From Fibrobacter sp. UWB10 (GTDB lineage Bacteria; Fibrobacterota; Fibrobacteria; Fibrobacterales; Fibrobacteraceae): 64,000 bases of DNA. Numbering within the stretch: the first letter of the stretch is position 1; each line of letters opens with the position of its first letter. The notes beneath the pieces were generated by a model that worked only from the letters and a program-made list of their open reading frames with translations, did no database searches and had not been told where the DNA came from. The DNA lies in assembly GCF_900182935.1 (NCBI RefSeq), contig NZ_FXUE01000001.1, positions 930,001 through 994,000 on the forward strand, written 5' to 3'. The position numbers and the translations under genes are program-made. Shown here in pieces: positions 1 through 64,000 of this stretch.

Positions 1-1
1 C

Positions 2-829
2 CAGGGTGCAGCAGACTTCGGCTCTGCACAGAACTGGATTGTCGGTAGCGTCACGCTCCTCACCTGCTTACTCACGCAAGTTTTCGCCAAGGGATTCCTC
101 CGTTCGCTCTCTGTGCTGGTAGGCCTTATTGTTGGCTACATTCTCGCGCTCTGCATGGGAATGGTTGATTTCTCTGGGCTCACGAGCAACGGCATTGTCG
201 CGCTCCCCCAATTTCTCCCATTCACTCCGGAATTTAATTTAGGCGCAATCCTGTCCGTTATCGCTATCTATCTTGTGTCCGCCACAGAAACCGTCGGCGA
301 TTCTAGCGCCCTTTGCAGCGGCGCCCTCAAGCGTCAAATTCACAAAGTTGAAATGGGTGGCGCCATCAGCTGCGACGGCTTTGTTAGCACCATCTCCGGA
401 CTTTTCGGCTGCACTCCGATTACATCGTTTAGTCAGAACGTAGGCCTCGCCTCACTCTCTGGCGTAGTGAACCGTTTCGCCATCGCCACAAGCGCAGGCA
501 TCATGCTTCTTGGCGGTCTCTTTCCGCCCATAGGCACGCTCCTCACAACCATTCCGCAAGCAGTTCTCGGTGGTTGCACCATTATGATGTTCGGTTCCAT
601 TCTCTTCGCCGGATTCGGCATGATTGCTAAAAGCGGATTCTCGCAGCGCAACATGATTATCGTCAGTTTGTCCTTAAGCACCGGCCTCGGATTCACTTCG
701 GCATCTAAGATGTTCCAAATTTTCCCGCAGATTATTCAGACCATCTTCGCCGAAAACTGCGTCGCCGTGGTATTCATTCTCGCCGTCGTCTTGAACTTGG
801 TATTGCCCAAAGAGAAAGAAGAGAAGTAA
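2..829 (+). CDS. NCS2-family purine (xanthine/uracil) permease, 5' end missing
   Basis: Inner-membrane nucleobase:cation symporter of the NCS2 (nucleobase-ascorbate) family, C-terminal part only. The reading frame is open from base 2, so the true start lies to the left; the GTG at 113 is internal. Visible family signs are a TM8-like segment with an acidic residue (SATETVGD), the loop FGCTPITSF, and the NAT signature region starting QNVG with a following NR (QNVGLASLSGVVNR), then several hydrophobic helices. The QNVG form is closer to xanthine/urate carriers than to UraA, but the substrate cannot be fixed from this fragment. It converges on leuS and shares a bidirectional terminator with it. 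Confidence 0.88.
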   Translation, partial: QGAADFGSAQNWIVGSVTLLTCLLTQVFAKGFLRSLSVLVGLIVGYILALCMGMVDFSGLTSNGIVALPQFLPFTPEFNLGAILSVIAIYLVSATETVGDSSALCSGALKRQIHKVEMGGAISCDGFVSTISGLFGCTPITSFSQNVGLASLSGVVNRFAIATSAGIMLLGGLFPPIGTLLTTIPQAVLGGCTIMMFGSILFAGFGMIAKSGFSQRNMIIVSLSLSTGLGFTSASKMFQIFPQIIQTIFAENCVAVVFILAVVLNLVLPKEKEEK

Positions 830-860
830 GCTTAAGAAGCAATCTTCCCATTTAAACAAA

Positions 861-892
861 AAATCCTGTCTCTTTTTAAGGAGACAGGATTT
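861..892. terminator. bidirectional terminator between permease and leuS
   Basis: An 11-bp stem (AATCCTGTCTC with its complement) carries a short T/A-rich loop. T-runs follow on both strands, so it can end the plus-strand permease and the minus-strand leuS transcript. Confidence 0.85.
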
Positions 893-928
893 TTTTAGAT
901 CCTTCGACTTCGGCGCAGTAGCTTGCGG

Positions 929-3616
929 CTACTTCACCACGATGTTCACGAGCTTGCCCGGAACGACGATGGACTTCACGACAGTCTTGCCGTTCATGAA
1001 TTCCTTCATACGATCATTTTCCATGGCGAGTTTTTCCAGGGCGGCCTTGTCCATGTCCTTGGCGACACTTGCCTTGGCGCGGACCTTGCCGTTCACCTGG
1101 AACACGACTTCGACGGTGTTTTCCACGGCCTTGGAGTGGTCGGCTTCGGGCCAGGCGACGTTCGTGAGCGATTCGTTGTGTCCGAGGATGCTCCACATTT
1201 CTTCGGCGATATGCGGGGCAAACGGGTGCAAGAGCTTGACGAACGTTTCGCACGGTTCGCGGTAGCGCTTGTCCATCTTCATCATTTCGTTGTTGAAGAT
1301 CATCAGCTGGCTAATCGCGGTGTTGAAGCTCATGTTCTCGATGTCGCTCGTGACCTTGATGACGGTCTGGTGCATCACCTTTTCGATAGCTTCCGGAGCG
1401 GTTTCGTCAACGTAAACCGGAGCAGCATCGTCATCGCCCACCACGGAGCGCCAAGCGCGGCCGAGGAAGCGGTTCATACCTTCGATGCCCTTGGTCTGCC
1501 ACGGCTTCACGGCGTCCAGCGGGCCCATGAACATTTCGTACAAACGAAGACTGTCAGCACCATAGTCGCGCACGACGTCATCGGGGTTCACCACGTTCTT
1601 GAGGGACTTACTCATCTTCGCCACGATCTGCTTGAGCTCGATGTCGGTACCCTTCTTGAAGAACTTGCCGTTCTTTTCTTCGACTTCGTCGGTCGGGACC
1701 TTGGAGCCAGCGGCGTCTTCGTAAGCGAAGGCGAGAATCATGCCCTGGTTGAAGAGTTTCTGGAACGGTTCGTCGGTAGAGACGAGGCCGAGGTCAAACA
1801 AGACCTTGTGCCAGAAACGGCTGTAGAGCAAGTGAAGCACGGCGTGTTCGGCACCACCCACATAGAGGTCAACCGGCATCCAGTACTTTTCAAGTTCCTT
1901 TGCCACAAATGCATCGCCGTTGCAAGCGTCGATGTAGCGGAGGTAATACCAGCAAGAACCAGCCCACTGCGGCATGGTGTTCGTTTCGCGGATACCCTTG
2001 CGGCCGTTCTTATCGACGACCTGGAGCCATTCGGTAGCGTTGGCGAGCGGAGACTGACCGCCGTCACCCGGCTTGTAGTCCTTGAGTTCCGGCAAGAGCA
2101 CCGGAAGTTCGGCATCATCGACGGTAGAGATTTCGCCATCTTCCCAGTGGATAATCGGGAACGGTTCGCCCCAGTAACGCTGACGGCTGAAGAGCCAGTC
2201 GCGAAGCTTGTAGTTCACCGTGGCCTTACCAATCTTGTTGGCTTCGAGCCATTCGATCACCTTGGCGATACCCTGCTTCTTGTTGAGACCGTTCAGGCAG
2301 AGCGTTGCATTTTCGCTATTGATGTAGGTGCCGTCGGCAGCCCAGCAAGCTTCGCCAGCGAGAACCTTCGGGCGAACATCTTCGGGGCAACTTGCATCCG
2401 GTTCCATAATGCAGATAACCGGGAGGTTGAACTTCTTTGCAAAGTCAAAGTCGCGAGTATCGTGAGCCGGCACAGCCATGATAGCGCCAGTGCCATAGCC
2501 CGTCAAAACATAGTCAGCAACCCACACCGGAATCTTCGTGCCGGTAAGCGGGTTCACGGCATAAGAACCAGTGAACACACCGGTCTTTTCCTTGGCAAGT
2601 TCCGTACGGTCGAGGTCGCTCTTCAAAGCGGCGGCGTGTACGTAGGCTTCTACAGCAGCCTTCTGTTCAGCAGTCGTAAGTTCCGGCACCATAGCGTGTT
2701 CCGGAGCCACCACCATGTAGGTTGCACCGAACAACGTATCGCAACGGGTTGTGTAGACGCGGAGTTTCTTTTCGGTCGGCTTGCCGTTAGCGTCGGCAAT
2801 GGCAAAATCCACTTCGGCACCGAAGCTCTTGCCAATCCAGTTCTTCTGCATGTCCTTCACGCCCTGCGGCCAATCGAGCTTGTCGAGGCCCTTCAGCAAG
2901 CGGTCGCCATACAGAGGAATACGCATGAGCCACTGCTTGAGGTTACGGCGTTCCACTTCCTTGGTGCCGCACTTTTCGTGAGAACCATCGTTCAAAACTT
3001 CTTCGTTAGCGCAAACAATCTTGCAGTGCTTGCACCACCACACCTGAGCGTCGGCGTAGTAAGCGAGGCGCTTAGAATCCTTGTACTTGCGGACTTCTTC
3101 CTTGCCCTTTGCTTCCACGTCGGCAGGAATCGGGAGTTCTTCGATGGGGCGGCCCTTCTGCTGGTCTTCATCGAACCAGGTGCCGTAAAGGCGCTTGAAA
3201 ATCCACTGCGTCCACTTGTAATACTTGGGGTCGGTGGTGTTGACTTCCTTGTTCCAGTCGTAGCTGAGGCCAAGGCGCTTGATCTGGCGGCGGAAATTGT
3301 CGCAGTTCTTCTTGGTGGTAATGGCCGGATGCGTACCGGTCTGGATGGCGTACTGTTCGGCAGGGAGGCCGAAAGCGTCCCAACCCATCGGGTGCAACAC
3401 ATTGAAACCGCGGCTGCGCTTGTAGCGGCAGATGATGTCCGTTGCGGTGTAACCTTCGGGGTGGCCCACATGGAGGCCTGCGCCACTCGGGTACGGGAAC
3501 ATGTCCAGGCAGTAATACTTGGGCTTGGACTTATCGGTGCCCGTCTTGAAAGTCTGATGTTCTTCCCAGTAGGCTTGCCACTTGGTTTCGATCTCTTGCG
3601 GATTATACTTAGCCAT
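929..3616 (-). CDS. leuS: leucyl-tRNA synthetase
   Basis: Class I aminoacyl-tRNA synthetase that charges tRNA-Leu in the cytoplasm; 895 residues, usual for bacterial LeuRS. The HIGH signature is present as HVGH (residues 49-52 within [12 protein letters not shown]), and the KMSKS loop as KMSKSLKN near residue 667. Between them lies the long CP1 editing insertion, including the T-rich stretch [11 protein letters not shown] and the [15 protein letters not shown] motif typical of the editing site. The C-terminal anticodon-binding domain is complete. The ATG at 3616 is preceded by AGAGG in the leader. A long open frame on the opposite strand is a codon-bias shadow. Confidence 0.97.
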
Positions 3617-3644
3617 TTTTTATACCTCTAGTAGGAGCTGCAAG

Positions 3645-3663
3645 GTATGAGGTTTGAGGTCGC
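3645..3663 (+). repeat. copy 1 of a 19-bp element shared by the leuS and lysA upstream regions
   Basis: GTATGAGGTTTGAGGTCGC here matches 18 of 19 bases of 62144-62162. Both copies lie 25-30 bases upstream of a minus-strand start codon and in the same orientation. Confidence 0.6.
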
Positions 3664-3708
3664 CGAGCCCATACCTCATAGCTCTATAATTTTTCGGGGG
3701 TAAAGATA
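3646..3708 (-). promoter_or_regulatory. probable leuS promoter box and leader hairpin
   Basis: On the minus strand, TATCTTTA (3708-3701) matches the promoter box seen repeatedly in this window and would give a leader of about 80 bases. The leader contains an inverted repeat, TATGAGG (3646-3652) against CCTCATA (3674-3680), which could form a hairpin. No T-box motif or leucine leader peptide was found. Confidence 0.45.
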
Positions 3709-3775
3709 GAATTTCTTACACATCGTTTACACATCCACACGGCAAAAGACGCCCATTTAACGGCTTTCTTATACT

Positions 3776-3813
3776 AAAAAAGGAGGCCCCACCACTTGCG
3801 CAGCAGGACCTCC
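3776..3813 (-). terminator. hairpin plus T-run, possible end of an orphan RNA upstream of leuS
   Basis: On the minus strand GGAGGTCC (3813-3806) pairs with GGGCCTCC (3789-3782, one G-U pair) and is followed directly by six T (3781-3776). It looks like a rho-independent terminator, yet metY already has its own terminator at 4046-4067 and no gene lies in between. It may end a small RNA or act as an attenuator for leuS. Apart from this, the hairpin at 3868-3894 and the leuS promoter, the 471-base gap 3617-4087 shows no credible coding sequence. Confidence 0.5.
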
Positions 3814-3867
3814 CGAGGTGTTTGATGGACTCCTAACCCTCAAAACTTGTAAACAAAATTACAATAA

Positions 3868-3894
3868 AGGGTACCCCTTTTCAAGGGGTACCCT
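3868..3894. other. strong palindromic hairpin in the leuS-metY gap
   Basis: AGGGTACCCC and GGGGTACCCT are perfect 10-bp arms, extended by two A-T pairs to leave a 3-base loop. It is GC-rich inside AT-rich DNA. It could be the 5' structured part of an RNA ending at 3776, or a terminator. No T-run follows immediately on the minus strand. Confidence 0.5.
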
Positions 3895-4045
3895 AGAATT
3901 TATTTTATACAAAAAACTTACACTTTGTCTAGCCTTTTTCAAGACTCTATTTTTCGCACAAATTAAAAATTTCACTTTTTTTGTACAAATAAAAATTTTT
4001 TTTGAGATTTGCTCAATTTAAAAGAAATTCTAGACAAAAGAAAAA

Positions 4046-4067
4046 AGTCCCTAGCACACTAGGGACT
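4046..4067 (-). terminator. metY terminator
   Basis: Perfect 9-bp stem AGTCCCTAG / CTAGGGACT with loop CACA, flanked by A6 and T6 runs; it lies 20 bases beyond the metY stop. Confidence 0.9.
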
Positions 4068-4087
4068 TTTTTCGTCTAAATCAGCTA

Positions 4088-5365
4088 TTACACTTTGTCG
4101 AGAGCCTGAGTCAAGTCGGCAATAATGTCTTCGACATTTTCGATACCGACGCTGAAACGGATCAAATCAGGTGCAACACCAGCTTCAATCAACTGTTCGT
4201 CGCTAAGCTGACGGTGAGTGTGGCTTGCCGGGTGCAGCACGCAGCTACGAGCGTCAGCCACGTGAGTCACGATGCAAATCATCTTGAGGCTATCCATGAA
4301 CTGGATAGACTTTTCACGACCACCCTTGATGCCGAACGTGAGAACGCCGCACGGGAGACCGCCCTTAAACTGCTTCTGAGCGAGTTCATAGTACTTATCG
4401 CCTTCGAGGCCAGCGTAGTTAACCCAAGCAACCTTCGGGTGATTCTTGAGGAACTTGGCGCAAGCGAGAGCGTTTTCGCAGTGGCGCGGCATGCGGAGGT
4501 GCAAGGTTTCAAGACCCACGTTCAGGAGGAAAGCGTTCTGCGGCGACTGAATGGAGCCAAAATCGCGCATGAGCTGAGCCGTAGCCTTCGTAATGAAAGC
4601 ACCCTTGCCGAAAGCCTTCGTGTAAGCGAGGCCGTGATAGCTCGGATCCGGTTCAGTGAGGCCCTTGAAACGGTCGTGGTTTGCTTCCCAGTCGAAGTTG
4701 CCGCTATCCACAATGCAGCCACCCACAGCCATAGCATGGCCGTCCATGTACTTGGTGGTAGAATGCGTCACGATGTCCACGCCGAATTCAATCGGACGGC
4801 AGAGAATCGGAGTCGGGAAGGTATTGTCGACAATCATCGGAACACCGTGCTTGTGAGCAAGGTCAGCAAAACGCTTGAGGTCAAGCACCTTACCAGCCGG
4901 GTTTGCAACGGTTTCGCCGAAAACGCACTTGGTGTTCGGGCGGAAAGCCTTTTCGATTTCTTCGTCAGAGGCATCCTGGTCAACGAACGTGCATTCGATA
5001 CCGAGCTTCTTCATGGTAACGCTGAAGAGGTTGCTCGTACCGCCGTAAATAGCGGAAGTGCTGATAAAGTGGTCGCCGGATTCGCAGATATTGAAAACGG
5101 CATAAAAGTTAGCAGCCTGACCAGAGCTCGTGAGCATAGCAGCAACACCGCCTTCGAGAGCGGCAATCTTGTTAGCGACAGCGTCGTTGGTCGGGTTCTG
5201 CAGACGGGTGTAGAAATAGCCCGAAGCCTTCAGGTCGAACAAGTCGGCCATATCGTTGGTGGTTTCGTACTTGAAAGTAGTGCTCTGATAGATGGGGAGC
5301 ACGCGCGGTTCGCCGTTTTTCGGCTGCCAGCCGCCCTGAATGCACAAGGTTTCGATTTTAGACAT
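4088..5365 (-). CDS. metY: O-acetylhomoserine sulfhydrylase (PLP enzyme)
   Basis: Cytoplasmic PLP-dependent enzyme of the Cys/Met metabolism family that makes homocysteine from O-acetylhomoserine and sulfide. The 425-residue length fits MetY/O-acetylhomoserine aminocarboxypropyltransferase rather than the shorter (about 390 residue) MetB/MetC group. The PLP lysine is K205 in THSTTKYMDGH and the PLP-ring aspartate is D180 in MIVDNTF. SSGQAANFYA around residue 80 is the phosphate-binding region. The gene stands alone with its own terminator. A TATATTT box lies about 28 bases before the ATG and AAGAGG provides a ribosome site. O-succinylhomoserine use cannot be excluded. Confidence 0.92.
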   Translation of the reverse strand: MSKIETLCIQGGWQPKNGEPRVLPIYQSTTFKYETTNDMADLFDLKASGYFYTRLQNPTNDAVANKIAALEGGVAAMLTSSGQAANFYAVFNICESGDHFISTSAIYGGTSNLFSVTMKKLGIECTFVDQDASDEEIEKAFRPNTKCVFGETVANPAGKVLDLKRFADLAHKHGVPMIVDNTFPTPILCRPIEFGVDIVTHSTTKYMDGHAMAVGGCIVDSGNFDWEANHDRFKGLTEPDPSYHGLAYTKAFGKGAFITKATAQLMRDFGSIQSPQNAFLLNVGLETLHLRMPRHCENALACAKFLKNHPKVAWVNYAGLEGDKYYELAQKQFKGGLPCGVLTFGIKGGREKSIQFMDSLKMICIVTHVADARSCVLHPASHTHRQLSDEQLIEAGVAPDLIRFSVGIENVEDIIADLTQALDKV

Positions 5366-5579
5366 TTTAGCCTCTTGTTAAAAACTCTTTTAAATATAGC
5401 CAGCAGCCCATTTTGCGCCGACTTACATATTTTTTATATAGGTAAATATAGAAAATCACTATTGCTTGTCAATGCGTTTATGCAAATACCCGCATACATA
5501 ATTCCGATATCTACCTATAGTTTTTTACTATAACTAGAATTTCACTAATAAACACCATAAAAAGCTATTTTTGTGTTCA

Positions 5580-6494
5580 ATGATCCCCTCTCGCAACAGT
5601 CTCGCCTTTTGGCATTTGCTCGCCATTATTACCATCACCTTTTGGGGCACGAGCTTCGTAAGCACGAAGGTGCTCTTGAATCATGGTTTTTCGGCAGTGC
5701 AAATCTTCTCGTTGCGTTTTGCGATTACCTACTTGATCCTTTTGGCGGCAAGTCACAAGCAATTCCGCAGCCAGAACTGGAAGCATGAACTGATTCTGTT
5801 CATCAGTGGCATTACCGGATGTACACTTTACTTTTGGACCGAAAATACGGCGCTTTCGTTTTCGCCATCAAGCAACGTGGCGCTCATTATTTGCGCGAAC
5901 CCGTTACTCATTCTGATTCTCGGAAGCATTTTCTATAAAAGCGAACGACTCGGCAAGCGACAAGTTCTAGGCTGTCTTGTCACATTCGTTGGCATGGTAT
6001 TGGTGGTTCTAAACGGCAAATTCGTCTTGAAGCTTTCGCCCGTGGGTGATCTGCTCGCCTGCAGCGCCGGAGTCATGTGGGCAATCTATTCGCTAGTCGT
6101 GAAGCAGCTGAACGGCAAATACAATTCACTGTTCATTACGCGCAAGATGTTTTTCTACGGCACCCTGATGTCTATTCCCGCCCTGTTTATCGAAGCGCGA
6201 GGCGATGTGTCGAAAGTGCTTGATATTCCGTGGCAGAACTTTATGGAACCCGTCGTCGCTTTTAACTTTTTGTGCCTTACAGTATGTTGTTCCCTGTTCG
6301 GATATCTTATTTGGAACAATGTGCTGAAACAGCTCGGCACAGTTCTTGCGAGCAACTACGGCTATGTAGCACCCTTGATTACCATGATTACGGCTGCAAT
6401 TGCTCTTGGCGAACGCATTACGCCTATAGCCATCGTGGGTGCCGCCGCCATTATTGTGGGAATGCTTTTGGCGGAATTTAAGCGCAAGGCTTAA
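5580..6494 (+). CDS. DMT-superfamily (EamA) exporter
   Basis: Ten-helix inner-membrane drug/metabolite transporter made of two EamA repeats, about 304 residues. The first repeat starts at WHLLAIITITFWGTSFVSTK and the second with LLACSAGVMWAIYSLVVKQL; the protein ends in a short basic tail (EFKRKA). Substrate unknown; relatives export amino acids, riboflavin or drugs. The upstream TTG at 5571 is in frame, but the ATG at 5580 is preferred because TATTTTT lies 7 bases before it, the spacing seen at other genes here, and there is no Shine-Dalgarno sequence. It ends 4 bases inside the convergent FISUMP gene. Confidence 0.85.
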   Translation: MIPSRNSLAFWHLLAIITITFWGTSFVSTKVLLNHGFSAVQIFSLRFAITYLILLAASHKQFRSQNWKHELILFISGITGCTLYFWTENTALSFSPSSNVALIICANPLLILILGSIFYKSERLGKRQVLGCLVTFVGMVLVVLNGKFVLKLSPVGDLLACSAGVMWAIYSLVVKQLNGKYNSLFITRKMFFYGTLMSIPALFIEARGDVSKVLDIPWQNFMEPVVAFNFLCLTVCCSLFGYLIWNNVLKQLGTVLASNYGYVAPLITMITAAIALGERITPIAIVGAAAIIVGMLLAEFKRKA

Positions 6495-7453
6495 TTCTTG
6501 ATACAGCGGATAGAATAGGCGAAATAGCCCTTGCGGCCCGAATCCCTATCCAAATCATACTGGTTCGAAAGTATCCAAGCGTATGTAAGCGTGTTGCTAC
6601 TTACTCCCCAGAAATAGGCCTTGGTGCCTTCGCCATCGCATTGACCGGTACTTGCGCGGTAACCACCCGGAACAGCAGAGAATCCAGTTGCATTCGTAGC
6701 GACAACATTGTCTCCGAAAATCGTATTTTCCCAAACATCGAGCGCACGCAGGGAACCGTTCTGGTCGCCGAATTCATCCTTTGCCGCATTGACCAAGTCC
6801 CACCAATCGCGTTCTGTGGGCAACGACCAGCCATCGGGGCAAGCCTCCTCGGCATCGAATTCTTGATAAAGGCGGCCATACTTCGTGCAGTTTGCGGGAA
6901 TGTCATCATAGCAGAAGCTGGAATCCGTCACAAAGTTCAAGTTCTCGGCCATCCAAGTCTTGCCGCCGATAATGACAGTCTTGTAGCTCTTGCCGTCGCG
7001 GGAATCAGAGAGCGTGCCGTATTCTACAGCGGGGACTGTTACGGACGAACTTGATTCAGGCTCATCGATTTCGCAAGGAGGCATGTCGATTTCGATAAGC
7101 GCATCTCCTTCGCACTTGTATAGAATCTGCAAGTCGTAATCGTATATTGTGTTGCTATTCGGGCAGCTAATCGATTTACGTTCCATATTGCGCACGGTAA
7201 TGTTTGCCATGCCATTCGTGAAGCATTCCTTCGCGGCAGAACTTGTAGGGAGCGTCGCAGAACTCGCGGGCAATGCCGCAGACGAAGAGGAAAGCGGTCC
7301 CGCCACATCGCCAGAACTTGCAGGCGTATTATCTTGTGAGTTTGTCGGCACCGGGTCGCTTTGCGGGCCAGAAGACGAATCCGAATCGCATGCGACAAGC
7401 GCAAGCCCCAAAGCAAGTGCTGCAGAGGCAGCAGAAAGTTTCTTGAAATCCAT
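6491..7453 (-). CDS. FISUMP-domain lipoprotein
   Basis: Secreted lipoprotein of 320 residues. Signal peptide with lipobox LVAC (Cys about residue 22), a Ser/Pro-rich linker to about residue 75, a short middle part with Cys residues, then the FISUMP domain (TIGR02145) from about residue 150: GKSYKTVIIGGKTWMAENL, CYDDIPANCTKYGRLY, CPDGWSLPTERDW and a final SIRCIKN. The domain is abundant in Fibrobacter and its role is not established; a surface or fibre-binding role is inference. Last gene of a seven-gene operon, 14 bases after the DUF1653 gene, with a good ribosome site (GGGAGG). Confidence 0.92.
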   Translation of the reverse strand: MDFKKLSAASAALALGLALVACDSDSSSGPQSDPVPTNSQDNTPASSGDVAGPLSSSSAALPASSATLPTSSAAKECFTNGMANITVRNMERKSISCPNSNTIYDYDLQILYKCEGDALIEIDMPPCEIDEPESSSSVTVPAVEYGTLSDSRDGKSYKTVIIGGKTWMAENLNFVTDSSFCYDDIPANCTKYGRLYQEFDAEEACPDGWSLPTERDWWDLVNAAKDEFGDQNGSLRALDVWENTIFGDNVVATNATGFSAVPGGYRASTGQCDGEGTKAYFWGVSSNTLTYAWILSNQYDLDRDSGRKGYFAYSIRCIKN

Positions 7454-7467
7454 TTGTTTTCCTCCCT

Positions 7468-7707
7468 TTAAATTTCAGTAAAGCGGTCTACGACAGTGCC
7501 GTCAGAAAGCGTCACCTTGCTTTCAAAATCTTCGCGGTTGCGCACCCATAAGGTTCCCTTCGGGTGGTCAGGTGTTTCGTATTCACTGCGGTAAACCACA
7601 AGCGGTTTGACCGATTCACAATCGAGAGCGTCGGCGGTAACGACGGTGTAAATCATCGTTTCTTTTTTGTAATGGCGGTAGCGGTGATTGGCGATTGCTT
7701 TCGACAT
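7468..7707 (-). CDS. DUF1653 small protein
   Basis: 79-residue protein whose core YRHYKKETMIYTVVTADAL...PLVVYRSEY...GTLWVRNREDFESKV matches DUF1653, a small beta-rich domain of unknown function. The ATG at 7707 is chosen over an upstream in-frame ATG at 7755 because it follows the patatin stop by one base and gives the normal family length. It lies between patatin and the FISUMP gene in the operon. Confidence 0.8.
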   Translation of the reverse strand: MSKAIANHRYRHYKKETMIYTVVTADALDCESVKPLVVYRSEYETPDHPKGTLWVRNREDFESKVTLSDGTVVDRFTEI

Positions 7708-7708
7708 A

Positions 7709-8578
7709 TTATTTCTCAAGGAACTCGAGCAGCTTGGGCATGAGCGCGGTCGCATCTTTTACGCCCATGTCGTAAAGTTCCACAAGCTTTGACTTGTCCT
7801 TTTCGAGGCGCGAAATCTTAAATTCGGCGCTCGGACGAATCATGAACGCAGAGCCCTGAGCGACACGTTCCTCTAGCGTGCGCAAGCACTGGTTGTAACG
7901 AATGTGGCGGTTCCTTGCCGCTTCGATAAACTTCGGGTACTTGCGGTAGAAAAGCTTGAACAGGGGAATCATGGAGTTCGGCTTCTTGACAAAGCCTTCG
8001 GGCTGTGTGACGATAACGACCTGCTTTTTGTAGCCCATGCCCGCAAATACTTCGAACGGAATGCTGTCGCCGACACCGCCGTCCAAGAGTTTCATGCCAT
8101 CGACTTCTACGATATGGCTCATGAGCGGGAGTGAGGCCGAGGCGCGAATCTTGTCCATGTCTTCGGACTTATCCAAATCGCGGGTAAGCAAATATTCCGG
8201 GCCACCTGTTTCGAGATTCGTCGCGACTGCGTAGAATTTTGTTTCGGCTGTATTCTCGCGGAACTTTTCGAAGTCAAACGGATCAATGACACGCGGGATT
8301 TCGTTATAGCAATATTTGATTTCGAAAAATTCACCGGTGCGAATCAGGTTGCCCCAGCTCATGTAGCGCTTGCTCGCCGAATGAATGGTGTCGAGGCGCT
8401 TGTTGCGTTCGCGTTGTTCCGATAAATAGCTGCAAAGGTGCGTTGCACCTGCAGAAGTTCCGGCACATGCTCCAAACTTGATTCCGTTATCTAAAAATAC
8501 ATCCAGTACGCCAGCCGAATACGCACCACGCATGCCGCCGCCTTCAACAGCAAGCGCAATGTCCTTATACATCGCCAT
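7709..8578 (-). CDS. patatin-like phospholipase / RssA-type serine hydrolase
   Basis: Patatin-family lipid acyl hydrolase, about 289 residues. It has the oxyanion motif GGGMRG (13-18), the nucleophile elbow GTSAG (Ser about 42) and the catalytic aspartate in LLDGGVGD. The length and the absence of a signal peptide fit the cytoplasmic YjjU/RssA-like group. The ATG at 8578 overlaps the NUDIX stop by one base (TAATG), which implies translational coupling; an ATG at 8599 would lie inside the NUDIX gene. Substrate unknown. Confidence 0.88.
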   Translation of the reverse strand: MAMYKDIALAVEGGGMRGAYSAGVLDVFLDNGIKFGACAGTSAGATHLCSYLSEQRERNKRLDTIHSASKRYMSWGNLIRTGEFFEIKYCYNEIPRVIDPFDFEKFRENTAETKFYAVATNLETGGPEYLLTRDLDKSEDMDKIRASASLPLMSHIVEVDGMKLLDGGVGDSIPFEVFAGMGYKKQVVIVTQPEGFVKKPNSMIPLFKLFYRKYPKFIEAARNRHIRYNQCLRTLEERVAQGSAFMIRPSAEFKISRLEKDKSKLVELYDMGVKDATALMPKLLEFLEK

Positions 8579-9111
8579 TAGGCATTCTCCATAAGCCACA
8601 AGAAATCTTTCGGATGTTCCACAAATTTTTCAGGATGCAACTTGTGCTTGGCAAAAAATTCTTCGCGAGTCATCCAGGTAAAGCTATCGACTTCGCCCGG
8701 CTGCGGCACAAGCGAATTCGCTTCGTCGTCGCTAAGGGAAATCTTGTAGACATCGTAGTATTCGTTGTCGAGGTAAGAGCCGCCGTTAAGCACGCTTTCG
8801 TGCTTAGCCTCGAATAAATATTCGAGGTCGCGCGAACTCTTGTGCACACCCAGTTCTTCGCGCAGTTCGCGCACGGCGGCATTCACGCTAGAATCTCCGG
8901 CCGAAATATGGCCCGCGCAACTTGTGTCAAAAAGTCCTGGATTGTTTTCTTTTACGCGACTGCGCAACTGGAACAGAATGCGGCCTTTGCTATCGAAAGC
9001 CCAAATATGCACCGTACGATGCCACAGCCCCTTGGCGTGAACTTCGGTGCGCCCGCGAGCATAGCCCGCCGGCGTTCCGTCCGCATTCAACACATCAATT
9101 TGTTCTTCCAT
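8578..9111 (-). CDS. NUDIX hydrolase (IPP-isomerase-like subgroup)
   Basis: 177-residue NUDIX protein. The NUDIX box runs from GHISAG to RELREELGV; the first conserved glutamate is replaced by Asp (G-x5-D-x7-R-E-L-R-E-E-L-G-V), while the catalytic REx2EE part is intact. The N-terminal part (VHAKGLWHRTVHIWAF) and the DTSCAGHIS lead-in resemble the Idi/YfcD branch. Its start lies inside the 3' end of the kinase-like gene (17-base overlap) and its stop overlaps the patatin start. Substrate not predictable. Confidence 0.85.
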   Translation of the reverse strand: MEEQIDVLNADGTPAGYARGRTEVHAKGLWHRTVHIWAFDSKGRILFQLRSRVKENNPGLFDTSCAGHISAGDSSVNAAVRELREELGVHKSSRDLEYLFEAKHESVLNGGSYLDNEYYDVYKISLSDDEANSLVPQPGEVDSFTWMTREEFFAKHKLHPEKFVEHPKDFLWLMENA

Positions 9112-11596
9112 TCATGACCTGTTCTTTAATCGCCATAACTATGCGTCTGTATTCGCGCATCAAGTCGTCATGACGCACACGCACATGGTCGTAATCACCT
9201 TCGTTGCAAGCATATTCCATCGACTTGGCGATACTTGCAATTTCTACCGCGCCAATAAACAACGACGCGCTCTTCAAAGCCTGCACCATCAAACGGTAAC
9301 TTTCAAAATCTTCGTCTTTGAACAGCTTATTCAAAACAACGTCAAACTGCTTATCGACATAAGTCATCATTTTCTTGCGGTAAAGAGCTTCGTTGCGTTC
9401 GCAGCAGTATAGACCGACTGAAACATCCAATACATCGCTCGGCAAGTTTTCGTGTTGTTTTTTAGGCTCTTGCACCACAACCTTCTTGGCAGTCTTATCT
9501 TCAACCAAGGGCTGTACCGATATATCTTCTTTTTTCGGAACTTCATCGATACGGTGCACCAATTCCTTAGGCAAGTATTTCAGCAAAATCGCGAACAGCG
9601 CATCTTCATGAACCGGCTTTGTCAAGAAGTCCGCAAAGCCCATGGTTTCACAAATCGTCTTCGCAGAAGCGCTATCATCTGCCGTAAGCATCACAATCGG
9701 CGTATGCTTATTCGGATGATCGTCAAGCGTCTTCATAATCGTCAAAATATCCAAGCCATCGATAATCGGCATCGTATGGTCAAGGAATATCACATCGTAA
9801 TGATTTCGTCTGAAGTTTTCGATTGCTTCCATTCCGTTCGAAACAGAATCGAACTTGGCAAGCGTTTCCTTCATAAGTCCGCTCATGACGCGCAAATTCA
9901 TCGGAAGGTCGTCAATGGCAAGAATCGATGCGTTGGGAGCAAAGAAGTGAATGGATTCATTTTCAGTGGCCTGCACAAACTCATTATAACGAGTCTTGAA
10001 ATCACCCATCAATTCATTCTTTACCACTTTCTGCGGGATAGCGATTTCTATTACCGGCAAACCATCTGCAATATGATCGCTCTTGATTGTACCGCCAAGT
10101 GCCACCACCAACATTCTAACAAGCGTAAGCGAAGCACCTGTCCAGCTGACACCTGCATCTGGGACATCAATTATCAGGTCAATCTTTTGCGTATTCTCTT
10201 CGCCATTTTCGTCTTCTGCCCAGCGGTAACCAATCTGGATAATATTCGCCCCATTCACCACAAGGCGTTCCGCATTGAACAAAATGTTGCTTATAATCTG
10301 CCACAGGCGCGATTCATCGCCTTCGAGCTGGGTCGGAATCGAAGAATCCACCAGCAATTCAAATTCCTCTGATTTCTTACGATGGCGTGCAGAACTATAG
10401 CAATCACAAAGAACCGCGAACAAATCATATTCCTTAATTGAAATGTCGAGACTGTTCGTGCGAATCTTGTTCATGTCCAAAATGTCATTCGACAGCAACA
10501 ACAGTTCCTGACCAGACGCACGCATTTCAGAGACGTATTCATTCAAAGATGCATCCGAAGATTCTCTCAAGACTATCGCACCCATATTCAAGACATTCAT
10601 CGCCGGATTGCGAATATCCTGACCTACGGATTCCATCATGCGCAAGCGATCCAGTTCATCGCTCAGCAAATGATTTTTCAAATTGTACTCGCGATGTTTG
10701 CGGACCAAGAAGAATCGAATACCAAGCCCTGTCAAGAACAGAAGCATCAAAAGGCCAACAACCCAGAACACCAAGAAAGACAGGCGATCTAGTCCGTTAG
10801 CAACATCTTCACCGGCAACCATTCCCACCAAGATAAAGTCATCTTGTTTAAGCTTGGCCATGTAGAAATAAAATACTTCATCGCCAATTTGAACATTCTT
10901 GGAAGTTGCAAGACCGCCACGGTCCATATCCTGGCGGAGCCAACCGTAAACTTTATCCACATCAAAATCGACCCAAGCAGAATCTTGCCGCCAGCTTCCA
11001 GTGTTATTCTGAATTAAGACCCTACCATCGTTATCGATAATCTGCGCAAAACATTTCTTTTCAAAGCAGTCTACATCAAAGAAATTTGTAATAGGAATAT
11101 CGTTGTACTGTACGTACAATACATAGCGCACATTGTAGCGATTGTACACAGGCACGCCAAGCACAATTCCCATCTTGTCGCTATAGCAAATCGATTGATT
11201 GCCACGGAAAGATTCCATAATGCAACGGTAGCTTTCATCGGGCAAAGCAAACACTGATTTTTCCGTATATACCGTACCATCTAGCGCAATCAACCCGTAA
11301 CTCGACTTTCCATTTTTCAAATCCGAAAGCGCCATAAAATCTTCGACATGTGAACCATCAGCCTCAATCTTACGGGCAATCATCGAAAGCGCATTCAAGC
11401 GCATGTGCAATTTTTCATTGGCAAGGTCTGCAATCAATTCCGCCTGCTGAGACACCTGCTTTGTCACATAGACATTCAAGAGTGCATCGAGCTTTACACG
11501 CAGCAAGACACAGACAAGGCACAGCACAAACACGACGATGGCAAGCCACACCACCATCTTGATGTTGATTCTTGTAGTTCTAGGGGTTAATTCCAT
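9095..11596 (-). CDS. degenerate hybrid histidine kinase-like sensor (receiver intact, phospho-acceptor His residues lost)
   Basis: 833-residue membrane sensor. TM1 about residues 14-33, a periplasmic double-Cache-like region about 40-265, TM2 about 273-297. A HisKA-like helix follows, but its H-box reads GQDIRNPAMN with Gln326 where the phospho-accepting His belongs. The ATPase domain keeps part of the N-box (IISNILFNAERL) but the G1 box is degenerate (DVPDAGVSW) and no GxGLGL is visible. The receiver domain (about 557-675) is complete: D562/D563, phospho-acceptor D606 (FLDHTMP), T638, K660. The C-terminal Hpt-like helix bundle has QALKSAS, again Gln (772) in place of His. It is probably a pseudokinase working through its receiver. 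Overlaps both neighbours by 17 bases. Confidence 0.85.
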   Translation of the reverse strand: MELTPRTTRINIKMVVWLAIVVFVLCLVCVLLRVKLDALLNVYVTKQVSQQAELIADLANEKLHMRLNALSMIARKIEADGSHVEDFMALSDLKNGKSSYGLIALDGTVYTEKSVFALPDESYRCIMESFRGNQSICYSDKMGIVLGVPVYNRYNVRYVLYVQYNDIPITNFFDVDCFEKKCFAQIIDNDGRVLIQNNTGSWRQDSAWVDFDVDKVYGWLRQDMDRGGLATSKNVQIGDEVFYFYMAKLKQDDFILVGMVAGEDVANGLDRLSFLVFWVVGLLMLLFLTGLGIRFFLVRKHREYNLKNHLLSDELDRLRMMESVGQDIRNPAMNVLNMGAIVLRESSDASLNEYVSEMRASGQELLLLSNDILDMNKIRTNSLDISIKEYDLFAVLCDCYSSARHRKKSEEFELLVDSSIPTQLEGDESRLWQIISNILFNAERLVVNGANIIQIGYRWAEDENGEENTQKIDLIIDVPDAGVSWTGASLTLVRMLVVALGGTIKSDHIADGLPVIEIAIPQKVVKNELMGDFKTRYNEFVQATENESIHFFAPNASILAIDDLPMNLRVMSGLMKETLAKFDSVSNGMEAIENFRRNHYDVIFLDHTMPIIDGLDILTIMKTLDDHPNKHTPIVMLTADDSASAKTICETMGFADFLTKPVHEDALFAILLKYLPKELVHRIDEVPKKEDISVQPLVEDKTAKKVVVQEPKKQHENLPSDVLDVSVGLYCCERNEALYRKKMMTYVDKQFDVVLNKLFKDEDFESYRLMVQALKSASLFIGAVEIASIAKSMEYACNEGDYDHVRVRHDDLMREYRRIVMAIKEQVMNGRTN

Positions 11597-12677
11597 CGAC
11601 TACCCCCTCGACAAACCAATCGAACCGATGCAACATAGCATCATCTGTCATGCTTTCGCCCTCGCCCACGCGAACTTCGCCATGGTTATCAACAACCGGG
11701 CCATAAAACACATCGAACTTTCCTTGAAGGAGTCGAAGTTTTTCTTCTTCAACTACTTGACGAATCGGATCTTCTACATTTCGAGTCAATGGAGACAATT
11801 CCATAATTTCGCTTTCAAGGCCAAGCCAATAAGCCTGTCCTTCAAACTTATCCTGAATTACCTCGCGAATCTTCGGGATGTAGAAATTTTCCCAGCGCCA
11901 AACAGGAGCAGTCAAGAACCGATCCGGAAACCTCTTGGAATTGTCTCTGTTATAACCAATAATCCATATTTTATTATTGTCAGCAATTTCATACGGCGAC
12001 AAAGCATCCACATGTGTCGTCATGACATCGATGTTGTGTTGTTCAAAAAGCGAGCGCGTCGCATCGGCAGACATCGACTCGTCGGTCCAAGAACCACTCC
12101 AACTGACATAAACTTTTGCATTCGGGTTTACTTTTTTCACGCCGAGCGTAAACGCGTTAATTCCACGAACCACTTCAGGAATATTAATCGCGGCGACATA
12201 ACCGATTTCATTCGTTTTCGTCTTTAATCCAGCAACAAGCCCCGAAAGGTAACGCAGCTGGTACATACGGCCAAAAAAGGTGGAAAGATTCGTTGTCGTC
12301 TGCAATCCTGTCGCATGGAAAAATTTTGTCTCCGGATGGTTTCTCGCCTCAATCAACGCAGGCTCGCCATATTCAACAGAAGTTGCCACAACAATTTTCG
12401 CCCCATTCTTGATGGCCCGTTCCATCACTTCGCGCGCCGAATAATCGGTAGGGACATTTTCATAATAGGCGACTTCTAGATTCAGAACCGATTCGGCCTT
12501 CTGCAAAGCCTCGTAATGAGTTTCATTCCAGCTATGGTCATTGCGAAGCCCAGGCATAATCACAGCCACACGGACTTTTTTCTGTTCTTCCTGAAATTCC
12601 GTTTCCGGCCCGAACATGAGCAGAACGCCAACAATCATCAAAAGAGCAATCGTCGATGTTAGAACAACCCACCTCAT
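11580..12677 (-). CDS. BMP-family (PnrA/Med-like) periplasmic binding protein, membrane anchored
   Basis: 365-residue protein with one N-terminal hydrophobic anchor (about 5-22) and no lipobox, then a basic-membrane-protein type substrate-binding fold: VAVIMPGLRNDHSWNETHY, GAKIVVATSVEYGEPAL, the FGRMYQLRYLSGLVAGLKT segment and IGYVAAINIPEVVRGINAF. Family members bind nucleosides or similar small molecules. There are no ABC permease or ATPase genes nearby; instead it lies between two Cache-containing kinase-like genes, with ATGA overlap upstream and 17-base overlap downstream. That suggests a ligand-sensing rather than a transport role (inference). Confidence 0.85.
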   Translation of the reverse strand: MRWVVLTSTIALLMIVGVLLMFGPETEFQEEQKKVRVAVIMPGLRNDHSWNETHYEALQKAESVLNLEVAYYENVPTDYSAREVMERAIKNGAKIVVATSVEYGEPALIEARNHPETKFFHATGLQTTTNLSTFFGRMYQLRYLSGLVAGLKTKTNEIGYVAAINIPEVVRGINAFTLGVKKVNPNAKVYVSWSGSWTDESMSADATRSLFEQHNIDVMTTHVDALSPYEIADNNKIWIIGYNRDNSKRFPDRFLTAPVWRWENFYIPKIREVIQDKFEGQAYWLGLESEIMELSPLTRNVEDPIRQVVEEEKLRLLQGKFDVFYGPVVDNHGEVRVGEGESMTDDAMLHRFDWFVEGVVDGINP

Positions 12678-15310
12678 CGATCCTCAAGCCCCCTCTGGAT
12701 GTTTTCAATCAGTTCTGCATGCAAGGCCATCGCCAGTTCATGATTTTCCTGAATAACTTTCATTCGAGATTCGCGACTTGCATTTTCCAAATTGCGGAAC
12801 TTGTCAGCCATCGACAATGCACCAATGGCAACAGACGAATCATAAAGAACATGCATGTAGAAACGGTAATTGTCCCAGTCCGAATTCTTGTAGCAGTTAT
12901 CCACATTTCTGCACAACGGCGAACCCACATATTCCTGCAACATTTCTACATAAATTTCTTCGTCATCAGCGCAGTAATTCAAGCCAGCCTTCACATCCAA
13001 GAATTCTTCAAACTGTTTAAAGCGTTCGACTAATGTCGGGGCAGTAACAGAGCGCAATTCAATTTCATCATCGTCGTACACGCCTTTATTCTTTTGGTCA
13101 GGCGCAACCACGCCATCCATCATATTCGTAGAAGGCACCATAGGTTCCGACAAGTCTTCAAGCGTGAGTACAAGCTGCTTGGGCAAATACCACTTCATCG
13201 CACGGAACAAATCACGTTCCTTAAGCGGCTTAATCAAGTAATCCGCAAAGCCCTCGCCAAGGAACGAATCCTTCGTAAACGATTCCCCTTCCGACACAAG
13301 TGCAATAACAGGCGTGTCTTTATTCGGAGACTTCTCCATCATCCTCATTTTTCTATAGACATCTATACCGTCCATCACCGGCATCATGTGGTCCAAGAAA
13401 ATCAAGTCGTAATGCCTAGATTCCACCAATTGCAAGCACTGGTGCCCGCTCAACGCCTCGTCAATTTTCATCTGCGAATTCTTCAAGAATCCACGGAACA
13501 CCTTGAGGTTCAATTCCACATCGTCGACAATCAAAATGCGCGCTTCGGGAGCAAGGAACACATCGGCAAGGTCCTTATTCTTGCGAGTGGCATTCCTGTA
13601 ACGCATTGCAAAGTCGCCCATGGGTTCGGTATTCAGCACCAGCTGCGGGATTTCTACCAAGAACGAAGAACCTTCGCCATAGCGACTGCTAACCGTCATC
13701 TGCCCGCCGCATTTTTTCAGCAGTTCCTGCGTAAGGCTGAGTCCAAGGCCCATTCCTTCGACGCTCTTATTTTCATTAGAATCGTCGGTAATGTATTTCC
13801 TGAAAATAGAGCCACGGTCTTCTTTTCGAATGCCAACCCCCGTATCCTTGACGGCGAGTTTCAGCATGATATAGTCATCTGTACGAAGCGAACCCATCGG
13901 AGGCAAGTTGTCAAAGCCCACCGACAAAGACACTCCGCCCACTTCGGTAAACTTGATTGCATTCGAAAGCAAATTGTTGATTATCTGGATAATGCGATTT
14001 TCATCGCCCCACAAGCAAGACGGAATATCCGGGTCGCAATCCACATGGAACGCAAGCCCCTTGGCCTTGGCCTTCGGTTCGTTTTCATTGAAACATTCCT
14101 GCAGAACCGAGAACACATCGTATTCCATTGATTCAATGCTCAAACGGCCCGATTCAATTTTCGAAACATCCAAGACATCATTTACAAGCGAAAGAATACT
14201 CTGTCCAGCACTTTGAATATTGTTGGAATACTCTTTCATGCTGTCGTCATGCAAATCTTTCTGCACAATGGTATTCATGCCAAGAATACCATTCATTGCC
14301 GAACGGATTTCATTACTCATGCTCGTAAGAAAAGCCGTCTTAGAACGGTTTGCGCGAATCAGCCTCATGTACTTTGAATACAGCGCCGTCAGCAACAATG
14401 CAATTAGCACATATATCAAGACAATAATCATTGCATTGCGCAAAATGGTCAAATGCAAAGGTGCCCAAAGCCCACGTTCTTCAACCAATCGGGCAACATA
14501 CCATTCCCCTTGCACCAACGTCGAAAACACGCGATAGTCTTTGCCACGCAAATTGATTACAAACGGATCACCGCTCGCATACGAAATCGAATTGGCAAGC
14601 TTTTCTTCATCTGAGCCCCAGAAATCAGACGACTTGTAATTCCTACCGTTCTGGGCAATGTCAGTATGCGAAATAACCACGCCTTTTTTATCGATAATCA
14701 CCAACATGTTAGACAAGTCGCTCTTCTTGACTTTAGCAAGCAAGTCCTTCAAATACATGTCTACAGCAAGAACACTCTTCCTATCCGAAAGGCGCAAGCT
14801 AATAGTCACCACCTGTTCGCCCGTATGCGGGTTTAAGTGCGTCGGAATCAATGCGACCTTGTCCTTTTCCATAGGAGCATTCTGGTACCAAGGACGATTC
14901 GAGGGCACATAACCTACGGCAGGAGTCCAACGCCCGCCATTAAAGAATTCTTCGCGCAGAATTCCGTACATATTGCACAAGGTAAAATCATCCGAGTGCT
15001 TGTAATATTCTGCTTCGGAAACGAGCAGAGATTCTATCTGCGCCTGCTTGGCACCATGATCCAAACTCTTTTCTGCAATGCGAGTAGTCACTCTTAATAT
15101 AGATTCGCCCCGCGCCAAGAATCCATCGATCGCTTCGGCGTCTCGTTCATTCGAAAGCGAACCCGCATTCAAGATTTCTTGTTGAACCGTTTCGACGTAA
15201 TCTCCAAAGACATACGCGCTGACTGCGGCAAAGGTTAGCCCCACTGCCACAAGAATTATCCCGTACAAAGCCCTTACGCGTTTTTCGCTTTCTATTGTCT
15301 TTGAGAACAC
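12674..15310 (-). CDS. hybrid histidine kinase-like sensor with Asn in the H-box, receiver and Hpt domain
   Basis: About 878 residues: TM1 (about 13-37), periplasmic dCache sensor with the RPWYQNA signature, TM2 (about 288-312), HisKA-like helix, complete HATPase (N-box INNLLSNAIKFT, G1 DTGVGI, G2 GMGLGL), receiver (DD at about 596/597, acceptor D640 in FLDHMMP, Lys about 695) and a C-terminal Hpt-like bundle. The H-box reads SNEIRSAMNGILG with Asn (about 333) where His is expected. In the receiver the conserved Thr/Ser is Val (IALVSE), while the Hpt motif keeps its His (MHVLYDSS, about 820). The GTG at 15310 is preferred over the ATG at 15346 because TATATTT lies 5 bases before it. Confidence 0.82.
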   Translation of the reverse strand: MFSKTIESEKRVRALYGIILVAVGLTFAAVSAYVFGDYVETVQQEILNAGSLSNERDAEAIDGFLARGESILRVTTRIAEKSLDHGAKQAQIESLLVSEAEYYKHSDDFTLCNMYGILREEFFNGGRWTPAVGYVPSNRPWYQNAPMEKDKVALIPTHLNPHTGEQVVTISLRLSDRKSVLAVDMYLKDLLAKVKKSDLSNMLVIIDKKGVVISHTDIAQNGRNYKSSDFWGSDEEKLANSISYASGDPFVINLRGKDYRVFSTLVQGEWYVARLVEERGLWAPLHLTILRNAMIIVLIYVLIALLLTALYSKYMRLIRANRSKTAFLTSMSNEIRSAMNGILGMNTIVQKDLHDDSMKEYSNNIQSAGQSILSLVNDVLDVSKIESGRLSIESMEYDVFSVLQECFNENEPKAKAKGLAFHVDCDPDIPSCLWGDENRIIQIINNLLSNAIKFTEVGGVSLSVGFDNLPPMGSLRTDDYIMLKLAVKDTGVGIRKEDRGSIFRKYITDDSNENKSVEGMGLGLSLTQELLKKCGGQMTVSSRYGEGSSFLVEIPQLVLNTEPMGDFAMRYRNATRKNKDLADVFLAPEARILIVDDVELNLKVFRGFLKNSQMKIDEALSGHQCLQLVESRHYDLIFLDHMMPVMDGIDVYRKMRMMEKSPNKDTPVIALVSEGESFTKDSFLGEGFADYLIKPLKERDLFRAMKWYLPKQLVLTLEDLSEPMVPSTNMMDGVVAPDQKNKGVYDDDEIELRSVTAPTLVERFKQFEEFLDVKAGLNYCADDEEIYVEMLQEYVGSPLCRNVDNCYKNSDWDNYRFYMHVLYDSSVAIGALSMADKFRNLENASRESRMKVIQENHELAMALHAELIENIQRGLEDR

Positions 15311-15364
15311 AATCAAAATATAAGATATTTCGGGACAAAAATTCACTATGCTATATTTCTATAC
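15311..15364. promoter_or_regulatory. divergent promoter region, kinase operon / serine hydrolase
   Basis: The 54 bases between the GTG at 15310 and the ATG at 15365 hold TATATTT boxes in both directions, each 5-6 bases from its start codon. Both transcripts would have almost no leader. Confidence 0.55.
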
Positions 15365-16438
15365 ATGAAGTTCGAAAAAGATACATTGGAAGGCCTGCTC
15401 AAGACGGCAGAATCCGAGGGAATTTTCAACAAGGCGGTCGCCGGGTTTATTTTACCCGACGGTTCCCGCGAAATTTTGACGCTAAACACGCCTGAAAATA
15501 CGGTTTTCGACATTGCAAGCCTTACCAAGGTATGCCCCACCTCCACACTCACCCTGAGTTACATTCTAGAGGGCAAGCTTTCGGTCGACACCAAGGTCAT
15601 CGACTACATTCCAGAACTTCAGACCAATTTCCGCGAAGACATTCGCGTATTCCACTTGCTCACGCACAGCCTTGATTACCGCGTGCCCATGAAAACTTTG
15701 CGCACGCTGCCTGCCGAAGGAATTCTAGACGCCCTTTACACCTACCAGTTCGAAAAGGCGCCCGGCGCAGATTTTAATTACGGCAACCCTGCCAGCGTAT
15801 TACTCGGAATCATCTTGCAACGCCTTACCGGCAAGGACTTGCAGCAGCAAGGCCGCGAGCGTTTCTTTATTCCGCTCGGCATGACACGTTCCGGCTGGGA
15901 TCCGCTCACCCGCGACTGGAATCCCATCCCGAAGGCAGAAATCTCGCCCACTGAAATTTGCAGTTTCAGAGGTCGCGAAATCCAAGGCGAAATTCACGAT
16001 GAAAGCGCTTGGGTACTACGAAAGCTGTTCCCCGTTGGTAGCGCAGGCATGTTCAGCTGCGTGCCCGATTTGCTAAATTTTGTACAAACTATTCTAAAAG
16101 ACGGTATCGCAAACAATGGCAAACGCGTTATGCCCGCAGGCATTCTAAAAATGGTCAGCGAAAACGCCTTTGCGCTCGATTCGGCCAGCAAGTACTCTAC
16201 CGCCAAGGACGCTTGCACCGCCCTCGGCTGGGAACTGAATAGCACCAAGTTCATGGGCACCAAGATTTCGCCACATACCTTCGGGAAAACGGGATTCACC
16301 GGCGCAAGCATTGTGGCAGACCCCGACAAGGGTGCCGCCGTCGTGCTGCTCAGCAACTTCACCTACCCGCACCGCGAAGCAAACGCCGATCGCATCCACG
16401 CCTTCCGCGCCAAGCTCTCCGACGCCTTCTTCGGATAA
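15365..16438 (+). CDS. beta-lactamase-family serine hydrolase
   Basis: 357-residue protein of the class C beta-lactamase / DD-peptidase / esterase family (PF00144). The three active-site motifs are visible: SxxK as SLTK (52-55), YxN as YGN (139-141) and KTG in FGKTGFTG near residue 310. No signal peptide is evident, so a cytoplasmic esterase or amide hydrolase is more likely than a periplasmic beta-lactamase. Preceded by TATATTT 6 bases before the ATG and without a Shine-Dalgarno sequence. The TauE/SafE gene begins 17 bases downstream with its own promoter box. Confidence 0.9.
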   Translation: MKFEKDTLEGLLKTAESEGIFNKAVAGFILPDGSREILTLNTPENTVFDIASLTKVCPTSTLTLSYILEGKLSVDTKVIDYIPELQTNFREDIRVFHLLTHSLDYRVPMKTLRTLPAEGILDALYTYQFEKAPGADFNYGNPASVLLGIILQRLTGKDLQQQGRERFFIPLGMTRSGWDPLTRDWNPIPKAEISPTEICSFRGREIQGEIHDESAWVLRKLFPVGSAGMFSCVPDLLNFVQTILKDGIANNGKRVMPAGILKMVSENAFALDSASKYSTAKDACTALGWELNSTKFMGTKISPHTFGKTGFTGASIVADPDKGAAVVLLSNFTYPHREANADRIHAFRAKLSDAFFG

Positions 16439-16455
16439 TTCTATATTTGGGCGCG

Positions 16456-17229
16456 ATGAATTTCGAGCCTACAGCACTTGCACTTTACGCCGCCTACTTC
16501 GTCTTAGGCGCAGTGGTAAGTCTTATCAACAGCATCGCGGGCGGCGGCTCTACCTTGAGCCTTCCTATCATGATTTTCCTCGGAATGCCAGCCACTGTTG
16601 CAAATGGCACGAACCGTATCGGGCTCATCATCGGAAATTTCAGTAGCGCATTCAATCTGGCGCGTCACGGCTATTTGAATAAGCGCATTTTCTTTCAACT
16701 GCTCACGCCCACCATCCTCGGTGCCCTTCTTGGAGCATGCTTCTTGGTACACATTGGCGACAAGCTATTCCAAGCAATTCTTGCAGTCGTCATCTGCCTT
16801 GTGGTTGTCATGAGCAACCTGAACAAGAATGTCCTGGGAAAACCGCCTGAAAATCCGCCTGAAAAGTTGACTTTCAAAGGAGCACTTGGATTTTTCGCCA
16901 TCGCTGTTTACGGTTGCATCGTGCAAGTGGGCGTGGGTTTCGTACAAATTTTTGGGCTCACGCGCTACACCGGTCTTTCGCCCATCCAAATTAACGCCCT
17001 TAAAAATTCGCTCACCAACGTTTTCCTGGTGGTCAGCACTATTGCGCTCGGCGTGACCGGCAAAATTAACTGGCCCATCGCCGTGATTATGGCAGGTGGT
17101 GCCTGGGTCGGCGGCTATTTCGGTAGCTTCTTGCAGCGCAAAAAAGGCAACAAGTTCATCCAGCGATTCATTAGCGTTTGCAGCATCGGCATGGCAATTG
17201 CGCTTGTTGTGGACTTAATTGTGAAATAA
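16456..17229 (+). CDS. TauE/SafE-family membrane permease
   Basis: 257-residue multi-spanning inner-membrane protein of the TauE/SafE (former DUF81) family, with the characteristic N-terminal SLINSIAGGGSTLSLP and the second-half GAWVGGYFGSF repeat. Relatives move sulfite, sulfoacetate or other organic anions; substrate unknown here. ATG 16456 is chosen because TATATTT lies 7 bases upstream; the in-frame TTG at 16447 would overlap that box. Converges on the minus-strand gene that ends at 17230. Confidence 0.88.
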   Translation: MNFEPTALALYAAYFVLGAVVSLINSIAGGGSTLSLPIMIFLGMPATVANGTNRIGLIIGNFSSAFNLARHGYLNKRIFFQLLTPTILGALLGACFLVHIGDKLFQAILAVVICLVVVMSNLNKNVLGKPPENPPEKLTFKGALGFFAIAVYGCIVQVGVGFVQIFGLTRYTGLSPIQINALKNSLTNVFLVVSTIALGVTGKINWPIAVIMAGGAWVGGYFGSFLQRKKGNKFIQRFISVCSIGMAIALVVDLIVK

Positions 17230-18180
17230 TCAACTCTTGATGTTCTTGTAGTGTTCGACTAGCTGCTTTAAGTTGAAAGCCTCTTTCTTTTCCTGTACGG
17301 TTTTCAATCCCGACATGATTTCGGCGAAGTAATTCGCCAAATCCGCATCGCCTGCCAAAAAAGCTTTTTCGCAATTCTCTTTCGCCACTGCGACAACATC
17401 TGGATTAAACCCGAGTGTAACGCCAAAGCGTTTTAAAGAGTCCGTCACGCTTTCGTCATTCGATTGATCATTTTCGACATCAACCATCTTGGCATAGCCC
17501 AAAATATCATCGACGATTTCATTGAGCACGCTGCTAGAATCCGTATAATTCAACCGCGCAAAACTGCAGTATACAGCTTCCAGATACATCTTTTTATACA
17601 AGAAATAATTGCGCAAGAATCTAAAACAGATAATCAAATCGCTCGCTCTGTAAGCCACCTTCAATGCAGTCACCGCGTCTTCGGCCACTTTTTCCCATTG
17701 CCCTTGGTCACTATGGATTCTCGCAAGCATCAGCCTGTATTTTGCCGAAGCCGGGTTCCACTTTGCCGCATTAGACATTCCCTTTTCTGCGTCAGGGTAA
17801 TTCTCCAAATACAATTCCAAAAGCCCCGCCTGTCGCCAAATAAATTCCATCGGGCAACAAGAATGAACGTTCTTCACCAATCGATTTGACGGAGTCTCAA
17901 AATAATGGTGGTAAAGCGCGCGCTCCATTCTGCTAGAAATCGAAATATATTCAACAGAATCGTCAGAAACAAACGGATGATCTTCGGCCACCTTCGTCAA
18001 AGGCCTGATCATATCCAAAGCAGTTTGATAATCCTTTTCGCCAGTTTGCACATCAAGCGATTCCTGCAAAAGGCTCATCACGCCATCTCGGCCTTCAAAA
18101 ACCTGGAGTTTTTTCCCAAAAATAGCCGCCCGGACACGAAACAAAGCTTCAGTCGTATTTGTTCTGTCAGCAAAAAACAT
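17230..18180 (-). CDS. TPR-like hypothetical protein
   Basis: 316-residue, mostly helical soluble protein not matched to a named family. Helix pairs with TPR character are visible in the middle (AGLLELYLENYPDAEKGMSN, AKYRLMLARIHSDQGQWEKV, VTALKVAYRASDL). No signal peptide. The ATG at 18180 is supported by AGGGG 7 bases upstream; longer in-frame starts would run into the GIY-YIG gene. A TATATTT box lies about 36 bases before the start. Function unknown; a protein-interaction scaffold is the most that can be said. Confidence 0.7.
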   Translation of the reverse strand: MFFADRTNTTEALFRVRAAIFGKKLQVFEGRDGVMSLLQESLDVQTGEKDYQTALDMIRPLTKVAEDHPFVSDDSVEYISISSRMERALYHHYFETPSNRLVKNVHSCCPMEFIWRQAGLLELYLENYPDAEKGMSNAAKWNPASAKYRLMLARIHSDQGQWEKVAEDAVTALKVAYRASDLIICFRFLRNYFLYKKMYLEAVYCSFARLNYTDSSSVLNEIVDDILGYAKMVDVENDQSNDESVTDSLKRFGVTLGFNPDVVAVAKENCEKAFLAGDADLANYFAEIMSGLKTVQEKKEAFNLKQLVEHYKNIKS

Positions 18181-18226
18181 ATCATCCCCTATTTTGACAG
18201 ATTCATTCTTGCAGAAATATACAATA

Positions 18227-18577
18227 TCAATCGTCGTGAGAGGTAATGTTTTCCCGTTTTTCGCGACGCATGCGTGCACGACATTCTTCAAGTGTTTCGC
18301 CGAGGCCTTCAATTAATTGCGCCGCCAAGGCTTCGTCGCCGGCGGCGAGCAGTTCTTTTTGCGGGCGTGGCAGTTTCTTGATGCGTGCTTCCAGGCGCAA
18401 CGCCTCTTCGTGGCTATTTAATTCAAATTTTCTTAAAATACATTCCGGCGGGAACGCCTTGGTAAACTTGGCTCCCTTGCCGGATTTATGTTGTTCAAAA
18501 CGAGCTTCTACATCGACGGCATACCCCGTATAAATGCGGTCCCCCGCACAACGGAGCATGTACACAAAGTGCGGCAT
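18227..18577 (-). CDS. GIY-YIG nuclease-family protein (YhbQ/UPF0213-like)
   Basis: 116 residues. The GIY-YIG core is VYMLRC...IYTGYAVDVEARFEQHKSGKGAKFT, with the later helix EEALRLEARIKKLPRPQK. This is the small stand-alone YhbQ/UPF0213 group, whose cellular role is poorly known (possible structure-specific DNA nicking). The ATG overlaps the nhaA stop by one base (TAATG), so it is translationally coupled to nhaA, though no functional link is obvious. Confidence 0.88.
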   Translation of the reverse strand: MPHFVYMLRCAGDRIYTGYAVDVEARFEQHKSGKGAKFTKAFPPECILRKFELNSHEEALRLEARIKKLPRPQKELLAAGDEALAAQLIEGLGETLEECRARMRREKRENITSHDD

Positions 18578-19923
18578 TACGATTCTTCGTGATGCGCCTT
18601 CGACACCAAGTTCATGTAGATGGTGCCAAGGATTGCGGCACAGAAGCTACCCAGCAGAATACCGAGCTTGGCGGAATCCTGACGGTCGCCCACCTCGAAG
18701 GCGAGGTTTGCCACAAACAAGGCCATGGTAAAGCCGATACCGGCAAGCATACCACCGCCCCACAAAACCTTCCAGCTGTAGCTCGGCTTCACCGACACGC
18801 CCACCTTTACGGCGAGCAGGCTGAACAGGAAAATGCCGATCGGCTTACCCAGAATCAAGGCCAAGGCCACCGCACCCATTACAGGCACTTCCACGCCACC
18901 AAGCTTGATTTCGACACCCGCGTTGCTGAGCGCGAACAGCGGCATGATAAAGAAGTTCACCCACGGTACGAGCGGCTTGAAGAAACGTTCCTGCATCGAG
19001 ATACTTTCGCGAGCTCCGCGCTTCAAAAGCGTAAACACTTCATACTGTTCGTTGCGGTCCTTCGCTTCGCCCGAAAGAGCACCACCCACGCTGCCAGCGA
19101 AATGAGCAAGCTTGCCCTTCGCGAGCACAGGCTTTGCCGGCACCGAGAGTCCGAGCAACACGCCCGCAATGGTCGGATGCACGCCGCTCTTCACAAAGAA
19201 AGCCCACACCGCAATACCAATCACGCCATGCAACAGCAGGTTACGCACACCAATGCGGAACATCACGTTGATCAAGGCGAGCAGGGCAAATCCCGTACCA
19301 AGCGCAACAAAGTTCACGCCGTCGCCGCTCGGGTAACCGATCGCAATCACCAAAATTGCACCGATATCGTCGGCAATCGCCAGAGTCAAAATCATCACAC
19401 GCAGGGCATGCGGCACCTTCTTGCCGAGAATGGCCATGCAACCCACCACAAACGCAATATCGGTCGCTGTCGGAACGCCCCAACCATGAGCCGCACTGTG
19501 TTCGCCATGCGGGCAAAGCAGCAAGTAAATCAAAGCCGGGAACAACATACCGCCAGCCGCCGCGATAATCGGGAGGCTCGCCGCCTTCGGGTTCCTGAGT
19601 TCGCCGTAGGTCATTTCGCCCTTGACTTCAAGCCCGATATTGAAGAAGAAAATCGTCATCATGGCGTCGTTAATGAGCCAATGCAAATCGGCCGAACCGA
19701 CCCAACTGCCAATCGTCAAGGCAAACGGCATGTGCCAAACATGATGGTAAGATTCAGGACTGACATTCGCCCAAATCAGGGCCGCAATCGTCATGATAAT
19801 CAAAACGATGCCACCGGTCGTTTCCACCTTCATCAACCGTTCCATCGGCGTGATGATTTTGCGGATGGGGGTTTCCGGGAACAAATCTTCAATCTTGTCG
19901 CTGCTCGTTACTTTTGCCGACAT
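18577..19923 (-). CDS. nhaA: Na+/H+ antiporter NhaA
   Basis: 448-residue inner-membrane antiporter that exports Na+ (Li+) in exchange for protons. The ion-binding aspartates are visible as D185 D186 in IADDIGAILV, and the TM4 motif as PTATDIAFVV (D155). The N-terminal FFFNIGLEVKGE segment is typical. Longer than E. coli NhaA (388) because of an extended first 30 residues and a larger loop before the second half (GALSGEAKDRNEQYEVF). A TATTTAC box lies 8 bases before the ATG. The long open frame opposite is a codon-bias shadow. Confidence 0.96.
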   Translation of the reverse strand: MSAKVTSSDKIEDLFPETPIRKIITPMERLMKVETTGGIVLIIMTIAALIWANVSPESYHHVWHMPFALTIGSWVGSADLHWLINDAMMTIFFFNIGLEVKGEMTYGELRNPKAASLPIIAAAGGMLFPALIYLLLCPHGEHSAAHGWGVPTATDIAFVVGCMAILGKKVPHALRVMILTLAIADDIGAILVIAIGYPSGDGVNFVALGTGFALLALINVMFRIGVRNLLLHGVIGIAVWAFFVKSGVHPTIAGVLLGLSVPAKPVLAKGKLAHFAGSVGGALSGEAKDRNEQYEVFTLLKRGARESISMQERFFKPLVPWVNFFIMPLFALSNAGVEIKLGGVEVPVMGAVALALILGKPIGIFLFSLLAVKVGVSVKPSYSWKVLWGGGMLAGIGFTMALFVANLAFEVGDRQDSAKLGILLGSFCAAILGTIYMNLVSKAHHEES

Positions 19924-20033
19924 AGCTACCTGTAAATAGGGTTGTGTGATTCAGCCTTTCGCCTTACAAAATAATCATTTTTTTTGCGCGTGACCGCTCC
20001 AAGTTGCTTATTTTTCCATTTTTTGTATATGAA

Positions 20034-20109
20034 AGGGGGACGCCTCCCCCTCGTTCGCACCGCGCAAGCGCTGTTGCTCCCTACCCCCACTACGGGGAGG
20101 CCCCCGTAA
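20034..20109. repeat. GC-rich hairpin cluster upstream of nhaA
   Basis: Two perfect 7-bp hairpins with 4-base loops, AGGGGGA-cgcc-TCCCCCT (20034-20051) and TACGGGG-aggc-CCCCGTA, with a GCGC-containing stretch between. On the minus strand the first is followed by TTTT, so it can serve as the terminator of the lipoprotein gene ending at 20159. The composite, locally GC-rich form suggests a dispersed intergenic element. The rest of 19924-20158 shows nothing else. Confidence 0.5.
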
Positions 20110-20158
20110 CGCCCCAAAAGTCGGCAAAACGACACTCAAGCGAATCGTTTCACCCTAT

Positions 20159-21043
20159 TCAAAACAAGAATGAAGTCTTGCTTTCCAAATTCCAGATGTG
20201 TTCGCTAAAGGCATTGCCAAAATAGACTTTCGCACCTAGAGACTGCTGAATATGCTTTGTAAACAAATAACTCGCACCAAAATACTGGGCAAATATGTAG
20301 GGAAAATCAAACGCCAACGAACAATCTTGGGACCCGTTTTCATAGCACCTTATATCGCTATAAAGCCAAGGCGAAAAGACCGACGGAGCATAAGACAGGG
20401 AGAATTTCTTCGTCGGAAAAACATTTATATACGCTCCAAAATTTCCGTTCAATTTCCATTCGGAGCAATCGTCGCAATATAGACTATCAACCCACACGGA
20501 ATTACCCCCCGCCATGTTACCTAGTTCCATATAGTTGACTTGGCTCACGGAGTAACTAACATTTGCATATCCAAACGAAACAAATCCTCCAACCTCGAAA
20601 TAATCGCTATTGAATCCTACAGAGGACCGCATGCTAGGATAAGGGCTAAAGGCAACCCCAAATCCAATGAGGATACGCTTCACGTTAAGAAAATAATCCA
20701 TCGCCCCCGTTACCGGGAAGGACTTGAAATGATAGCTTAGATCGGCCTTTATGTTTTCATCTTTAGGACATTCCTCACAATCTAAATAGAAGGAATTATT
20801 TTGTGTTTTATCATATCTGTTTTCCATTCCATGTAATTGCAGATGCCTATCGCTATAGTTGCGAACAGAAATATTCGCCTTCCAGACACCAGTCGAGTCA
20901 TCCCCTATGGGGTATGCCAGTCCAGTAAATGTTTCAGGTACAAAGGCCTCAAAGGATCCTTTTTCAATATAACTGTAACTGCACCCCGCAAAAAGGAGAG
21001 CTAAAAACGAAAAAACAAGTCTTTGGAGCATTTTCACTGACAT
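20159..21043 (-). CDS. hypothetical outer-membrane-type lipoprotein
   Basis: 294 residues. Signal peptide with lipobox LLFAGC, then a beta-rich, aromatic-rich chain with alternating patterns (FEVGGFVSFGYANVSYSV, FGAYINVFPTKKFSLSY, ASYLFTKHIQQSLGAKVYF) ending in a terminal Phe, as in outer-membrane barrel proteins. No family recognised. Two Cys pairs (DCEEC, CDDC) may be disulfides. ATG 21043 is preferred because TATTTTT lies 7 bases before it; an ATG at 21031 would also give a valid signal peptide. Confidence 0.65.
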   Translation of the reverse strand: MSVKMLQRLVFSFLALLFAGCSYSYIEKGSFEAFVPETFTGLAYPIGDDSTGVWKANISVRNYSDRHLQLHGMENRYDKTQNNSFYLDCEECPKDENIKADLSYHFKSFPVTGAMDYFLNVKRILIGFGVAFSPYPSMRSSVGFNSDYFEVGGFVSFGYANVSYSVSQVNYMELGNMAGGNSVWVDSLYCDDCSEWKLNGNFGAYINVFPTKKFSLSYAPSVFSPWLYSDIRCYENGSQDCSLAFDFPYIFAQYFGASYLFTKHIQQSLGAKVYFGNAFSEHIWNLESKTSFLF

Positions 21044-21157
21044 TTGTTCTAAAAATAACAACGTGATGCATCAATTTTCGCCAAAAGTCGAAAAAAAACG
21101 ACTTTCTCCGGCATTTCATTTTTTTGTATATTCTTAGCGTAAAAAAGAGACTTTGAG

Positions 21158-22048
21158 ATGTTAGATAAAGAAGTTTTAAAGACCGTCAGCCGCATTGAAC
21201 TTAGCGTTCGCGGCACGCTCGACACCGTGATGACCGGCGCTTACCACAGTTCCTTCAAGGGGAACGGTATGGAATTTAGCGAGGTCCGCGAATACATGCC
21301 GGGCGACGACGTGCGTACTATCGACTGGAACGTGACGGCGCGTACCGGCACGCCGTATGTAAAAAAGTTTATCGAAGAGCGCGAAATGACCATGCTTTTG
21401 ATGGTTGACGCCTCCAGCAGTTCGGAGTTCGGGTCCGGCAAGCAGATGAAGGGCGAAGTCATGGCGACTTTGACCGCACTCCTCGCATTCGCCGCCATCA
21501 AGAACAACGACAAGGTCGGCCTGCTGATTTACACCGACCAGGTCGAGCTTTTCATTCCGCCGGAGAAAGGCCGCAAGCACGTGCTGCGTCTTATCCGCGA
21601 AATTCTTTACTTCAAGCCGCAGCACCACGGCACGAACACTCAGGTGGCACTGGAATATGCCGGCAAGATTCTGAATCGTCGTGCCGTTGTCGTGGTGATG
21701 AGCGACTTCCTCGACGAAGGTTTCGAAAACGCCTTCAAGATTCTCCGTAAGCGCCACGACGTGCTTGCGGTCTCTGTCGTTGACCCGCGTGAAATGGAAC
21801 TTCCGCCCGCAGGCCTTGTGGAACTTGAAGACCCCGAAACCGGCGAAACGCTCTTGATTGATACTGGTGATGCCACCTTCCGCGAAGCATTTGCCCGCGA
21901 GGCCAAGCGCCAAGGCAAGGCGACCAAGGAACTGTTCCAGCGCATGTCCATCGACTTCGTGCGCATCGAAACTCACGACGACTTCAAGGAAACAGTCGCC
22001 CCGCTTATCGAGCACTTCCGCCGCAGAGCGAAGGCCGCCCGACTCTAA
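21158..22048 (+). CDS. DUF58-domain protein (vWA-like)
   Basis: 296-residue soluble protein of the DUF58 family, usually found with a MoxR ATPase and Bat proteins. It has the N-terminal family motif (GMEFSEVREYMPGDDVRTIDW, read in two parts) and a vWA-like fold with the MIDAS-like LLMVDASSSSEFG. Role presumed in MoxR-dependent maturation or envelope stress. No moxR is adjacent; Bat-like periplasmic proteins lie 7-8 kb away (29191-30596). TATATTC lies about 24 bases upstream. Ends 4 bases inside the convergent EF-G-like gene. Confidence 0.85.
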   Translation: MLDKEVLKTVSRIELSVRGTLDTVMTGAYHSSFKGNGMEFSEVREYMPGDDVRTIDWNVTARTGTPYVKKFIEEREMTMLLMVDASSSSEFGSGKQMKGEVMATLTALLAFAAIKNNDKVGLLIYTDQVELFIPPEKGRKHVLRLIREILYFKPQHHGTNTQVALEYAGKILNRRAVVVVMSDFLDEGFENAFKILRKRHDVLAVSVVDPREMELPPAGLVELEDPETGETLLIDTGDATFREAFAREAKRQGKATKELFQRMSIDFVRIETHDDFKETVAPLIEHFRRRAKAARL

Positions 22049-24006
22049 ACTGTCGCTGGTCTATACCCGAGCAACTTCATGCTATAAAGCGCAGTGCCCT
22101 TGCTGATGCTACGGACACCTGTAGCGTATCCGAAAATCTTACGCAGCGGGACTTCGGCCTTCAAGAAATGCGTCTTGCCATCGCCACCGATTTCTTTCAC
22201 CTTACCGTCGCGAGACTGAATGTCGCCCGTCACAAGGCCTGCAAAATTCACAGGGCATTCCAGCGAAAGTTCCATCACAGGTTCGTACAACTGAACATCG
22301 GCAGGCTTGATAAGCTTGGTGACGGCATCGGCGCATGCCTTCTTGATCATCGGCGGCAAAGCGCCCTCGGTCCAAGTGAATTCATGAACTTCAAAGCACA
22401 CGCCTACGAGCGGGCCCTTGCCGAGTACGCCGATTTCCGTAGATTCCAGAAGCGCAGAACGCACACCTGCCAAAATTTCGCGCGGGGCCGTTTCCAGGAA
22501 TTCAGCCGAAAGGCGGATATCGTGAGCGTCGCTGTCGAGCGGTGTCGCCGAAAGCTTGATGGAAATCTTATGGGGCCCTAGCTGGAAGGTATTTTCGACC
22601 GGGCCCACGTTACGGCACAGGCGTTCTTGCCAACGGACTTCAGGTGATCCCGCCTTGACTTCGCAACCGAATTCACGCTTGAGTCGGGCTAGCAATACGT
22701 CGAGTTGCACTTCGCCTACCGTATGCAAATACCAGAATCCGCCATCGTCTTTTTGCACGCGGAAAGAGGGATCCATGCGGGCGAGGACATTCAAACTCTT
22801 TTCCACATGATGGTAATCTTCAGCCCCCAAGCATTCCACGCGAGTCTGCAAAAGCGGCTGGTACTTGTCACGGAGGGATGTTGATTCGTCATGGATTGCT
22901 TCGCCTTCGGCTCGCAATGACGTTCCGTCTAAATAAATCACCTGGCCAAGTTCAGTCTCAAACGGGCTACGCATGGCATAAATATCGCCCGAACGGATTT
23001 CGTCAACAGGCTGCAACAAGTTTGCTTTCAAGCGAGAAAATTCAAAACCAGCAGGCCATTCCTTGCGTTCCATATTCGTGTGGCTACGGAACAGCGAAAT
23101 TTCGCCCACGCCTTTAAAATGTCGCAGTCGAATGACCTGGCCTAATTCATTTCCGCCAAATTCAGGTACATCGGGCAAGAAGAACGATAGCGCCGTTGTC
23201 AGGCTGCGTACCCCGAAGCCTTCGATAGCCGAACCTGCATAGCAAAGCGCATAGTCGCTATTCTTCGCCAGTTCTTTGAGCCCGCGCAAAAGCGTCTTGG
23301 GAGGAACCGGCTTCCCTTCAAGCGCAAGCTGCAAAACTTCATCATCAAAGTTGCTCGCGAATTCCACCGCCTCGGCGTAATGCTTCTTGATTTTCTCGGT
23401 GGAATCACTCACCTCACCCGATTGCGGCCAAGAATCGTCTACGACTTCTTCGCCCGAATCCGAATGAATCAAGCGACTTTTACTAAGCACATCGAGCACG
23501 CCCGACATGCGTCCGCCCTTGTATTCAGGGAGCGTCATGAGCACCGGGCGCACGCCCAGAACTTCTTCAATATTAATCAGCGTTTCGTCAAGGGAATAAT
23601 CGGGATTGTCAAGCTTATTGACGAATAAAATCGTCCGCACGCCCGCTTCGCGCAGTTTACGGAAGGCGGCTACCGTTTGCGTTTCCACTCCGCTCGCGGC
23701 ACTCACCACAAGCACCGCGCCCTCGACGGCTGTCAGCGCCGTGTCGACTTCGGCGCCAAAATCTACATGGCCCGGTGTATCGATAAAATTGAACCAGGTG
23801 TTCTTCCATTCGAAATGCGCCACGCCGCTTTCAATGGTAATGCCGCGCTCTTTTTCTTCGGGCATATAGTCCATGGTGGCAAGGCCTTCTTCTACCTTGC
23901 CTGGCCGGCGAACCTCACCCGCCGCAAAAAGAATACGCTCCGAAAGAGTCGTCTTTCCGGCATCCACGTGGGCAAGGATTGCAATATTTCGAACAGGCTG
24001 AGTCAC
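22045..24006 (-). CDS. EF-G-like translational GTPase (EF-G2 / ribosomal-protection type)
   Basis: 653-residue ribosome-associated GTPase. All G motifs are present: P-loop AHVDAGKTT, switch region RGITIES, DTPGHVDF, NKLD and a later SA. The domain order fits EF-G, with the domain IV/V C-terminus (PLRKIFGYATGVRSISKGTA). Shorter than canonical EF-G (about 690) and close to TetM/TetO in length; the NKLDNPD and SGVETQT segments are intermediate between both. It may be an EF-G paralogue or a ribosome rescue/protection factor; antibiotic resistance cannot be claimed. GTG start 6 bases after the coiled-coil gene, at the end of the polymerase cluster. Confidence 0.82.
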   Translation of the reverse strand: MTQPVRNIAILAHVDAGKTTLSERILFAAGEVRRPGKVEEGLATMDYMPEEKERGITIESGVAHFEWKNTWFNFIDTPGHVDFGAEVDTALTAVEGAVLVVSAASGVETQTVAAFRKLREAGVRTILFVNKLDNPDYSLDETLINIEEVLGVRPVLMTLPEYKGGRMSGVLDVLSKSRLIHSDSGEEVVDDSWPQSGEVSDSTEKIKKHYAEAVEFASNFDDEVLQLALEGKPVPPKTLLRGLKELAKNSDYALCYAGSAIEGFGVRSLTTALSFFLPDVPEFGGNELGQVIRLRHFKGVGEISLFRSHTNMERKEWPAGFEFSRLKANLLQPVDEIRSGDIYAMRSPFETELGQVIYLDGTSLRAEGEAIHDESTSLRDKYQPLLQTRVECLGAEDYHHVEKSLNVLARMDPSFRVQKDDGGFWYLHTVGEVQLDVLLARLKREFGCEVKAGSPEVRWQERLCRNVGPVENTFQLGPHKISIKLSATPLDSDAHDIRLSAEFLETAPREILAGVRSALLESTEIGVLGKGPLVGVCFEVHEFTWTEGALPPMIKKACADAVTKLIKPADVQLYEPVMELSLECPVNFAGLVTGDIQSRDGKVKEIGGDGKTHFLKAEVPLRKIFGYATGVRSISKGTALYSMKLLGYRPATV

Positions 24007-24012
24007 GACGCC

Positions 24013-24360
24013 CTACTTTTTCAATTGTTCTTCAAGAGCGGCTACACGTTGCGACAATTCGGCACAAAGCTTTTCAAGCGCATCCAAACGAGCATCATGT
24101 TCACGGTCCTTTTCCGATTGACGGTGCAATTCTGAATCCTGCATTTTGTTGATGCTGTCTACAGAATTCAAGCGGAAATCGTGCTCTGCATCTTTGGCCA
24201 CCTGAGCCTTCAATCTAAAATCTTGTTCGCGTTCCTTGCTGTACAATGCATCAATGCGAACATCATGTTCGTCATCCTTTTCCTTTTGCATATCCAGGCG
24301 CGCATCATGTTCCTGGTCTTTACGCTGCAGCTCGCGGATACGTTCTTCATCAAGACTCAT
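24013..24360 (-). CDS. 14-residue-repeat coiled-coil protein
   Basis: 115-residue, highly charged all-helical protein with no recognised family. Residues about 14-97 are six tandem 14-residue units of the pattern KDxEHDxRLxxxxx (for example KDQEHDARLDMQKE, KDDEHDVRIDALYS, KDAEHDFRLNSVDS), i.e. two heptads per unit. A leucine-zipper-like end follows (LEKLCAELSQRVAALEEQL). No signal peptide. Short gaps to both neighbours (34 and 6 bases) place it in the operon with the Y-family polymerase and the EF-G-like GTPase. A structural or oligomerising role is inferred. Confidence 0.75.
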   Translation of the reverse strand: MSLDEERIRELQRKDQEHDARLDMQKEKDDEHDVRIDALYSKEREQDFRLKAQVAKDAEHDFRLNSVDSINKMQDSELHRQSEKDREHDARLDALEKLCAELSQRVAALEEQLKK

Positions 24361-24394
24361 GGTAACCTCGGGTGAAAGGATTTACATAGTTAAT

Positions 24395-24610
24395 TTAGAA
24401 ATTTTCGTCTAGCGTGAGCTCGTTCGCGACCGCCTCTTGCTTGCGTTCGGCTGTTGCATCAAGCGCTTCAGCATGCCCGCGCAACGCCGCAAACGGGTGG
24501 AAAATCTTCGCGCGGTCTTCCATGCTCATACGCGGATGCTTAATCAAGAAATTCCAATCGTTCCGCGGATACGGCAAATCAATAATATCGCTATAATCAA
24601 AATTAGGCAC
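24395..24610 (-). CDS. YolD-like small protein, partner of the Y-family polymerase
   Basis: 71 residues. DYSDIIDLPYPRNDW and HPRMSMEDRAKIFHPFAALRGH match the small YolD-like proteins that follow UvrX/UmuC-type polymerases in Firmicutes. The GTG at 24610 is chosen because GGAGG lies 5 bases upstream, and it yields the usual N-terminus MPNFDYSD. It overlaps the polymerase 3' end by 8 bases. Probably an accessory or UmuD-like partner of the polymerase (inference from gene pairing). Confidence 0.8.
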   Translation of the reverse strand: MPNFDYSDIIDLPYPRNDWNFLIKHPRMSMEDRAKIFHPFAALRGHAEALDATAERKQEAVANELTLDENF

Positions 24611-25988
24611 GATGTCCTCCGATTTGTCCGTTGCGTTCAATGGTAGTAGCACCCTCTTGCAAATCCATTCCCTTCACAATGGCGTTCTTGCCGAAGCGTT
24701 TCTTGATGAGGAGTTCTGCTTTCAGGCGTTTCTTTTCGCGCTCCTGCTTTTTCACATCGGTAAACAAGTCGTACTGTTCATGACTTGCATCCACAATGTC
24801 GGCGGCCACCAAGTTCAAACGACGCACTGTTAATTTCGGGTCCACAATGCGGTCAAAAAGTTTCATGACTGCATCCGCCATCACTTTTTGTGAGCTGGTA
24901 TAATAACCAATATTTGCCGTGCCGTGCGCAGGCTTCGGAATCGTGCGTCCGTAAAAGTCCGTTACAGTTACGCCGTGGTAAATTCCCTTGTCCACGTTTT
25001 CGCGGTCGTAACCTACCGTGAGCACCATCGCATTTGTCACCAAGTCGTGGGCAATCAAGGTCATCGAAACCGTATCGACCATCTCGCGCACCACAAGACG
25101 CGCCTTGTCAAACGGATACGGATCTTGCAACACTTGGCCTTCGCCCGTGCTTCTGTTCCGCGGTTTCGCCTTCTTGATGTCCGCAATCGTGCAAGGCTCG
25201 TAACCCCAAGCATGGTCAATCAAAATCTCTGCGTTCACGCCGAAAAGCTTGTACAGCGCATCAGGATTCTTGACGCTTACGCGAGCAATGTCACCCATCG
25301 TGTAAATGCCGCGTCCCGCATTCAGCCTACAATTTTCCAAGCGCTCTGCTATGCCGCGACCCACTTGCCAAAAGCTCGTAATCGGTCTGTGTGACCAAAG
25401 TTGTTTACGGTAACTCATCTCGTCAAGTTCCGCAATGCGCACGCCATCATCATCCGCATCCACATGCTTCGCCATCACATCCATCGCAATCTTGCAAAGG
25501 TACAGATTCGTGCCGATACCGCCCGTGGCCGTGATTCCCGTAGTCGTAAAGACATCTTGGATAATCGTCTTCACCAGTTCACGGGCAGTCTTTTTATAAA
25601 GCTTCAAGTAGCGCGTCAAATCTAAAAAGCATTCGTCAATCGAATACGCATGAATATCTTCGGCACTCACATACTTCAAGTAAACGTTGTAGACCTTCGT
25701 GGAATATTCCACGTACTTCGCCATTTGCGGCTTTGCGATGGTGAATTCAATCTTTTCGCCCGTACGCCGCAGTACCTCGCGCACCTTCTGGTTCACCTCG
25801 AAAAGTCGCGCACGTCCTGGAATCCCGTAAGCTTTAAGAGCCGGCGTCACCGCCAAGCAAATCGTTTTTTCAGTACGACTTTCGTCAGCCACCACAAGCT
25901 TTGCCTTAAGCGGATCAAGACCTCGGAGAATACATTCCACCGAGGCAAAGAACGACTTCAGGTCAATCGCTGCGTATGTGCGTCCCAC
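24603..25988 (-). CDS. Y-family DNA polymerase (UvrX/UmuC-like)
   Basis: 461-residue translesion polymerase. The metal-binding motifs are IDLKSFFASVE at the N-terminus and YSIDECF (about residue 115). The fingers/palm region ADESRTEKTICLAV, the ATGGIGTNLYLCKIAMD motif and the little-finger domain follow. The C-terminal end (NAIVKGMDLQEGATT, RNGQIGGH) is characteristic of the UvrX/YqjW-type enzymes that pair with YolD-like proteins. GTG start with a weak ribosome site, 6 bases after the GGDEF gene. No LexA box was identified. Confidence 0.93.
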   Translation of the reverse strand: MGRTYAAIDLKSFFASVECILRGLDPLKAKLVVADESRTEKTICLAVTPALKAYGIPGRARLFEVNQKVREVLRRTGEKIEFTIAKPQMAKYVEYSTKVYNVYLKYVSAEDIHAYSIDECFLDLTRYLKLYKKTARELVKTIIQDVFTTTGITATGGIGTNLYLCKIAMDVMAKHVDADDDGVRIAELDEMSYRKQLWSHRPITSFWQVGRGIAERLENCRLNAGRGIYTMGDIARVSVKNPDALYKLFGVNAEILIDHAWGYEPCTIADIKKAKPRNRSTGEGQVLQDPYPFDKARLVVREMVDTVSMTLIAHDLVTNAMVLTVGYDRENVDKGIYHGVTVTDFYGRTIPKPAHGTANIGYYTSSQKVMADAVMKLFDRIVDPKLTVRRLNLVAADIVDASHEQYDLFTDVKKQEREKKRLKAELLIKKRFGKNAIVKGMDLQEGATTIERNGQIGGHRA

Positions 25989-25994
25989 AATTTT

Positions 25995-27371
25995 TTACCT
26001 GTATTTTAATTCAGGGTGTTCGGCGTAGAAAAAGTTTTTATCGACGTACATTCGTTCGTCTGCAATATGCATTGCCCTACGAACATCAGGATCACCATAA
26101 CAGGTGCCAATGGAGAATCTCACATTTTCAGACAGCTTCGCCATCGTGCGGATTTTAGCAATACGAGTATTCAATTCATCTTCCGTAATGTTCGAGGCAA
26201 GCACCATAAATTCGTCGCCACCGGCACGGTATACATCTTCTTCTGGGAAAACGTATTGCAAAATTTCTGCAGCCGAACGCAGCACCTTATCGCCAAAACT
26301 GTGTCCCTGTTCGTCGTTTGTATGTTTCAGTCCGTTCAAATCGGCAAATACAACGGCTTTAGGAGTCGGTTTACGACCTGCCACAATTTGATCGATACTG
26401 TGGTTCATCACATTGCGATTTTTTACACCCGTCAGCGAATCAATCGTACTCATCGTTTGAAGTTTGTTCAAAAGCAGGTAGCTTGAAATTTCAGACGCAA
26501 TAAGGAACGTGGTGACTTCAAGCGTCTCCTTAATCTTCAGAGTATCATTGACGTTAAAATTAACCGTCCACAAGTAGCCGAGCAATTCGCCGCCATGACG
26601 CAGCGGGAAAAGCACAATCGTCTTTACACCCGAAAGGTCAAGCATCGAGCCCCAAATCGGATTGGCCAAGCGCAGCTTTTCCATATCGCGTTCGTCTTTC
26701 ACAATAATGCATGTACTGCCGGCAAGCGTTTCCGGCCATGTTTCTGCAATCGCGTAAAAGCCTTCGACATATCGAGACATCGGCTGTACTTTCAGACCTT
26801 CTCGAGTCGATTCTACAAAAATGGAGCACTCGCGATTTTCAGCATCGGTGAGCAAAATGCAGCATTGATCGGATTCGCAAAAATTACGGATATCCTCGAC
26901 CACTTCCTGGAAAGTCTGCTTGACATTGTCCGCACCGCGCAACTTGATACAAGCCTTGAGAACGTTCGAAGCCGTGTCTCCGGAAAGGTCTGCCATGGCC
27001 GAAGAATCAGCCTTGGGCGCCACATCGTAACAGTAAATGCAGTAACCGACATTTTCGCGGTCAGAGTCCAGCGGCATCAAGAACATGTTCAGCCAAAGGC
27101 CCATCATGTAAAGGTCAACATAGGCGTGGAGTGGCTTGCCCGACTGCACGCAGCGGAAACAGTGGTCTTCGAAGTTCTGGTTTTTCGGGAAGCAAAACTC
27201 ATACGGACAATCCGGCACAAACGGGCGCCCCTGAGTCGATTCCATTTCTTCGCAATGAGCCTTGTTTCCTGCCACCACGCGAATGTTACCGTAAGAACCA
27301 TCCGGATAGAGGTCCACGGACATCACGCAGGCATTCGCTCTATAATGCGACAGAATCTGATCAAAATCCAT
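25995..27371 (-). CDS. GGDEF diguanylate cyclase with N-terminal sensory region
   Basis: 458-residue soluble protein. The N-terminal 120 residues are Cys-rich and PAS-like (CPYEFCF, HCFRC), the middle (about 145-305) looks like a GAF domain, and the C-terminal GGDEF domain carries an intact active site (RAGGDEFMVLA) with DSLTGVKNR and FADLNGLK. The inhibitory I-site is absent: the four residues at the RxxD position are FPEE. It should make c-di-GMP without product inhibition. The CxxxC/CxxC clusters might bind metal or sense redox (inference). First gene of the polymerase cluster, with a strong ribosome site GAGGGAGGG. Confidence 0.9.
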   Translation of the reverse strand: MDFDQILSHYRANACVMSVDLYPDGSYGNIRVVAGNKAHCEEMESTQGRPFVPDCPYEFCFPKNQNFEDHCFRCVQSGKPLHAYVDLYMMGLWLNMFLMPLDSDRENVGYCIYCYDVAPKADSSAMADLSGDTASNVLKACIKLRGADNVKQTFQEVVEDIRNFCESDQCCILLTDAENRECSIFVESTREGLKVQPMSRYVEGFYAIAETWPETLAGSTCIIVKDERDMEKLRLANPIWGSMLDLSGVKTIVLFPLRHGGELLGYLWTVNFNVNDTLKIKETLEVTTFLIASEISSYLLLNKLQTMSTIDSLTGVKNRNVMNHSIDQIVAGRKPTPKAVVFADLNGLKHTNDEQGHSFGDKVLRSAAEILQYVFPEEDVYRAGGDEFMVLASNITEDELNTRIAKIRTMAKLSENVRFSIGTCYGDPDVRRAMHIADERMYVDKNFFYAEHPELKYR

Positions 27372-27522
27372 ACAACTTTGCCCTCCCTCGGCATTTTGTA
27401 TTCTTTTTTTACAATCAATTTAAAAAGATTATCAAATAATCACACAATTATCAATAAATTAATTACATAAATATTATCTTTTAAGAAGCACGCATCATCT
27501 CCGATGCGTCCAAAGGGAGCCT

Positions 27523-28077
27523 ATGTCCATTTTAAAAAAATATATCGACAAACTGCAGAGTCGCAAATATCTGCAAAAAGACCGTAATTCCATTACCGTG
27601 GATGACATCACCATTGATTTTCCGCTCGTTTTTGACGGCAACGGAAAAATGTATTTCTTCAAGCTTGACCGTTACGTTTACCTCAAGGGTACACGCTACA
27701 CCAAGGCCGACGGTAAAACCCGCGATTTCTTAATGACATGCCTTTTCAAAAGAGGTTTCATGTCCGATGGCGCATCGGCTCCGTCATTCGCCCAATGGCT
27801 CGTCCCCGATATCAAGAAGGGCAATGACGTCTATAACTCCGCACCGTTTATCCACGACGGGCTTTACATGTACAAGGGAACCATCAACGGCGCAGACCTC
27901 ACACGTGAAGAATGCGATGACATCCTTCGTGGCATCTGGAGAATTTCCGGCATGGACCGCGTAGTAGCAGGCGCCGCAGACCTCGGCATCAAGGCTTTTG
28001 CAGGTTCATCAAGCCACTGGGGCAATGACTCCAACAACTGCAAGCACCTGTTTATCGCCAAGTTCGAATACCGCTAA
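27523..28077 (+). CDS. DUF1353 protein
   Basis: 184 residues. GFMSDGASAPSFAQW and APFIHDGLYMYKG match DUF1353, a domain common in phages and prophages and in scattered bacterial genes. The DGAS...HDGLY arrangement resembles a small hydrolase site, but function is unknown. Ribosome site AGGGAG, just downstream of a 7-bp hairpin (ACGCATC/GATGCGT, about 27489-27508). It overlaps the convergent expansin gene by 4 bases. No other phage genes are nearby. Confidence 0.78.
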   Translation: MSILKKYIDKLQSRKYLQKDRNSITVDDITIDFPLVFDGNGKMYFFKLDRYVYLKGTRYTKADGKTRDFLMTCLFKRGFMSDGASAPSFAQWLVPDIKKGNDVYNSAPFIHDGLYMYKGTINGADLTREECDDILRGIWRISGMDRVVAGAADLGIKAFAGSSSHWGNDSNNCKHLFIAKFEYR

Positions 28078-29147
28078 TCGCGGTGTTCGTACAGATACAG
28101 ATTCGCCTCAGGCTCCGCAAGTTCGGAGCCTTTAATTTTCCATTCGTCATCGGTTCCGGAGCGGTACTTTACTACGATGCGGTAGCGATTGTCCGTCTGC
28201 AAAATTTCCGGCGGAACAGCCCAGAAGTTTTCGGTACCTACAACCATTTCAAGTTCATAAAAGTCACGTGTGTCAACGCCGTAAATCGTGATGGACTTGA
28301 CCATATCTTTCGGATTACGCACATGGATGATGCTCCAGAATTCGCTGGCACCTTCCTTGACCCAAATCGAGGTGGAGTCGCCCCACACACCCTCAACGCC
28401 TTCGCAGCTCACGAATTCCCATTCGCCGTAGTAACGGCCCACTTGAATTCCCATGATGTCGCTAGCAGGAGCACCGCCCAAGTCCACGCCGCAATCCGCA
28501 TCAGGGCAGCGATCAGTAATACGCACAGTCACCCTTTTCCAGCCATCGGGCGTTTTCGCTTTCACGCGCACGCAGCCACCGCAAGCGGCGCCACCATTCC
28601 ATGGTCCCTTTTCATCGCCCGGCGAAACGTTCACGTGTATTGCAGCGTAATACTGAATATTCGTTTGTCCATAATTGCAGGCGCCGCCGAGACTCGTTTC
28701 CTTCGCCGTAATGCTTCCGTATGTGGTCACGGAACCCTTGCCACCGTTTTCGGTAAGTACGGGGTCTGCCGCAGTAAAGCTGTCGCAATTCGTGCACTTG
28801 CCGTCACCTTCATCTTCTTCATTACTCGAAGATGCCGGCACAGAATCAGAAGACGAAACCGCCGAAGAAGATGTCGCCGAAGATTCCGGCACCGTTTCAG
28901 AAGAAGTCGCAACCTTTTCAGAGGAACTAGATTTTGCATCAGATGAAGAAGGCTTTGAATCCGAAGACGTTTTTTCCGAACTCGAAGACTTGGCTCCGGC
29001 AGAGTTATCTACCGAAGAACTAGACGTTAGCGAACTTTCGCTCGAAGGCGTATCCGTGGCATTTGTCGACGACGAATCGTCACCGCAAGCGACAATGCCT
29101 GCGCCCACCAAGGCTCCAAAACAAAAAACAAGGGCAAGATTTCTCAT
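28074..29147 (-). CDS. expansin-like lipoprotein (DPBB + CBM63-like)
   Basis: 357 residues. Lipobox GIVAC (Cys21), then a long Ser-rich linker (about 24-115) that would hold the domain off the cell surface. A double-psi beta-barrel follows (about 125-235: SVTTYGSITAKETSLGGAC, VTVRITDRCPDADCGVDLG) and a CBM63-like beta-sandwich (about 240-345: WVKEGASEFWSIIHVRN). The architecture matches bacterial expansins such as EXLX1, non-hydrolytic proteins that loosen cellulose/hemicellulose contacts. The DPBB domain has extra Cys residues, as in plant expansins. TATATTC lies 6 bases before the ATG. Confidence 0.87.
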   Translation of the reverse strand: MRNLALVFCFGALVGAGIVACGDDSSSTNATDTPSSESSLTSSSSVDNSAGAKSSSSEKTSSDSKPSSSDAKSSSSEKVATSSETVPESSATSSSAVSSSDSVPASSSNEEDEGDGKCTNCDSFTAADPVLTENGGKGSVTTYGSITAKETSLGGACNYGQTNIQYYAAIHVNVSPGDEKGPWNGGAACGGCVRVKAKTPDGWKRVTVRITDRCPDADCGVDLGGAPASDIMGIQVGRYYGEWEFVSCEGVEGVWGDSTSIWVKEGASEFWSIIHVRNPKDMVKSITIYGVDTRDFYELEMVVGTENFWAVPPEILQTDNRYRIVVKYRSGTDDEWKIKGSELAEPEANLYLYEHRD

Positions 29148-29190
29148 ACCCTTGAATATATATTATTTATGGAGAAAAAGACTATTCGGC

Positions 29191-29859
29191 TTACCAATCC
29201 TTAACCGGTCTTGCTTGGCCGCGGATAGGTTTCCAAGGCTTGCGTTCGCCGTTCTGTTCGTCGAAATCCTTCAACAGCTGTGCCGCGTCCTCAGGACTCA
29301 TTTCACCCATCTGTGCAGGCTGTTCCTGTGGTTCTTCGCCACCATTGCTGTCGCTAGAATTTTCTTCAGGCTGCTGCGGCTCGGGCTGTTCACCAGCACC
29401 GCCATTGCTGTCGGAACTGTCTTCGCCTTGGCTGCTGCTAGACTGACCGTCTTGACCATTCTGCTGATCTTGATTCTGGTCCTGATTCTGCTGGTCCTTA
29501 TCTTGATCTTGCTGATCTTTGTTCTGATCTTGGTTTTGCTGATCCTGATTTTGATCCTGGTTCTGGTCCTTGTTTTGGTCTTGGTTATTATCCTGATTCT
29601 GATCTTGGTTCTTGTCGTTCTTCTTGTTTTCGTTCTTCTGCTCGTCCTTGGCCTCGTGAATACGGTCTAGGAGCATTTGCAGTTTCTGGTCGTTCGGATA
29701 ATATTGCAGACCTTCGTTACAAGTAATTTCTGCCGAGGGCAAGCGGTTTTCGATATACTGGAATGCCGCATCGCTATAATAAGCGCTCGCAGACTTCGGT
29801 GCCGCAAATGCCGCCACAGCAAGGAACAAGACCGCAACTATAGACATAATCTTTTTCAT
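29191..29859 (-). CDS. secreted Asn/Gln/Asp-repeat protein with one TPR-like unit
   Basis: 222 residues. A Sec signal peptide (cleavage near AFAAP) precedes a TPR-like helical pair (AFQYIENRLPSAEITCNEGL), then residues about 75-140 consist almost only of D, Q, N and K (NQDQNQD units), then a Ser/Glu/Gly-rich part and a conserved-looking tail (SPEDAAQLLKDFDEQNGERK) ending PWKPIRGQARPVKDW. It resembles Bat-type periplasmic TPR proteins. The ATG overlaps the stop of the upstream TPR gene (TAATG). The repeat region is prone to slippage. Confidence 0.7.
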   Translation of the reverse strand: MKKIMSIVAVLFLAVAAFAAPKSASAYYSDAAFQYIENRLPSAEITCNEGLQYYPNDQKLQMLLDRIHEAKDEQKNENKKNDKNQDQNQDNNQDQNKDQNQDQNQDQQNQDQNKDQQDQDKDQQNQDQNQDQQNGQDGQSSSSQGEDSSDSNGGAGEQPEPQQPEENSSDSNGGEEPQEQPAQMGEMSPEDAAQLLKDFDEQNGERKPWKPIRGQARPVKDW

Positions 29860-30596
29860 TAGATTACCTCCAAGTCGTTATCGGTGTTGCTGGCATCAAT
29901 CTTTGCCTTGGGCTTGCGACCCGCCTTAATTTCAATGACGTCATCAATGCGCTGCACGTGTCCGCTGAGCTGACCAGCGGTTTCGTCTTCGGCAATCAGG
30001 TTCTCAAGCATTTCCTTTGCTTCGGCGTACTTGCCGTCTTTGCAAAGCTGCAAGGCGCGGGCCAGAACTTCCTTAGCCTTGTCACTCAAAGGCGGCTGCT
30101 TTTGGTCGTTATTCTGGTCCTGATTTTGATCCTGATTCTGCTTTTGCTTGTCGAGTTCTTCTTTCAGTTTGCGCTGAACGATTTCCACGTTCTTCTTCGC
30201 ATTTTCGAAACTGTTGTCGAGATCAATCGCCTTCTTTAAGTAAGCGACCGATTCGCGCCAAGCGGCAATGCGTTCGCTGCCTTCGGCAGCTTTTTCACCC
30301 ATGCGGAAATGCGTATTCGCCAAATTGTAGGCAGCCTTTGCAGCCATTTTCTTGTCGGGCATACGCACCGCACTTTCGAGTTCCTTTTTCGCTTCGTCGT
30401 AATTGCCAAGCTTGTACTGGCAAGTTCCGATGTTATAGAACAAGAGCGGGTTTCCGGGTTCCGCTTCACGGGCCTTCATGTACTTTTCGAGAGCGCCGGC
30501 ATAGTCGCCGTTCTTAAACAATTTATTGCCGTCATTAATGGGGCGCGCCCACAGGGCCGCCGACAGCATGCACAACAATATCACAAACAATCGCAT
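29859..30596 (-). CDS. periplasmic TPR protein (BatC-like)
   Basis: 245 residues. A signal peptide (to about SAALWA) precedes TPR units: NDGNKLFKNGDYAGALEKYM, PLLFYNIGTCQYKLGNYDEA, AAYNLANTHFRMGEKA. A short NQDQ-rich spacer follows, then another helical pair. The pattern fits Bat/Aer-operon TPR proteins that accompany DUF58 and MoxR proteins. ATG 30596 is preferred over the in-frame TTG at 30602, with AAGG 7 bases upstream and TATATTC about 28 bases upstream. Stop coupled to the following gene. Confidence 0.75.
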   Translation of the reverse strand: MRLFVILLCMLSAALWARPINDGNKLFKNGDYAGALEKYMKAREAEPGNPLLFYNIGTCQYKLGNYDEAKKELESAVRMPDKKMAAKAAYNLANTHFRMGEKAAEGSERIAAWRESVAYLKKAIDLDNSFENAKKNVEIVQRKLKEELDKQKQNQDQNQDQNNDQKQPPLSDKAKEVLARALQLCKDGKYAEAKEMLENLIAEDETAGQLSGHVQRIDDVIEIKAGRKPKAKIDASNTDNDLEVI

Positions 30597-30644
30597 TTTC
30601 AAGCCTTCACATTAAGTTAGCTAGAATATACAAAACTAGACGCG

Positions 30645-30671
30645 AAAAAGGCCACCCTCAAACGGGCTACC
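30645..30671 (-). terminator. terminator of the M18 aminopeptidase gene
   Basis: On the minus strand an imperfect stem (GGTAGCCC with GGGTGGCC, containing wobble pairs) is followed by T5; it lies about 20 bases after the stop. Confidence 0.65.
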
Positions 30672-30690
30672 TCCACGACTATCGAGATTT

Positions 30691-31893
30691 TCAGCCGTAA
30701 AATGCCTTCACCAGTTTCGTCATGCTATCGTGATCCTTGACAGCCGTCATTTCACGAATGCTATGCATACTGAGCATGGGTTCGCCAATGTCCACCGTCG
30801 GGATTCCAAGAGAAGCCGAAATTGCAGGGCCAACCGTCGAACCGCAAGGCATATCGTTACGCATTACGAATGTCTGGTACGGAATATTATTTTGTTCGCA
30901 AATCAGTTTAAACTGAGCATTCGAAAAGACATCGCTTGCATAGCGCTTTTGCGAATTCACCTTCAGAACAACTCCCCCGCCCAAAACAGGAGCATGGTTA
31001 GGTTCATGCTTTTGCACAAAGTTCGGATGGCAAGCGTGCGCCATATCTATGGACAGCGCAAAGCTAGAAGAGAGCGCGCTCGCAAGCTCGCTACTGGCAA
31101 AAGTCGAGACAGACTCCAGCACACTCTTCAAGAAATTGCCGGCAGCACCTTCGCGAGTTTCGGAACCAACTTCTTCGTTATTGAAGAACGCCGCAACGAT
31201 AAAGTCCTTTTCAAGCGAACCAGCCTTGGCAAAAGCCTCTGCAATCGCATGGCAACTGCTCAAGTTATCAAGCCTGCCCGAATAAATCCACTCGTTTTCA
31301 AAACCGCCAAACTGCGCAGGTTGCGCATCAAACAGCTGGACATCGAAATCCAGAAGTTTCGCACCCGCAGGCAATTCCACCGCCAAAGCGTCTGTAAAGT
31401 TTTCCTTACCACCGACGGCGGTCCAAAGTGCATTCAAGTCTGTCTGCGGGTTAACTTTAAGACCGTCCTGATTCACGCCACGATTCAAGTGCACAGCAAG
31501 CTGCGGAATACGGAATAACTTATCGCCTCGAATCAACTTGGTCTCAACCTTTCCATCAAGCTCATAGGCCAGCAAACCCGCATAACCCAAATCTCGGTCC
31601 AGCCAGCTCGTAAAAAGCGGGCTTCCGTATACCTCGGGATGCAGCGTACGCACACCCGCAGCAAGGCCATCAGGGTTCGGAGTAATTCTCAAAGTCGGGA
31701 AATCCGTATGCGCAAGGGCAATCCTAAACCGCGAGTCCGAACAAACTTTCTTTGGGGTTCGCACGGCAATCAAAGCACCACCACGTTCAAAAAATTGGGC
31801 ATTTTCGTCACATTCAGCCCCCAAAAGCGCCTTCAGGGTCGCAACAGTATGGTACGGAGTCACCGATTTATTCAAAAATTCAAAGTATTCCAT
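30691..31893 (-). CDS. apeB: M18-family aminopeptidase
   Basis: 400-residue cytoplasmic zinc aminopeptidase of family M18, which removes N-terminal (often acidic) residues. Metal-site motifs are visible: AHTDFPTL, SGRLDNLSS, FFNNEEVGSE, SIDMAHACHPN and the C-terminal SMHSIREM. Slightly shorter than typical members (about 430). TATCTTT lies 5 bases before the ATG with no Shine-Dalgarno sequence. Single-gene unit between the Bat-like pair and the divergent Mce gene. Confidence 0.92.
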   Translation of the reverse strand: MEYFEFLNKSVTPYHTVATLKALLGAECDENAQFFERGGALIAVRTPKKVCSDSRFRIALAHTDFPTLRITPNPDGLAAGVRTLHPEVYGSPLFTSWLDRDLGYAGLLAYELDGKVETKLIRGDKLFRIPQLAVHLNRGVNQDGLKVNPQTDLNALWTAVGGKENFTDALAVELPAGAKLLDFDVQLFDAQPAQFGGFENEWIYSGRLDNLSSCHAIAEAFAKAGSLEKDFIVAAFFNNEEVGSETREGAAGNFLKSVLESVSTFASSELASALSSSFALSIDMAHACHPNFVQKHEPNHAPVLGGGVVLKVNSQKRYASDVFSNAQFKLICEQNNIPYQTFVMRNDMPCGSTVGPAISASLGIPTVDIGEPMLSMHSIREMTAVKDHDSMTKLVKAFYG

Positions 31894-31989
31894 GCTCTAA
31901 AGATAGATATTACAACGATTTACAACAATTTTGCGTGAAAATTTTTACCAAGTGATTTTATTATTACATCTATAATCTATATTCTTGAC

Positions 31990-32994
31990 ATGGCATTTAA
32001 ACCATTAAAACGAATCAACTGGATGGAAATTTCCGGCCTTCTGGTCGGTGTCTTCTTTACCGTTGCCGTTATGGTTTTTGGCTTTGTACTTTATTGGAAA
32101 CTATTCTCGTCGCACATGATTGGTGTCGAGGAATACCATCTGCAAAGCCGCTTCGAAAAAGCTTTCGGCCTACACATAGGCACCCGCGTTCAGATTAGCG
32201 GCGTGGACGTCGGCCAGATTGACAGTATGGAAGTCAAAGATTCTGGCGTTGTCATGCATTTCCTTATCCGTACACAATACCAGAACCTGATTACTGACAG
32301 CGCCCAAGTGTTCGCCATGCGCGACCAGAACATGATTTCGGCACGTATCATCAATATCGACATCCGCAAAAAAGGTAAAGTTCTTGAAGACGGAGCATTC
32401 CTGCCCCCCGGAGAAGCTCAAGATATCGAAACCGTTATCGAAACCGCCAACGAACTCTTAGGACGTGTTAACAAACTGATTGATGCCGCAGATACTATTC
32501 TCGGCATGGCCATGGATACGGGAACAACTATTGGCGCCCTATTTGGTTCCAGACTTTTGTATGACAACTTGAACCGACAGCTCACACGCTTGGACGACAT
32601 TACCTACCAAGGCAAAAAAGTTTTGTACCAGGCCTCGGACTTGTTCGACACCATGCAATACCACATTCCCATCTTACTTGATAAAGTGGATACCATTGCA
32701 TCGGATGTATCTGGCTTAATGGGAGATATCAAGCCCCTGCCGCAAAAGGTGGACAACCTCATGACCGGCGTCGACAAGATGATGGGCAAGGTCGACAATA
32801 CGTTTGGACGTGTCGACGGGCTCCTGAACGAAGTAAGCCTTGTGACTTCGGGACTTTCAGACTTCATGGAAGCAACCGAACAAACCTTGCAGAATGCAGA
32901 CGACTTGATGGCAGGCGTTTCGAACATGTGGATCGTCAAGCGTTCCATGCCTAACAAAGATTCCGTTCCGTTCATTGTGGAGACGCTATGGTAA
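31990..32994 (+). CDS. MlaD/Mce-family lipid-transport protein
   Basis: 334 residues: one N-terminal TM (about 14-36), an Mce/MlaD domain (about 45-135; FGLHIGTRVQISGVDVGQID), then a long helical region with repeated DxLMxGVDKMMGKVD-type heptads. Mce proteins form hexameric rings that pass lipids between inner and outer membranes, with MlaE/F partners; these partners are not in the window. TATATTC lies 5 bases before the ATG. It overlaps the next gene by 7 bases. Confidence 0.87.
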   Translation: MAFKPLKRINWMEISGLLVGVFFTVAVMVFGFVLYWKLFSSHMIGVEEYHLQSRFEKAFGLHIGTRVQISGVDVGQIDSMEVKDSGVVMHFLIRTQYQNLITDSAQVFAMRDQNMISARIINIDIRKKGKVLEDGAFLPPGEAQDIETVIETANELLGRVNKLIDAADTILGMAMDTGTTIGALFGSRLLYDNLNRQLTRLDDITYQGKKVLYQASDLFDTMQYHIPILLDKVDTIASDVSGLMGDIKPLPQKVDNLMTGVDKMMGKVDNTFGRVDGLLNEVSLVTSGLSDFMEATEQTLQNADDLMAGVSNMWIVKRSMPNKDSVPFIVETLW

Positions 32995-33758
32995 GCAAGT
33001 TTAAAATTGCCATAACGACTTTACTTGCCGCAGGCGCCATTGCTTCGGCTTCGGATTCTGGCGTGTATTCTTTCCGCGCCCAGCGTTCTTTCGACAACGG
33101 AAAATTCGCCAAAGGTTACAACCAACTTGAACGCGCGCTAATTGCAAGCCGCAAAGAAGCAGACCTACTTTCAGAAGGTCGCGTGCTGATTGCCATGGCA
33201 CAGATTCGTACCATGAGCCTCGACTTGGATTTTGCAGATTCGCTCTTGACCGTTGTCCGCAAAGAAGTTCTCGACAACAACACGATGGTGCAATTTTCCA
33301 AAGCAAAGATTGCGCTCTTGAATGCACGCAATAAATTCAACGACGCTGTAAAAGCTTGCGACGCCATCGATGAAAACATTCTCAAGAAAGCCGACGAAAC
33401 CGCACAGGCTGCCTTCTATGGCGAATGCGCTATTGCCCAAGCCGCCACACGCGACTCCCGCGCCCAAGAATCTTTAAAGATGGCAGGCAAACGTTCTGAC
33501 AAAAAAGGCGGCTTTTACGCCTTTACCGCCGCACGCATGGCAGACCTTTCCGGCAGCAGCGAAGCAGATTCCCTCTACCGCACCGCCGAAGAAAAAGCCA
33601 TCAAGGCAAACAAGCCCTACAACACGGCAACCGTTCTTTACTACCGTTCACAACTCAAGAGCACCTCTAAAAAAGAAGCAGCAGATTTAAAACTCCGCTG
33701 CAAGAATGCCTTTGAACTGATGGGCCTCCCGAACAACGCCAAGCGCTGCGCGGAGTAA
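32988..33758 (+). CDS. secreted TPR-like protein following mlaD
   Basis: 256 residues. Signal peptide (about 1-22, cleaved near IASAS), then helical repeats of TPR type (FDNGKFAKGYNQLERALIAS, LEARN-like helices, ADSLYRTAEEKAIKANKP). No named family. The 7-base overlap with the MlaD gene implies co-translation and a shared envelope function (inference). No clear terminator; a T6 run follows at about 33862. Confidence 0.7.
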   Translation: MVSKFKIAITTLLAAGAIASASDSGVYSFRAQRSFDNGKFAKGYNQLERALIASRKEADLLSEGRVLIAMAQIRTMSLDLDFADSLLTVVRKEVLDNNTMVQFSKAKIALLNARNKFNDAVKACDAIDENILKKADETAQAAFYGECAIAQAATRDSRAQESLKMAGKRSDKKGGFYAFTAARMADLSGSSEADSLYRTAEEKAIKANKPYNTATVLYYRSQLKSTSKKEAADLKLRCKNAFELMGLPNNAKRCAE

Positions 33759-33763
33759 ATTCT

Positions 33764-33814
33764 GAATTCAGATTTCGGAATTCGGATTTCGGAATTCGGA
33801 TTTCAGAATTCGGA
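33764..33814. repeat. 14-bp tandem repeat at the left edge of the defence island
   Basis: About 3.6 copies of GAATTCxGATTTCx in direct tandem (33764-33777, 33778-33791, 33792-33805, partial 33806-33814), starting 6 bases after the stop of the upstream gene. The rest of the gap 33759-34082 is AT-rich with no supported gene; it holds the inverted repeat at 34001-34050. Confidence 0.8.
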
Positions 33815-34000
33815 GCCTATGTCATTGGGCAAGGCGCATGACTACCAAGGTGGGGGTCTCCTTTTTTATATGACGAGAAAATTCGTATTCGCGCATTATT
33901 TTGCAAAAAATTCCTTGTGTAGTAGTCGAATGAAGCGTTCTGCAATTTTATTAAATCGAAAGTAAAATACAATGTTGTAAGAAATAAGTATGAATTATTT

Positions 34001-34050
34001 CTTGTTTAATTTGTTTTTCTTGAACAAAATAAAATAAATTGTGAAACAAG
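34001..34050. promoter_or_regulatory. nested inverted repeat in the rdrB upstream region
   Basis: Outer arms CTTGTTT (34001-34007) and AAACAAG (34044-34050) enclose inner arms TTTGTT / AACAAA (about 34010-34027). It ends 33 bases before the rdrB start. It could be an operator or a structured leader for the defence operon; no regulator gene is adjacent. Confidence 0.4.
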
Positions 34051-34082
34051 ATAACAAATTTCAAAAATCGCGAAATATTTGA

Positions 34083-36653
34083 ATGAACAATCTTAGCCTT
34101 ATCCTCAATACCTATTTTGTCGATGCCGATTTTGACGAGATTATACATTCTTTCTGGAAACTTCAAAATTCTGCAAAAATCGGCATGGACGAAGAAAATT
34201 TTGCGAAGCGTTTTCTAAAACAGGAAAAAGCTTATGGCTATGATGTTGTAAAAAACATTAATCAGTTTGCTATGGATTGTTGGATAACGGACAAGAACGG
34301 GAAGAAAAACGTTTTCAACATTTGTGCCAAGGCGGCCGAAGATATGTTAGTTTACGAAAATGACGAACCCGTATGCCGTCAACAAGAATATTTGAGGTGG
34401 AATGAAATTTCAAGAATTGTAGGCGAAGATTTGTTAATTCTTTCTCATTTAGCAAAAAATATTTCTCGAACAAAAATTCATTCATTTGCTTGGAAACCTT
34501 TCATCAAATCCGATTCCATAACCATAAACAATATTCTAGAAAAAGGACTTCACGAACTTCATTCACATATGAATGGCGCGTCGCTCAACTTTGATATTAA
34601 TTGGCTAGGAATAATGAATGCCGCCGAGTTCAATTCAAGCGATTTAAAAAAAGTATTAAAAGCTGGTTTTTCGACTGAATTGATGAATGCGGAAAAAGCG
34701 ATTGCAATTCGACTATACTTGTATTCAAAAACAAATGGAATTACTAATATCGACAAGAAACAGTTATTCTCACTTTTGAAAAGCAATAATTTTTTAGAAA
34801 TCCAAAGTCAACTCACGGACTTTAAACGCAGTATTCTGATTCAGAAACAAAATAGTTTTAAATTTGGGAATGGCAGAATTGATTACGCTATTCCCAAATG
34901 CATAACTTCTAAAGATACCTCGCGTTATTATAACGTTCCTTTAATTGGCGAACGAAAATTTTTATACGATGTCCTGCAAAAAATTTACTTTCCAGAATCT
35001 AATGACAATGAATACGGCGATCTTCTTTATGCGTATATCGTTGCAAAAAATAATTTCAGGAAAGTTATTGTTCAATACGATCAAATTAAAGGTTTTGGCT
35101 ATTTTGACAAAATTCAAGATCGCAAAATGCTCCTTAAAGAAGGATCCATTTATGAACGTTTAAGCCCTTACATGGCCGTACATAACGTCGTTTGCAATCA
35201 GCCTATAAAAAGCATGGAAATGCGAATTGCTCCCAAAAAAGAATCTCAGGAGCTTTTAAAAGCCGTAAAAAGATATAACCGAAACGTAAATGAAGACAGC
35301 TTTCGTTTTTTTCAAAAAAGCAAGATTCAGGAAGGTGTCAAGTTAGGCTACATCCTGCACTTTATCAAACAAGAAGATAAGGAGTTAAATAAATTAAAAA
35401 AAGAAGACTGGTTCAATGGCGATTTGTATTGCCGTAACTACAAGGTCCGCAAAATTATTGACAAACAGGCGAGGGCAATTGAAACCCTAATTAAGGAAAG
35501 CAATCCCTATGTTATTGGTGGATATAAAAAGAAAAAAAAAACTCTTTTTAAGAACGCAAACCAAAATAATAACGTTCTTTGTCGCATAGTCGGGATAGAT
35601 GCTGCTAATTCCGAATTTTTCTGTCGCCCAGAAGTCTTTGCTCCTGTTTTCCGACGTCTAAAACACGTCAATCGCCGAACACAACTAGATTTCCTAATAG
35701 AACACACCGATGCCCAACTTGGACGCACCTTCCATGCAGGAGAAGATTATTATGACATTGTTGACGGTTTAAGAGCCATCGACGAATGCATTACCTTTAT
35801 GGAATTTGGAGAGGGAGACCGTATAGGCCATGGAGTCGCTCTTGGTACGAATGCAAAAAAATATTACGAAAATCGCCAAAATAGAATTATTTTGCCCAAA
35901 CAAACATTACTTGACAATATTGTGTGGGCATACATAAAAATAGAGGAATTCGGTATTGAGGACCGAAGTGGTTTGAAAAGACGTCTTTTTGAACAATTTC
36001 ATGAGTTGTATCGTGAAATTTATGCAGATGTTATAAAAAATGACAAAAAAATGTACCAATGCGTAAGCATTTCTGACTATTATGATTCTTGGAAACTAAG
36101 AGGTGATAAACCTAAATTCAATTCTAAAAGCCGCTATTTTAAACCATACGAGCAAAGAGTTGCAAACGGTTTAGATGAAATACGAAACACCCCAAAATTA
36201 GAGGGACTTTTCCGCGCATATCATTTTTCAGGACAAGCCAAGATAAAAGGAAACGAGAAAACGGAATATCGTCTTGAAGAAAAAGATTTTAAAATTATCG
36301 CAGAGCTTCAAGCAAATATGCGAAAAACTATTGAAAAGAAGCATATTTCCATAGAAACGAACCCGACATCGAATCTCCAAATAACAGATGTTGAGATGTA
36401 TTGCGAGCATCCCGTTACTGTTATGAACGACACTTTCCTATCAACAAATCCAAAGTCCGCAATAGACGTATCCATTAACACAGATGACCAAGGTGTTTTT
36501 GCAACATCTCTTGAAAAAGAATTCACCTTGATGGCTCTCGCTCTAGAAAAAGAGACAGATGCGGATGGAAATCCAGTCTACAAGAGAACCGACATTTACC
36601 AATGGCTAAATATGATCCGCGCATCAGCAGAACCAAGAAGTTTTTTAGCATAG
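34083..36653 (+). CDS. rdrB: RADAR-type adenosine deaminase RdrB
   Basis: 856-residue adenosine-deaminase-superfamily protein, far larger than housekeeping ADA (about 330-350). The TIM-barrel metal and catalytic motifs are all present: HSHMNG (H160, H162), HAGE (H551, E554), RIGHG (H583), ETNPTSN (758-764, the SxN-type loop) and TDD (800-802). The gap of nearly 390 residues between HxH and HAGE holds an insertion. In RADAR defence RdrB deaminates adenosine-containing nucleotides or RNA during phage infection and assembles with the ATPase RdrA. First gene of a three-gene operon with the membrane protein 9 bases downstream. Codon use is strongly AT-rich, unlike the flanks, suggesting transfer. 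Confidence 0.88.
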   Translation: MNNLSLILNTYFVDADFDEIIHSFWKLQNSAKIGMDEENFAKRFLKQEKAYGYDVVKNINQFAMDCWITDKNGKKNVFNICAKAAEDMLVYENDEPVCRQQEYLRWNEISRIVGEDLLILSHLAKNISRTKIHSFAWKPFIKSDSITINNILEKGLHELHSHMNGASLNFDINWLGIMNAAEFNSSDLKKVLKAGFSTELMNAEKAIAIRLYLYSKTNGITNIDKKQLFSLLKSNNFLEIQSQLTDFKRSILIQKQNSFKFGNGRIDYAIPKCITSKDTSRYYNVPLIGERKFLYDVLQKIYFPESNDNEYGDLLYAYIVAKNNFRKVIVQYDQIKGFGYFDKIQDRKMLLKEGSIYERLSPYMAVHNVVCNQPIKSMEMRIAPKKESQELLKAVKRYNRNVNEDSFRFFQKSKIQEGVKLGYILHFIKQEDKELNKLKKEDWFNGDLYCRNYKVRKIIDKQARAIETLIKESNPYVIGGYKKKKKTLFKNANQNNNVLCRIVGIDAANSEFFCRPEVFAPVFRRLKHVNRRTQLDFLIEHTDAQLGRTFHAGEDYYDIVDGLRAIDECITFMEFGEGDRIGHGVALGTNAKKYYENRQNRIILPKQTLLDNIVWAYIKIEEFGIEDRSGLKRRLFEQFHELYREIYADVIKNDKKMYQCVSISDYYDSWKLRGDKPKFNSKSRYFKPYEQRVANGLDEIRNTPKLEGLFRAYHFSGQAKIKGNEKTEYRLEEKDFKIIAELQANMRKTIEKKHISIETNPTSNLQITDVEMYCEHPVTVMNDTFLSTNPKSAIDVSINTDDQGVFATSLEKEFTLMALALEKETDADGNPVYKRTDIYQWLNMIRASAEPRSFLA

Positions 36654-36662
36654 GAGTAGAAC

Positions 36663-37634
36663 ATGAAACCGGATTTTTCTCTACCATTTAATACATATGA
36701 TTTTTTTGGTTATTTACTGCCAGGGACATTATTCTCATTAGGATTAGTGGGTATATTTAATGAGGAAGTTTTAAATATCCTAAAAAACAATCATATTCAA
36801 AATTTGCAGCCATATTTTGCCATTATTTTAGCACTAATTGTTTGCGCCGGATTATATTTCGTTGGCCAAATTATTGGTTGTATAGGACATATAATCTATG
36901 ATAGATTAATTGTTCGAAATATATTAGGATACCCATTTTATACTATTCTAAATTGGAAACACAAAATGAATGAGATATTCCCATGGTTTTCTCATATAGT
37001 CATATTAACAAGTCTGTTCCTTATTTTATTTCCTTTTTTTATTTACACATCTATCATTCCAATTTGTTTTTGGATAATTTTTTCCCTTGTACTGTTTTTA
37101 AATAGGGAAAAATTAAAAAATTACAATCAAGACAACAAGAAAGAATTTGCTAAAGCATGCTTAAATAAACTTTCCAAAACATTCTGTAAGCTTACCGCAA
37201 CCGATTGCAAAGTCAACGACAGTTTAAAAAAATTGTTTGAAAAAAAATTAGATGATCGTCTTCAACTAAAAGAAGATGATTTTCAAGAATATAATTCTGA
37301 TATTTATTGGATTACATATATTGATTTAATGAAAATGAAAAATACATGTCATGAAAGAAAAATCAGCAATTGGTTGGATATGTATGGTTGTTTGAGAAAT
37401 TACAGTTGCGTATTCCTTCTTTTAGCCGTCATAGAGTCTTTGCATTTGTGGAAAAATGTTTTCGATTATGGTTCGGGTAGTTTAGACGGCCGCAATTTAT
37501 TCGTCTTGGTGTTTACGTTATTTTTTAGTCTTATTCTTTTTATGCGGTACTGGATCATGTATTATTCATACTATTCCAAATACATTATTCGAGCGTATGC
37601 GTTAGAAGATTTTAATTCGAATGAAAACAATTAA
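36663..37634 (+). CDS. multi-pass membrane protein of the RADAR locus, family not recognised
   Basis: 323 residues with about five or six hydrophobic segments: near 16-33, 48-76, two between 106 and 146, 240-256 and 272-298. A charged cytosolic-type loop (about 148-235) separates the halves. The N-terminus FNTYDFFGYLLPGTLFS resembles leaders I associate with defence-island membrane proteins, but I cannot name the family. Known RADAR accessories are a Csx27-like protein or a SLATT protein; this one is longer and I see no convincing match to either. AGGAG overlapping the rdrB stop serves as ribosome site. It sits between the deaminase and ATPase genes. Likely role: membrane anchoring or abortive effector (inference). 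Confidence 0.75.
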   Translation: MKPDFSLPFNTYDFFGYLLPGTLFSLGLVGIFNEEVLNILKNNHIQNLQPYFAIILALIVCAGLYFVGQIIGCIGHIIYDRLIVRNILGYPFYTILNWKHKMNEIFPWFSHIVILTSLFLILFPFFIYTSIIPICFWIIFSLVLFLNREKLKNYNQDNKKEFAKACLNKLSKTFCKLTATDCKVNDSLKKLFEKKLDDRLQLKEDDFQEYNSDIYWITYIDLMKMKNTCHERKISNWLDMYGCLRNYSCVFLLLAVIESLHLWKNVFDYGSGSLDGRNLFVLVFTLFFSLILFMRYWIMYYSYYSKYIIRAYALEDFNSNENN

Positions 37635-37654
37635 ACAAAATAAAGGATTAAAGT

Positions 37655-40315
37655 ATGTCTGAAAAAAAATTTAAGTTCTACATTGGCGACGAATCTCGCG
37701 TTGTAATCGAAGATATTGATAAAAGAAAGGAATCAATATTTAGCGAAGTATATGCCAAAACCTTTAAAGTTATGAACGACACCCTTGGCCTCATCTTATC
37801 CGACAAGAACCTGATAAAGAAAAAGAATCAAGAAGATAATACATGTCCTAGCAACATATATGCTTTTGTCGGGGATCGCGGAACAGGTAAAACCTCATGC
37901 ATGCGCTCTGTCGCAGAAATGCTCAAAAGCAACAATTCTTTTGGCAAGCTACTCCCTAATTTTAGTGAAAAAGAATTTGAAGTTTTAGATTCAACCGACC
38001 CTTCTTTTTTCACTAACGATAGAAATATTTTAGACATTTTCATAGGAAGACTTTTTTCCAAATTTAAATACTATGTTGAAAAAAATGGTTCCGAAAAAGA
38101 ATATGAAAAAAATGAAGTTTTCAAAGCATTTGAATGCGTAAAAGAATCCTTAACACGAATGAGTAAAAGGAACTTATGTGATGATGATACTGTTGATCAA
38201 TTAATGGGATTGAGCGCTTCTGTTGAGTTACAAAACAATATACATAAATTAATCAATCTGTATTTAAGCTACATCAATAAAGATTTTCTGGTCATTCCTG
38301 TAGATGATATTGATTTGCATACCATTTACGCTTTTGATATGGCGGAACAAATTCGAAAATATTTGACACAAGAAAATACTGTTATCTTAATGGCGCTAAA
38401 AATCGAGCAATTGGAATATGCTATAGAAAGACATTATTTGAGGCATTATAAGGATATGATTGAAAAAGGATTTATTGATGGAACGAAGATATCCGACATG
38501 GCTTCAAAATATATGATAAAACTTATCCCACAAGCTCATCGATTTCCCTTAAAATCAGTCGAAGAACTTGTAAATGAGCCTGTGGAAATAATTGAAAACG
38601 GGAATATTATCCCATTTAAAGAATCTATTTTGAAAGATATTATAACAGCACTTATTTTTAAAAAAACTCGTTATCTATTTTATCATTTGCAACGAGGAAA
38701 TAGCCCTATTATTCCTCACACGTTACGAGAAGTCCGTCACTTACTAGATTTTTTATATAGAATGCCTGATTATAATGAAAATGAGGACGGCAACTATAAC
38801 AAACGGCAATTTGAGGATTATTTCTTTAACATATGGATTCCTCATAATTGCGGGGCTTACAATAGTAGCATTCTAGTAGAATTTTTTAAATGTCAAGAAA
38901 TTGCTTCTTTCAATAGAAATGTTATTCAAAATCTAAAAAAAATATTTTTTGGTGATAATGATAACAATAGGGTCTCTCTTTATAGGACCATGATTGACGA
39001 TGATGACGATGATGGAAATAACTTACACAAAATTATAAATGGATTAAACAATGCATACAATATTTCTATTGGAGATGTTTTCGCAATCATTCGCTATTGT
39101 GAGAATGTCTTTACGGATAAGTCTGCGTTTTTCTTTGCTTTGAAATTTATATATTCATTGAAATTATATAACAGTTACAATAGACTTGTTGATGAAGTTA
39201 GTGAAGGATGTTCCGAAAAGGAAGGCCTAAGAAAAAATTTAGCTAGAGATAGATTACCCGATTATAAAATACTTGTTGGAGGATCGTTCTTTAATTTTGA
39301 TAAATTAAATGCGAATAATAGTACGAATCGTTTCGACTATAGGGCTATTAGTATTTTCGAAATTAGAAGTAAACTTGATTTATGCGTGGGAAAAATGCAT
39401 GAAATAAAAAATGAAGATTTATTCCACGTGATTGAATTTTATGCTCTTTCGTTAAGCCGTAAATATTATTGGGAAAATGAAGCCTCTTTTAGAAAGTCAG
39501 AAGATTTTATATATGATAGTAAATACGCCATTGACGATTACGCCATCTTTGATACATTCAGCATATTTGCAAATATAACTGATGTGAAAAGGTGTTATGA
39601 AAAAATTAGTCCAATCTTGTGGGAAGCTGCTAAAAAAGAGACAAATAATTCCCTATATAATAAAATAAAAAAATATTGTGAGAATGATAGAACATCTCAA
39701 AATCCATTCCTTTCTTGTTGCTGTATTAGAAATGTTGACATTCTCGATAGTTTAGATGTATCTTTAAGAAAAATAGAACCGTCCTATCAAGATGAATTTA
39801 TTGATAAAACATTTCTTGATTATCAAGTGCATGATGAACTTTGTTACAATTTAATAACTGATGCTTATGCCATAATAGCATCTTTTTCTAAAAAAACATA
39901 TGATTTGAATAATAATGGAGAGTATTTTGAAATAAAGTTTTTGTTTGGGCCGGCAATATACGAGTGTCTTGTGCAAAAAAATGATAAAGATGAAATTGTC
40001 GGAGGAAATGAGAATTTTAAGAAAGAGTTTTTAAAAATTTATTCTGGAACAACTTTGGTAAAACAAAAAATAATAAATAAGATAAGCGAAATTTTAAAAG
40101 GAAAAATAGAATCAAATCCTGAAGTTCTTGATTCTAGAGGTGCGATGAGCTCGCTAATACAAGATATTCCTCTTCGCAGAAGTATGCCTGCATTGAAGAA
40201 ATATATTCGAGAAGACGTGCCTTATTTAACAAGACTTCGTTCCATTGAAGCAAAACGAGACCGATTTGTCAATGATGTTGTCGGATTCCTTCAATCCCTC
40301 CCCGTAATAGACTAA
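37655..40315 (+). CDS. rdrA: RADAR-type P-loop ATPase RdrA
   Basis: 886-residue ATPase. Walker A is GDRGTGKT (73-80) and Walker B LVIPVDDID (212-220), followed by a sensor-like LMALKIEQLEYAIERHYL. The KAP/STAND-like N-terminal ATPase region is followed by about 500 residues of helical sequence with no recognised catalytic motif. Size, the adjacent giant adenosine deaminase and the membrane partner match RdrA of RADAR, where RdrA forms rings that feed or activate RdrB. Last gene of the operon; a stem-loop follows at 40322. AT-rich like its partners. Confidence 0.87.
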   Translation: MSEKKFKFYIGDESRVVIEDIDKRKESIFSEVYAKTFKVMNDTLGLILSDKNLIKKKNQEDNTCPSNIYAFVGDRGTGKTSCMRSVAEMLKSNNSFGKLLPNFSEKEFEVLDSTDPSFFTNDRNILDIFIGRLFSKFKYYVEKNGSEKEYEKNEVFKAFECVKESLTRMSKRNLCDDDTVDQLMGLSASVELQNNIHKLINLYLSYINKDFLVIPVDDIDLHTIYAFDMAEQIRKYLTQENTVILMALKIEQLEYAIERHYLRHYKDMIEKGFIDGTKISDMASKYMIKLIPQAHRFPLKSVEELVNEPVEIIENGNIIPFKESILKDIITALIFKKTRYLFYHLQRGNSPIIPHTLREVRHLLDFLYRMPDYNENEDGNYNKRQFEDYFFNIWIPHNCGAYNSSILVEFFKCQEIASFNRNVIQNLKKIFFGDNDNNRVSLYRTMIDDDDDDGNNLHKIINGLNNAYNISIGDVFAIIRYCENVFTDKSAFFFALKFIYSLKLYNSYNRLVDEVSEGCSEKEGLRKNLARDRLPDYKILVGGSFFNFDKLNANNSTNRFDYRAISIFEIRSKLDLCVGKMHEIKNEDLFHVIEFYALSLSRKYYWENEASFRKSEDFIYDSKYAIDDYAIFDTFSIFANITDVKRCYEKISPILWEAAKKETNNSLYNKIKKYCENDRTSQNPFLSCCCIRNVDILDSLDVSLRKIEPSYQDEFIDKTFLDYQVHDELCYNLITDAYAIIASFSKKTYDLNNNGEYFEIKFLFGPAIYECLVQKNDKDEIVGGNENFKKEFLKIYSGTTLVKQKIINKISEILKGKIESNPEVLDSRGAMSSLIQDIPLRRSMPALKKYIREDVPYLTRLRSIEAKRDRFVNDVVGFLQSLPVID

Positions 40316-40321
40316 AAACAA

Positions 40322-40353
40322 AACTCCTATAGAATTTTAATTCGATAGGAGTT
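40322..40353. terminator. hairpin after rdrA
   Basis: AACTCCTAT (40322-40330) pairs with ATAGGAGTT (40345-40353), extended by GAATT/AATTC inside with one mismatch. It starts 7 bases after the rdrA stop. There is no long T-run, so termination efficiency is uncertain. Confidence 0.6.
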
Positions 40354-40389
40354 CAAATATTGTATTCCCAATGTTAGTGCATTGGAATT

Positions 40390-41238
40390 TTAATTTTTTA
40401 AGGCAACGGAATCCGCAATTACTGTGGAACCCGCAGCCGTCTTGGCTTCTTCAACAGCCTTCTTTTCGTCTTGAAGCTTTTTCATGGCAAGCAGTTCACG
40501 ATAGACAACTGCCGGATGGATTTTGCCATCGGCCATGCCATCGACGAGTGCTTTGATTTTCTGGTAATCTTCGTTCTTCTCTAGATCTTCGCCGAAGAGT
40601 TTGTAACCGAGCAACTTGGTAATCTTTGTGTAGAAGCTCTTGCGGAACTTCTTGAAGCGCGGCTGCATCACATCATTCAAGATTGTTTCGAGTGCGGTTT
40701 CCGTCTGCATGGAATCCAGTTCGAAACTGCGGTAAATCGTGCGAATGTGATCGGGAATGGTCGTATCCGGGCTATCGAAATACTTGCGCATCACGTTAGC
40801 AGCTTCAGTCCTGTTCGGGTAAGGTCCGCGAGCAAGGCGAAGCGCATAGTAAAGCGACAGGCGCCAATTCTCGGGGTAAACACGGCTTGCGCGACGCAGC
40901 ACCGAGAAGTCAGACGTGTCGGGAGCATCAACCGGAGTCACACCACCGACAAAGTAATACGGCGTGTAGAACAGGGAATCGAGACTGGTAGAAAGTTCAG
41001 CCACGTGACCGAGGTAAGCATATTCCCTACCCGTCAAGTAGCTTTCGCCAAGTTCAGTCAGACCCTTAATCCAGAAAAGCCCTGCCACCGATGCGTCATG
41101 CCCTGCAGCCACATAATGCACCGTCGATGCCTTCGGCAAGAACGACTCGTCGAAGTTCGTACCGGGAAGCGGCTTTGCGAAATGGAAAGCCGCTGCGACA
41201 ATCGCGATAGCAACGATGATGGCTGCAAGAAAACGCAT
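40390..41238 (-). CDS. membrane-anchored or secreted helical protein, unknown function
   Basis: 282 residues. A hydrophobic N-terminal segment (RFLAAIIVAIAIVAAAFHF) acts as signal or anchor. The rest is helical with TPR-like spacing (ENWRLSLYYALRLARGPYP) and a charged C-terminal helix (LLAMKKLQDEKKAVEEAKT). The ATG at 41238 follows the pyrF stop by 2 bases and is preferred over an in-frame ATG at 41286 inside pyrF. Last gene of the ispA-dxs-trmH-pyrF operon. Confidence 0.7.
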   Translation of the reverse strand: MRFLAAIIVAIAIVAAAFHFAKPLPGTNFDESFLPKASTVHYVAAGHDASVAGLFWIKGLTELGESYLTGREYAYLGHVAELSTSLDSLFYTPYYFVGGVTPVDAPDTSDFSVLRRASRVYPENWRLSLYYALRLARGPYPNRTEAANVMRKYFDSPDTTIPDHIRTIYRSFELDSMQTETALETILNDVMQPRFKKFRKSFYTKITKLLGYKLFGEDLEKNEDYQKIKALVDGMADGKIHPAVVYRELLAMKKLQDEKKAVEEAKTAAGSTVIADSVALKN

Positions 41239-41240
41239 AC

Positions 41241-42134
41241 TTAAATCTGGCAGGCCTCTGCGAGTTTTTCGAGAGCGTCTACACAATCGCTTGCGAAGTT
41301 TTCAGGATGACCGCTGCGCTGGTAAGCAAAGTTCAAACCACTGGAGCTGTTGAGCACGTGGAACTTGCGCTTGCCACCGCCGTTGGCGATAGCCGTAAGC
41401 ACGGTCTTTGCGTCACCGCCCTGACCGCCCGGAACACCAGGAATAGACACGCCCGGAATCAGGAACGGAATTTCGTGCTTGTGAGCAACCGTGTAAGCGG
41501 TAATCTTTTCGAGTTCTTCAGGATGCGTTGCACCGACAACGGCACCGAGGTAGCCGAGGTTAGCATCCCATTCCATAATCTTGTCTGCTACGGAATAGAA
41601 GGCTTCGGCAACATCGCGCGGGTCATCGCCACGGACAACCGGCAAATCCTGGAAGTCATGGGCACCCTTGTTGCTCGTGCGGAGCAAAACGTAAGCACCG
41701 TTTTCAGAATTTTCGCGAATGAACGGGCCCACGGAATCGGCACCCATCCAAGGAGAAACCGTCACGGCATCAGCCTTGTACACATCGTAAGCGGCGGTTG
41801 CGTAAGCAGCGCTCGACTTACCGATGTCACCACGCTTGGCATCCAGAATCACGGGAATACCAGCACTACGGTAGTCGGCAATCAGCTGCTGCAGCACGAG
41901 CATGGCCTGCACGCTCACGCATTCGTAGTAAGCGCTATTCGGCTTCACCACGGCGGGCGTCACGTTACGCTTGAGGCAGCTTTCCAAAATTTCAGAATAA
42001 AAACGCTTGATCTTGTCTTCGGCGCTACCTTCGGGGCAGCACGGGTCGATCAACTTCATGACCGGATCCATGCCGAGGCAAATCGGGTTACCGCACTTAG
42101 CGATACGTTCTTCTAAGCGAGCCTGAAAGTTCAT
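41241..42134 (-). CDS. pyrF: orotidine 5'-phosphate decarboxylase (type 2)
   Basis: 297 residues; converts OMP to UMP, the last step of de novo pyrimidine synthesis. Length and the motif LDAKRGDIGKSS, with Lys/Asp catalytic residues, fit the longer subfamily-2 enzymes. NPICLGMDPVMKLID at the N-terminus and LIPGVSIPGVPGGQGGD near the C-terminus are typical. The ATG overlaps the TrmH-family stop (TAATG). Confidence 0.94.
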   Translation of the reverse strand: MNFQARLEERIAKCGNPICLGMDPVMKLIDPCCPEGSAEDKIKRFYSEILESCLKRNVTPAVVKPNSAYYECVSVQAMLVLQQLIADYRSAGIPVILDAKRGDIGKSSAAYATAAYDVYKADAVTVSPWMGADSVGPFIRENSENGAYVLLRTSNKGAHDFQDLPVVRGDDPRDVAEAFYSVADKIMEWDANLGYLGAVVGATHPEELEKITAYTVAHKHEIPFLIPGVSIPGVPGGQGGDAKTVLTAIANGGGKRKFHVLNSSSGLNFAYQRSGHPENFASDCVDALEKLAEACQI

Positions 42135-43372
42135 TACTTAAGGTCCTCTTGAATCTGGGCTGCTTCGTAGCTAAGGATACCGTGAGCAACAGCGACGTTC
42201 AAGGATTCGAGCTCGCTGCTCATCGGAATCTTCACCGTTTCGTCGGCAAGTTCAATGAAGTACGGGTTGGTGCCTGCACCTTCGTTACCCACGAGGAACG
42301 CCATCTTGCGAAGCTTGTTCTGCGGAATCTGGCGCAGGGACTGCTTGGCGTGCAAGTCAGTTGCAATGATGGTGTAACCCTTGCTGCGCAAGAAGTTAAT
42401 CTGGTCAACGAGATCGACATCGAATTCGAAAGGCACGCGGAGGAAGGTGCCCGAGGAACCGCGCACAACCTTCGGGTTGAACGGGCTCACGGTGCCGCGG
42501 CCAAGAATCATGCCGTCGGAACCAAAGCCGAGGCTCGTGCGGAAAATCGTTCCGAGGTTACCTGGATCCTGCACGGCGTCCACGAGCGTAATCACGCTGC
42601 GGCTCGATTCATAAACCGGCTTCTTGCTTGCAATGCGGGCAACGGCAATCACACCCTGCGTGGTCATGGTCGAAGACAGACGCTTCATCTGTTCGTCGGT
42701 AAGCACATTCAGTCTGATTTCGGCTTCGTTAATTTGTTCAACCAAGGCTTCGTCGTTAAAGGATTCCGTCACATAGACGCCCATCACGAGTTCGCGATGG
42801 TTGCTCACGAGTTCCTGCACCACATGCACGCCTTCGCCAAGGAACTTACCTTCGCGTTCGCGGCCCTTTTCGGTCGTAAGAGCCAAAAGCTTCTTGTACC
42901 AAGGCGGATTGAAGTTGGAATCTTCAGAAGCTTCTGCCTGAGCCACGCGGGCTTCGAGTGCGGCTTCGTCCAATACTTCTTCGACTTCTTCCTTCTGTTC
43001 TTCAGGGCGCTGGCGGTAAATCGGAGCGCCGGCAGATGCAAATTCGCGGCGCGGGCGACGGTCGCCACCAAAGCGACCCCTATCCCCCGAGCGTTCACCA
43101 AACGGACGGCGACCTTCGCGGCGACCAAAGGAGCCACGGTCATCACCGTCGCGACGCGGACGGCGTTCACGGTCAAAGCGGCCTTCGCGGTCACCAAACT
43201 TCTTGTCGCCAAACTTGCGGTCTCCACGGTCGCCCCTGCGATCGTCGAAAGAACGGCCACCGCGTTCATCGCGGTCATCGTCACGGCGCGGACGACGTTC
43301 AGGCTTTTCGCTCACTCCGAACTTACGGTCCAGAGTCATCTTTACGGTGCGTTTTTTATTTTCTTCGCTCAT
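42134..43372 (-). CDS. TrmH/SpoU-family RNA 2'-O-methyltransferase with Arg/Gly/Asp-rich N-terminal tail
   Basis: 412 residues. Residues about 1-115 are a low-complexity, disordered tail of R, G, D, F and K (repeated GDRGDRKFGD, RRPRRD). An RNA-binding substrate domain (about 155-240) follows, then the SPOUT catalytic domain with the three motifs LVDAVQDPGNLGTIFRT, AFLVGNEGAGT and PMSSELESLNVAVAHGI, which form the knotted SAM site. It probably methylates rRNA or tRNA ribose; RlmB-like but target unknown. Start overlaps the dxs stop (ATGA). Confidence 0.9.
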   Translation of the reverse strand: MSEENKKRTVKMTLDRKFGVSEKPERRPRRDDDRDERGGRSFDDRRGDRGDRKFGDKKFGDREGRFDRERRPRRDGDDRGSFGRREGRRPFGERSGDRGRFGGDRRPRREFASAGAPIYRQRPEEQKEEVEEVLDEAALEARVAQAEASEDSNFNPPWYKKLLALTTEKGREREGKFLGEGVHVVQELVSNHRELVMGVYVTESFNDEALVEQINEAEIRLNVLTDEQMKRLSSTMTTQGVIAVARIASKKPVYESSRSVITLVDAVQDPGNLGTIFRTSLGFGSDGMILGRGTVSPFNPKVVRGSSGTFLRVPFEFDVDLVDQINFLRSKGYTIIATDLHAKQSLRQIPQNKLRKMAFLVGNEGAGTNPYFIELADETVKIPMSSELESLNVAVAHGILSYEAAQIQEDLK

Positions 43373-45237
43373 ACTTTTTCCATGATTTGTTTGGCGACGG
43401 ATTCTCCGTCAATTTTCAAAAGCTTGAACAAGGCAGGAATTTCGCCCTGTTCCACAAAATGATCCGGCAAGCCAAAGCGCAACAGGCGCTTATCGGTGTA
43501 ACCGAGATCAGCAATGAGTTCAGCCACGGCTGAACCGAAACCGCCCACCAACGTGTTGTCTTCGAGCGTCACGATCGTCTTGTGAGCATCAAAGAGCTTG
43601 CGGTAAGCTTCGGTATCCAGCGGCTTGATAATGCGAGCATCCACGACTGTGGCGTTCTTCCCGTTTTCGCGGAGAACGGCAGCCGTCTTCTTGAGTTCGT
43701 TGGTCATGAAGCCTGCACCCAAAAGCAAGATATCCTTGCCTTCTTCCAAAACCTTCGGGAGCTTCACGTCCACGGTTTCGGGAGCGGGTTTCAGGTGTTC
43801 TTCAAGGGCGGTCCCGCGCGGATATCGGATCGCGACAGGTCCCTTCATGTCGATAGCCGCGCGCACCATGTCGCGCAGTTCGTTTTCGTTGCTCGGCGCC
43901 AAGATGGTAATACCCGGCACCGTGCGCAAGAATGACAAGTCGAACGCGCCATGGTGAGTCGGGCCATCGGCTCCGACCAGGCCCGCTCGGTCAAGCACCA
44001 TCACCACATGCAAGTTCTGCAAGGCGATATCGTGCATAATCTGGTCATAAGCGCGCTGCATAAAGCTTGAATAAATCGCAACCACCGGAACCACGCCATC
44101 GCAGGCAAGGCCCGAGGCAAAGGTAAGCGCATGTTCTTCGGCAATACCCACGTCAATCACGCGGTCAGGAAGTTCACGGGCCACAATGTCCATACCGCAA
44201 CCGGTAGGCATCGCAGCCGTAATGCCGATAATGCGGTCATCTTTCTTAGCGAGTTCAAGCAAAGTATTTCCGAACACATGCGTCAAAGACGGGTTCGGTT
44301 TTCCCGGAGAAAGCGGCAATCCACTTTCAGGGTCGAAAGGTCCAATGCCATGCCACTTGGTCGGGTTCTTGACGGCCGCATCCAGGCCGCGTCCCTTCTC
44401 GGTCAAGATATGCACTAGGCACGGGCCCGGCTGTTCCTTGACGCGCTGCAACAGCATAATGAGTTCGTTAATGTCATGGCCATCGATCGGGCCAAAGTAA
44501 CGAATCCCCAAGTCTTCGAAGAATCGGCCCGGCTTCACCACCGTCTTCGCGGCATTTTCAGCCTGCAAGAACAAATCGCGGAAACGAGAACCCAAAATGC
44601 CCGGAAGACGCTTCATCAAGCGATCCAAGTCCGAACGCATCTTGTTGTAGACCGGGTCCGAAATCACGCGGTTCAGGTACTTGCTGAAGTTACCCACGTT
44701 CGGAGCAATGCTCATCTTGTTATCGTTCAAGATGATGGTCATGTTCTGCTTCGAAAGTCCTGCGTTGTTGATGGCTTCGTAAGCCATACCGCCCGTCATG
44801 GAACCATCACCGATAACAGCCACCACGCTGTTCTTGCGCTTAAAATGGTCACGGGCAACAGCAAAGCCAAGTGCAGCCGAAATAGAGGTCGTCGCGTGTC
44901 CTGCGCCATAGCAGTCGTATTCGCTTTCGTTCCTCTTCAAGAATCCGGAAATGCCACCCTGCTGGCGAAGCGTCTCGAAGCGGTCGAAACGACCCGTCAA
45001 AAGCTTGTGGACATAAGCCTGGTGCCCTACGTCCCACACAATCTTGTCGTCAGGAGCGTTGAACACATAATGGAGAGCGAGCGTCAGTTCCACCACACCC
45101 AGGCTAGAAGCCAGGTGACCGCCATGCTTAGCCACTTGACCGATGATGGTCTCGCGGATCTGCGACGCCAGGTTGTAAAGCTCCTCGACAGAGCAATGCT
45201 TTATGTCCTGGGGGGACTTGATATTCTTAAGGTCCAT
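43369..45237 (-). CDS. dxs: 1-deoxy-D-xylulose-5-phosphate synthase
   Basis: 622-residue TPP enzyme that makes DXP from pyruvate and glyceraldehyde 3-phosphate, the first step of the MEP isoprenoid pathway. KHGGHLASSLGVVEL at the N-terminus, the TPP-binding GDGSMTGGMAYEAINNAG and the transketolase pyrimidine domain (GIAEEHALTFASGLA) are intact. Its ATG overlaps the ispA stop by one base, and its own stop overlaps the TrmH-family start. Confidence 0.97.
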   Translation of the reverse strand: MDLKNIKSPQDIKHCSVEELYNLASQIRETIIGQVAKHGGHLASSLGVVELTLALHYVFNAPDDKIVWDVGHQAYVHKLLTGRFDRFETLRQQGGISGFLKRNESEYDCYGAGHATTSISAALGFAVARDHFKRKNSVVAVIGDGSMTGGMAYEAINNAGLSKQNMTIILNDNKMSIAPNVGNFSKYLNRVISDPVYNKMRSDLDRLMKRLPGILGSRFRDLFLQAENAAKTVVKPGRFFEDLGIRYFGPIDGHDINELIMLLQRVKEQPGPCLVHILTEKGRGLDAAVKNPTKWHGIGPFDPESGLPLSPGKPNPSLTHVFGNTLLELAKKDDRIIGITAAMPTGCGMDIVARELPDRVIDVGIAEEHALTFASGLACDGVVPVVAIYSSFMQRAYDQIMHDIALQNLHVVMVLDRAGLVGADGPTHHGAFDLSFLRTVPGITILAPSNENELRDMVRAAIDMKGPVAIRYPRGTALEEHLKPAPETVDVKLPKVLEEGKDILLLGAGFMTNELKKTAAVLRENGKNATVVDARIIKPLDTEAYRKLFDAHKTIVTLEDNTLVGGFGSAVAELIADLGYTDKRLLRFGLPDHFVEQGEIPALFKLLKIDGESVAKQIMEKV

Positions 45238-46124
45238 TAGTTAACCCTGGTAATGATGAATGCGGCAATGGAGCGCAGAATCTTGGTGTCGCACTTCAGG
45301 CCATCCAAAGCCTTGAGCGATTCCTGATACAATTCATGCGCACGCTCGCGGGACTTATCGAGACCCACGAGAGCCGGGTATGTTGCCTTACCCTTTTCGA
45401 TGTCGGAACCGGCATCCTTGCCCAGTTCTTCGGTCGTAGAAACAATGTCCAGAATGTCGTCTACAATCTGGAACGCAAGGCCAATGGAACGGCCGTAATT
45501 GCGAATAATCTTAATGTCGTCTTCGCTTGCGTTTGCAAGGCGGGCACCCACTTCCAGCGAGGCTTCAATCAAGGCAGCCGTCTTGTGGTAATGGATGTAG
45601 TCGACAATTTCCAGGTCCACCTTCTTGCCTTCGCATTCGATGTCGATCATTTCGCCACCGATCATGCCGTAGGTGCCAAGCAAGTGAGCAAGGACTTCAA
45701 TTGCCTTCGCGTTGCCGGTCTTGCCCATCAATTCAAAAGCGAGAATGCAAAGAGCATCGCCTGCCATCACAGCGGTAGCTTCGCCGAACTGCTTATGGCT
45801 TGTGGGCTTACCGCGCCTAAAGTCATCGTTGTCGATGCAGGGCAGGTCATCATGAATGAGCGAGAAGGTGTGGAGCATTTCGAGGGCGCTCATGGCGTAA
45901 TCTACCGATTCGCCCTTGCCACCGAACATGTCAAATGCAGCACGTACAAGTGCCGGACGGAGTCTCTTGCCGCCCGCAAACATGGAATAACGCATCGCCT
46001 CGTGGAGCCTTTCCGGACGGTCGGCTACGGGCGGCAAAAATTCTTCAAACTTCTTTTCCGCTTCCTTAGAGATGCGGGACAGGTAATCGAGGGCAATAGC
46101 CGCTTCTTTTTCAAGGGTTTCCAT
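45237..46124 (-). CDS. ispA: short-chain polyprenyl (farnesyl/geranylgeranyl) diphosphate synthase
   Basis: 295 residues. First Asp-rich motif in LIHDDLPCIDNDD, second in FQIVDDILDI; KRLRPALV and the length fit FPP/GGPP synthases. It condenses IPP with allylic diphosphates downstream of the MEP pathway, which explains the coupling to dxs. ATG 46124 is chosen because TATCTTT lies 8 bases upstream and it gives a normal N-terminus; an in-frame start at 46205 would add an unrelated extension. First gene of the five-gene operon. Confidence 0.93.
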   Translation of the reverse strand: METLEKEAAIALDYLSRISKEAEKKFEEFLPPVADRPERLHEAMRYSMFAGGKRLRPALVRAAFDMFGGKGESVDYAMSALEMLHTFSLIHDDLPCIDNDDFRRGKPTSHKQFGEATAVMAGDALCILAFELMGKTGNAKAIEVLAHLLGTYGMIGGEMIDIECEGKKVDLEIVDYIHYHKTAALIEASLEVGARLANASEDDIKIIRNYGRSIGLAFQIVDDILDIVSTTEELGKDAGSDIEKGKATYPALVGLDKSRERAHELYQESLKALDGLKCDTKILRSIAAFIITRVN

Positions 46125-46207
46125 ATAATCCCAAAGATACTTAATTTCGTGATTGTATACAAGACTAAACAGACCGAAACAAGGCCGCAAGACGCGAAAA
46201 AGCACAT

Positions 46208-46230
46208 AAAAAACCGCCCTTGCAAGGCGG
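46208..46230 (-). terminator. terminator of the 46262 lipoprotein gene
   Basis: On the minus strand CCGCC and GGCGG arms enclose loop TTGCAAG, followed by T6. It lies 32 bases past the stop. Confidence 0.85.
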
Positions 46231-46261
46231 CTTTTACTTGTAAGAAAATTGTATTTGTTCC

Positions 46262-47959
46262 TTAGAACAAGGCGCCGTACAGCGTCACGTCATCGATATA
46301 GAATTCGGTGCCGTCCTGCGGGAAAATATGGAGCTGCTTGACCAAGTACTTCACCCCACTCCAAGAGGTAAAGCAGGTTTCCGTCTTTGCATTTCCGACG
46401 CAGAGTTCTGCCGGATTCACGCTAATACGTTGCCAATCCTCGGACAGCGGCAACCATTCGGTAGCAGCCTTCAAGCTCTTGTTATCGTTGATGTAGTTTT
46501 CAAGCGAAAGACGAATGTTTCCATCGCCCTTGGCGTAGAACACCACAGAATCGATAGCAGAGAAATTCATCTCGTGTTCAAAAGTCGTACCGACAAGCAC
46601 CCAGGCGTAATCGTCATCGGCAAGCTTGTATTCGCCATGGAACACCTTGGACTTACGAGTCGAATCGTACACAATGCCGTCAGCCACATTCTTTGCCGAA
46701 GGCGTGAGCGTCGTGCCCTTATATAGCGGGTCCGTATTCACATACCAGCTCTTGATTCCATCTTCGAAATCCTGAAGCACCATGACCGGGTTCGAGAACT
46801 TAGTGCTATACGGGTCGGCAATAGTTTTCCACTCTGCATAAAGGGTGTTGGCACTATCCGGCATCACAAAGTAGATGTCGAGCGAATCCTTCGCCGGTAC
46901 GCTGGGCAACACGTAGGAACCAGCATTATTTGTCTTGACCAACAAATCGAGGCCATAAACGCCAACCCACAGGAATTCTTCGCCAGTACGGAGCGTTACT
47001 TTGCTCGAAATAGAGGCGGTAGCTTCCAAGCGGAGCGTGTCAAGCTTAGCAAGATCCTTGGCATTATAAACCTTGGAATAAGCAAAGCCATCCTTGGTAA
47101 TCGTCAAGCGATATTCACCCTTTTCAGGCCATTCCATTTCGAATCGGCCGTTCTTGTCGGTACGCAAGTCAGATTCCACCATCGTGTTCTGCACGGCGTA
47201 TTCATCGACCTTGGCATCGGCAGCACGCAGGGCAACCGTTGCATACGTTGCCGGAGTGCCGTCCTTAAGCAGAGCCAAGACTTGCAACAACTTTTCGGGT
47301 TCAACCGTATCTTCTGGAAGAGAATCTTCAGGAACCGAGGTGCGGTAATCCAGCATAACCGATTCCATCGGAGTAACAAAGATGTTCTTTTCGCCCAGAC
47401 TCTTGTTGTATTTTTCGTTTTTGAAGTACAGCTGCAGGGTATCGTTTGCCGGGATAGACGACAGAGCAAACCAACCGGTTTCATCGGTCTTCACCAGGAC
47501 ATCGGTACCCACAATACCTACCCACACCGCAGACGAACCTTCCGGAATATCTACGACACCGGCAAGAACTGCCGTCGGTTCAAGGCGCACTGTATCGGGC
47601 TTTTCCGAAACGCCAACTTCAGCAAATTCGCTACGGGTCACCACCTTGGAATAAGCCACACCATCGTGAGCCACCGTCAAGCGGTACTTACCGTCGGCAG
47701 GAATATCTACCTTGAAGTTACCCTTTTCGTCGGCATAGGCATCAGCAACGACAAGTGCATTCACTTCGATTGCAGCAGATTCCTGATAGTCAACCTTACG
47801 GAGAGCCACTGTAGCATAAGATGCCGGCTTACCATCAACAAGAGCAAGGCCGTTGGTAGTAATGCTACCCGGACCGCCAGCGACTTCTTCATTGGAACAA
47901 GCCACAAGGCCCGCTACAGTAAGCGAGAGCAAAGGCAAAAGAAAGAGCGATTTTCTCAT
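46262..47959 (-). CDS. lipoprotein with two carboxypeptidase-regulatory-like repeats and a C-terminal sugar-binding-like domain
   Basis: 565 residues. Lipobox GLVAC (Cys about 21). Two tandem copies of a region of about 200 residues: GLALVDGKPASYATVALRK and VLALLKDGTPATYATVALRA open each, with YRLTVAHDGVAYSKVV / YRLTITKDGFAYSKVY and WVGIVGTDVLVKTDETG / WVGVYGLDLLVKTNNAG as matched later segments. The C-terminal 170 residues (LQDFEDGIKSWYVNTD, SVVFYAKGDGNIRLSLENY, FYIDDVTLYG) look like a CBM11/CIA30-type beta-sandwich. The gene overlaps its TIGR02147 partner by 4 bases (ATGA). Surface glycan binding is inferred. Confidence 0.8.
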   Translation of the reverse strand: MRKSLFLLPLLSLTVAGLVACSNEEVAGGPGSITTNGLALVDGKPASYATVALRKVDYQESAAIEVNALVVADAYADEKGNFKVDIPADGKYRLTVAHDGVAYSKVVTRSEFAEVGVSEKPDTVRLEPTAVLAGVVDIPEGSSAVWVGIVGTDVLVKTDETGWFALSSIPANDTLQLYFKNEKYNKSLGEKNIFVTPMESVMLDYRTSVPEDSLPEDTVEPEKLLQVLALLKDGTPATYATVALRAADAKVDEYAVQNTMVESDLRTDKNGRFEMEWPEKGEYRLTITKDGFAYSKVYNAKDLAKLDTLRLEATASISSKVTLRTGEEFLWVGVYGLDLLVKTNNAGSYVLPSVPAKDSLDIYFVMPDSANTLYAEWKTIADPYSTKFSNPVMVLQDFEDGIKSWYVNTDPLYKGTTLTPSAKNVADGIVYDSTRKSKVFHGEYKLADDDYAWVLVGTTFEHEMNFSAIDSVVFYAKGDGNIRLSLENYINDNKSLKAATEWLPLSEDWQRISVNPAELCVGNAKTETCFTSWSGVKYLVKQLHIFPQDGTEFYIDDVTLYGALF

Positions 47960-48798
47960 TTTTCTTTCTCCTTTTCCTTTAGAGGCTTGGTAAACGCTAA
48001 CGGGAACATCTGGATGTTCAACTGGAATACAGTATCGTCATCCGTCCCTTCTTGAGATAAACGTAGTAAATCTTCACGGAAAGCGTTAATCTTTTCGCGC
48101 AAGAGTTGGATATCGTCCATGCAAAAAGTCATGGTAACCGTGCTGATATCCCTCAAAAACGGCTGATGTCTGTCCAGGGATTCGTCGGCGAGGCGGATTG
48201 TTTCGTGCTGGAAAGCACGTACAGCCTGAGAACGCCAGTTTCCCCCCGTCGAGACAAAGGTGTCGTTCACCTTCCAGTATCCGTCACGGTCGGTTGAAAT
48301 CATATTGAGGTCCGCAAGCAGCTTCACGGCATCGCGGGCTTCTTTTTCGGTGATATTCGGGGTGCAGCTTTCAGCCAAGCCCTGGTAGTCATCCTTGAAC
48401 TTGCAAATACCAATCACCGAACGTATTGCATTGTAATACCAATGGCGGTAGAACTCCAGTTCCTTCTTTTGCAACAACTTAAGAGAAACACCTTTCAAGG
48501 CCTGCATACGTTCATAGTGTTGCAGAGCATCAGCGTCAGTTTTGGCGCGGCCGAAATACACCATTTCGGCCCAGTAATCGGCTTCTTTACCTTCAAGTTC
48601 AAAGAATTCTGCTGCGGGCTGTATCAGACTAAGAGGCAAGTGAATCTTGCCCTGCGATACGCGAAGAAGGTTACCCGGATCGGCCCCCATTTTCATGGCC
48701 ATGTAACGCCAAGAAATGACAGTCTTCCGCTGCTTAAAATCTTCAAAAGCATCCCTTAACCACTCGCGATAGTCCGTATATTCAAAAATCTTCTTCAT
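47956..48798 (-). CDS. TIGR02147/DUF4423-family regulator-like protein
   Basis: 280 residues of the TIGR02147 family (DUF4423), a paralogous family characteristic of Fibrobacter. The opening FEYTDYREWLRDAFEDFK and the helix-turn-helix-like ISWRYMAMKMGADPGNLLR are typical, as are NITEKEARDAVKLLADLNMI and FRDISTVTM-like segments. No signal peptide; probably DNA-binding, but not shown. TATCTTT lies 6 bases before the ATG. It overlaps the following lipoprotein gene, so the two are probably one functional unit. Confidence 0.87.
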   Translation of the reverse strand: MKKIFEYTDYREWLRDAFEDFKQRKTVISWRYMAMKMGADPGNLLRVSQGKIHLPLSLIQPAAEFFELEGKEADYWAEMVYFGRAKTDADALQHYERMQALKGVSLKLLQKKELEFYRHWYYNAIRSVIGICKFKDDYQGLAESCTPNITEKEARDAVKLLADLNMISTDRDGYWKVNDTFVSTGGNWRSQAVRAFQHETIRLADESLDRHQPFLRDISTVTMTFCMDDIQLLREKINAFREDLLRLSQEGTDDDTVFQLNIQMFPLAFTKPLKEKEKEK

Positions 48799-48844
48799 AA
48801 CAATAAAGATAAATCATTGACTATCAAAAGCCTATGCTGTAAAA

Positions 48845-49225
48845 TCAATCTCCGTTGTGGAACTTTACAACGATTTTAAGGTCCTGGTCGCAGGTTGCAA
48901 CCCAGCTACATTCGGGGGTGTCAGCTATAGATAAATCCTTGCAAATCCCTTCAAATTTAAGGATTTCAGGGTTTTCGGGACTGCGACTGTAGGTGACCTT
49001 GTAGCTCAGTTCGCCGGCGGTAGAGGCCTGCACCGGTGGTTCGGCCATCAAACGCGCTGTGAGCAAAATCACACAGTCGTCTTTGCGGGGCATTTGAGAC
49101 TCGTCTTCACCCTGAGCCAAGACCCAATGCATCTGAAGAGGCCTGAAATCGGCTTCAAGCTCCTTCTTGACGCAGCTGGATAAAAGGAGAGCGATCGTGA
49201 TGAAAACAAAAGCGTGTTTTAGCAT
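48845..49225 (-). CDS. small lipoprotein, unknown function
   Basis: 126 residues with lipobox LLSSC (Cys about 18) followed by VKKELEAD. The mature part is short and beta-rich with four Cys (about DDCVI, GICKD, PECSW, ATCDQ) that could form two disulfides. No family recognised. Situated 41 bases after the diguanylate cyclase gene on the same strand. Confidence 0.65.
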   Translation of the reverse strand: MLKHAFVFITIALLLSSCVKKELEADFRPLQMHWVLAQGEDESQMPRKDDCVILLTARLMAEPPVQASTAGELSYKVTYSRSPENPEILKFEGICKDLSIADTPECSWVATCDQDLKIVVKFHNGD

Positions 49226-49266
49226 CCTTTCGTCTCTCGTCTGTAGGGCGTAGCCCGTTCTCTCGA

Positions 49267-50595
49267 CTACCTAGTATGGCGGAACGTCGCGCTCGTGACA
49301 CGGTTACGGCCGTTTTCCTTAGAGGCGTAAAGGGCCTTGTCAGCACGTTCGAACAGGCGCTTCGGGTCTTCGCCGGCAATCATTTCGGCAATACCGAAGG
49401 AGCAAGTAATCTTTTGTTGCTTAATGAGCTGCGTATTTTCGATTGCCATACGGAGCTTTTCAGCAAGGAACTGAGCATTCTGGATCGGCGTATCACCGCA
49501 GAGAATCACGAATTCTTCGCCACCCCAACGCACCAAGGCGTCGGTATTACGAATCTTGCTCTGGATAAGCTTCGCGAGGTTCACCAGGACTTCGTCACCC
49601 ACCATGTGGCCGTAAGTATCGTTCACATGCTTGAAGTGGTCAATATCCAGAATCACGAAGGACACCGGGCTATCGTTCTTGCTCAGGTTTTCTTGTTCGC
49701 GCATGAGCACGCTGCTAAAGCCAGCACGGTTGAGGCAACCCGTAAGCGGGTCTTCCTTGCTGGACTTTTCGTATTCGCTCTTCTCGATTTCGAGAGCGCG
49801 CAAGTTCTTTTCGAGTTCTTCACGCTTTTTCTTGCTGGCCGTACGTTCACGGCTGTAGTCAAAGAAGCGGATCATCAAAATCACGAAGAAGGTAATGAAC
49901 CAGAGGGCAACAAGTGCCGTCGAAAGTTCAGCCTTCGAAATCTTCTTGCCCTTGAAGCAAAGGCCCTTGATTTCAAGCGTTCCGTAACCAAGCGGAGCGT
50001 TCGTACCCGTCTGGATTTCAATCAGCGGCACGTTCGACAGGTCGACCCTCGCATTGTGGACGTTAATTTCGTTCTGGGCAACCCACCAACCGGCCACACG
50101 GAATTCCTGCGGCACAAACACAGCCGGGTAGGTTTCTTCAAGCGGGAAAAATTCAATTTCGTTGAACTTGAGCGACAGTTCGTCGTCGGGGCGCGAGAAA
50201 GTGCTATCGTAACCGCGCATGTAAAGACGTACAGTTCCTTCACCACGGGGCTTCACCCACACAAAGATACTGTCGAACTTGGACAGGTCCTTACCACGGG
50301 TCTTGCCGTCACCCAAGAAAATCTTGACGCCCACATACGGGTAGGCATAGCCTTCCTTGAGTTCGTAGTCCACAATAATGGAAGAATCGGTACGGGAAAG
50401 CTTAACTGCAGAAGCACCACCATCGGCAGAGTCCGTCTCGGCAATGAGGTACGGATAATCGTGCAGGTACAGGGGCTCAATGACGTCTAGACCATTCTGA
50501 TGCGCAAATAGTGCTATGACCGTAATAGCCAAAAGCACAAAAATCAGAATATTCATCCTGAACAGAACATATATCTTTTCAAGTATCCTAGACAT
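49267..50595 (-). CDS. membrane diguanylate cyclase with periplasmic carbohydrate-binding-like sensor
   Basis: 442 residues: TM1 (about 14-31), periplasmic domain (about 35-220), TM2 (about 226-246), short coiled coil, GGDEF domain (about 285-435). The active site is WGGEEFVIL, and RxxD is present as RNTD at the I-site position, so product inhibition is expected. The periplasmic part (FDSIFVWVKPRGEGTVRLYM, DLSNVPLIEIQTGTN, YGTLEIKGLCFKG) looks like a CIA30/CBM-type beta-sandwich, similar to the C-terminus of the lipoprotein at 46262. TATATTT lies upstream of the ATG. Confidence 0.88.
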   Translation of the reverse strand: MSRILEKIYVLFRMNILIFVLLAITVIALFAHQNGLDVIEPLYLHDYPYLIAETDSADGGASAVKLSRTDSSIIVDYELKEGYAYPYVGVKIFLGDGKTRGKDLSKFDSIFVWVKPRGEGTVRLYMRGYDSTFSRPDDELSLKFNEIEFFPLEETYPAVFVPQEFRVAGWWVAQNEINVHNARVDLSNVPLIEIQTGTNAPLGYGTLEIKGLCFKGKKISKAELSTALVALWFITFFVILMIRFFDYSRERTASKKKREELEKNLRALEIEKSEYEKSSKEDPLTGCLNRAGFSSVLMREQENLSKNDSPVSFVILDIDHFKHVNDTYGHMVGDEVLVNLAKLIQSKIRNTDALVRWGGEEFVILCGDTPIQNAQFLAEKLRMAIENTQLIKQQKITCSFGIAEMIAGEDPKRLFERADKALYASKENGRNRVTSATFRHTR

Positions 50596-50720
50596 GGGTT
50601 TACCCTATAGAAGACTAATTTTAAATATACAAAATTGACAAAAAACGCAATAATCACTTTTAAAAAGTGTGCGCTCCGTAACATAAAATTGTCCCAAAAT
50701 CCCCCCTTTTTACGAAAATT

Positions 50721-51821
50721 TTAGCGAGAAAGCCATCTTCCAAGGCGTCCAACCACGGATCGGATCGCCTTTGTCATATCTTCATGCGAATGTATGTCGG
50801 GGTGTCCCAAGAGTCCGACATTTGCCGTAGTCAGCGTCATAAACTCCAAATCGGACTTTCCAGCCGCCTTCTGGGCGTCATAAATCGCCTTTACAGTCGG
50901 GGTCAAGTCATCGTTGGGCCATACCTTGGTCGATAACAGCAAGAACCTGACACCCGGATGGGCCTTGCGGAGCTTATCGAGAAGCTCCGCATAAGCCTTT
51001 TTGAACGCATCATGCTTTGCGTACGGCGGATTTCCCTGGAAATCGTTGATTCCAATGAAAAGGACTATGACTTGCGGATGGAATGAATTAAAATCATAGC
51101 GCAGCGAAGATTCCGAAACGCCATTGGCGATATCACCCGGAGCTTCTCCCGGAACCGTAAATTCATACAAGCGAGGAATCGGCCATTCCGGTACGATATT
51201 GTCATAATTACGTACTAGACCGCGTCCACTAAAAGCATTCACCTGAAAATCAGCCTTGAAACCGTCGGCAATCAAGAACGCGTAGCTCTTAGAGGCATTC
51301 GTCTTTTCGAACACCAGAGATTCGTCCTGACCGTTTTGGCCTTCGTTTCCAAAGCCCACTGTAAACGAGTCTCCAATGAATTCGATACGTCGATTAGATG
51401 CTTTCGGAGGTTCTTCAAACTTGCCCGATTTGTCGGTTACCACTCTAAAAAGGTGTACGCCACCCGGGTTGCTTTCGCTAATCTTAATTAGGCGATAAAG
51501 GTGCGGACCTGCACTGCCGGTCGTTTTTACTTTATACACATTCCGTGCATTTGTCGTAAACACGGCAATCTCTTTTCCATCTTCGTCGACACGGAATCTG
51601 GCTTCGCCTTCCAGTTCAAATTCCAACGACTTGGCCGTCGCCTTGAACTGCACCATGGCGGCAGGCGCACTGGTACGGCTATAGTCCTTGCCATGTTCCC
51701 AACGACCGCTGAACAACAGATTTTTAGAGAACTGATCCACGGAGACCTCCGCTCCAAAAGAAATTGTAGACATTAGGGCACAACCCACTAAAGTCGAGTA
51801 AATCCAATTCAAACAACGCAT
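50721..51821 (-). CDS. CE2-type carbohydrate esterase (SGNH fold)
   Basis: 366 residues. Signal peptide to about residue 23, an N-terminal jelly-roll (about 30-135), then an SGNH hydrolase domain: IEFIGDSFTVGFG (Ser152), LFIGINDF (GxND block) and GHPDIHSH near the C-terminus carrying the catalytic His. This two-domain order is that of family CE2 acetyl(xylan) esterases, which deacetylate hemicellulose. Secreted or periplasmic. The start has no Shine-Dalgarno sequence; AT-rich bases precede it. Confidence 0.85.
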   Translation of the reverse strand: MRCLNWIYSTLVGCALMSTISFGAEVSVDQFSKNLLFSGRWEHGKDYSRTSAPAAMVQFKATAKSLEFELEGEARFRVDEDGKEIAVFTTNARNVYKVKTTGSAGPHLYRLIKISESNPGGVHLFRVVTDKSGKFEEPPKASNRRIEFIGDSFTVGFGNEGQNGQDESLVFEKTNASKSYAFLIADGFKADFQVNAFSGRGLVRNYDNIVPEWPIPRLYEFTVPGEAPGDIANGVSESSLRYDFNSFHPQVIVLFIGINDFQGNPPYAKHDAFKKAYAELLDKLRKAHPGVRFLLLSTKVWPNDDLTPTVKAIYDAQKAAGKSDLEFMTLTTANVGLLGHPDIHSHEDMTKAIRSVVGRLGRWLSR

Positions 51822-51860
51822 AAAGGAATAGTAGTAAAAAGTTGGCAGAGCTTAGTTAGT

Positions 51861-51901
51861 AGAACTTAGAAGAGTTATCTATGTTCTATAATCTAAGTTC
51901 T
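51861..51901. promoter_or_regulatory. inverted repeat upstream of the cytochrome gene
   Basis: AGAACTTAG (51861-51869) and CTAAGTTCT (51893-51901) are perfect 9-bp arms in the 106-base gap between the divergent CE2 and cytochrome genes. Further TTCTA/TAGAA fragments recur nearby. Possible operator or cruciform. Confidence 0.4.
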
Positions 51902-51927
51902 AAGATCTATTTTCTACATTGATTTAC

Positions 51928-52404
51928 ATGAAACTTGCTCGGTTGGCATCTGCGGGAATTTTGGCTCTAGCTGCATACGGAATGCTGCTGGGAGTTTCGG
52001 CATTTGCCGAGGGCGACAAGCCGACCGAAAAGACACCCGCAGTGCAAAAGCCCGAACCAGGTTCCCCTGGCGACACGCTCACGCGTGAAGATGCCCGCAT
52101 GGCACTCCTCGTGTACAAGTTGCTCGACAAAGACGGCAAAATCAAGGGCGCCAACATTGAACGCGGCAAAAAGCTATTCATGCAAAACTGCAGACCCTGC
52201 CACGGCGACGACGGCAGGCGTTTCAACTTTTCGCTCTATTACGAAAAGCCCGCTTTTATTGGCGACCGCGCACGCGAAGAAATGCCCACCTTCTGGCACC
52301 AAATAAACTTTGGCGACAAGGAACGCGGCATGGAAGCCTACATCGATGAATTCACGTTGCAGGAACTCATCGACATTGCAGGCTTCGCCCAAACGTTGCC
52401 GTAA
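51928..52404 (+). CDS. small c-type cytochrome
   Basis: 158 residues. Signal peptide (cleaved near SAFA), Pro/Lys-rich linker, then a single haem-binding CxxCH as CRPCH (88-92) in MQNCRPCHGDDG, and a likely distal Met ligand in REEMPTFW (Met119). The HGDDG and MP spacing is typical of class I monohaem cytochromes. Haem attachment needs a Ccm/Ccs system, not in this window. ATG 51928 is preferred over the in-frame TTG at 51919. Electron partner unknown; converges on the next gene with 0 bases to spare. Confidence 0.85.
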   Translation: MKLARLASAGILALAAYGMLLGVSAFAEGDKPTEKTPAVQKPEPGSPGDTLTREDARMALLVYKLLDKDGKIKGANIERGKKLFMQNCRPCHGDDGRRFNFSLYYEKPAFIGDRAREEMPTFWHQINFGDKERGMEAYIDEFTLQELIDIAGFAQTLP

Positions 52405-54288
52405 TTACGGCTGGTGGCCGTTGTAGACTTTGACTTCTTGAATAAACGAAAGTTCCAAGAGTTCCGGAACTTCGCTTCCGTAAGGCTGAATCTCGATGGT
52501 CTGCGGAGACTTGGCAAGCTTAAGCGCATGCACAAAGAAGTTTCTTTCTACTTCGCTTTCGCCGCGCTTGGTCGGATTCTTGACCTTTGCCCCAATGAGT
52601 GCGCCCACGGTTTTTGCGTAACGCAACACTTTCACCAAGTCAAACGTGCTCAGCTTCTGGTAGTTGTTGCCGTACTTCGTTGAATTGAGCGCCGTCTGCA
52701 AGGTTTCCGAGTTGGCGGTATCCTTGAGTTCGTAGTCCGGAGCCTTCGCTTCAGGCCACACGACTGCAAAGTCCTTGCGCCATTCTTCGGTCGGAGCGTT
52801 TGAACGATTCACGTTCTTGCGTTCCACAAACGGGCAATAACCGTAGTTTGTCAAAATATCGAAGGCGCGAGACTCCATATCCGGCTTGAGCACGAATCCG
52901 TAGCCCGGAATATATTCGTTGGCGCATTCCATGAACTGCGGGAAACGGGAAAGTTCGCCGAGCACATCCAGGTTTTCAATCTTAAGCAGGCGGACCGTTT
53001 GCACGCGGGCGCCATAATAAGAAGAATTCCATTCGGCAATGGTCGATTCCACGTTGACCGGCGGCTTGATCCAACCCTTGAAGTTTTCGATTTCAGATTC
53101 GGCTATACCGCACTTGAGGCCTTTGAGATAGCTATCGCGATTCAGCGAAAAGCGAAGGTACACTTCGTCGTTTTCAACCTTGGTAAGGCAAGCAAGCATC
53201 AACAACACGCGCGGCGACGTTCCGGTAGATGCAATCAGTTCGAAGTTCGGTAAGCAAGAAATATTCTGCTCCGGAATCGAAGCAATCGAAGATTCAATCC
53301 AGTCGCGGCCAGCCTGTTCCAAGGATACCGCAGCAACCTTACCGCCCACCATGGTAAAGCGGACAAGGCCCAAGAGCCAAAGTTCACGAAGCGGACGAGG
53401 CAAGTATTCCCAAGCGATAAGCCCGTCTTTTTCTTGCAGACGGAACGTCGGATCCATCACCCAGAAAATGGTCGATGCAAACAAGGCCGTACGCGGCTTG
53501 TCAAGCATTCTCAAAAGACGAACGCAATGGCTACGGTCACCGCGGAAGCGTTCCTTGAGCCACCAGGACACCAGGTCCTGGTGCAGGCGGAAACCATTCT
53601 TACGAATGAATTCGAGAGCCTTTTCAGTCGGGACAAGGCATGCATCTTCTTGTTCCAGCCAACCATTGCCGGTAAGGAAGTTGAAAATCAGCGAGACTTC
53701 GTTTTCGGCAGTCTTTTCGGAAATGCGTCTTGCAGAAGTAAACGCTTCGGAACAAATCTGGTAGCTGCGACGATGCAGCAGGTTGCTATTGTTGACCTTG
53801 AGTTCGCCCGCCATGGCAAGAGCCAAGACTTCACAAATGTGCCAGTCAATCAAGTTCTGATAAAAAAGATCAGCACCCTTTACGGCCGGAGCGTCTACAA
53901 GCGGTTCATCAAAAATGCCAAGGAAGTTTGCAAAGCCATAATAAACCGACGTGTTGGTAGACGGACTACGCCAGAGCACGTATTCGCGGCACATTTCAAG
54001 CAAGAAATTCTGCAAATCACGACACTTGCTTACAGGAACCGTCAGTCGAAGTTCATTGAATGTAAGGCCCCTAGATGCACTATTGTAAATCAACGTCATA
54101 CAATGGCGCTGCCAAGGCTCCATCTTTTGGAATAGGCCAACAACACGATCTTTGTCGTTATAAAAACCGAGAGTTTCATCTTGGATGAGGGCGTTATTCA
54201 ACAAACCCTTGTGACCAAATGCCTTCGCATGCGCATTGCGAAGCAACGGCTTGGACATCCCTTCAAAAAAAGCATTCAAATCAAACAT
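52405..54288 (-). CDS. XPB/Ssl2 N-terminal-like (helicase-associated) protein without helicase motor
   Basis: 627 residues. Residues about 350-480 resemble the XPB/Ssl2 N-terminal / Helicase_C_3 domain: LPNFELIASTGTSPRVLLML, VYLRFSLNRDSYLKGLKCGI, then KGWIKPPVNVESTIAEWN. Upstream are winged-helix-like segments (GLTFNELRLTVPVSKCRDL, FNFLTGNGWLEQEDACLVPT). No Walker motifs, so it is not a helicase itself; relatives often neighbour an XPB-type helicase, which is not seen here. ATG 54288 follows an in-frame TTG at 54291. TATATTT lies about 36 bases upstream. Confidence 0.7.
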   Translation of the reverse strand: MFDLNAFFEGMSKPLLRNAHAKAFGHKGLLNNALIQDETLGFYNDKDRVVGLFQKMEPWQRHCMTLIYNSASRGLTFNELRLTVPVSKCRDLQNFLLEMCREYVLWRSPSTNTSVYYGFANFLGIFDEPLVDAPAVKGADLFYQNLIDWHICEVLALAMAGELKVNNSNLLHRRSYQICSEAFTSARRISEKTAENEVSLIFNFLTGNGWLEQEDACLVPTEKALEFIRKNGFRLHQDLVSWWLKERFRGDRSHCVRLLRMLDKPRTALFASTIFWVMDPTFRLQEKDGLIAWEYLPRPLRELWLLGLVRFTMVGGKVAAVSLEQAGRDWIESSIASIPEQNISCLPNFELIASTGTSPRVLLMLACLTKVENDEVYLRFSLNRDSYLKGLKCGIAESEIENFKGWIKPPVNVESTIAEWNSSYYGARVQTVRLLKIENLDVLGELSRFPQFMECANEYIPGYGFVLKPDMESRAFDILTNYGYCPFVERKNVNRSNAPTEEWRKDFAVVWPEAKAPDYELKDTANSETLQTALNSTKYGNNYQKLSTFDLVKVLRYAKTVGALIGAKVKNPTKRGESEVERNFFVHALKLAKSPQTIEIQPYGSEVPELLELSFIQEVKVYNGHQP

Positions 54289-54327
54289 CAAATCAACCTT
54301 TATTGGGGAGCCAAATATAGTAAAAAA

Positions 54328-55233
54328 TCACCTGTATGGCTTCTTACGTTTCTCGGTCCTTTTTAATAAGCCTGTCAAAAAACGGAAAAATCTTTCAGAT
54401 CGCGAATTATCCTGCTTATTTCGGCGCAGCGTAATCACAATATCACGTTTAAATTCGGCATCTGTAATTTTTAAAAGACGAATTCGACGGTTATTGATAC
54501 GCCCCCACGAAAACTCTGGCCAGAACCCTACACCGATTCCGCTAGCGATAGCATCTTTTACAGCAAGAGCGTTATCGCTTTCAAAAATGATATGCGTCTT
54601 GAACCCGACTCGTTCGCAATACTCGTTACAAATATTGCGCAACTGCTTGGAACCGTAAAGTCCGATAAAGTTCGTCTCTTGCAATTCCTTGAGTGAAATG
54701 CTATCGCGCTTGCGGTACTGCGCCACATTGGGAACAGCTAGGTAAATATTTTCGGTGCAAACAAAATTTTCTTCGTCCGAGTTTTCGCTATAGCTTTTGG
54801 CAGGCGCCTTGTAGCTTGCATAAGTGCGAACACAAATGTCGTAAAGAGTCGTCTCTTCGTTCTGCACCAGATTGAATCGCAGGTCCGGATCGTTTTGCTT
54901 ATATAGAATAACTGCATTGGTCACAAACGTCGAAGCGGCAAGAACGTTCAGGTTTAAGGTCGCCGATTGTTCATTTTCCATAGCGCGGAGCTGTGCAGGA
55001 AGCGCTTCAATGTCTTCATAAAGTGGCTTCACTTTCTTATAAAAATATTCCCCAATTTCTGTCAATTTGATGTTTCTGCCCTGCGTCTTGAATAGTTTTA
55101 CGCCGAGTTCGTCTTCGAGTTTATGAAGAGCATGCGTGAGCGCAGGCTGTACAATACATAGGGTTTTCGCACTTTGGGTTACATGTTCCGTGCGTGCAAC
55201 TTCCAAGAAATATTTTAAATGCGTGAGTTCCAT
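54328..55233 (-). CDS. LysR-type transcriptional regulator
   Basis: 301 residues. N-terminal winged HTH (LKYFLEVARTEHVTQSAKTL, PALTHALHKLEDELGVKLF) and a C-terminal periplasmic-binding-like effector domain. It probably controls the divergent FISUMP lipoprotein and AspT-like transporter genes and itself. A 7-bp dyad with LysR-like spacing lies in the shared intergenic region (55257-55275). Effector unknown. Confidence 0.93.
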   Translation of the reverse strand: MELTHLKYFLEVARTEHVTQSAKTLCIVQPALTHALHKLEDELGVKLFKTQGRNIKLTEIGEYFYKKVKPLYEDIEALPAQLRAMENEQSATLNLNVLAASTFVTNAVILYKQNDPDLRFNLVQNEETTLYDICVRTYASYKAPAKSYSENSDEENFVCTENIYLAVPNVAQYRKRDSISLKELQETNFIGLYGSKQLRNICNEYCERVGFKTHIIFESDNALAVKDAIASGIGVGFWPEFSWGRINNRRIRLLKITDAEFKRDIVITLRRNKQDNSRSERFFRFLTGLLKRTEKRKKPYR

Positions 55234-55256
55234 ACAATTTTCTTATTTAAAATAAC

Positions 55257-55275
55257 TCATCAAAAATATTGATGA
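55257..55275. promoter_or_regulatory. probable LysR operator
   Basis: Perfect dyad TCATCAA-aaata-TTGATGA between the divergent LysR and FISUMP genes, 24 bases upstream of the LysR start. It also fits the T-N11-A rule for LysR boxes. Confidence 0.6.
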
Positions 55276-55349
55276 ATTAAATATAAATAATCTATTAGAC
55301 AATATGAATAGGCAGTTCTAAATTTGCAGTCGAAATTCAAGGAGTACCT

Positions 55350-55916
55350 ATGAAACGCATCATCAAGACAATTACAATCGCCGCATTCACCATCAGCACC
55401 GCCATTGCTTTTACCGCCTGCGAACAAGCCAACACTTGCAATTACGACGAAGCCGCAAACACGCTCGTATGTCCCGAAAAGACCTACAAGACTGCAAATC
55501 TCGGCGAAAAAGTCTGGATGGCTGAAAACATGGACGCCTATGTTCCCGATTCCAGCATTTGCTACGGCAACCATCATTCCAACTGCGAAAGCATGGGCCG
55601 CCTTTACACCTGGAGCGCTGCGACAAACGGCCTGTGCCCCAAAGGCTGGACGCTCCCTTCACAGCAAGATTTCAAGAACGCCTTTGGCGGAGCTTCTACG
55701 GAAGCGCTCAGGAAAAGCGCCGCATTCAACATGCAGTTCGCCGGCTTCCGCTACTTTGACGGCAAGTTCGCCGACAAGGATTCTAGCGCCAGTTTCTGGA
55801 CAAGCGACAGCTACGACGATTCCAGAGCATACCTCGTTCGCGCAACAGATTCTATAATTACTTACGAACATTTCAATAAAAGCATTGCAGCTTCTGTTCG
55901 CTGCGTAAAAGAATAA
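55350..55916 (+). CDS. short FISUMP-domain lipoprotein
   Basis: 188 residues. Signal peptide with lipobox FTAC (Cys about 24), then almost directly the FISUMP domain: KTYKTANLGEKVWMAENMD, SSICYGNHHSNCESMGRLY, CPKGWTLPSQQDF and the terminal SVRCVKE. The domain lacks part of the usual length, so this is a compact member. Ribosome site AAGGAG. The transporter gene follows after 20 bases, so the two are likely cotranscribed. Confidence 0.92.
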   Translation: MKRIIKTITIAAFTISTAIAFTACEQANTCNYDEAANTLVCPEKTYKTANLGEKVWMAENMDAYVPDSSICYGNHHSNCESMGRLYTWSAATNGLCPKGWTLPSQQDFKNAFGGASTEALRKSAAFNMQFAGFRYFDGKFADKDSSASFWTSDSYDDSRAYLVRATDSIITYEHFNKSIAASVRCVKE

Positions 55917-55936
55917 TTCAAGTTATAGGGGATAAA

Positions 55937-57619
55937 ATGACTTGGTTAATCGACTTATTCACGAAGCCCTCGGTAGGGCAACAGGTGGTAGCGATCGCGC
56001 TCACCGCTGCAGTCGGCCTCATGGTCGGAAAAATCAAGGTCAAAGGAATTAGCCTTGGTGGCGCAGGAGCTCTCTTTGTAGGCATTCTGCTTGGGCACTT
56101 AGGACTGCGCGTCGAAGGAAACGTCCTTCATTTTATCCAGGAATTCGGCTTAATCCTTTTTGTGTACACTATCGGTATGCAAGTGGGGCCGGGCTTTATG
56201 GATTCCATTCGACGCCATGGCTTGGTACTCAACATTCTTTCGACAAGCATCGTGCTGCTCGGCGTTGTCGTAACGCTTTGCCTTTACTTCTTTACAGATA
56301 TGCATAACAACGTACCCGTGCTCATAGGAATGCTTTGTGGCGCTGTCACAAATACGCCTTCCCTAGGAGCCGCTAACTCAGCCTTTGCCGCGGCCGGGGT
56401 GGACACATCCCTCACGGGTATCGGGTACGCTGTTGCATATCCGTTCGGCGTTATCGGTATCATCTTGGTCATGATTCTTGTGCGAATCATCTTTAGGCAA
56501 GACCCGGCCAAGGCCGCCGACAAATATACCGCCGAAATCGCCGCCCACAGCAAAGAGATTGAATCTTGCAGCCTGATGGTTGACAACCAGAATCTTTACG
56601 GCACAGCACTGAAAGACATTCCGAACCTGATTTCGAGCGGAGTCGTCGTTACCCGCCTTTTGCGCGGCGAAAGCATTTTTACTCCTAACGGAAAAACGGT
56701 GATTGAACAGGGCGACAAGCTGCATATCGTGGGTATGCCCGAAGCAGTTGCCGCCATGGAAAAAATCATCGGCAAGCGTCTTGAAAAGCCTATCACAACA
56801 TTCGCCTCGGACACCGCAAAACCGATTCAGGTTAAAAGCATTCTCGTGACGAACAAGAAGATTCTAGGTCGCACGATTGGTTCCTTGGCTCTTGCAGAAC
56901 GCTACGGCGTAAATATCAGCCGTGTGGTTCGCAGCGGATTCAAGTTTACAGGTCGCCTTGACCTGCGAATCAAATTTGCCGACAAATTGATGGTCGTTGG
57001 CCCTGCCGAAGGCATTGAAGCCGCCGCAAAGGAACTGGGCAATTCGCTGACAGCACTTGATCACCCTGAAGTATTGCCCGCGTTCCTGGGCATCTTCCTG
57101 GGAGTCATTGTCGGAAGCATTCCTATAGCACTCCCAGGGATGCCGACCCCGCTTAAGCTGGGTCTTGCCGGCGGCCCCTTGATTGTGTCGATTCTCTTAA
57201 GCCGCAAGCGTAAAATTGGTCCGCTGAACTTCTTTATGGCAAACAGCGCAAACCTAATGCTCCGCGAATTCGGACTCACACTGTTCTTAAGCTGCGTCGG
57301 TTTGAATGCAGGCATCAAGTTCTTCGACGTGCTCTTGAATGGCGACGGACTTTACTACATGGGACTTGCAGCCTTGATTACCTTCTTGCCGCTTGCAATT
57401 GTCGCAACAATTGGCCACCTGGTTTTCAAAGTCAACTACCTTTCGCTCTGCGGTGTACTTGCAGGCGCCACCACCGACCCCCCTGCACTCGCCTTCGCAA
57501 ATGGCCAAGCCAACAGCGAAGCAGTGAACATCGGATACGCCTCGGTTTACCCGCTCACCATGCTGCTTAGAATTTTAAGTGGACAAGTGCTCGCAATACT
57601 CTTGCTGCAAGCGATGTAA
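55937..57619 (+). CDS. AspT/YidE-family transporter with two RCK_C domains
   Basis: 560-residue inner-membrane protein of the aspartate:alanine exchanger (AAE) family. Two membrane halves (about 1-165 and 375-560) flank a cytosolic region with two TrkA-C/RCK_C domains (about 190-280 and 290-365; GRTIGSLALAERYGVNISRV). The motifs GAVTNTPSLGAAN and GATTDPPALAFAN are the paired family signatures. Substrate unknown; relatives exchange aspartate or succinate-type anions. A ribosome site AGGGGA precedes the ATG. Confidence 0.9.
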   Translation: MTWLIDLFTKPSVGQQVVAIALTAAVGLMVGKIKVKGISLGGAGALFVGILLGHLGLRVEGNVLHFIQEFGLILFVYTIGMQVGPGFMDSIRRHGLVLNILSTSIVLLGVVVTLCLYFFTDMHNNVPVLIGMLCGAVTNTPSLGAANSAFAAAGVDTSLTGIGYAVAYPFGVIGIILVMILVRIIFRQDPAKAADKYTAEIAAHSKEIESCSLMVDNQNLYGTALKDIPNLISSGVVVTRLLRGESIFTPNGKTVIEQGDKLHIVGMPEAVAAMEKIIGKRLEKPITTFASDTAKPIQVKSILVTNKKILGRTIGSLALAERYGVNISRVVRSGFKFTGRLDLRIKFADKLMVVGPAEGIEAAAKELGNSLTALDHPEVLPAFLGIFLGVIVGSIPIALPGMPTPLKLGLAGGPLIVSILLSRKRKIGPLNFFMANSANLMLREFGLTLFLSCVGLNAGIKFFDVLLNGDGLYYMGLAALITFLPLAIVATIGHLVFKVNYLSLCGVLAGATTDPPALAFANGQANSEAVNIGYASVYPLTMLLRILSGQVLAILLLQAM

Positions 57620-57661
57620 TCCACACCCGAAACTCCATCGAGTACTCCCTCTAGAACAAAC

Positions 57662-57688
57662 AAGGCTCCCCTCATGCAGGGGAGCCTT
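57662..57688. terminator. terminator after the AspT-like gene
   Basis: Perfect 11-bp stem AAGGCTCCCCT / AGGGGAGCCTT with loop CATGC, between two convergent genes. T-run is short. Confidence 0.8.
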
Positions 57689-57732
57689 TCCGTTGCTTTT
57701 ATTTCTTGTTTGCCGAGCTTAGCTCACTTTTC

Positions 57733-58488
57733 TTATTCAGCGGGGCAAGCGTCAACGAGCTGACCTTCGAGCGTCGTCTCGCATTCACCAGCCATTGCTG
57801 CAGGGAGTGCTTCGCAGCCGCCCATGACACCCGGAATCACGCAGTAAATCACGTCGCCGCCAGCAGCAGGTTCCTCACCTGCACCTGGGCCAGCGGGTTC
57901 TTCACCTGCGCCCGGACCAGCGGGCTCTTCGCCTGCACCCGGACCAGCGGGTTCTTCACCAGCACCCGGACCGGCAGGCTCTTCACCTGCTCCCGGACCA
58001 GCGGGTTCTTCGCCTGCACCCGGACCGGCAGGTTCTTCACCTGCGCCCGGGCCAGCGGGTTCTTCGCCGCCACCCAGATCAATAGTTTCTTCGCCTGCAC
58101 CTGGATCAGCAGGTTCTTTACCGGCACCCGGATTTTCGCCCGCGGGTTCTTCAGCAGCCGGAGTATCAGCATCCGGATTTGCGGGAGTATCTGCAGCCGG
58201 AGCGTCGTCACCGCAACCGTCAACCGGCTTGCCAAGCGTCATCGGAGCAAAGACATTTCCATTGCACTGCACGGTATCCTGAACATCCGCTTCTTCAACA
58301 TAAACCTTGGCACACATATTCACGGTAGGCGTGCAAGTAAGATTAATCGCATCTTCAAGGGTTTTAACACTAGCCGGAACATTGCTGTTATCAGCAGCAG
58401 GGCTAGAAGAGGAACTATCGTCACCGCAAGCAACGAATGACGCCATTGCAAAAGCGGCAAAGGGAAGGATGATTTTTTTGTTAAGCAT
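57733..58488 (-). CDS. lipoprotein with EEPAGPGAG repeats
   Basis: 251 residues. Lipobox FVAC (Cys about 21) then GDDSSSSS. A Cys-containing N-terminal domain (about 40-95; LTCTPTVNMCAKVYVEEADV) is followed by a Pro/Gly/Glu/Ala linker with seven identical 9-residue repeats EEPAGPGAG and several degenerate ones, then a Cys-rich C-terminal piece (VIYCVIPGVMGGCEALPAAM, ETTLEGQLVDACPAE). The C-terminal CPAG/CPAE region resembles that of the lipoprotein at 58628. Ribosome site AAGGAG. Function unknown; the linker probably spaces surface domains. Confidence 0.8.
   Translation of the reverse strand: MLNKKIILPFAAFAMASFVACGDDSSSSSPAADNSNVPASVKTLEDAINLTCTPTVNMCAKVYVEEADVQDTVQCNGNVFAPMTLGKPVDGCGDDAPAADTPANPDADTPAAEEPAGENPGAGKEPADPGAGEETIDLGGGEEPAGPGAGEEPAGPGAGEEPAGPGAGEEPAGPGAGEEPAGPGAGEEPAGPGAGEEPAGPGAGEEPAAGGDVIYCVIPGVMGGCEALPAAMAGECETTLEGQLVDACPAE
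57877..58065 (-). repeat. 27-bp tandem repeat, 7 copies
   Basis: Seven head-to-tail 27-bp units coding EEPAGPGAG, differing mainly at third codon positions (Gly/Pro/Ala wobble). In frame, so copy-number change only lengthens the linker. Confidence 0.9.
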
Positions 58489-58525
58489 TTTGACTCCTTA
58501 TAGAACTAAAAACCATAATAAACAT

Positions 58526-58552
58526 ATATCCGTTTTAAAATAAAACGGATAT
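58526..58552. other. perfect palindromic hairpin between two lipoprotein genes
   Basis: ATATCCGTTTTA (58526-58537) and TAAAACGGATAT (58541-58552) form a perfect 12-bp stem with loop AAA. It lies 38 bases upstream of the start at 58488 and 76 bases past the stop at 58628. Either an operator for the 57733 gene or a terminator for the 58628 gene. Confidence 0.5.
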
Positions 58553-58627
58553 ACGGCACTAGTAAAAAAAATTTTCTTATTGAATTATAAAACGTTGATA
58601 TTACTTTTTGGAACTTTTTGTTACAAT

Positions 58628-59416
58628 TTAAAATTCCATTTCTGCTTCTTGAAAGAGCATATCGCAAGTGAGGCCATCATATACATACATGGCAGCCCCA
58701 ACTGCAGCAATCCCCATATAAGAAAGGTCGCATTTTTCACCCCCTGCAGGGCAAGCATTCATCAACTCACCATCACATTCCGATGCATCGAACTCGCCGG
58801 CAGCTGCTTGAGTGCAAATAGGACCAAAGGAACACGCGAGAGTCTTTCCATTAGGATCATAATTAGAAGGAGTTTGGCCGCCAGGCGTCACATCAACCAC
58901 CTCATCACCATCATCTTCTACAAGTTCTTCGCAACTCATTGATCTAAATATAGAGCCATAATAATAGGTCAAAGCAGAATCATTACTAGTTTTACTTCTT
59001 GCGGCACAAATTTTCACGGCTCCCGACGGACAACCATTACCCAAAACAGCGGATCTTACCGCCCCTTCATATTCTTCATCATCAGCCGAACACATCTTTC
59101 TGACAGAATCTGCAAAAGCGATATCGGCTTCTACGCAAAAACGATTTCCAAAAAGATCGGCTGTCTGCATTTCACAAGAAATCAGATTAGACGAAGTCGT
59201 GTTCTGCGATACAGGATTGTCAGTCGACGGATTATCCACAACAGCATCCGACTGTTTCGAAACATAGACCGAATCTCTATTGTTATTTCCCGTCGGGTCA
59301 GAAGTCGCGGCTGGATTGTTCTCGGGGGTCGAATCAGCGCTAGAACTGCTGTCGCAACCGAAAAGGGCAAGCACCGCAAAGGCGGCGACAGACACGAAAA
59401 TTTTTGATTTAAACAT
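58628..59416 (-). CDS. Cys-rich lipoprotein, unknown function
   Basis: 262 residues. Lipobox LFGC (Cys about 21) then DSSSSAD. After a Thr/Asn/Ser linker, the mature part has many paired Cys (SCEMQTADLFGNRFCVE, MCSADDEE, GCPSGAVKICA, CSFGPICTQ, CPAGGEKCDL), suggesting a disulfide-stabilised surface domain. Related in its tail to the 57733 lipoprotein (CDGELMNACPAG versus EGQLVDACPAE). ATG 59416 has AAGGAG upstream; a longer in-frame start at 59455 is rejected. Confidence 0.75.
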   Translation of the reverse strand: MFKSKIFVSVAAFAVLALFGCDSSSSADSTPENNPAATSDPTGNNNRDSVYVSKQSDAVVDNPSTDNPVSQNTTSSNLISCEMQTADLFGNRFCVEADIAFADSVRKMCSADDEEYEGAVRSAVLGNGCPSGAVKICAARSKTSNDSALTYYYGSIFRSMSCEELVEDDGDEVVDVTPGGQTPSNYDPNGKTLACSFGPICTQAAAGEFDASECDGELMNACPAGGEKCDLSYMGIAAVGAAMYVYDGLTCDMLFQEAEMEF

Positions 59417-59478
59417 AAGAACTCCTTGTATAACTAGGGATAAATATATATCCAAATCTTTAAAAAGTATACAAGCAC

Positions 59479-59511
59479 AAAAAAATCCCCCAGCTTTTCG
59501 CCAGGGGATTT
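59479..59511 (-). terminator. prs terminator
   Basis: On the minus strand AAATCCCC / GGGGATTT arms enclose a 13-base loop and are followed by a T7 run; 20 bases past the prs stop. Confidence 0.85.
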
Positions 59512-59531
59512 AAAAAGTTGCTCAGAACTTA

Positions 59532-60698
59532 TTAAAAAAACTGGGGCGGCCAACGCGGGTTCTTCGAGGACATATCGATCTTGTAGAAGTCCTTTTCGAA
59601 GCGGCCATCGTCCATGCCGTACATCTGCATCACGTGGCGAGCAATCCACTTACCGAGCTTGAGCACGGTGAGCTTCTTGCGCAGACGACCCTGGCAGTCG
59701 CGGTTCATGATATCCGGGAGGGTCGAGGTCGTGAGGATTTCATCGATAGCCGGGCTGTTGAGCTTTTCACGAGCTTCGGCACTGGTGTGGAAGTGGGTCA
59801 CGCCGAAGCACACGCGGTTCGGATTACCCTTCTTGATGTGTTCGCAGCACTGCACAATCGTCGTACCGGTACGCACCATGTCGTCGAACACGATCACGTC
59901 CTTGCCTTCGATTTCTTCGATGCTGATGTCGGAAAGTTCCGGGTTGAAGGTCATGCTGATTTCACGTTCGCCGGTACGGACCTTGTCCATCACCACGCGC
60001 TTGCATTCGGGGAGCTGCAAAGCGTCGAACACAGCGTTCATGAACGGGCGTGCGCCCTTGTCCGGAGAAACGATCACGAGGTTGTTGCCGTCCTTACCGG
60101 TCTGAACGAAGTTGCTGCTCTTGATGTAGTGAGCGTAAACGTCGGTCGGAATCAGATTATGGAAGTTGCCTTCGAACACTTCGTTAAAGAGGTTCTGGAC
60201 CTTGACACTGTGGTTGTGGCAGGTCACGACGGCATCCACGCCGGCGGTCTTCAAAAGTTCAGCATAGAGGTGGCTTGTGAATGCCTGGCCGTCGAACTTC
60301 TTGAGGTCGATATCCGGGCGATCTTTTTCGAGCGGGCCGACGCGGTGCGGGCCACGGTCCTGGGCACTGTAGAACAAATCGGGTTCCACGAGCACCACCT
60401 GTTCGGCACCGTTGTCCTTAGCGGCGCGGGCCAAAATGCAGTTACGCATGGCGTAGTCGTTACGGCTGCGTTCATGGTTCGAAACCGAGCAAATCAAAAC
60501 GATCTTGCCTTCCAAGCGACGGCCGATATGTTCCATATCGTCCACATCGAGCATGTAGCGGGGGCAGAATTCGGAGTTTGCGAAGGTCTTCAAGGAGACC
60601 ACGTCGGAAATATCTTCACGGAGGCCGATGTACTGGGCCATGTCGATGGCGAACGGATCATCAGTGAAGTTTCCGGTCACGATAAAACGATCAGACAT
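59532..60698 (-). CDS. prs: ribose-phosphate pyrophosphokinase (PRPP synthetase)
   Basis: 388 residues; makes PRPP from ribose 5-phosphate and ATP. The PRPP-binding motif is VIVFDDMVRTGTTI; the flexible-loop and ATP regions (SNHERSRNDYAMRNCILARA, VTCHNHS, VSPDKGARPF) are visible. It is longer than E. coli Prs (315), with an extended N-terminal part and a C-terminal tail (WIARHVMQMYGMDDGRFEKD), so it belongs to a divergent branch. ATG 60698 is preferred; TATATTT lies about 38 bases upstream. Confidence 0.9.
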   Translation of the reverse strand: MSDRFIVTGNFTDDPFAIDMAQYIGLREDISDVVSLKTFANSEFCPRYMLDVDDMEHIGRRLEGKIVLICSVSNHERSRNDYAMRNCILARAAKDNGAEQVVLVEPDLFYSAQDRGPHRVGPLEKDRPDIDLKKFDGQAFTSHLYAELLKTAGVDAVVTCHNHSVKVQNLFNEVFEGNFHNLIPTDVYAHYIKSSNFVQTGKDGNNLVIVSPDKGARPFMNAVFDALQLPECKRVVMDKVRTGEREISMTFNPELSDISIEEIEGKDVIVFDDMVRTGTTIVQCCEHIKKGNPNRVCFGVTHFHTSAEAREKLNSPAIDEILTTSTLPDIMNRDCQGRLRKKLTVLKLGKWIARHVMQMYGMDDGRFEKDFYKIDMSSKNPRWPPQFF

Positions 60699-60796
60699 AT
60701 TTACGCCTTGATGTTGAGGTTGAACCATTGGTTATGGGCAAATATAGAATAATTCAATACCCAAATTCAAGGTCGTCATACAATAGGCAACGTATC

Positions 60797-60828
60797 AAAA
60801 AAGACTTTCGCCATTTCTGACGAAAGCC
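60797..60828 (-). terminator. lysA terminator
   Basis: On the minus strand GGCTTTCG pairs with CGAAAGTC (one wobble) around a 10-base loop and is followed by T6. Confidence 0.8.
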
Positions 60829-60856
60829 TTAAAATCATAACGACGCTATGCGAAGC

Positions 60857-62119
60857 TTATAGATCGATAATGCGGTCGTTCTGCATGAGTTGCTCAAAAG
60901 TCTGGCGTTCGCGCACGACCTTCAGTTCACCGTTGGTGTACATGGTTTCGGCAGCATAACGGCGGCTGTTGTAGTTGCTGCTCATGGCGGCACCGTAGGC
61001 GCCAGCGTCATGGAGAACCAGCAGGTCGCCCACCTGGGCCTTCGGGAGTTTGCGGGTCACCACGAAGCCACCTTCTTCCTGCGTGAACACGTCACCGGAT
61101 TCGCAGAGCGGGCCTGCGACAACGGCGTCCACCGTTTCGTTCAGTTCGCGACCGTCGCGGGCGATAATCGAGATGGCATGATAGCTACCGTAGAAGCTCG
61201 GGCGAACGAGGTCGGTAAAGCCGGCATCCACCAGATAGAACAGGTTGTCGCCCTGCTTCTTGACGGCGCGGATTTCGGCCATCAGGTAACCGCTTTCGGC
61301 CACCAGGTAACGACCCGGTTCCACTTCCAAGTGAACCTCGTGGCCGATGCTCTGCTGAATGCGCTTGCGGGCATCATCCCACAGCTTGTAGTAAGCGTTC
61401 ACGTCGATGCGGTTTCCCTTGTCTTCTTCGTGATACGGAATCGGGAGGCCGCCCCCTGCACTGATGGTGCGCAAGTGAGAGCCCAGGCGACGGCTAGCGT
61501 CGACCATGGCGTCGCAAACCTGTGCGAGGTGTTCAAAGTCCGTGCCGGAACCGATATGCATGTGCAGTCCCGTAATCCACATGCCATTCGCCTGCGCGAG
61601 CTTGATGCAGTCCTTGATCTGTTCGTGCCAGATACCGTGCTTGCTGAGGTCGCCACCGGTGTTGGTCTTGCGGGAGTGTCCATGGCCAAAACCCGGGTTC
61701 ACGCGGATGGTGAGTTCGGACTTCACGCCGAAATCAGCAAGCTGCTGGATCATGTCCGGCGAGCCCACGTTCACGGCGATGTTGTGTTCCTTGACAAGCT
61801 CCAAAGCGTCCTTGTCGAAGATGTCTGCGGTGTAGACAATTTCAGGAGCCTTGCCCTTCTGCTGGCCGCCCTTGAATCCGGCCTTGAGAGCGCGAACAAT
61901 TTCGCCGGCAGAAACTGCATCGACGACGCAGCCGAGCTTACGGATAAGCGAAACCACGGAAAGGTTCGGGCATGCCTTCTGGGCGAAGCGAACGGTGTCA
62001 AATACCTGGACATCCTTCACGCACTTTTCAATCGTAGCGCGGTCATAAATCCAAAGCGGGGTGCCGTACTGTTCGGCAGCCTTCACAAAAACGTCTTGAG
62101 GAATAGAATAGTTTGCCAT
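60857..62119 (-). CDS. lysA: diaminopimelate decarboxylase
   Basis: 420-residue PLP enzyme converting meso-diaminopimelate to lysine. The PLP lysine is K48 in RFAQKACPNL. HMHIGSGT, EPGRYLVAESGYL, GPLCESGDVF and the C-terminal HDAGAYGAAMSSNYNSR are the family's PLP and substrate motifs. ATG 62119 is chosen: an upstream in-frame ATG at 62164 adds only Ser/Phe-rich residues not seen in the family, and TAAATTT lies 9 bases before 62119. Confidence 0.95.
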   Translation of the reverse strand: MANYSIPQDVFVKAAEQYGTPLWIYDRATIEKCVKDVQVFDTVRFAQKACPNLSVVSLIRKLGCVVDAVSAGEIVRALKAGFKGGQQKGKAPEIVYTADIFDKDALELVKEHNIAVNVGSPDMIQQLADFGVKSELTIRVNPGFGHGHSRKTNTGGDLSKHGIWHEQIKDCIKLAQANGMWITGLHMHIGSGTDFEHLAQVCDAMVDASRRLGSHLRTISAGGGLPIPYHEEDKGNRIDVNAYYKLWDDARKRIQQSIGHEVHLEVEPGRYLVAESGYLMAEIRAVKKQGDNLFYLVDAGFTDLVRPSFYGSYHAISIIARDGRELNETVDAVVAGPLCESGDVFTQEEGGFVVTRKLPKAQVGDLLVLHDAGAYGAAMSSNYNSRRYAAETMYTNGELKVVRERQTFEQLMQNDRIIDL

Positions 62120-62143
62120 ACGGGGGTTAAATTTAGAAAATGA

Positions 62144-62162
62144 GTATGAGGTATGAGGTCGC
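62144..62162 (+). repeat. copy 2 of the 19-bp element shared with leuS
   Basis: GTATGAGGTATGAGGTCGC, one mismatch to 3645-3663. A partial third unit (TTTGAGGTCGC) follows at about 62173-62183. Confidence 0.6.
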
Positions 62163-62246
62163 ACTGACGTGCTTTGAGGTCGCTTCGCTTTGGGGAAAGA
62201 GAATTGGGTGGCGTGGGATTTGTGCCGACTTTACACAAAATGAAAA

Positions 62247-62269
62247 ACGCCGAGCGATTTGCCCGGCGT
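62247..62269 (-). terminator. terminator of the CBM48-like gene
   Basis: On the minus strand ACGCCG / CGGCGT arms with an 11-base loop, followed by T5; 24 bases after the stop. Confidence 0.8.
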
Positions 62270-62292
62270 CATTTCAATTGCTATAAAAGCGA

Positions 62293-62742
62293 TTAGACGT
62301 GTTTGACCTTGTTGTCGCCTTCGTCCCAGTACTGGCCATCGCAAACGAACTTGTATTCGTAATCGCCAGAATCGAGGGTGATCTTGCCAGTCCAAAGACC
62401 AGTCTTCTTGTCCTTCTTGAGCATGTCCTTGTCAACAGCCCAGTTGTTGAAGGAGCCTGCAACGGACACGGTGGTGGCCAGCGGGCAGTTGGCTTCGAAC
62501 ACAACCGTCACCTTCTTGGGAGCCTTAGCAGCGGCCTTCTTTTCAGCAGCAGCCTTCGGGGCGGCCTTCTTAGCAGCCGGCTTAGCGGCAACAGCTTTCT
62601 TTTCTGCAGCCGGCTTTGCAGCGGTCTTGCAGGCAGCCTTCTTGGCCGGGGCCTTCTTTTCGGCGACAGCCTTCGGAGCAGCCTTAGCGGCAACCTTCTT
62701 GGCAGCGGCCTTGGCAACTACAGTTTTTGTTCCTTTAGACAT
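62293..62742 (-). CDS. histone-H1-like Lys/Ala tail fused to a CBM48-like glycogen-binding domain
   Basis: 149 residues. Residues 1-77 are almost only K, A, P, V and E (AAKKVAAKAAPKA, KKAPAKKAACKT), like bacterial histone H1-like DNA-binding tails. Residues 78-149 form an isoamylase-N / AMPK-type CBM48 fold: VTVVFEANCPLATTVSVAGS, FNNWAVDKDMLKKDKKTGLW, GDYEYKFVCDGQYWDEGDN. No signal peptide, so intracellular. It could tether glycogen granules to the nucleoid, or the basic tail may bind something else. ATG 62742 has AAGGAGAT upstream. Confidence 0.8.
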   Translation of the reverse strand: MSKGTKTVVAKAAAKKVAAKAAPKAVAEKKAPAKKAACKTAAKPAAEKKAVAAKPAAKKAAPKAAAEKKAAAKAPKKVTVVFEANCPLATTVSVAGSFNNWAVDKDMLKKDKKTGLWTGKITLDSGDYEYKFVCDGQYWDEGDNKVKHV

Positions 62743-62818
62743 ACTTATCTCCTTGCTTTGTTTGTGCACAAAGATAGTAAAAAAAAATCAACTTGTCTAA
62801 TTTTTCTATATTTGGACT

Positions 62819-63469
62819 ATGCTCAAGCAAATTATCGCCCCTAGCGTTTTAAACGCAAACTTCCTCGAACTCGGCAACGGTCTTAAGGCTATCGAAAACG
62901 GTGGCGCAGGCCTTGTTCACCTCGACATCATGGACGGACACTTTGTCCCAAATATCAGCTTCGGCCCGGGAATTTCTGCCTGCGTGGGCAAGGGCACTAA
63001 GCTCCCGCTCGATTGCCACCTGATGATTGAAAATCCTGAAAACTACGTGGGTGAATTTGCAAAGGCCGGCGCAAGCCTCATCAGCGTGCATGCAGAAACC
63101 ACGAATCACCTCGACCGCCTGCTGCACCAGATTAAGGAACTCGGTGTCAAGCCCGCAGTGGCCATTAATCCGGCAACTCCGCTCGAAAGCATCAAGTACG
63201 TGCTCGATATCGTAGACATGGTTTTGGTGATGTCAGTGAACCCGGGATTCGGCGGCCAGAGCCTGATTCCTTACTGCCTCGACAAGATTCGCGAACTTCG
63301 CCAGATTAAGCCGGAACTCGACATCCAAATTGATGGCGGCGTGAAGCTCGATAACATTCTCGCCTGCAAGGAAGCCGGAGCAAACGTGTTCGTGGTCGGT
63401 TCCGCGATTTTCGGCAAGCCCGATCCTGAAGCCGTTTGCCGCGAGTTCGTGAAGCTCGTTAACGGCTAG
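62819..63469 (+). CDS. rpe: ribulose-phosphate 3-epimerase
   Basis: 216-residue TIM-barrel enzyme of the pentose phosphate pathway. APSVLNANF, LDIMDGHFVPNISFGP (metal His/Asp), CHLMIENP, VMSVNPGFGGQ and IDGGVKLDN are all present, matching the metal ligands of the family. TATATTTG lies 5 bases before the ATG, with no Shine-Dalgarno sequence. Ends 11 bases inside the convergent partial gene. Confidence 0.97.
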   Translation: MLKQIIAPSVLNANFLELGNGLKAIENGGAGLVHLDIMDGHFVPNISFGPGISACVGKGTKLPLDCHLMIENPENYVGEFAKAGASLISVHAETTNHLDRLLHQIKELGVKPAVAINPATPLESIKYVLDIVDMVLVMSVNPGFGGQSLIPYCLDKIRELRQIKPELDIQIDGGVKLDNILACKEAGANVFVVGSAIFGKPDPEAVCREFVKLVNG

Positions 63470-64000
63470 TTGCACCATTGGCGCGGTAGCGTTTTTCGCC
63501 ATCGCGGATAATCGCATTGTGGCGCTCCCTCTGAACGAAGGGGGCGTTTTTCTTTTGTGCTGCAGCTGGGAGGGCACGCGGAATCGATGATTTGACATTT
63601 TCGTCATAGTAGATTTTGCCCAAATAGGCGGCAGGCTGCTCGTCGCCACATGTTCCGCCACCCACACGCTTACTGTTGGCAAATTGAACCTCGCCCACCT
63701 TCAAGAACACTTGGTAACGTCCTTTGCCTCGTATATTTAATTTGGTCAAAATTTCAATTTCGTTATTTCCGTCGAACGTCATCACAGTATCGCCACCTGC
63801 AATCGATATAGTTCGGCTATGGATATCACGGGAATCAATGTCCGGCAGGTCGTAATAAGTCGGCATAGGGCACTCCAACAAACCGGTACCTTCCAGGTCT
63901 GTTAAAATGGCAAGCCTTACCGGAGCGTTCCATGTCAAATTGCCAAAGCCCACGTTCTGAATGCGGAGTTTCGCACGTAAAATTCCGTCGTCCCCTACGG
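63459..64000 (-). CDS. C-terminal part of a DUF4832-like secreted protein (start beyond window)
   Basis: 180 codons are visible; the frame is open to the right edge, so the start lies outside. ILRAKLRIQNVGFGNLTWNA followed by a long beta-rich stretch (TISIAGGDTVMTF, EILTKLNIRGKGRYQVFLKV) and FANSKRVGGG fits the C-terminal beta-sandwich of DUF4832-type proteins, often fused to a DUF4874 glycosidase-like domain. The last 40 residues are basic and low in pattern. The assignment is tentative. Confidence 0.5.
   Translation of the reverse strand, partial: VGDDGILRAKLRIQNVGFGNLTWNAPVRLAILTDLEGTGLLECPMPTYYDLPDIDSRDIHSRTISIAGGDTVMTFDGNNEIEILTKLNIRGKGRYQVFLKVGEVQFANSKRVGGGTCGDEQPAAYLGKIYYDENVKSSIPRALPAAAQKKNAPFVQRERHNAIIRDGEKRYRANGATSR

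Follow-up and report, generated by a model that had tools for sequence, protein, structure and literature searches.

Within the window, by which is meant the whole stretch of 64,000 nucleotides analysed here (Fibrobacter sp. UWB10, contig NZ_FXUE01000001.1, positions 930,001 to 994,000), the open reading frames of SK1, BP and SK2 were all found on the minus strand, with a BMP-family binding protein encoded between two hybrid-kinase homologues as the initial annotation had described. The features of the locus are listed below in window coordinates; fractions out of 13 refer to the 13 triads of the genus survey.

12674-15346, minus strand: SK1, the upstream hybrid pseudokinase, dCache-DHp(no His)-CA-REC-Hpt (890 aa counted from 15346; orthologue alignment)
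14369-15289, minus strand: periplasmic dCache sensor of SK1 with flanking TM helices (alignment to the dCache chemoreceptors 6iov/5ave/3c8c, E 3e-6)
14141-14359, minus strand: DHp (HisKA) domain of SK1, without phospho-acceptor
14312-14314, minus strand: H-box codon AAT of SK1, Asn345 in place of His (motif SMSNEIRS)
13622-14140, minus strand: CA (HATPase_c) domain of SK1 (HATPase_c E 6e-20)
13187-13543, minus strand: receiver of SK1 (Asp608, Asp609, Asp652 and Lys706 invariant, 13/13)
12677-12976, minus strand: Hpt domain of SK1 (His832 at 12851-12853, kept in 12/13)
11580-12677, minus strand: BP, BMP/PnrA-like binding protein (PF02608, E 2e-53; PDB 3s99/6pi5; pocket alignment)
9095-11596, minus strand: SK2, the downstream hybrid pseudokinase, sensor-DHp(no His)-degenerate CA-REC-degenerate Hpt
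10619-10621, minus strand: H-box codon CAG of SK2, Gln326 in place of His (motif SVGQDIRN)
9992-10444, minus strand: degenerate CA domain of SK2 (ATP lid and G2 lost; PF02518 (HATPase_c) search without match)
9572-9931, minus strand: receiver of SK2 (phospho-Asp606 invariant, 13/13)
9281-9283, minus strand: Hpt position of SK2, Gln772 in place of His (Gln or Arg in 13/13)
8578-9111, minus strand: NUDIX hydrolase gene (17 bp overlap with SK2)
7709-8599, minus strand: patatin-like phospholipase gene, last of the apparent operon

The open reading frame call starts SK1 at a GTG at 15346; the GTG at 15310, where the initial annotation had ended the feature, is the start conserved among relatives and is the correct limit. 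The SK1, BP, SK2, NUDIX and patatin genes overlap head-to-tail by 4-22 bp (4-17 bp within the triad) and form an apparent five-gene operon; scans for promoters and terminators gave counts no better than the chance level. A NUDIX gene comes after SK2, or after the SK2 orthologue, in almost every related locus that was read, and the patatin-like phospholipase gene is found at some of them, not all. The neighbouring genes are annotated as NUDIX, patatin, beta-lactamase-like, TauE, EamA, antiporter and Fib_succ_major, and one further open reading frame, of 360 aa, has no Pfam match. No ABC importer permease or ATPase gene was recognised among the annotated neighbours of BP, and a role for BP in ABC uptake was rejected for this reason. 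The other large genes, at 34083-40315, were considered as a possible second triad and proved unrelated.

Alignment to the HisKA and Hpt families, a check that the initial annotation had proposed, confirmed the three substitutions it had read: Asn345 at the H-box of SK1, Gln326 at the H-box of SK2, and Gln772 in the Hpt motif of SK2. The Pfam HisKA score was 45.0 bits for SK1 and 21.2 bits, under the cut-off, for SK2, compared with 67-70 bits for active paralogues. The H-box residue of SK1 over the 13 triads is N, N, R, R, S, S, R, R, R, R, R, R and T, being N, S or R in the 12 genomes in which both kinases have lost His; that of SK2 is Q, K or T in 12 triads, with His kept in one genome (G100). 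Other HisKA domains inspected in the window's genome retain the histidine, so that its loss is not a genome-wide norm. Cache sensors had been assigned to both proteins: this stands for SK1, which aligns to dCache chemoreceptors and whose orthologues match PF02743 (Cache), while the match of the SK2 sensor was only sub-threshold (E 0.08).

The cytoplasmic parts of the two proteins have fared differently, as had been noted for the ATP sites and Hpt motifs. SK1 keeps its N, G1, F and G2 boxes, with the N-box Asn, the G1 Asp/Gly and the G2 Gly invariant in 13/13, and its Hpt His832; the ATP site of SK2 is ruined, its N-box Asn and G1 Asp being invariant in 13/13 and its G2 and lid gone in the 12 genomes. 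Receivers are kept in both, as had been noted, with the phospho-Asp invariant throughout. In the window, the SK2 receiver has the acidic pair, phospho-Asp, Thr/Ser and Lys all present, and the SK2 Hpt has the Lys of HxxK though its His is Gln; in two genomes (G036 and G079) the SK2 receiver has lost one residue of the acidic pair and the Lys. Two further features of SK1 had gone unremarked. Its receiver carries Val684 at the Thr/Ser position (Val, Ala or Thr across triads; lost in 10/13, Thr kept in 3), and its Hpt, which in the AF2 model is a helical bundle with a pLDDT of about 90, has Tyr in place of the usual Lys of HxxK (HVLYDSS; Tyr, Cys or Ile across triads). With both residues lost, the former in most species, phosphotransfer through SK1 may be weak. 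The models of SK1 and SK2 were single-chain (mean pLDDT 77 and pTM 0.39 for SK1; 76 and 0.35 for SK2), and since pTM was only 0.35-0.39 they were used for domain-level matches only; the kinase cores match ShkA, GacS, RetS and DivL, with GacS and RetS among the best hits, and in its model SK2 still adopts the DHp-CA fold despite its lost motifs.

BP matched PF02608 with 181.7 bits (cut-off 24.1), and its N-terminus is a hydrophobic segment that looks like an uncleaved anchor, without a lipobox Cys. The eight pocket positions mapped from AtzT are W50, S100, V101, E168, G172, W197, H222 and D224, of which 7/8 are identical in the Brucella purine-binding BMP protein 3s99 (W S V E G W H D versus W S F E G W H D). 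The AtzT paper describes a guanine site, and the deposited 3s99 model contains adenine (PMC6834077). The pocket of BP thus has the pattern of purine-binding BMP proteins, an aromatic sandwich with Ser, Glu, His and Asp, and this set is preserved with few changes across the BMP proteins of these loci. Judged from these residues, the ligand of BP is probably a purine base. Both AtzT and 3s99 share the BMP fold family and the purine pocket residues with BP; they differ in being lone solute-binding proteins with a presumed role in uptake, whereas BP is N-terminally anchored and has no recognised transporter genes nearby.

A survey of the triad in other Fibrobacter, also proposed initially, covered 80 genomes of the genus, some of them incomplete. 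Triads in which both H-box histidines are lost were found in 12/80 (G000, the window's own, and G102, both of the window's species; G080, G003, G103, G067, G009, G029, G034, G019, G036 and G079), and named records of these loci include Fibrobacter succinogenes MAGs. In the thirteenth triad, of G100, the H-box His is lost in SK1 and kept in SK2, and the Hpt His is lost in both. Sequencing error, the objection the initial annotation had raised against itself, was rejected: the same residues and codons occur in the second genome of the species, and both histidines are also absent from ten more genomes, in several of which the codons differ.

Three genomes (G010, G035 and G065) have an intact locus, arranged RR-HK-SK1-BP1-BP2-SK2, in which no His is missing; two (G008 and G075) have lost only the SK1 His; and five (G024, G023, G077, G072 and G076) carry a differently degenerate SK1-HK pair, and their locus has no BP genes. 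Records from Lachnospiraceae and Oscillospiraceae (L113, L124, L126, L127, L143, L150, L151, L159, L163 and L168) also contain BP1-BP2-kinase sets in which His is intact, several of them with an HD-GYP response regulator. These intact relatives, from three Fibrobacter genomes and the two families, show the ancestral state. An active paralogous module, RR(REC-(REC-)HD-GYP)-HKa-BP1-BP2-HKb, with its histidines intact, is present in 11/13 triad genomes and 11/12 of those lacking both histidines, and lies at C1 407.9-415.9 kb (L041) in the window's genome. In a tree of 378 columns from the DHp-CA-REC region, with the His column left out, the orthologues of SK1 and of SK2, with 23 rows each, fell into two supported clades, to which the intact forms also belong, and HKa and HKb formed separate clades without any change of His state. 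At least five His-state changes were placed on the tree, all inside the SK1 and SK2 clades, and because regain of the histidine is unlikely, these represent repeated losses; owing to some long branches, the placement order of G008 and G075 is unsure.

Selection on the coding sequences was estimated with pairwise codon models. Whole-gene omega was 0.04-0.20 for SK1, SK2 and BP, similar to the 0.05-0.17 of the active paralogues. Domain values, which are rough because synonymous sites approach saturation in some of the pooled pairs, were 0.056 (DHp), 0.046 (CA), 0.038 (REC) and 0.031 (Hpt, the tightest) for SK1; 0.044, 0.067, 0.029 (REC, the tightest) and 0.072 in the same order for SK2; 0.012, 0.051, 0.057 and 0.120 for HKb; and 0.023, 0.040, 0.036 and 0.074 for HKa. 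For each domain of SK1 and of SK2, omega was well under 1 (2 delta lnL > 200 each). Over the same 11 genomes, the share of invariant DHp columns was 0.40 in SK1 and 0.14 in SK2, against 0.89 in HKb and 0.79 in HKa. These data demonstrate that the SK1 and SK2 proteins are kept, and that the DHp, the first would-be phosphoryl carrier, is partly freed of constraint. With a fold under selection and no acceptor His, SK1 and SK2 fall descriptively into the class of pseudo-histidine kinases to which DivL belongs, and the initial view of the system as non-canonical holds for the 12 genomes. Ongoing decay of a redundant duplicate might have been suspected from the loss of catalytic residues in several lineages, and from the clade of five genomes without BP genes, in which the SK2 sensor and most catalytic motifs are lost as well; however, reading frames and gene order are intact in 12 genomes, the BP pocket is kept, and purifying selection is strong in every SK1 and SK2 domain, which makes decay very improbable.

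Without a DHp acceptor His, SK1 and SK2 cannot, by their sequences, autophosphorylate on the DHp histidine. As this holds for both proteins, the initial suggestion that the two complement each other is excluded as far as canonical autophosphorylation is concerned; the two kinases probably switch or drain another kinase rather than signal alone. The best explanation, to which we assign a probability of about 0.5, is a ligand-responsive pseudokinase pair that acts in trans on active hybrid kinases in the manner of RetS, with the paralogous module as the best candidate target. Complex formation, the ligand, the partner and the direction of effect, as we infer them, would be as follows. SK1, SK2 and the membrane-tethered BMP protein would together make up a receptor that responds to a ligand, probably a purine base, and ligand-loaded BP would act on the periplasmic domains of SK1 and SK2. 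Their receivers and the SK1 Hpt would be phosphorylated by a partner kinase or Hpt, so that the relay is drained or rerouted, and their DHp-CA cores would contact the partner kinase or heterodimerise with it. The RR(HD-GYP)-HKa-BP1-BP2-HKb module is the best candidate partner, other kinases being possible; given its HD-GYP response regulator, the expected output would be c-di-GMP turnover.

The search for a kinase or response regulator elsewhere, as initially recommended, thus yielded a candidate partner, and the co-occurrence of triad and module has a Fisher p of 9e-9, a value confounded by shared ancestry. The active BMP module and its response regulator were not found in G079 (100% complete), and the module is also missing from G100 (89% complete). 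Because G079 has a triad without the module, the latter cannot be the obligatory partner everywhere, and an obligatory dependence of the triad on it was rejected.

The initial proposal of ligand-gated phospho-sinks fits the pattern of selection, the receivers and the SK1 Hpt being the most constrained cytoplasmic parts and the DHp being relaxed relative to the active paralogues; the sink function itself is putative. A formulation along these lines, in which a ligand-gated phosphoryl acceptor consists of two different pseudo-histidine kinases and BP, the SK1 CA and Hpt either draining the paralogous relay or, like CheA, phosphorylating the Hpt of SK1 itself directly, and in which the stepwise conversion is visible in the genus, is put forward tentatively. 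The SK1 Hpt, as the most constrained domain of SK1 with its His in 12/13, could also belong to a membrane intermediate that passes phosphoryl groups from a partner hybrid kinase through the SK1 Hpt and on to a response regulator in the cytosol, SK2 serving as a regulatory subunit. RcsD, the partner of RcsC, is a precedent, its kinase-like part being non-phosphorylated and its Hpt functional. We consider such an intermediate doubtful, as no orphan response regulator was identified as the acceptor, the Hpt Lys is lost, and the Hpt His is missing in G100.

The same two losses weigh against a direct route, in which the SK1 CA would bind ATP and phosphorylate His832 while the His-less DHp only dimerises, as does P3 of CheA, the receivers then accepting the phosphoryl group. 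The retention of the ATP-site residues (13/13) and the Hpt His (12/13) after loss of the DHp His, with strong constraint on the SK1 CA and Hpt, favours this route; however, SK1 has no CheA-like P5 or coupling domain, and we know of no HisKA hybrid kinase that has undergone such a conversion, so that it is judged more doubtful still.

A switch independent of phosphorylation would dispense with phosphotransfer through SK1 and SK2 altogether: BP and its ligand would reshape the SK1/SK2 complex into an allosteric switch of another kinase, or into a reader of a phosphorylated receiver. DivL of Caulobacter has no kinase or phosphatase activity, yet binds DivK~P (PMC4211667), and the pseudokinase ChrS heterodimerises with its paralogue HrrS (PMC9491836). 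The loss of the DHp His in both proteins, of the SK1 receiver Thr and Hpt Lys, and the erosion of the SK2 receiver in G036 and G079 agree with this proposal; the invariant phospho-Asp of SK1 and SK2, the SK1 Hpt His in 12/13, and the SK1 Hpt and SK2 REC as the tightest domains, beyond the need of a pure scaffold, speak against it, and on balance it appears unlikely, if worth serious attention. DivL is alike in that its H-box His is replaced and SK1 retains the remaining kinase boxes; it differs in being one protein that has a PAS sensor and a conserved Tyr, while the residue here drifts among N, S and R, REC and Hpt are present, and the pseudokinases are two.

The preferred reading, action in trans on an active hybrid kinase, draws on RetS-GacS of Pseudomonas aeruginosa, in which the hybrid kinase RetS cannot autophosphorylate, takes phosphoryl from its partner on a receiver Asp, and inhibits that partner (PMC5992135). 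RetS likewise has a periplasmic sensor and receiver(s) and targets another hybrid kinase, as SK1 and SK2 may do. However, RetS keeps the H-box His and an HExxT phosphatase motif while its HATPase is degenerate, SK1 being the reverse, with the ATP site kept and the His lost; moreover, two pseudokinases are paired here, with a BMP protein encoded between them. The comparison with LuxP/LuxQ made initially, to which TorT/TorS may be added, is borne out at the level of adjacency and domain types only: the gene for a periplasmic binding protein lies next to those of kinases whose sensors are of the Cache type. Both kinases here lack the acceptor His, unlike LuxQ and TorS, which are active, and the binding protein belongs to the BMP family. 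The active modules of Fibrobacter and the Lachnospiraceae and Oscillospiraceae relatives (L041, L051-L057, L113, L143, L150 and others) share homology with the triad in both their kinases and their BMP proteins, the latter with an identical type of pocket; they differ in having all acceptor histidines intact, two BMP proteins and, in the Fibrobacter modules as well as several others, a neighbouring response regulator gene.

In the literature searched, no relevant paper was found on BMP proteins with hybrid kinases or on 'histidine pseudokinase'; DivL and other single pseudo-histidine kinases have been described, but we found no report of a paired, co-encoded set with a periplasmic binding protein. 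Members of the genus form a natural series, from all histidines intact (G010, G035 and G065) through SK1 loss (G008 and G075) and G100 to loss of both (12 genomes) and the G024 clade, and as an active paralogue is present in most of the same genomes, the conversion of a kinase to a regulator is directly testable. The locus suggests that purine sensing may be tied to c-di-GMP turnover in fibre-degrading rumen bacteria. Hmr was also among the literature precedents, beside DivL, ChrS and RetS.

A further pattern of loss is represented by the kinase pair at an orthologous locus in five Fibrobacter genomes (L182-L186). This locus holds a relative of the pseudokinase SK1, in which the ATP-site motifs are eroded and the DHp histidine is present in four of the five cases; adjoining it is a short His-less kinase (566-575 aa) from which the sensor is absent, and no genes for the BMP/PnrA-like binding protein were found at the locus in any of the five genomes. 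In SK1 itself, an RPWY segment of the dCache domain (window 14369-15289) aligns with the dCache domains of chemoreceptors.

The operon encoding SK1 is adjoined by the following gene:
6491-7453, minus strand, Fib_succ_major domain protein

At two loci, L041 (3856-4884, in the window's genome) and L054 (10993-12003), a secreted-protein gene comes after the active paralogue module; judged by eye from its sequence, the product resembles a GH11 xylanase.

Elsewhere in the window, three genes make up what looks like a RADAR-type anti-phage locus:
within 34083-40315, plus strand, RdrA-like ATPase (PADLOC E 4e-13)
within 34083-40315, plus strand, RdrB-like adenosine deaminase (PADLOC E 5e-30)
within 34083-40315, plus strand, 323-aa membrane protein (no match in PADLOC)
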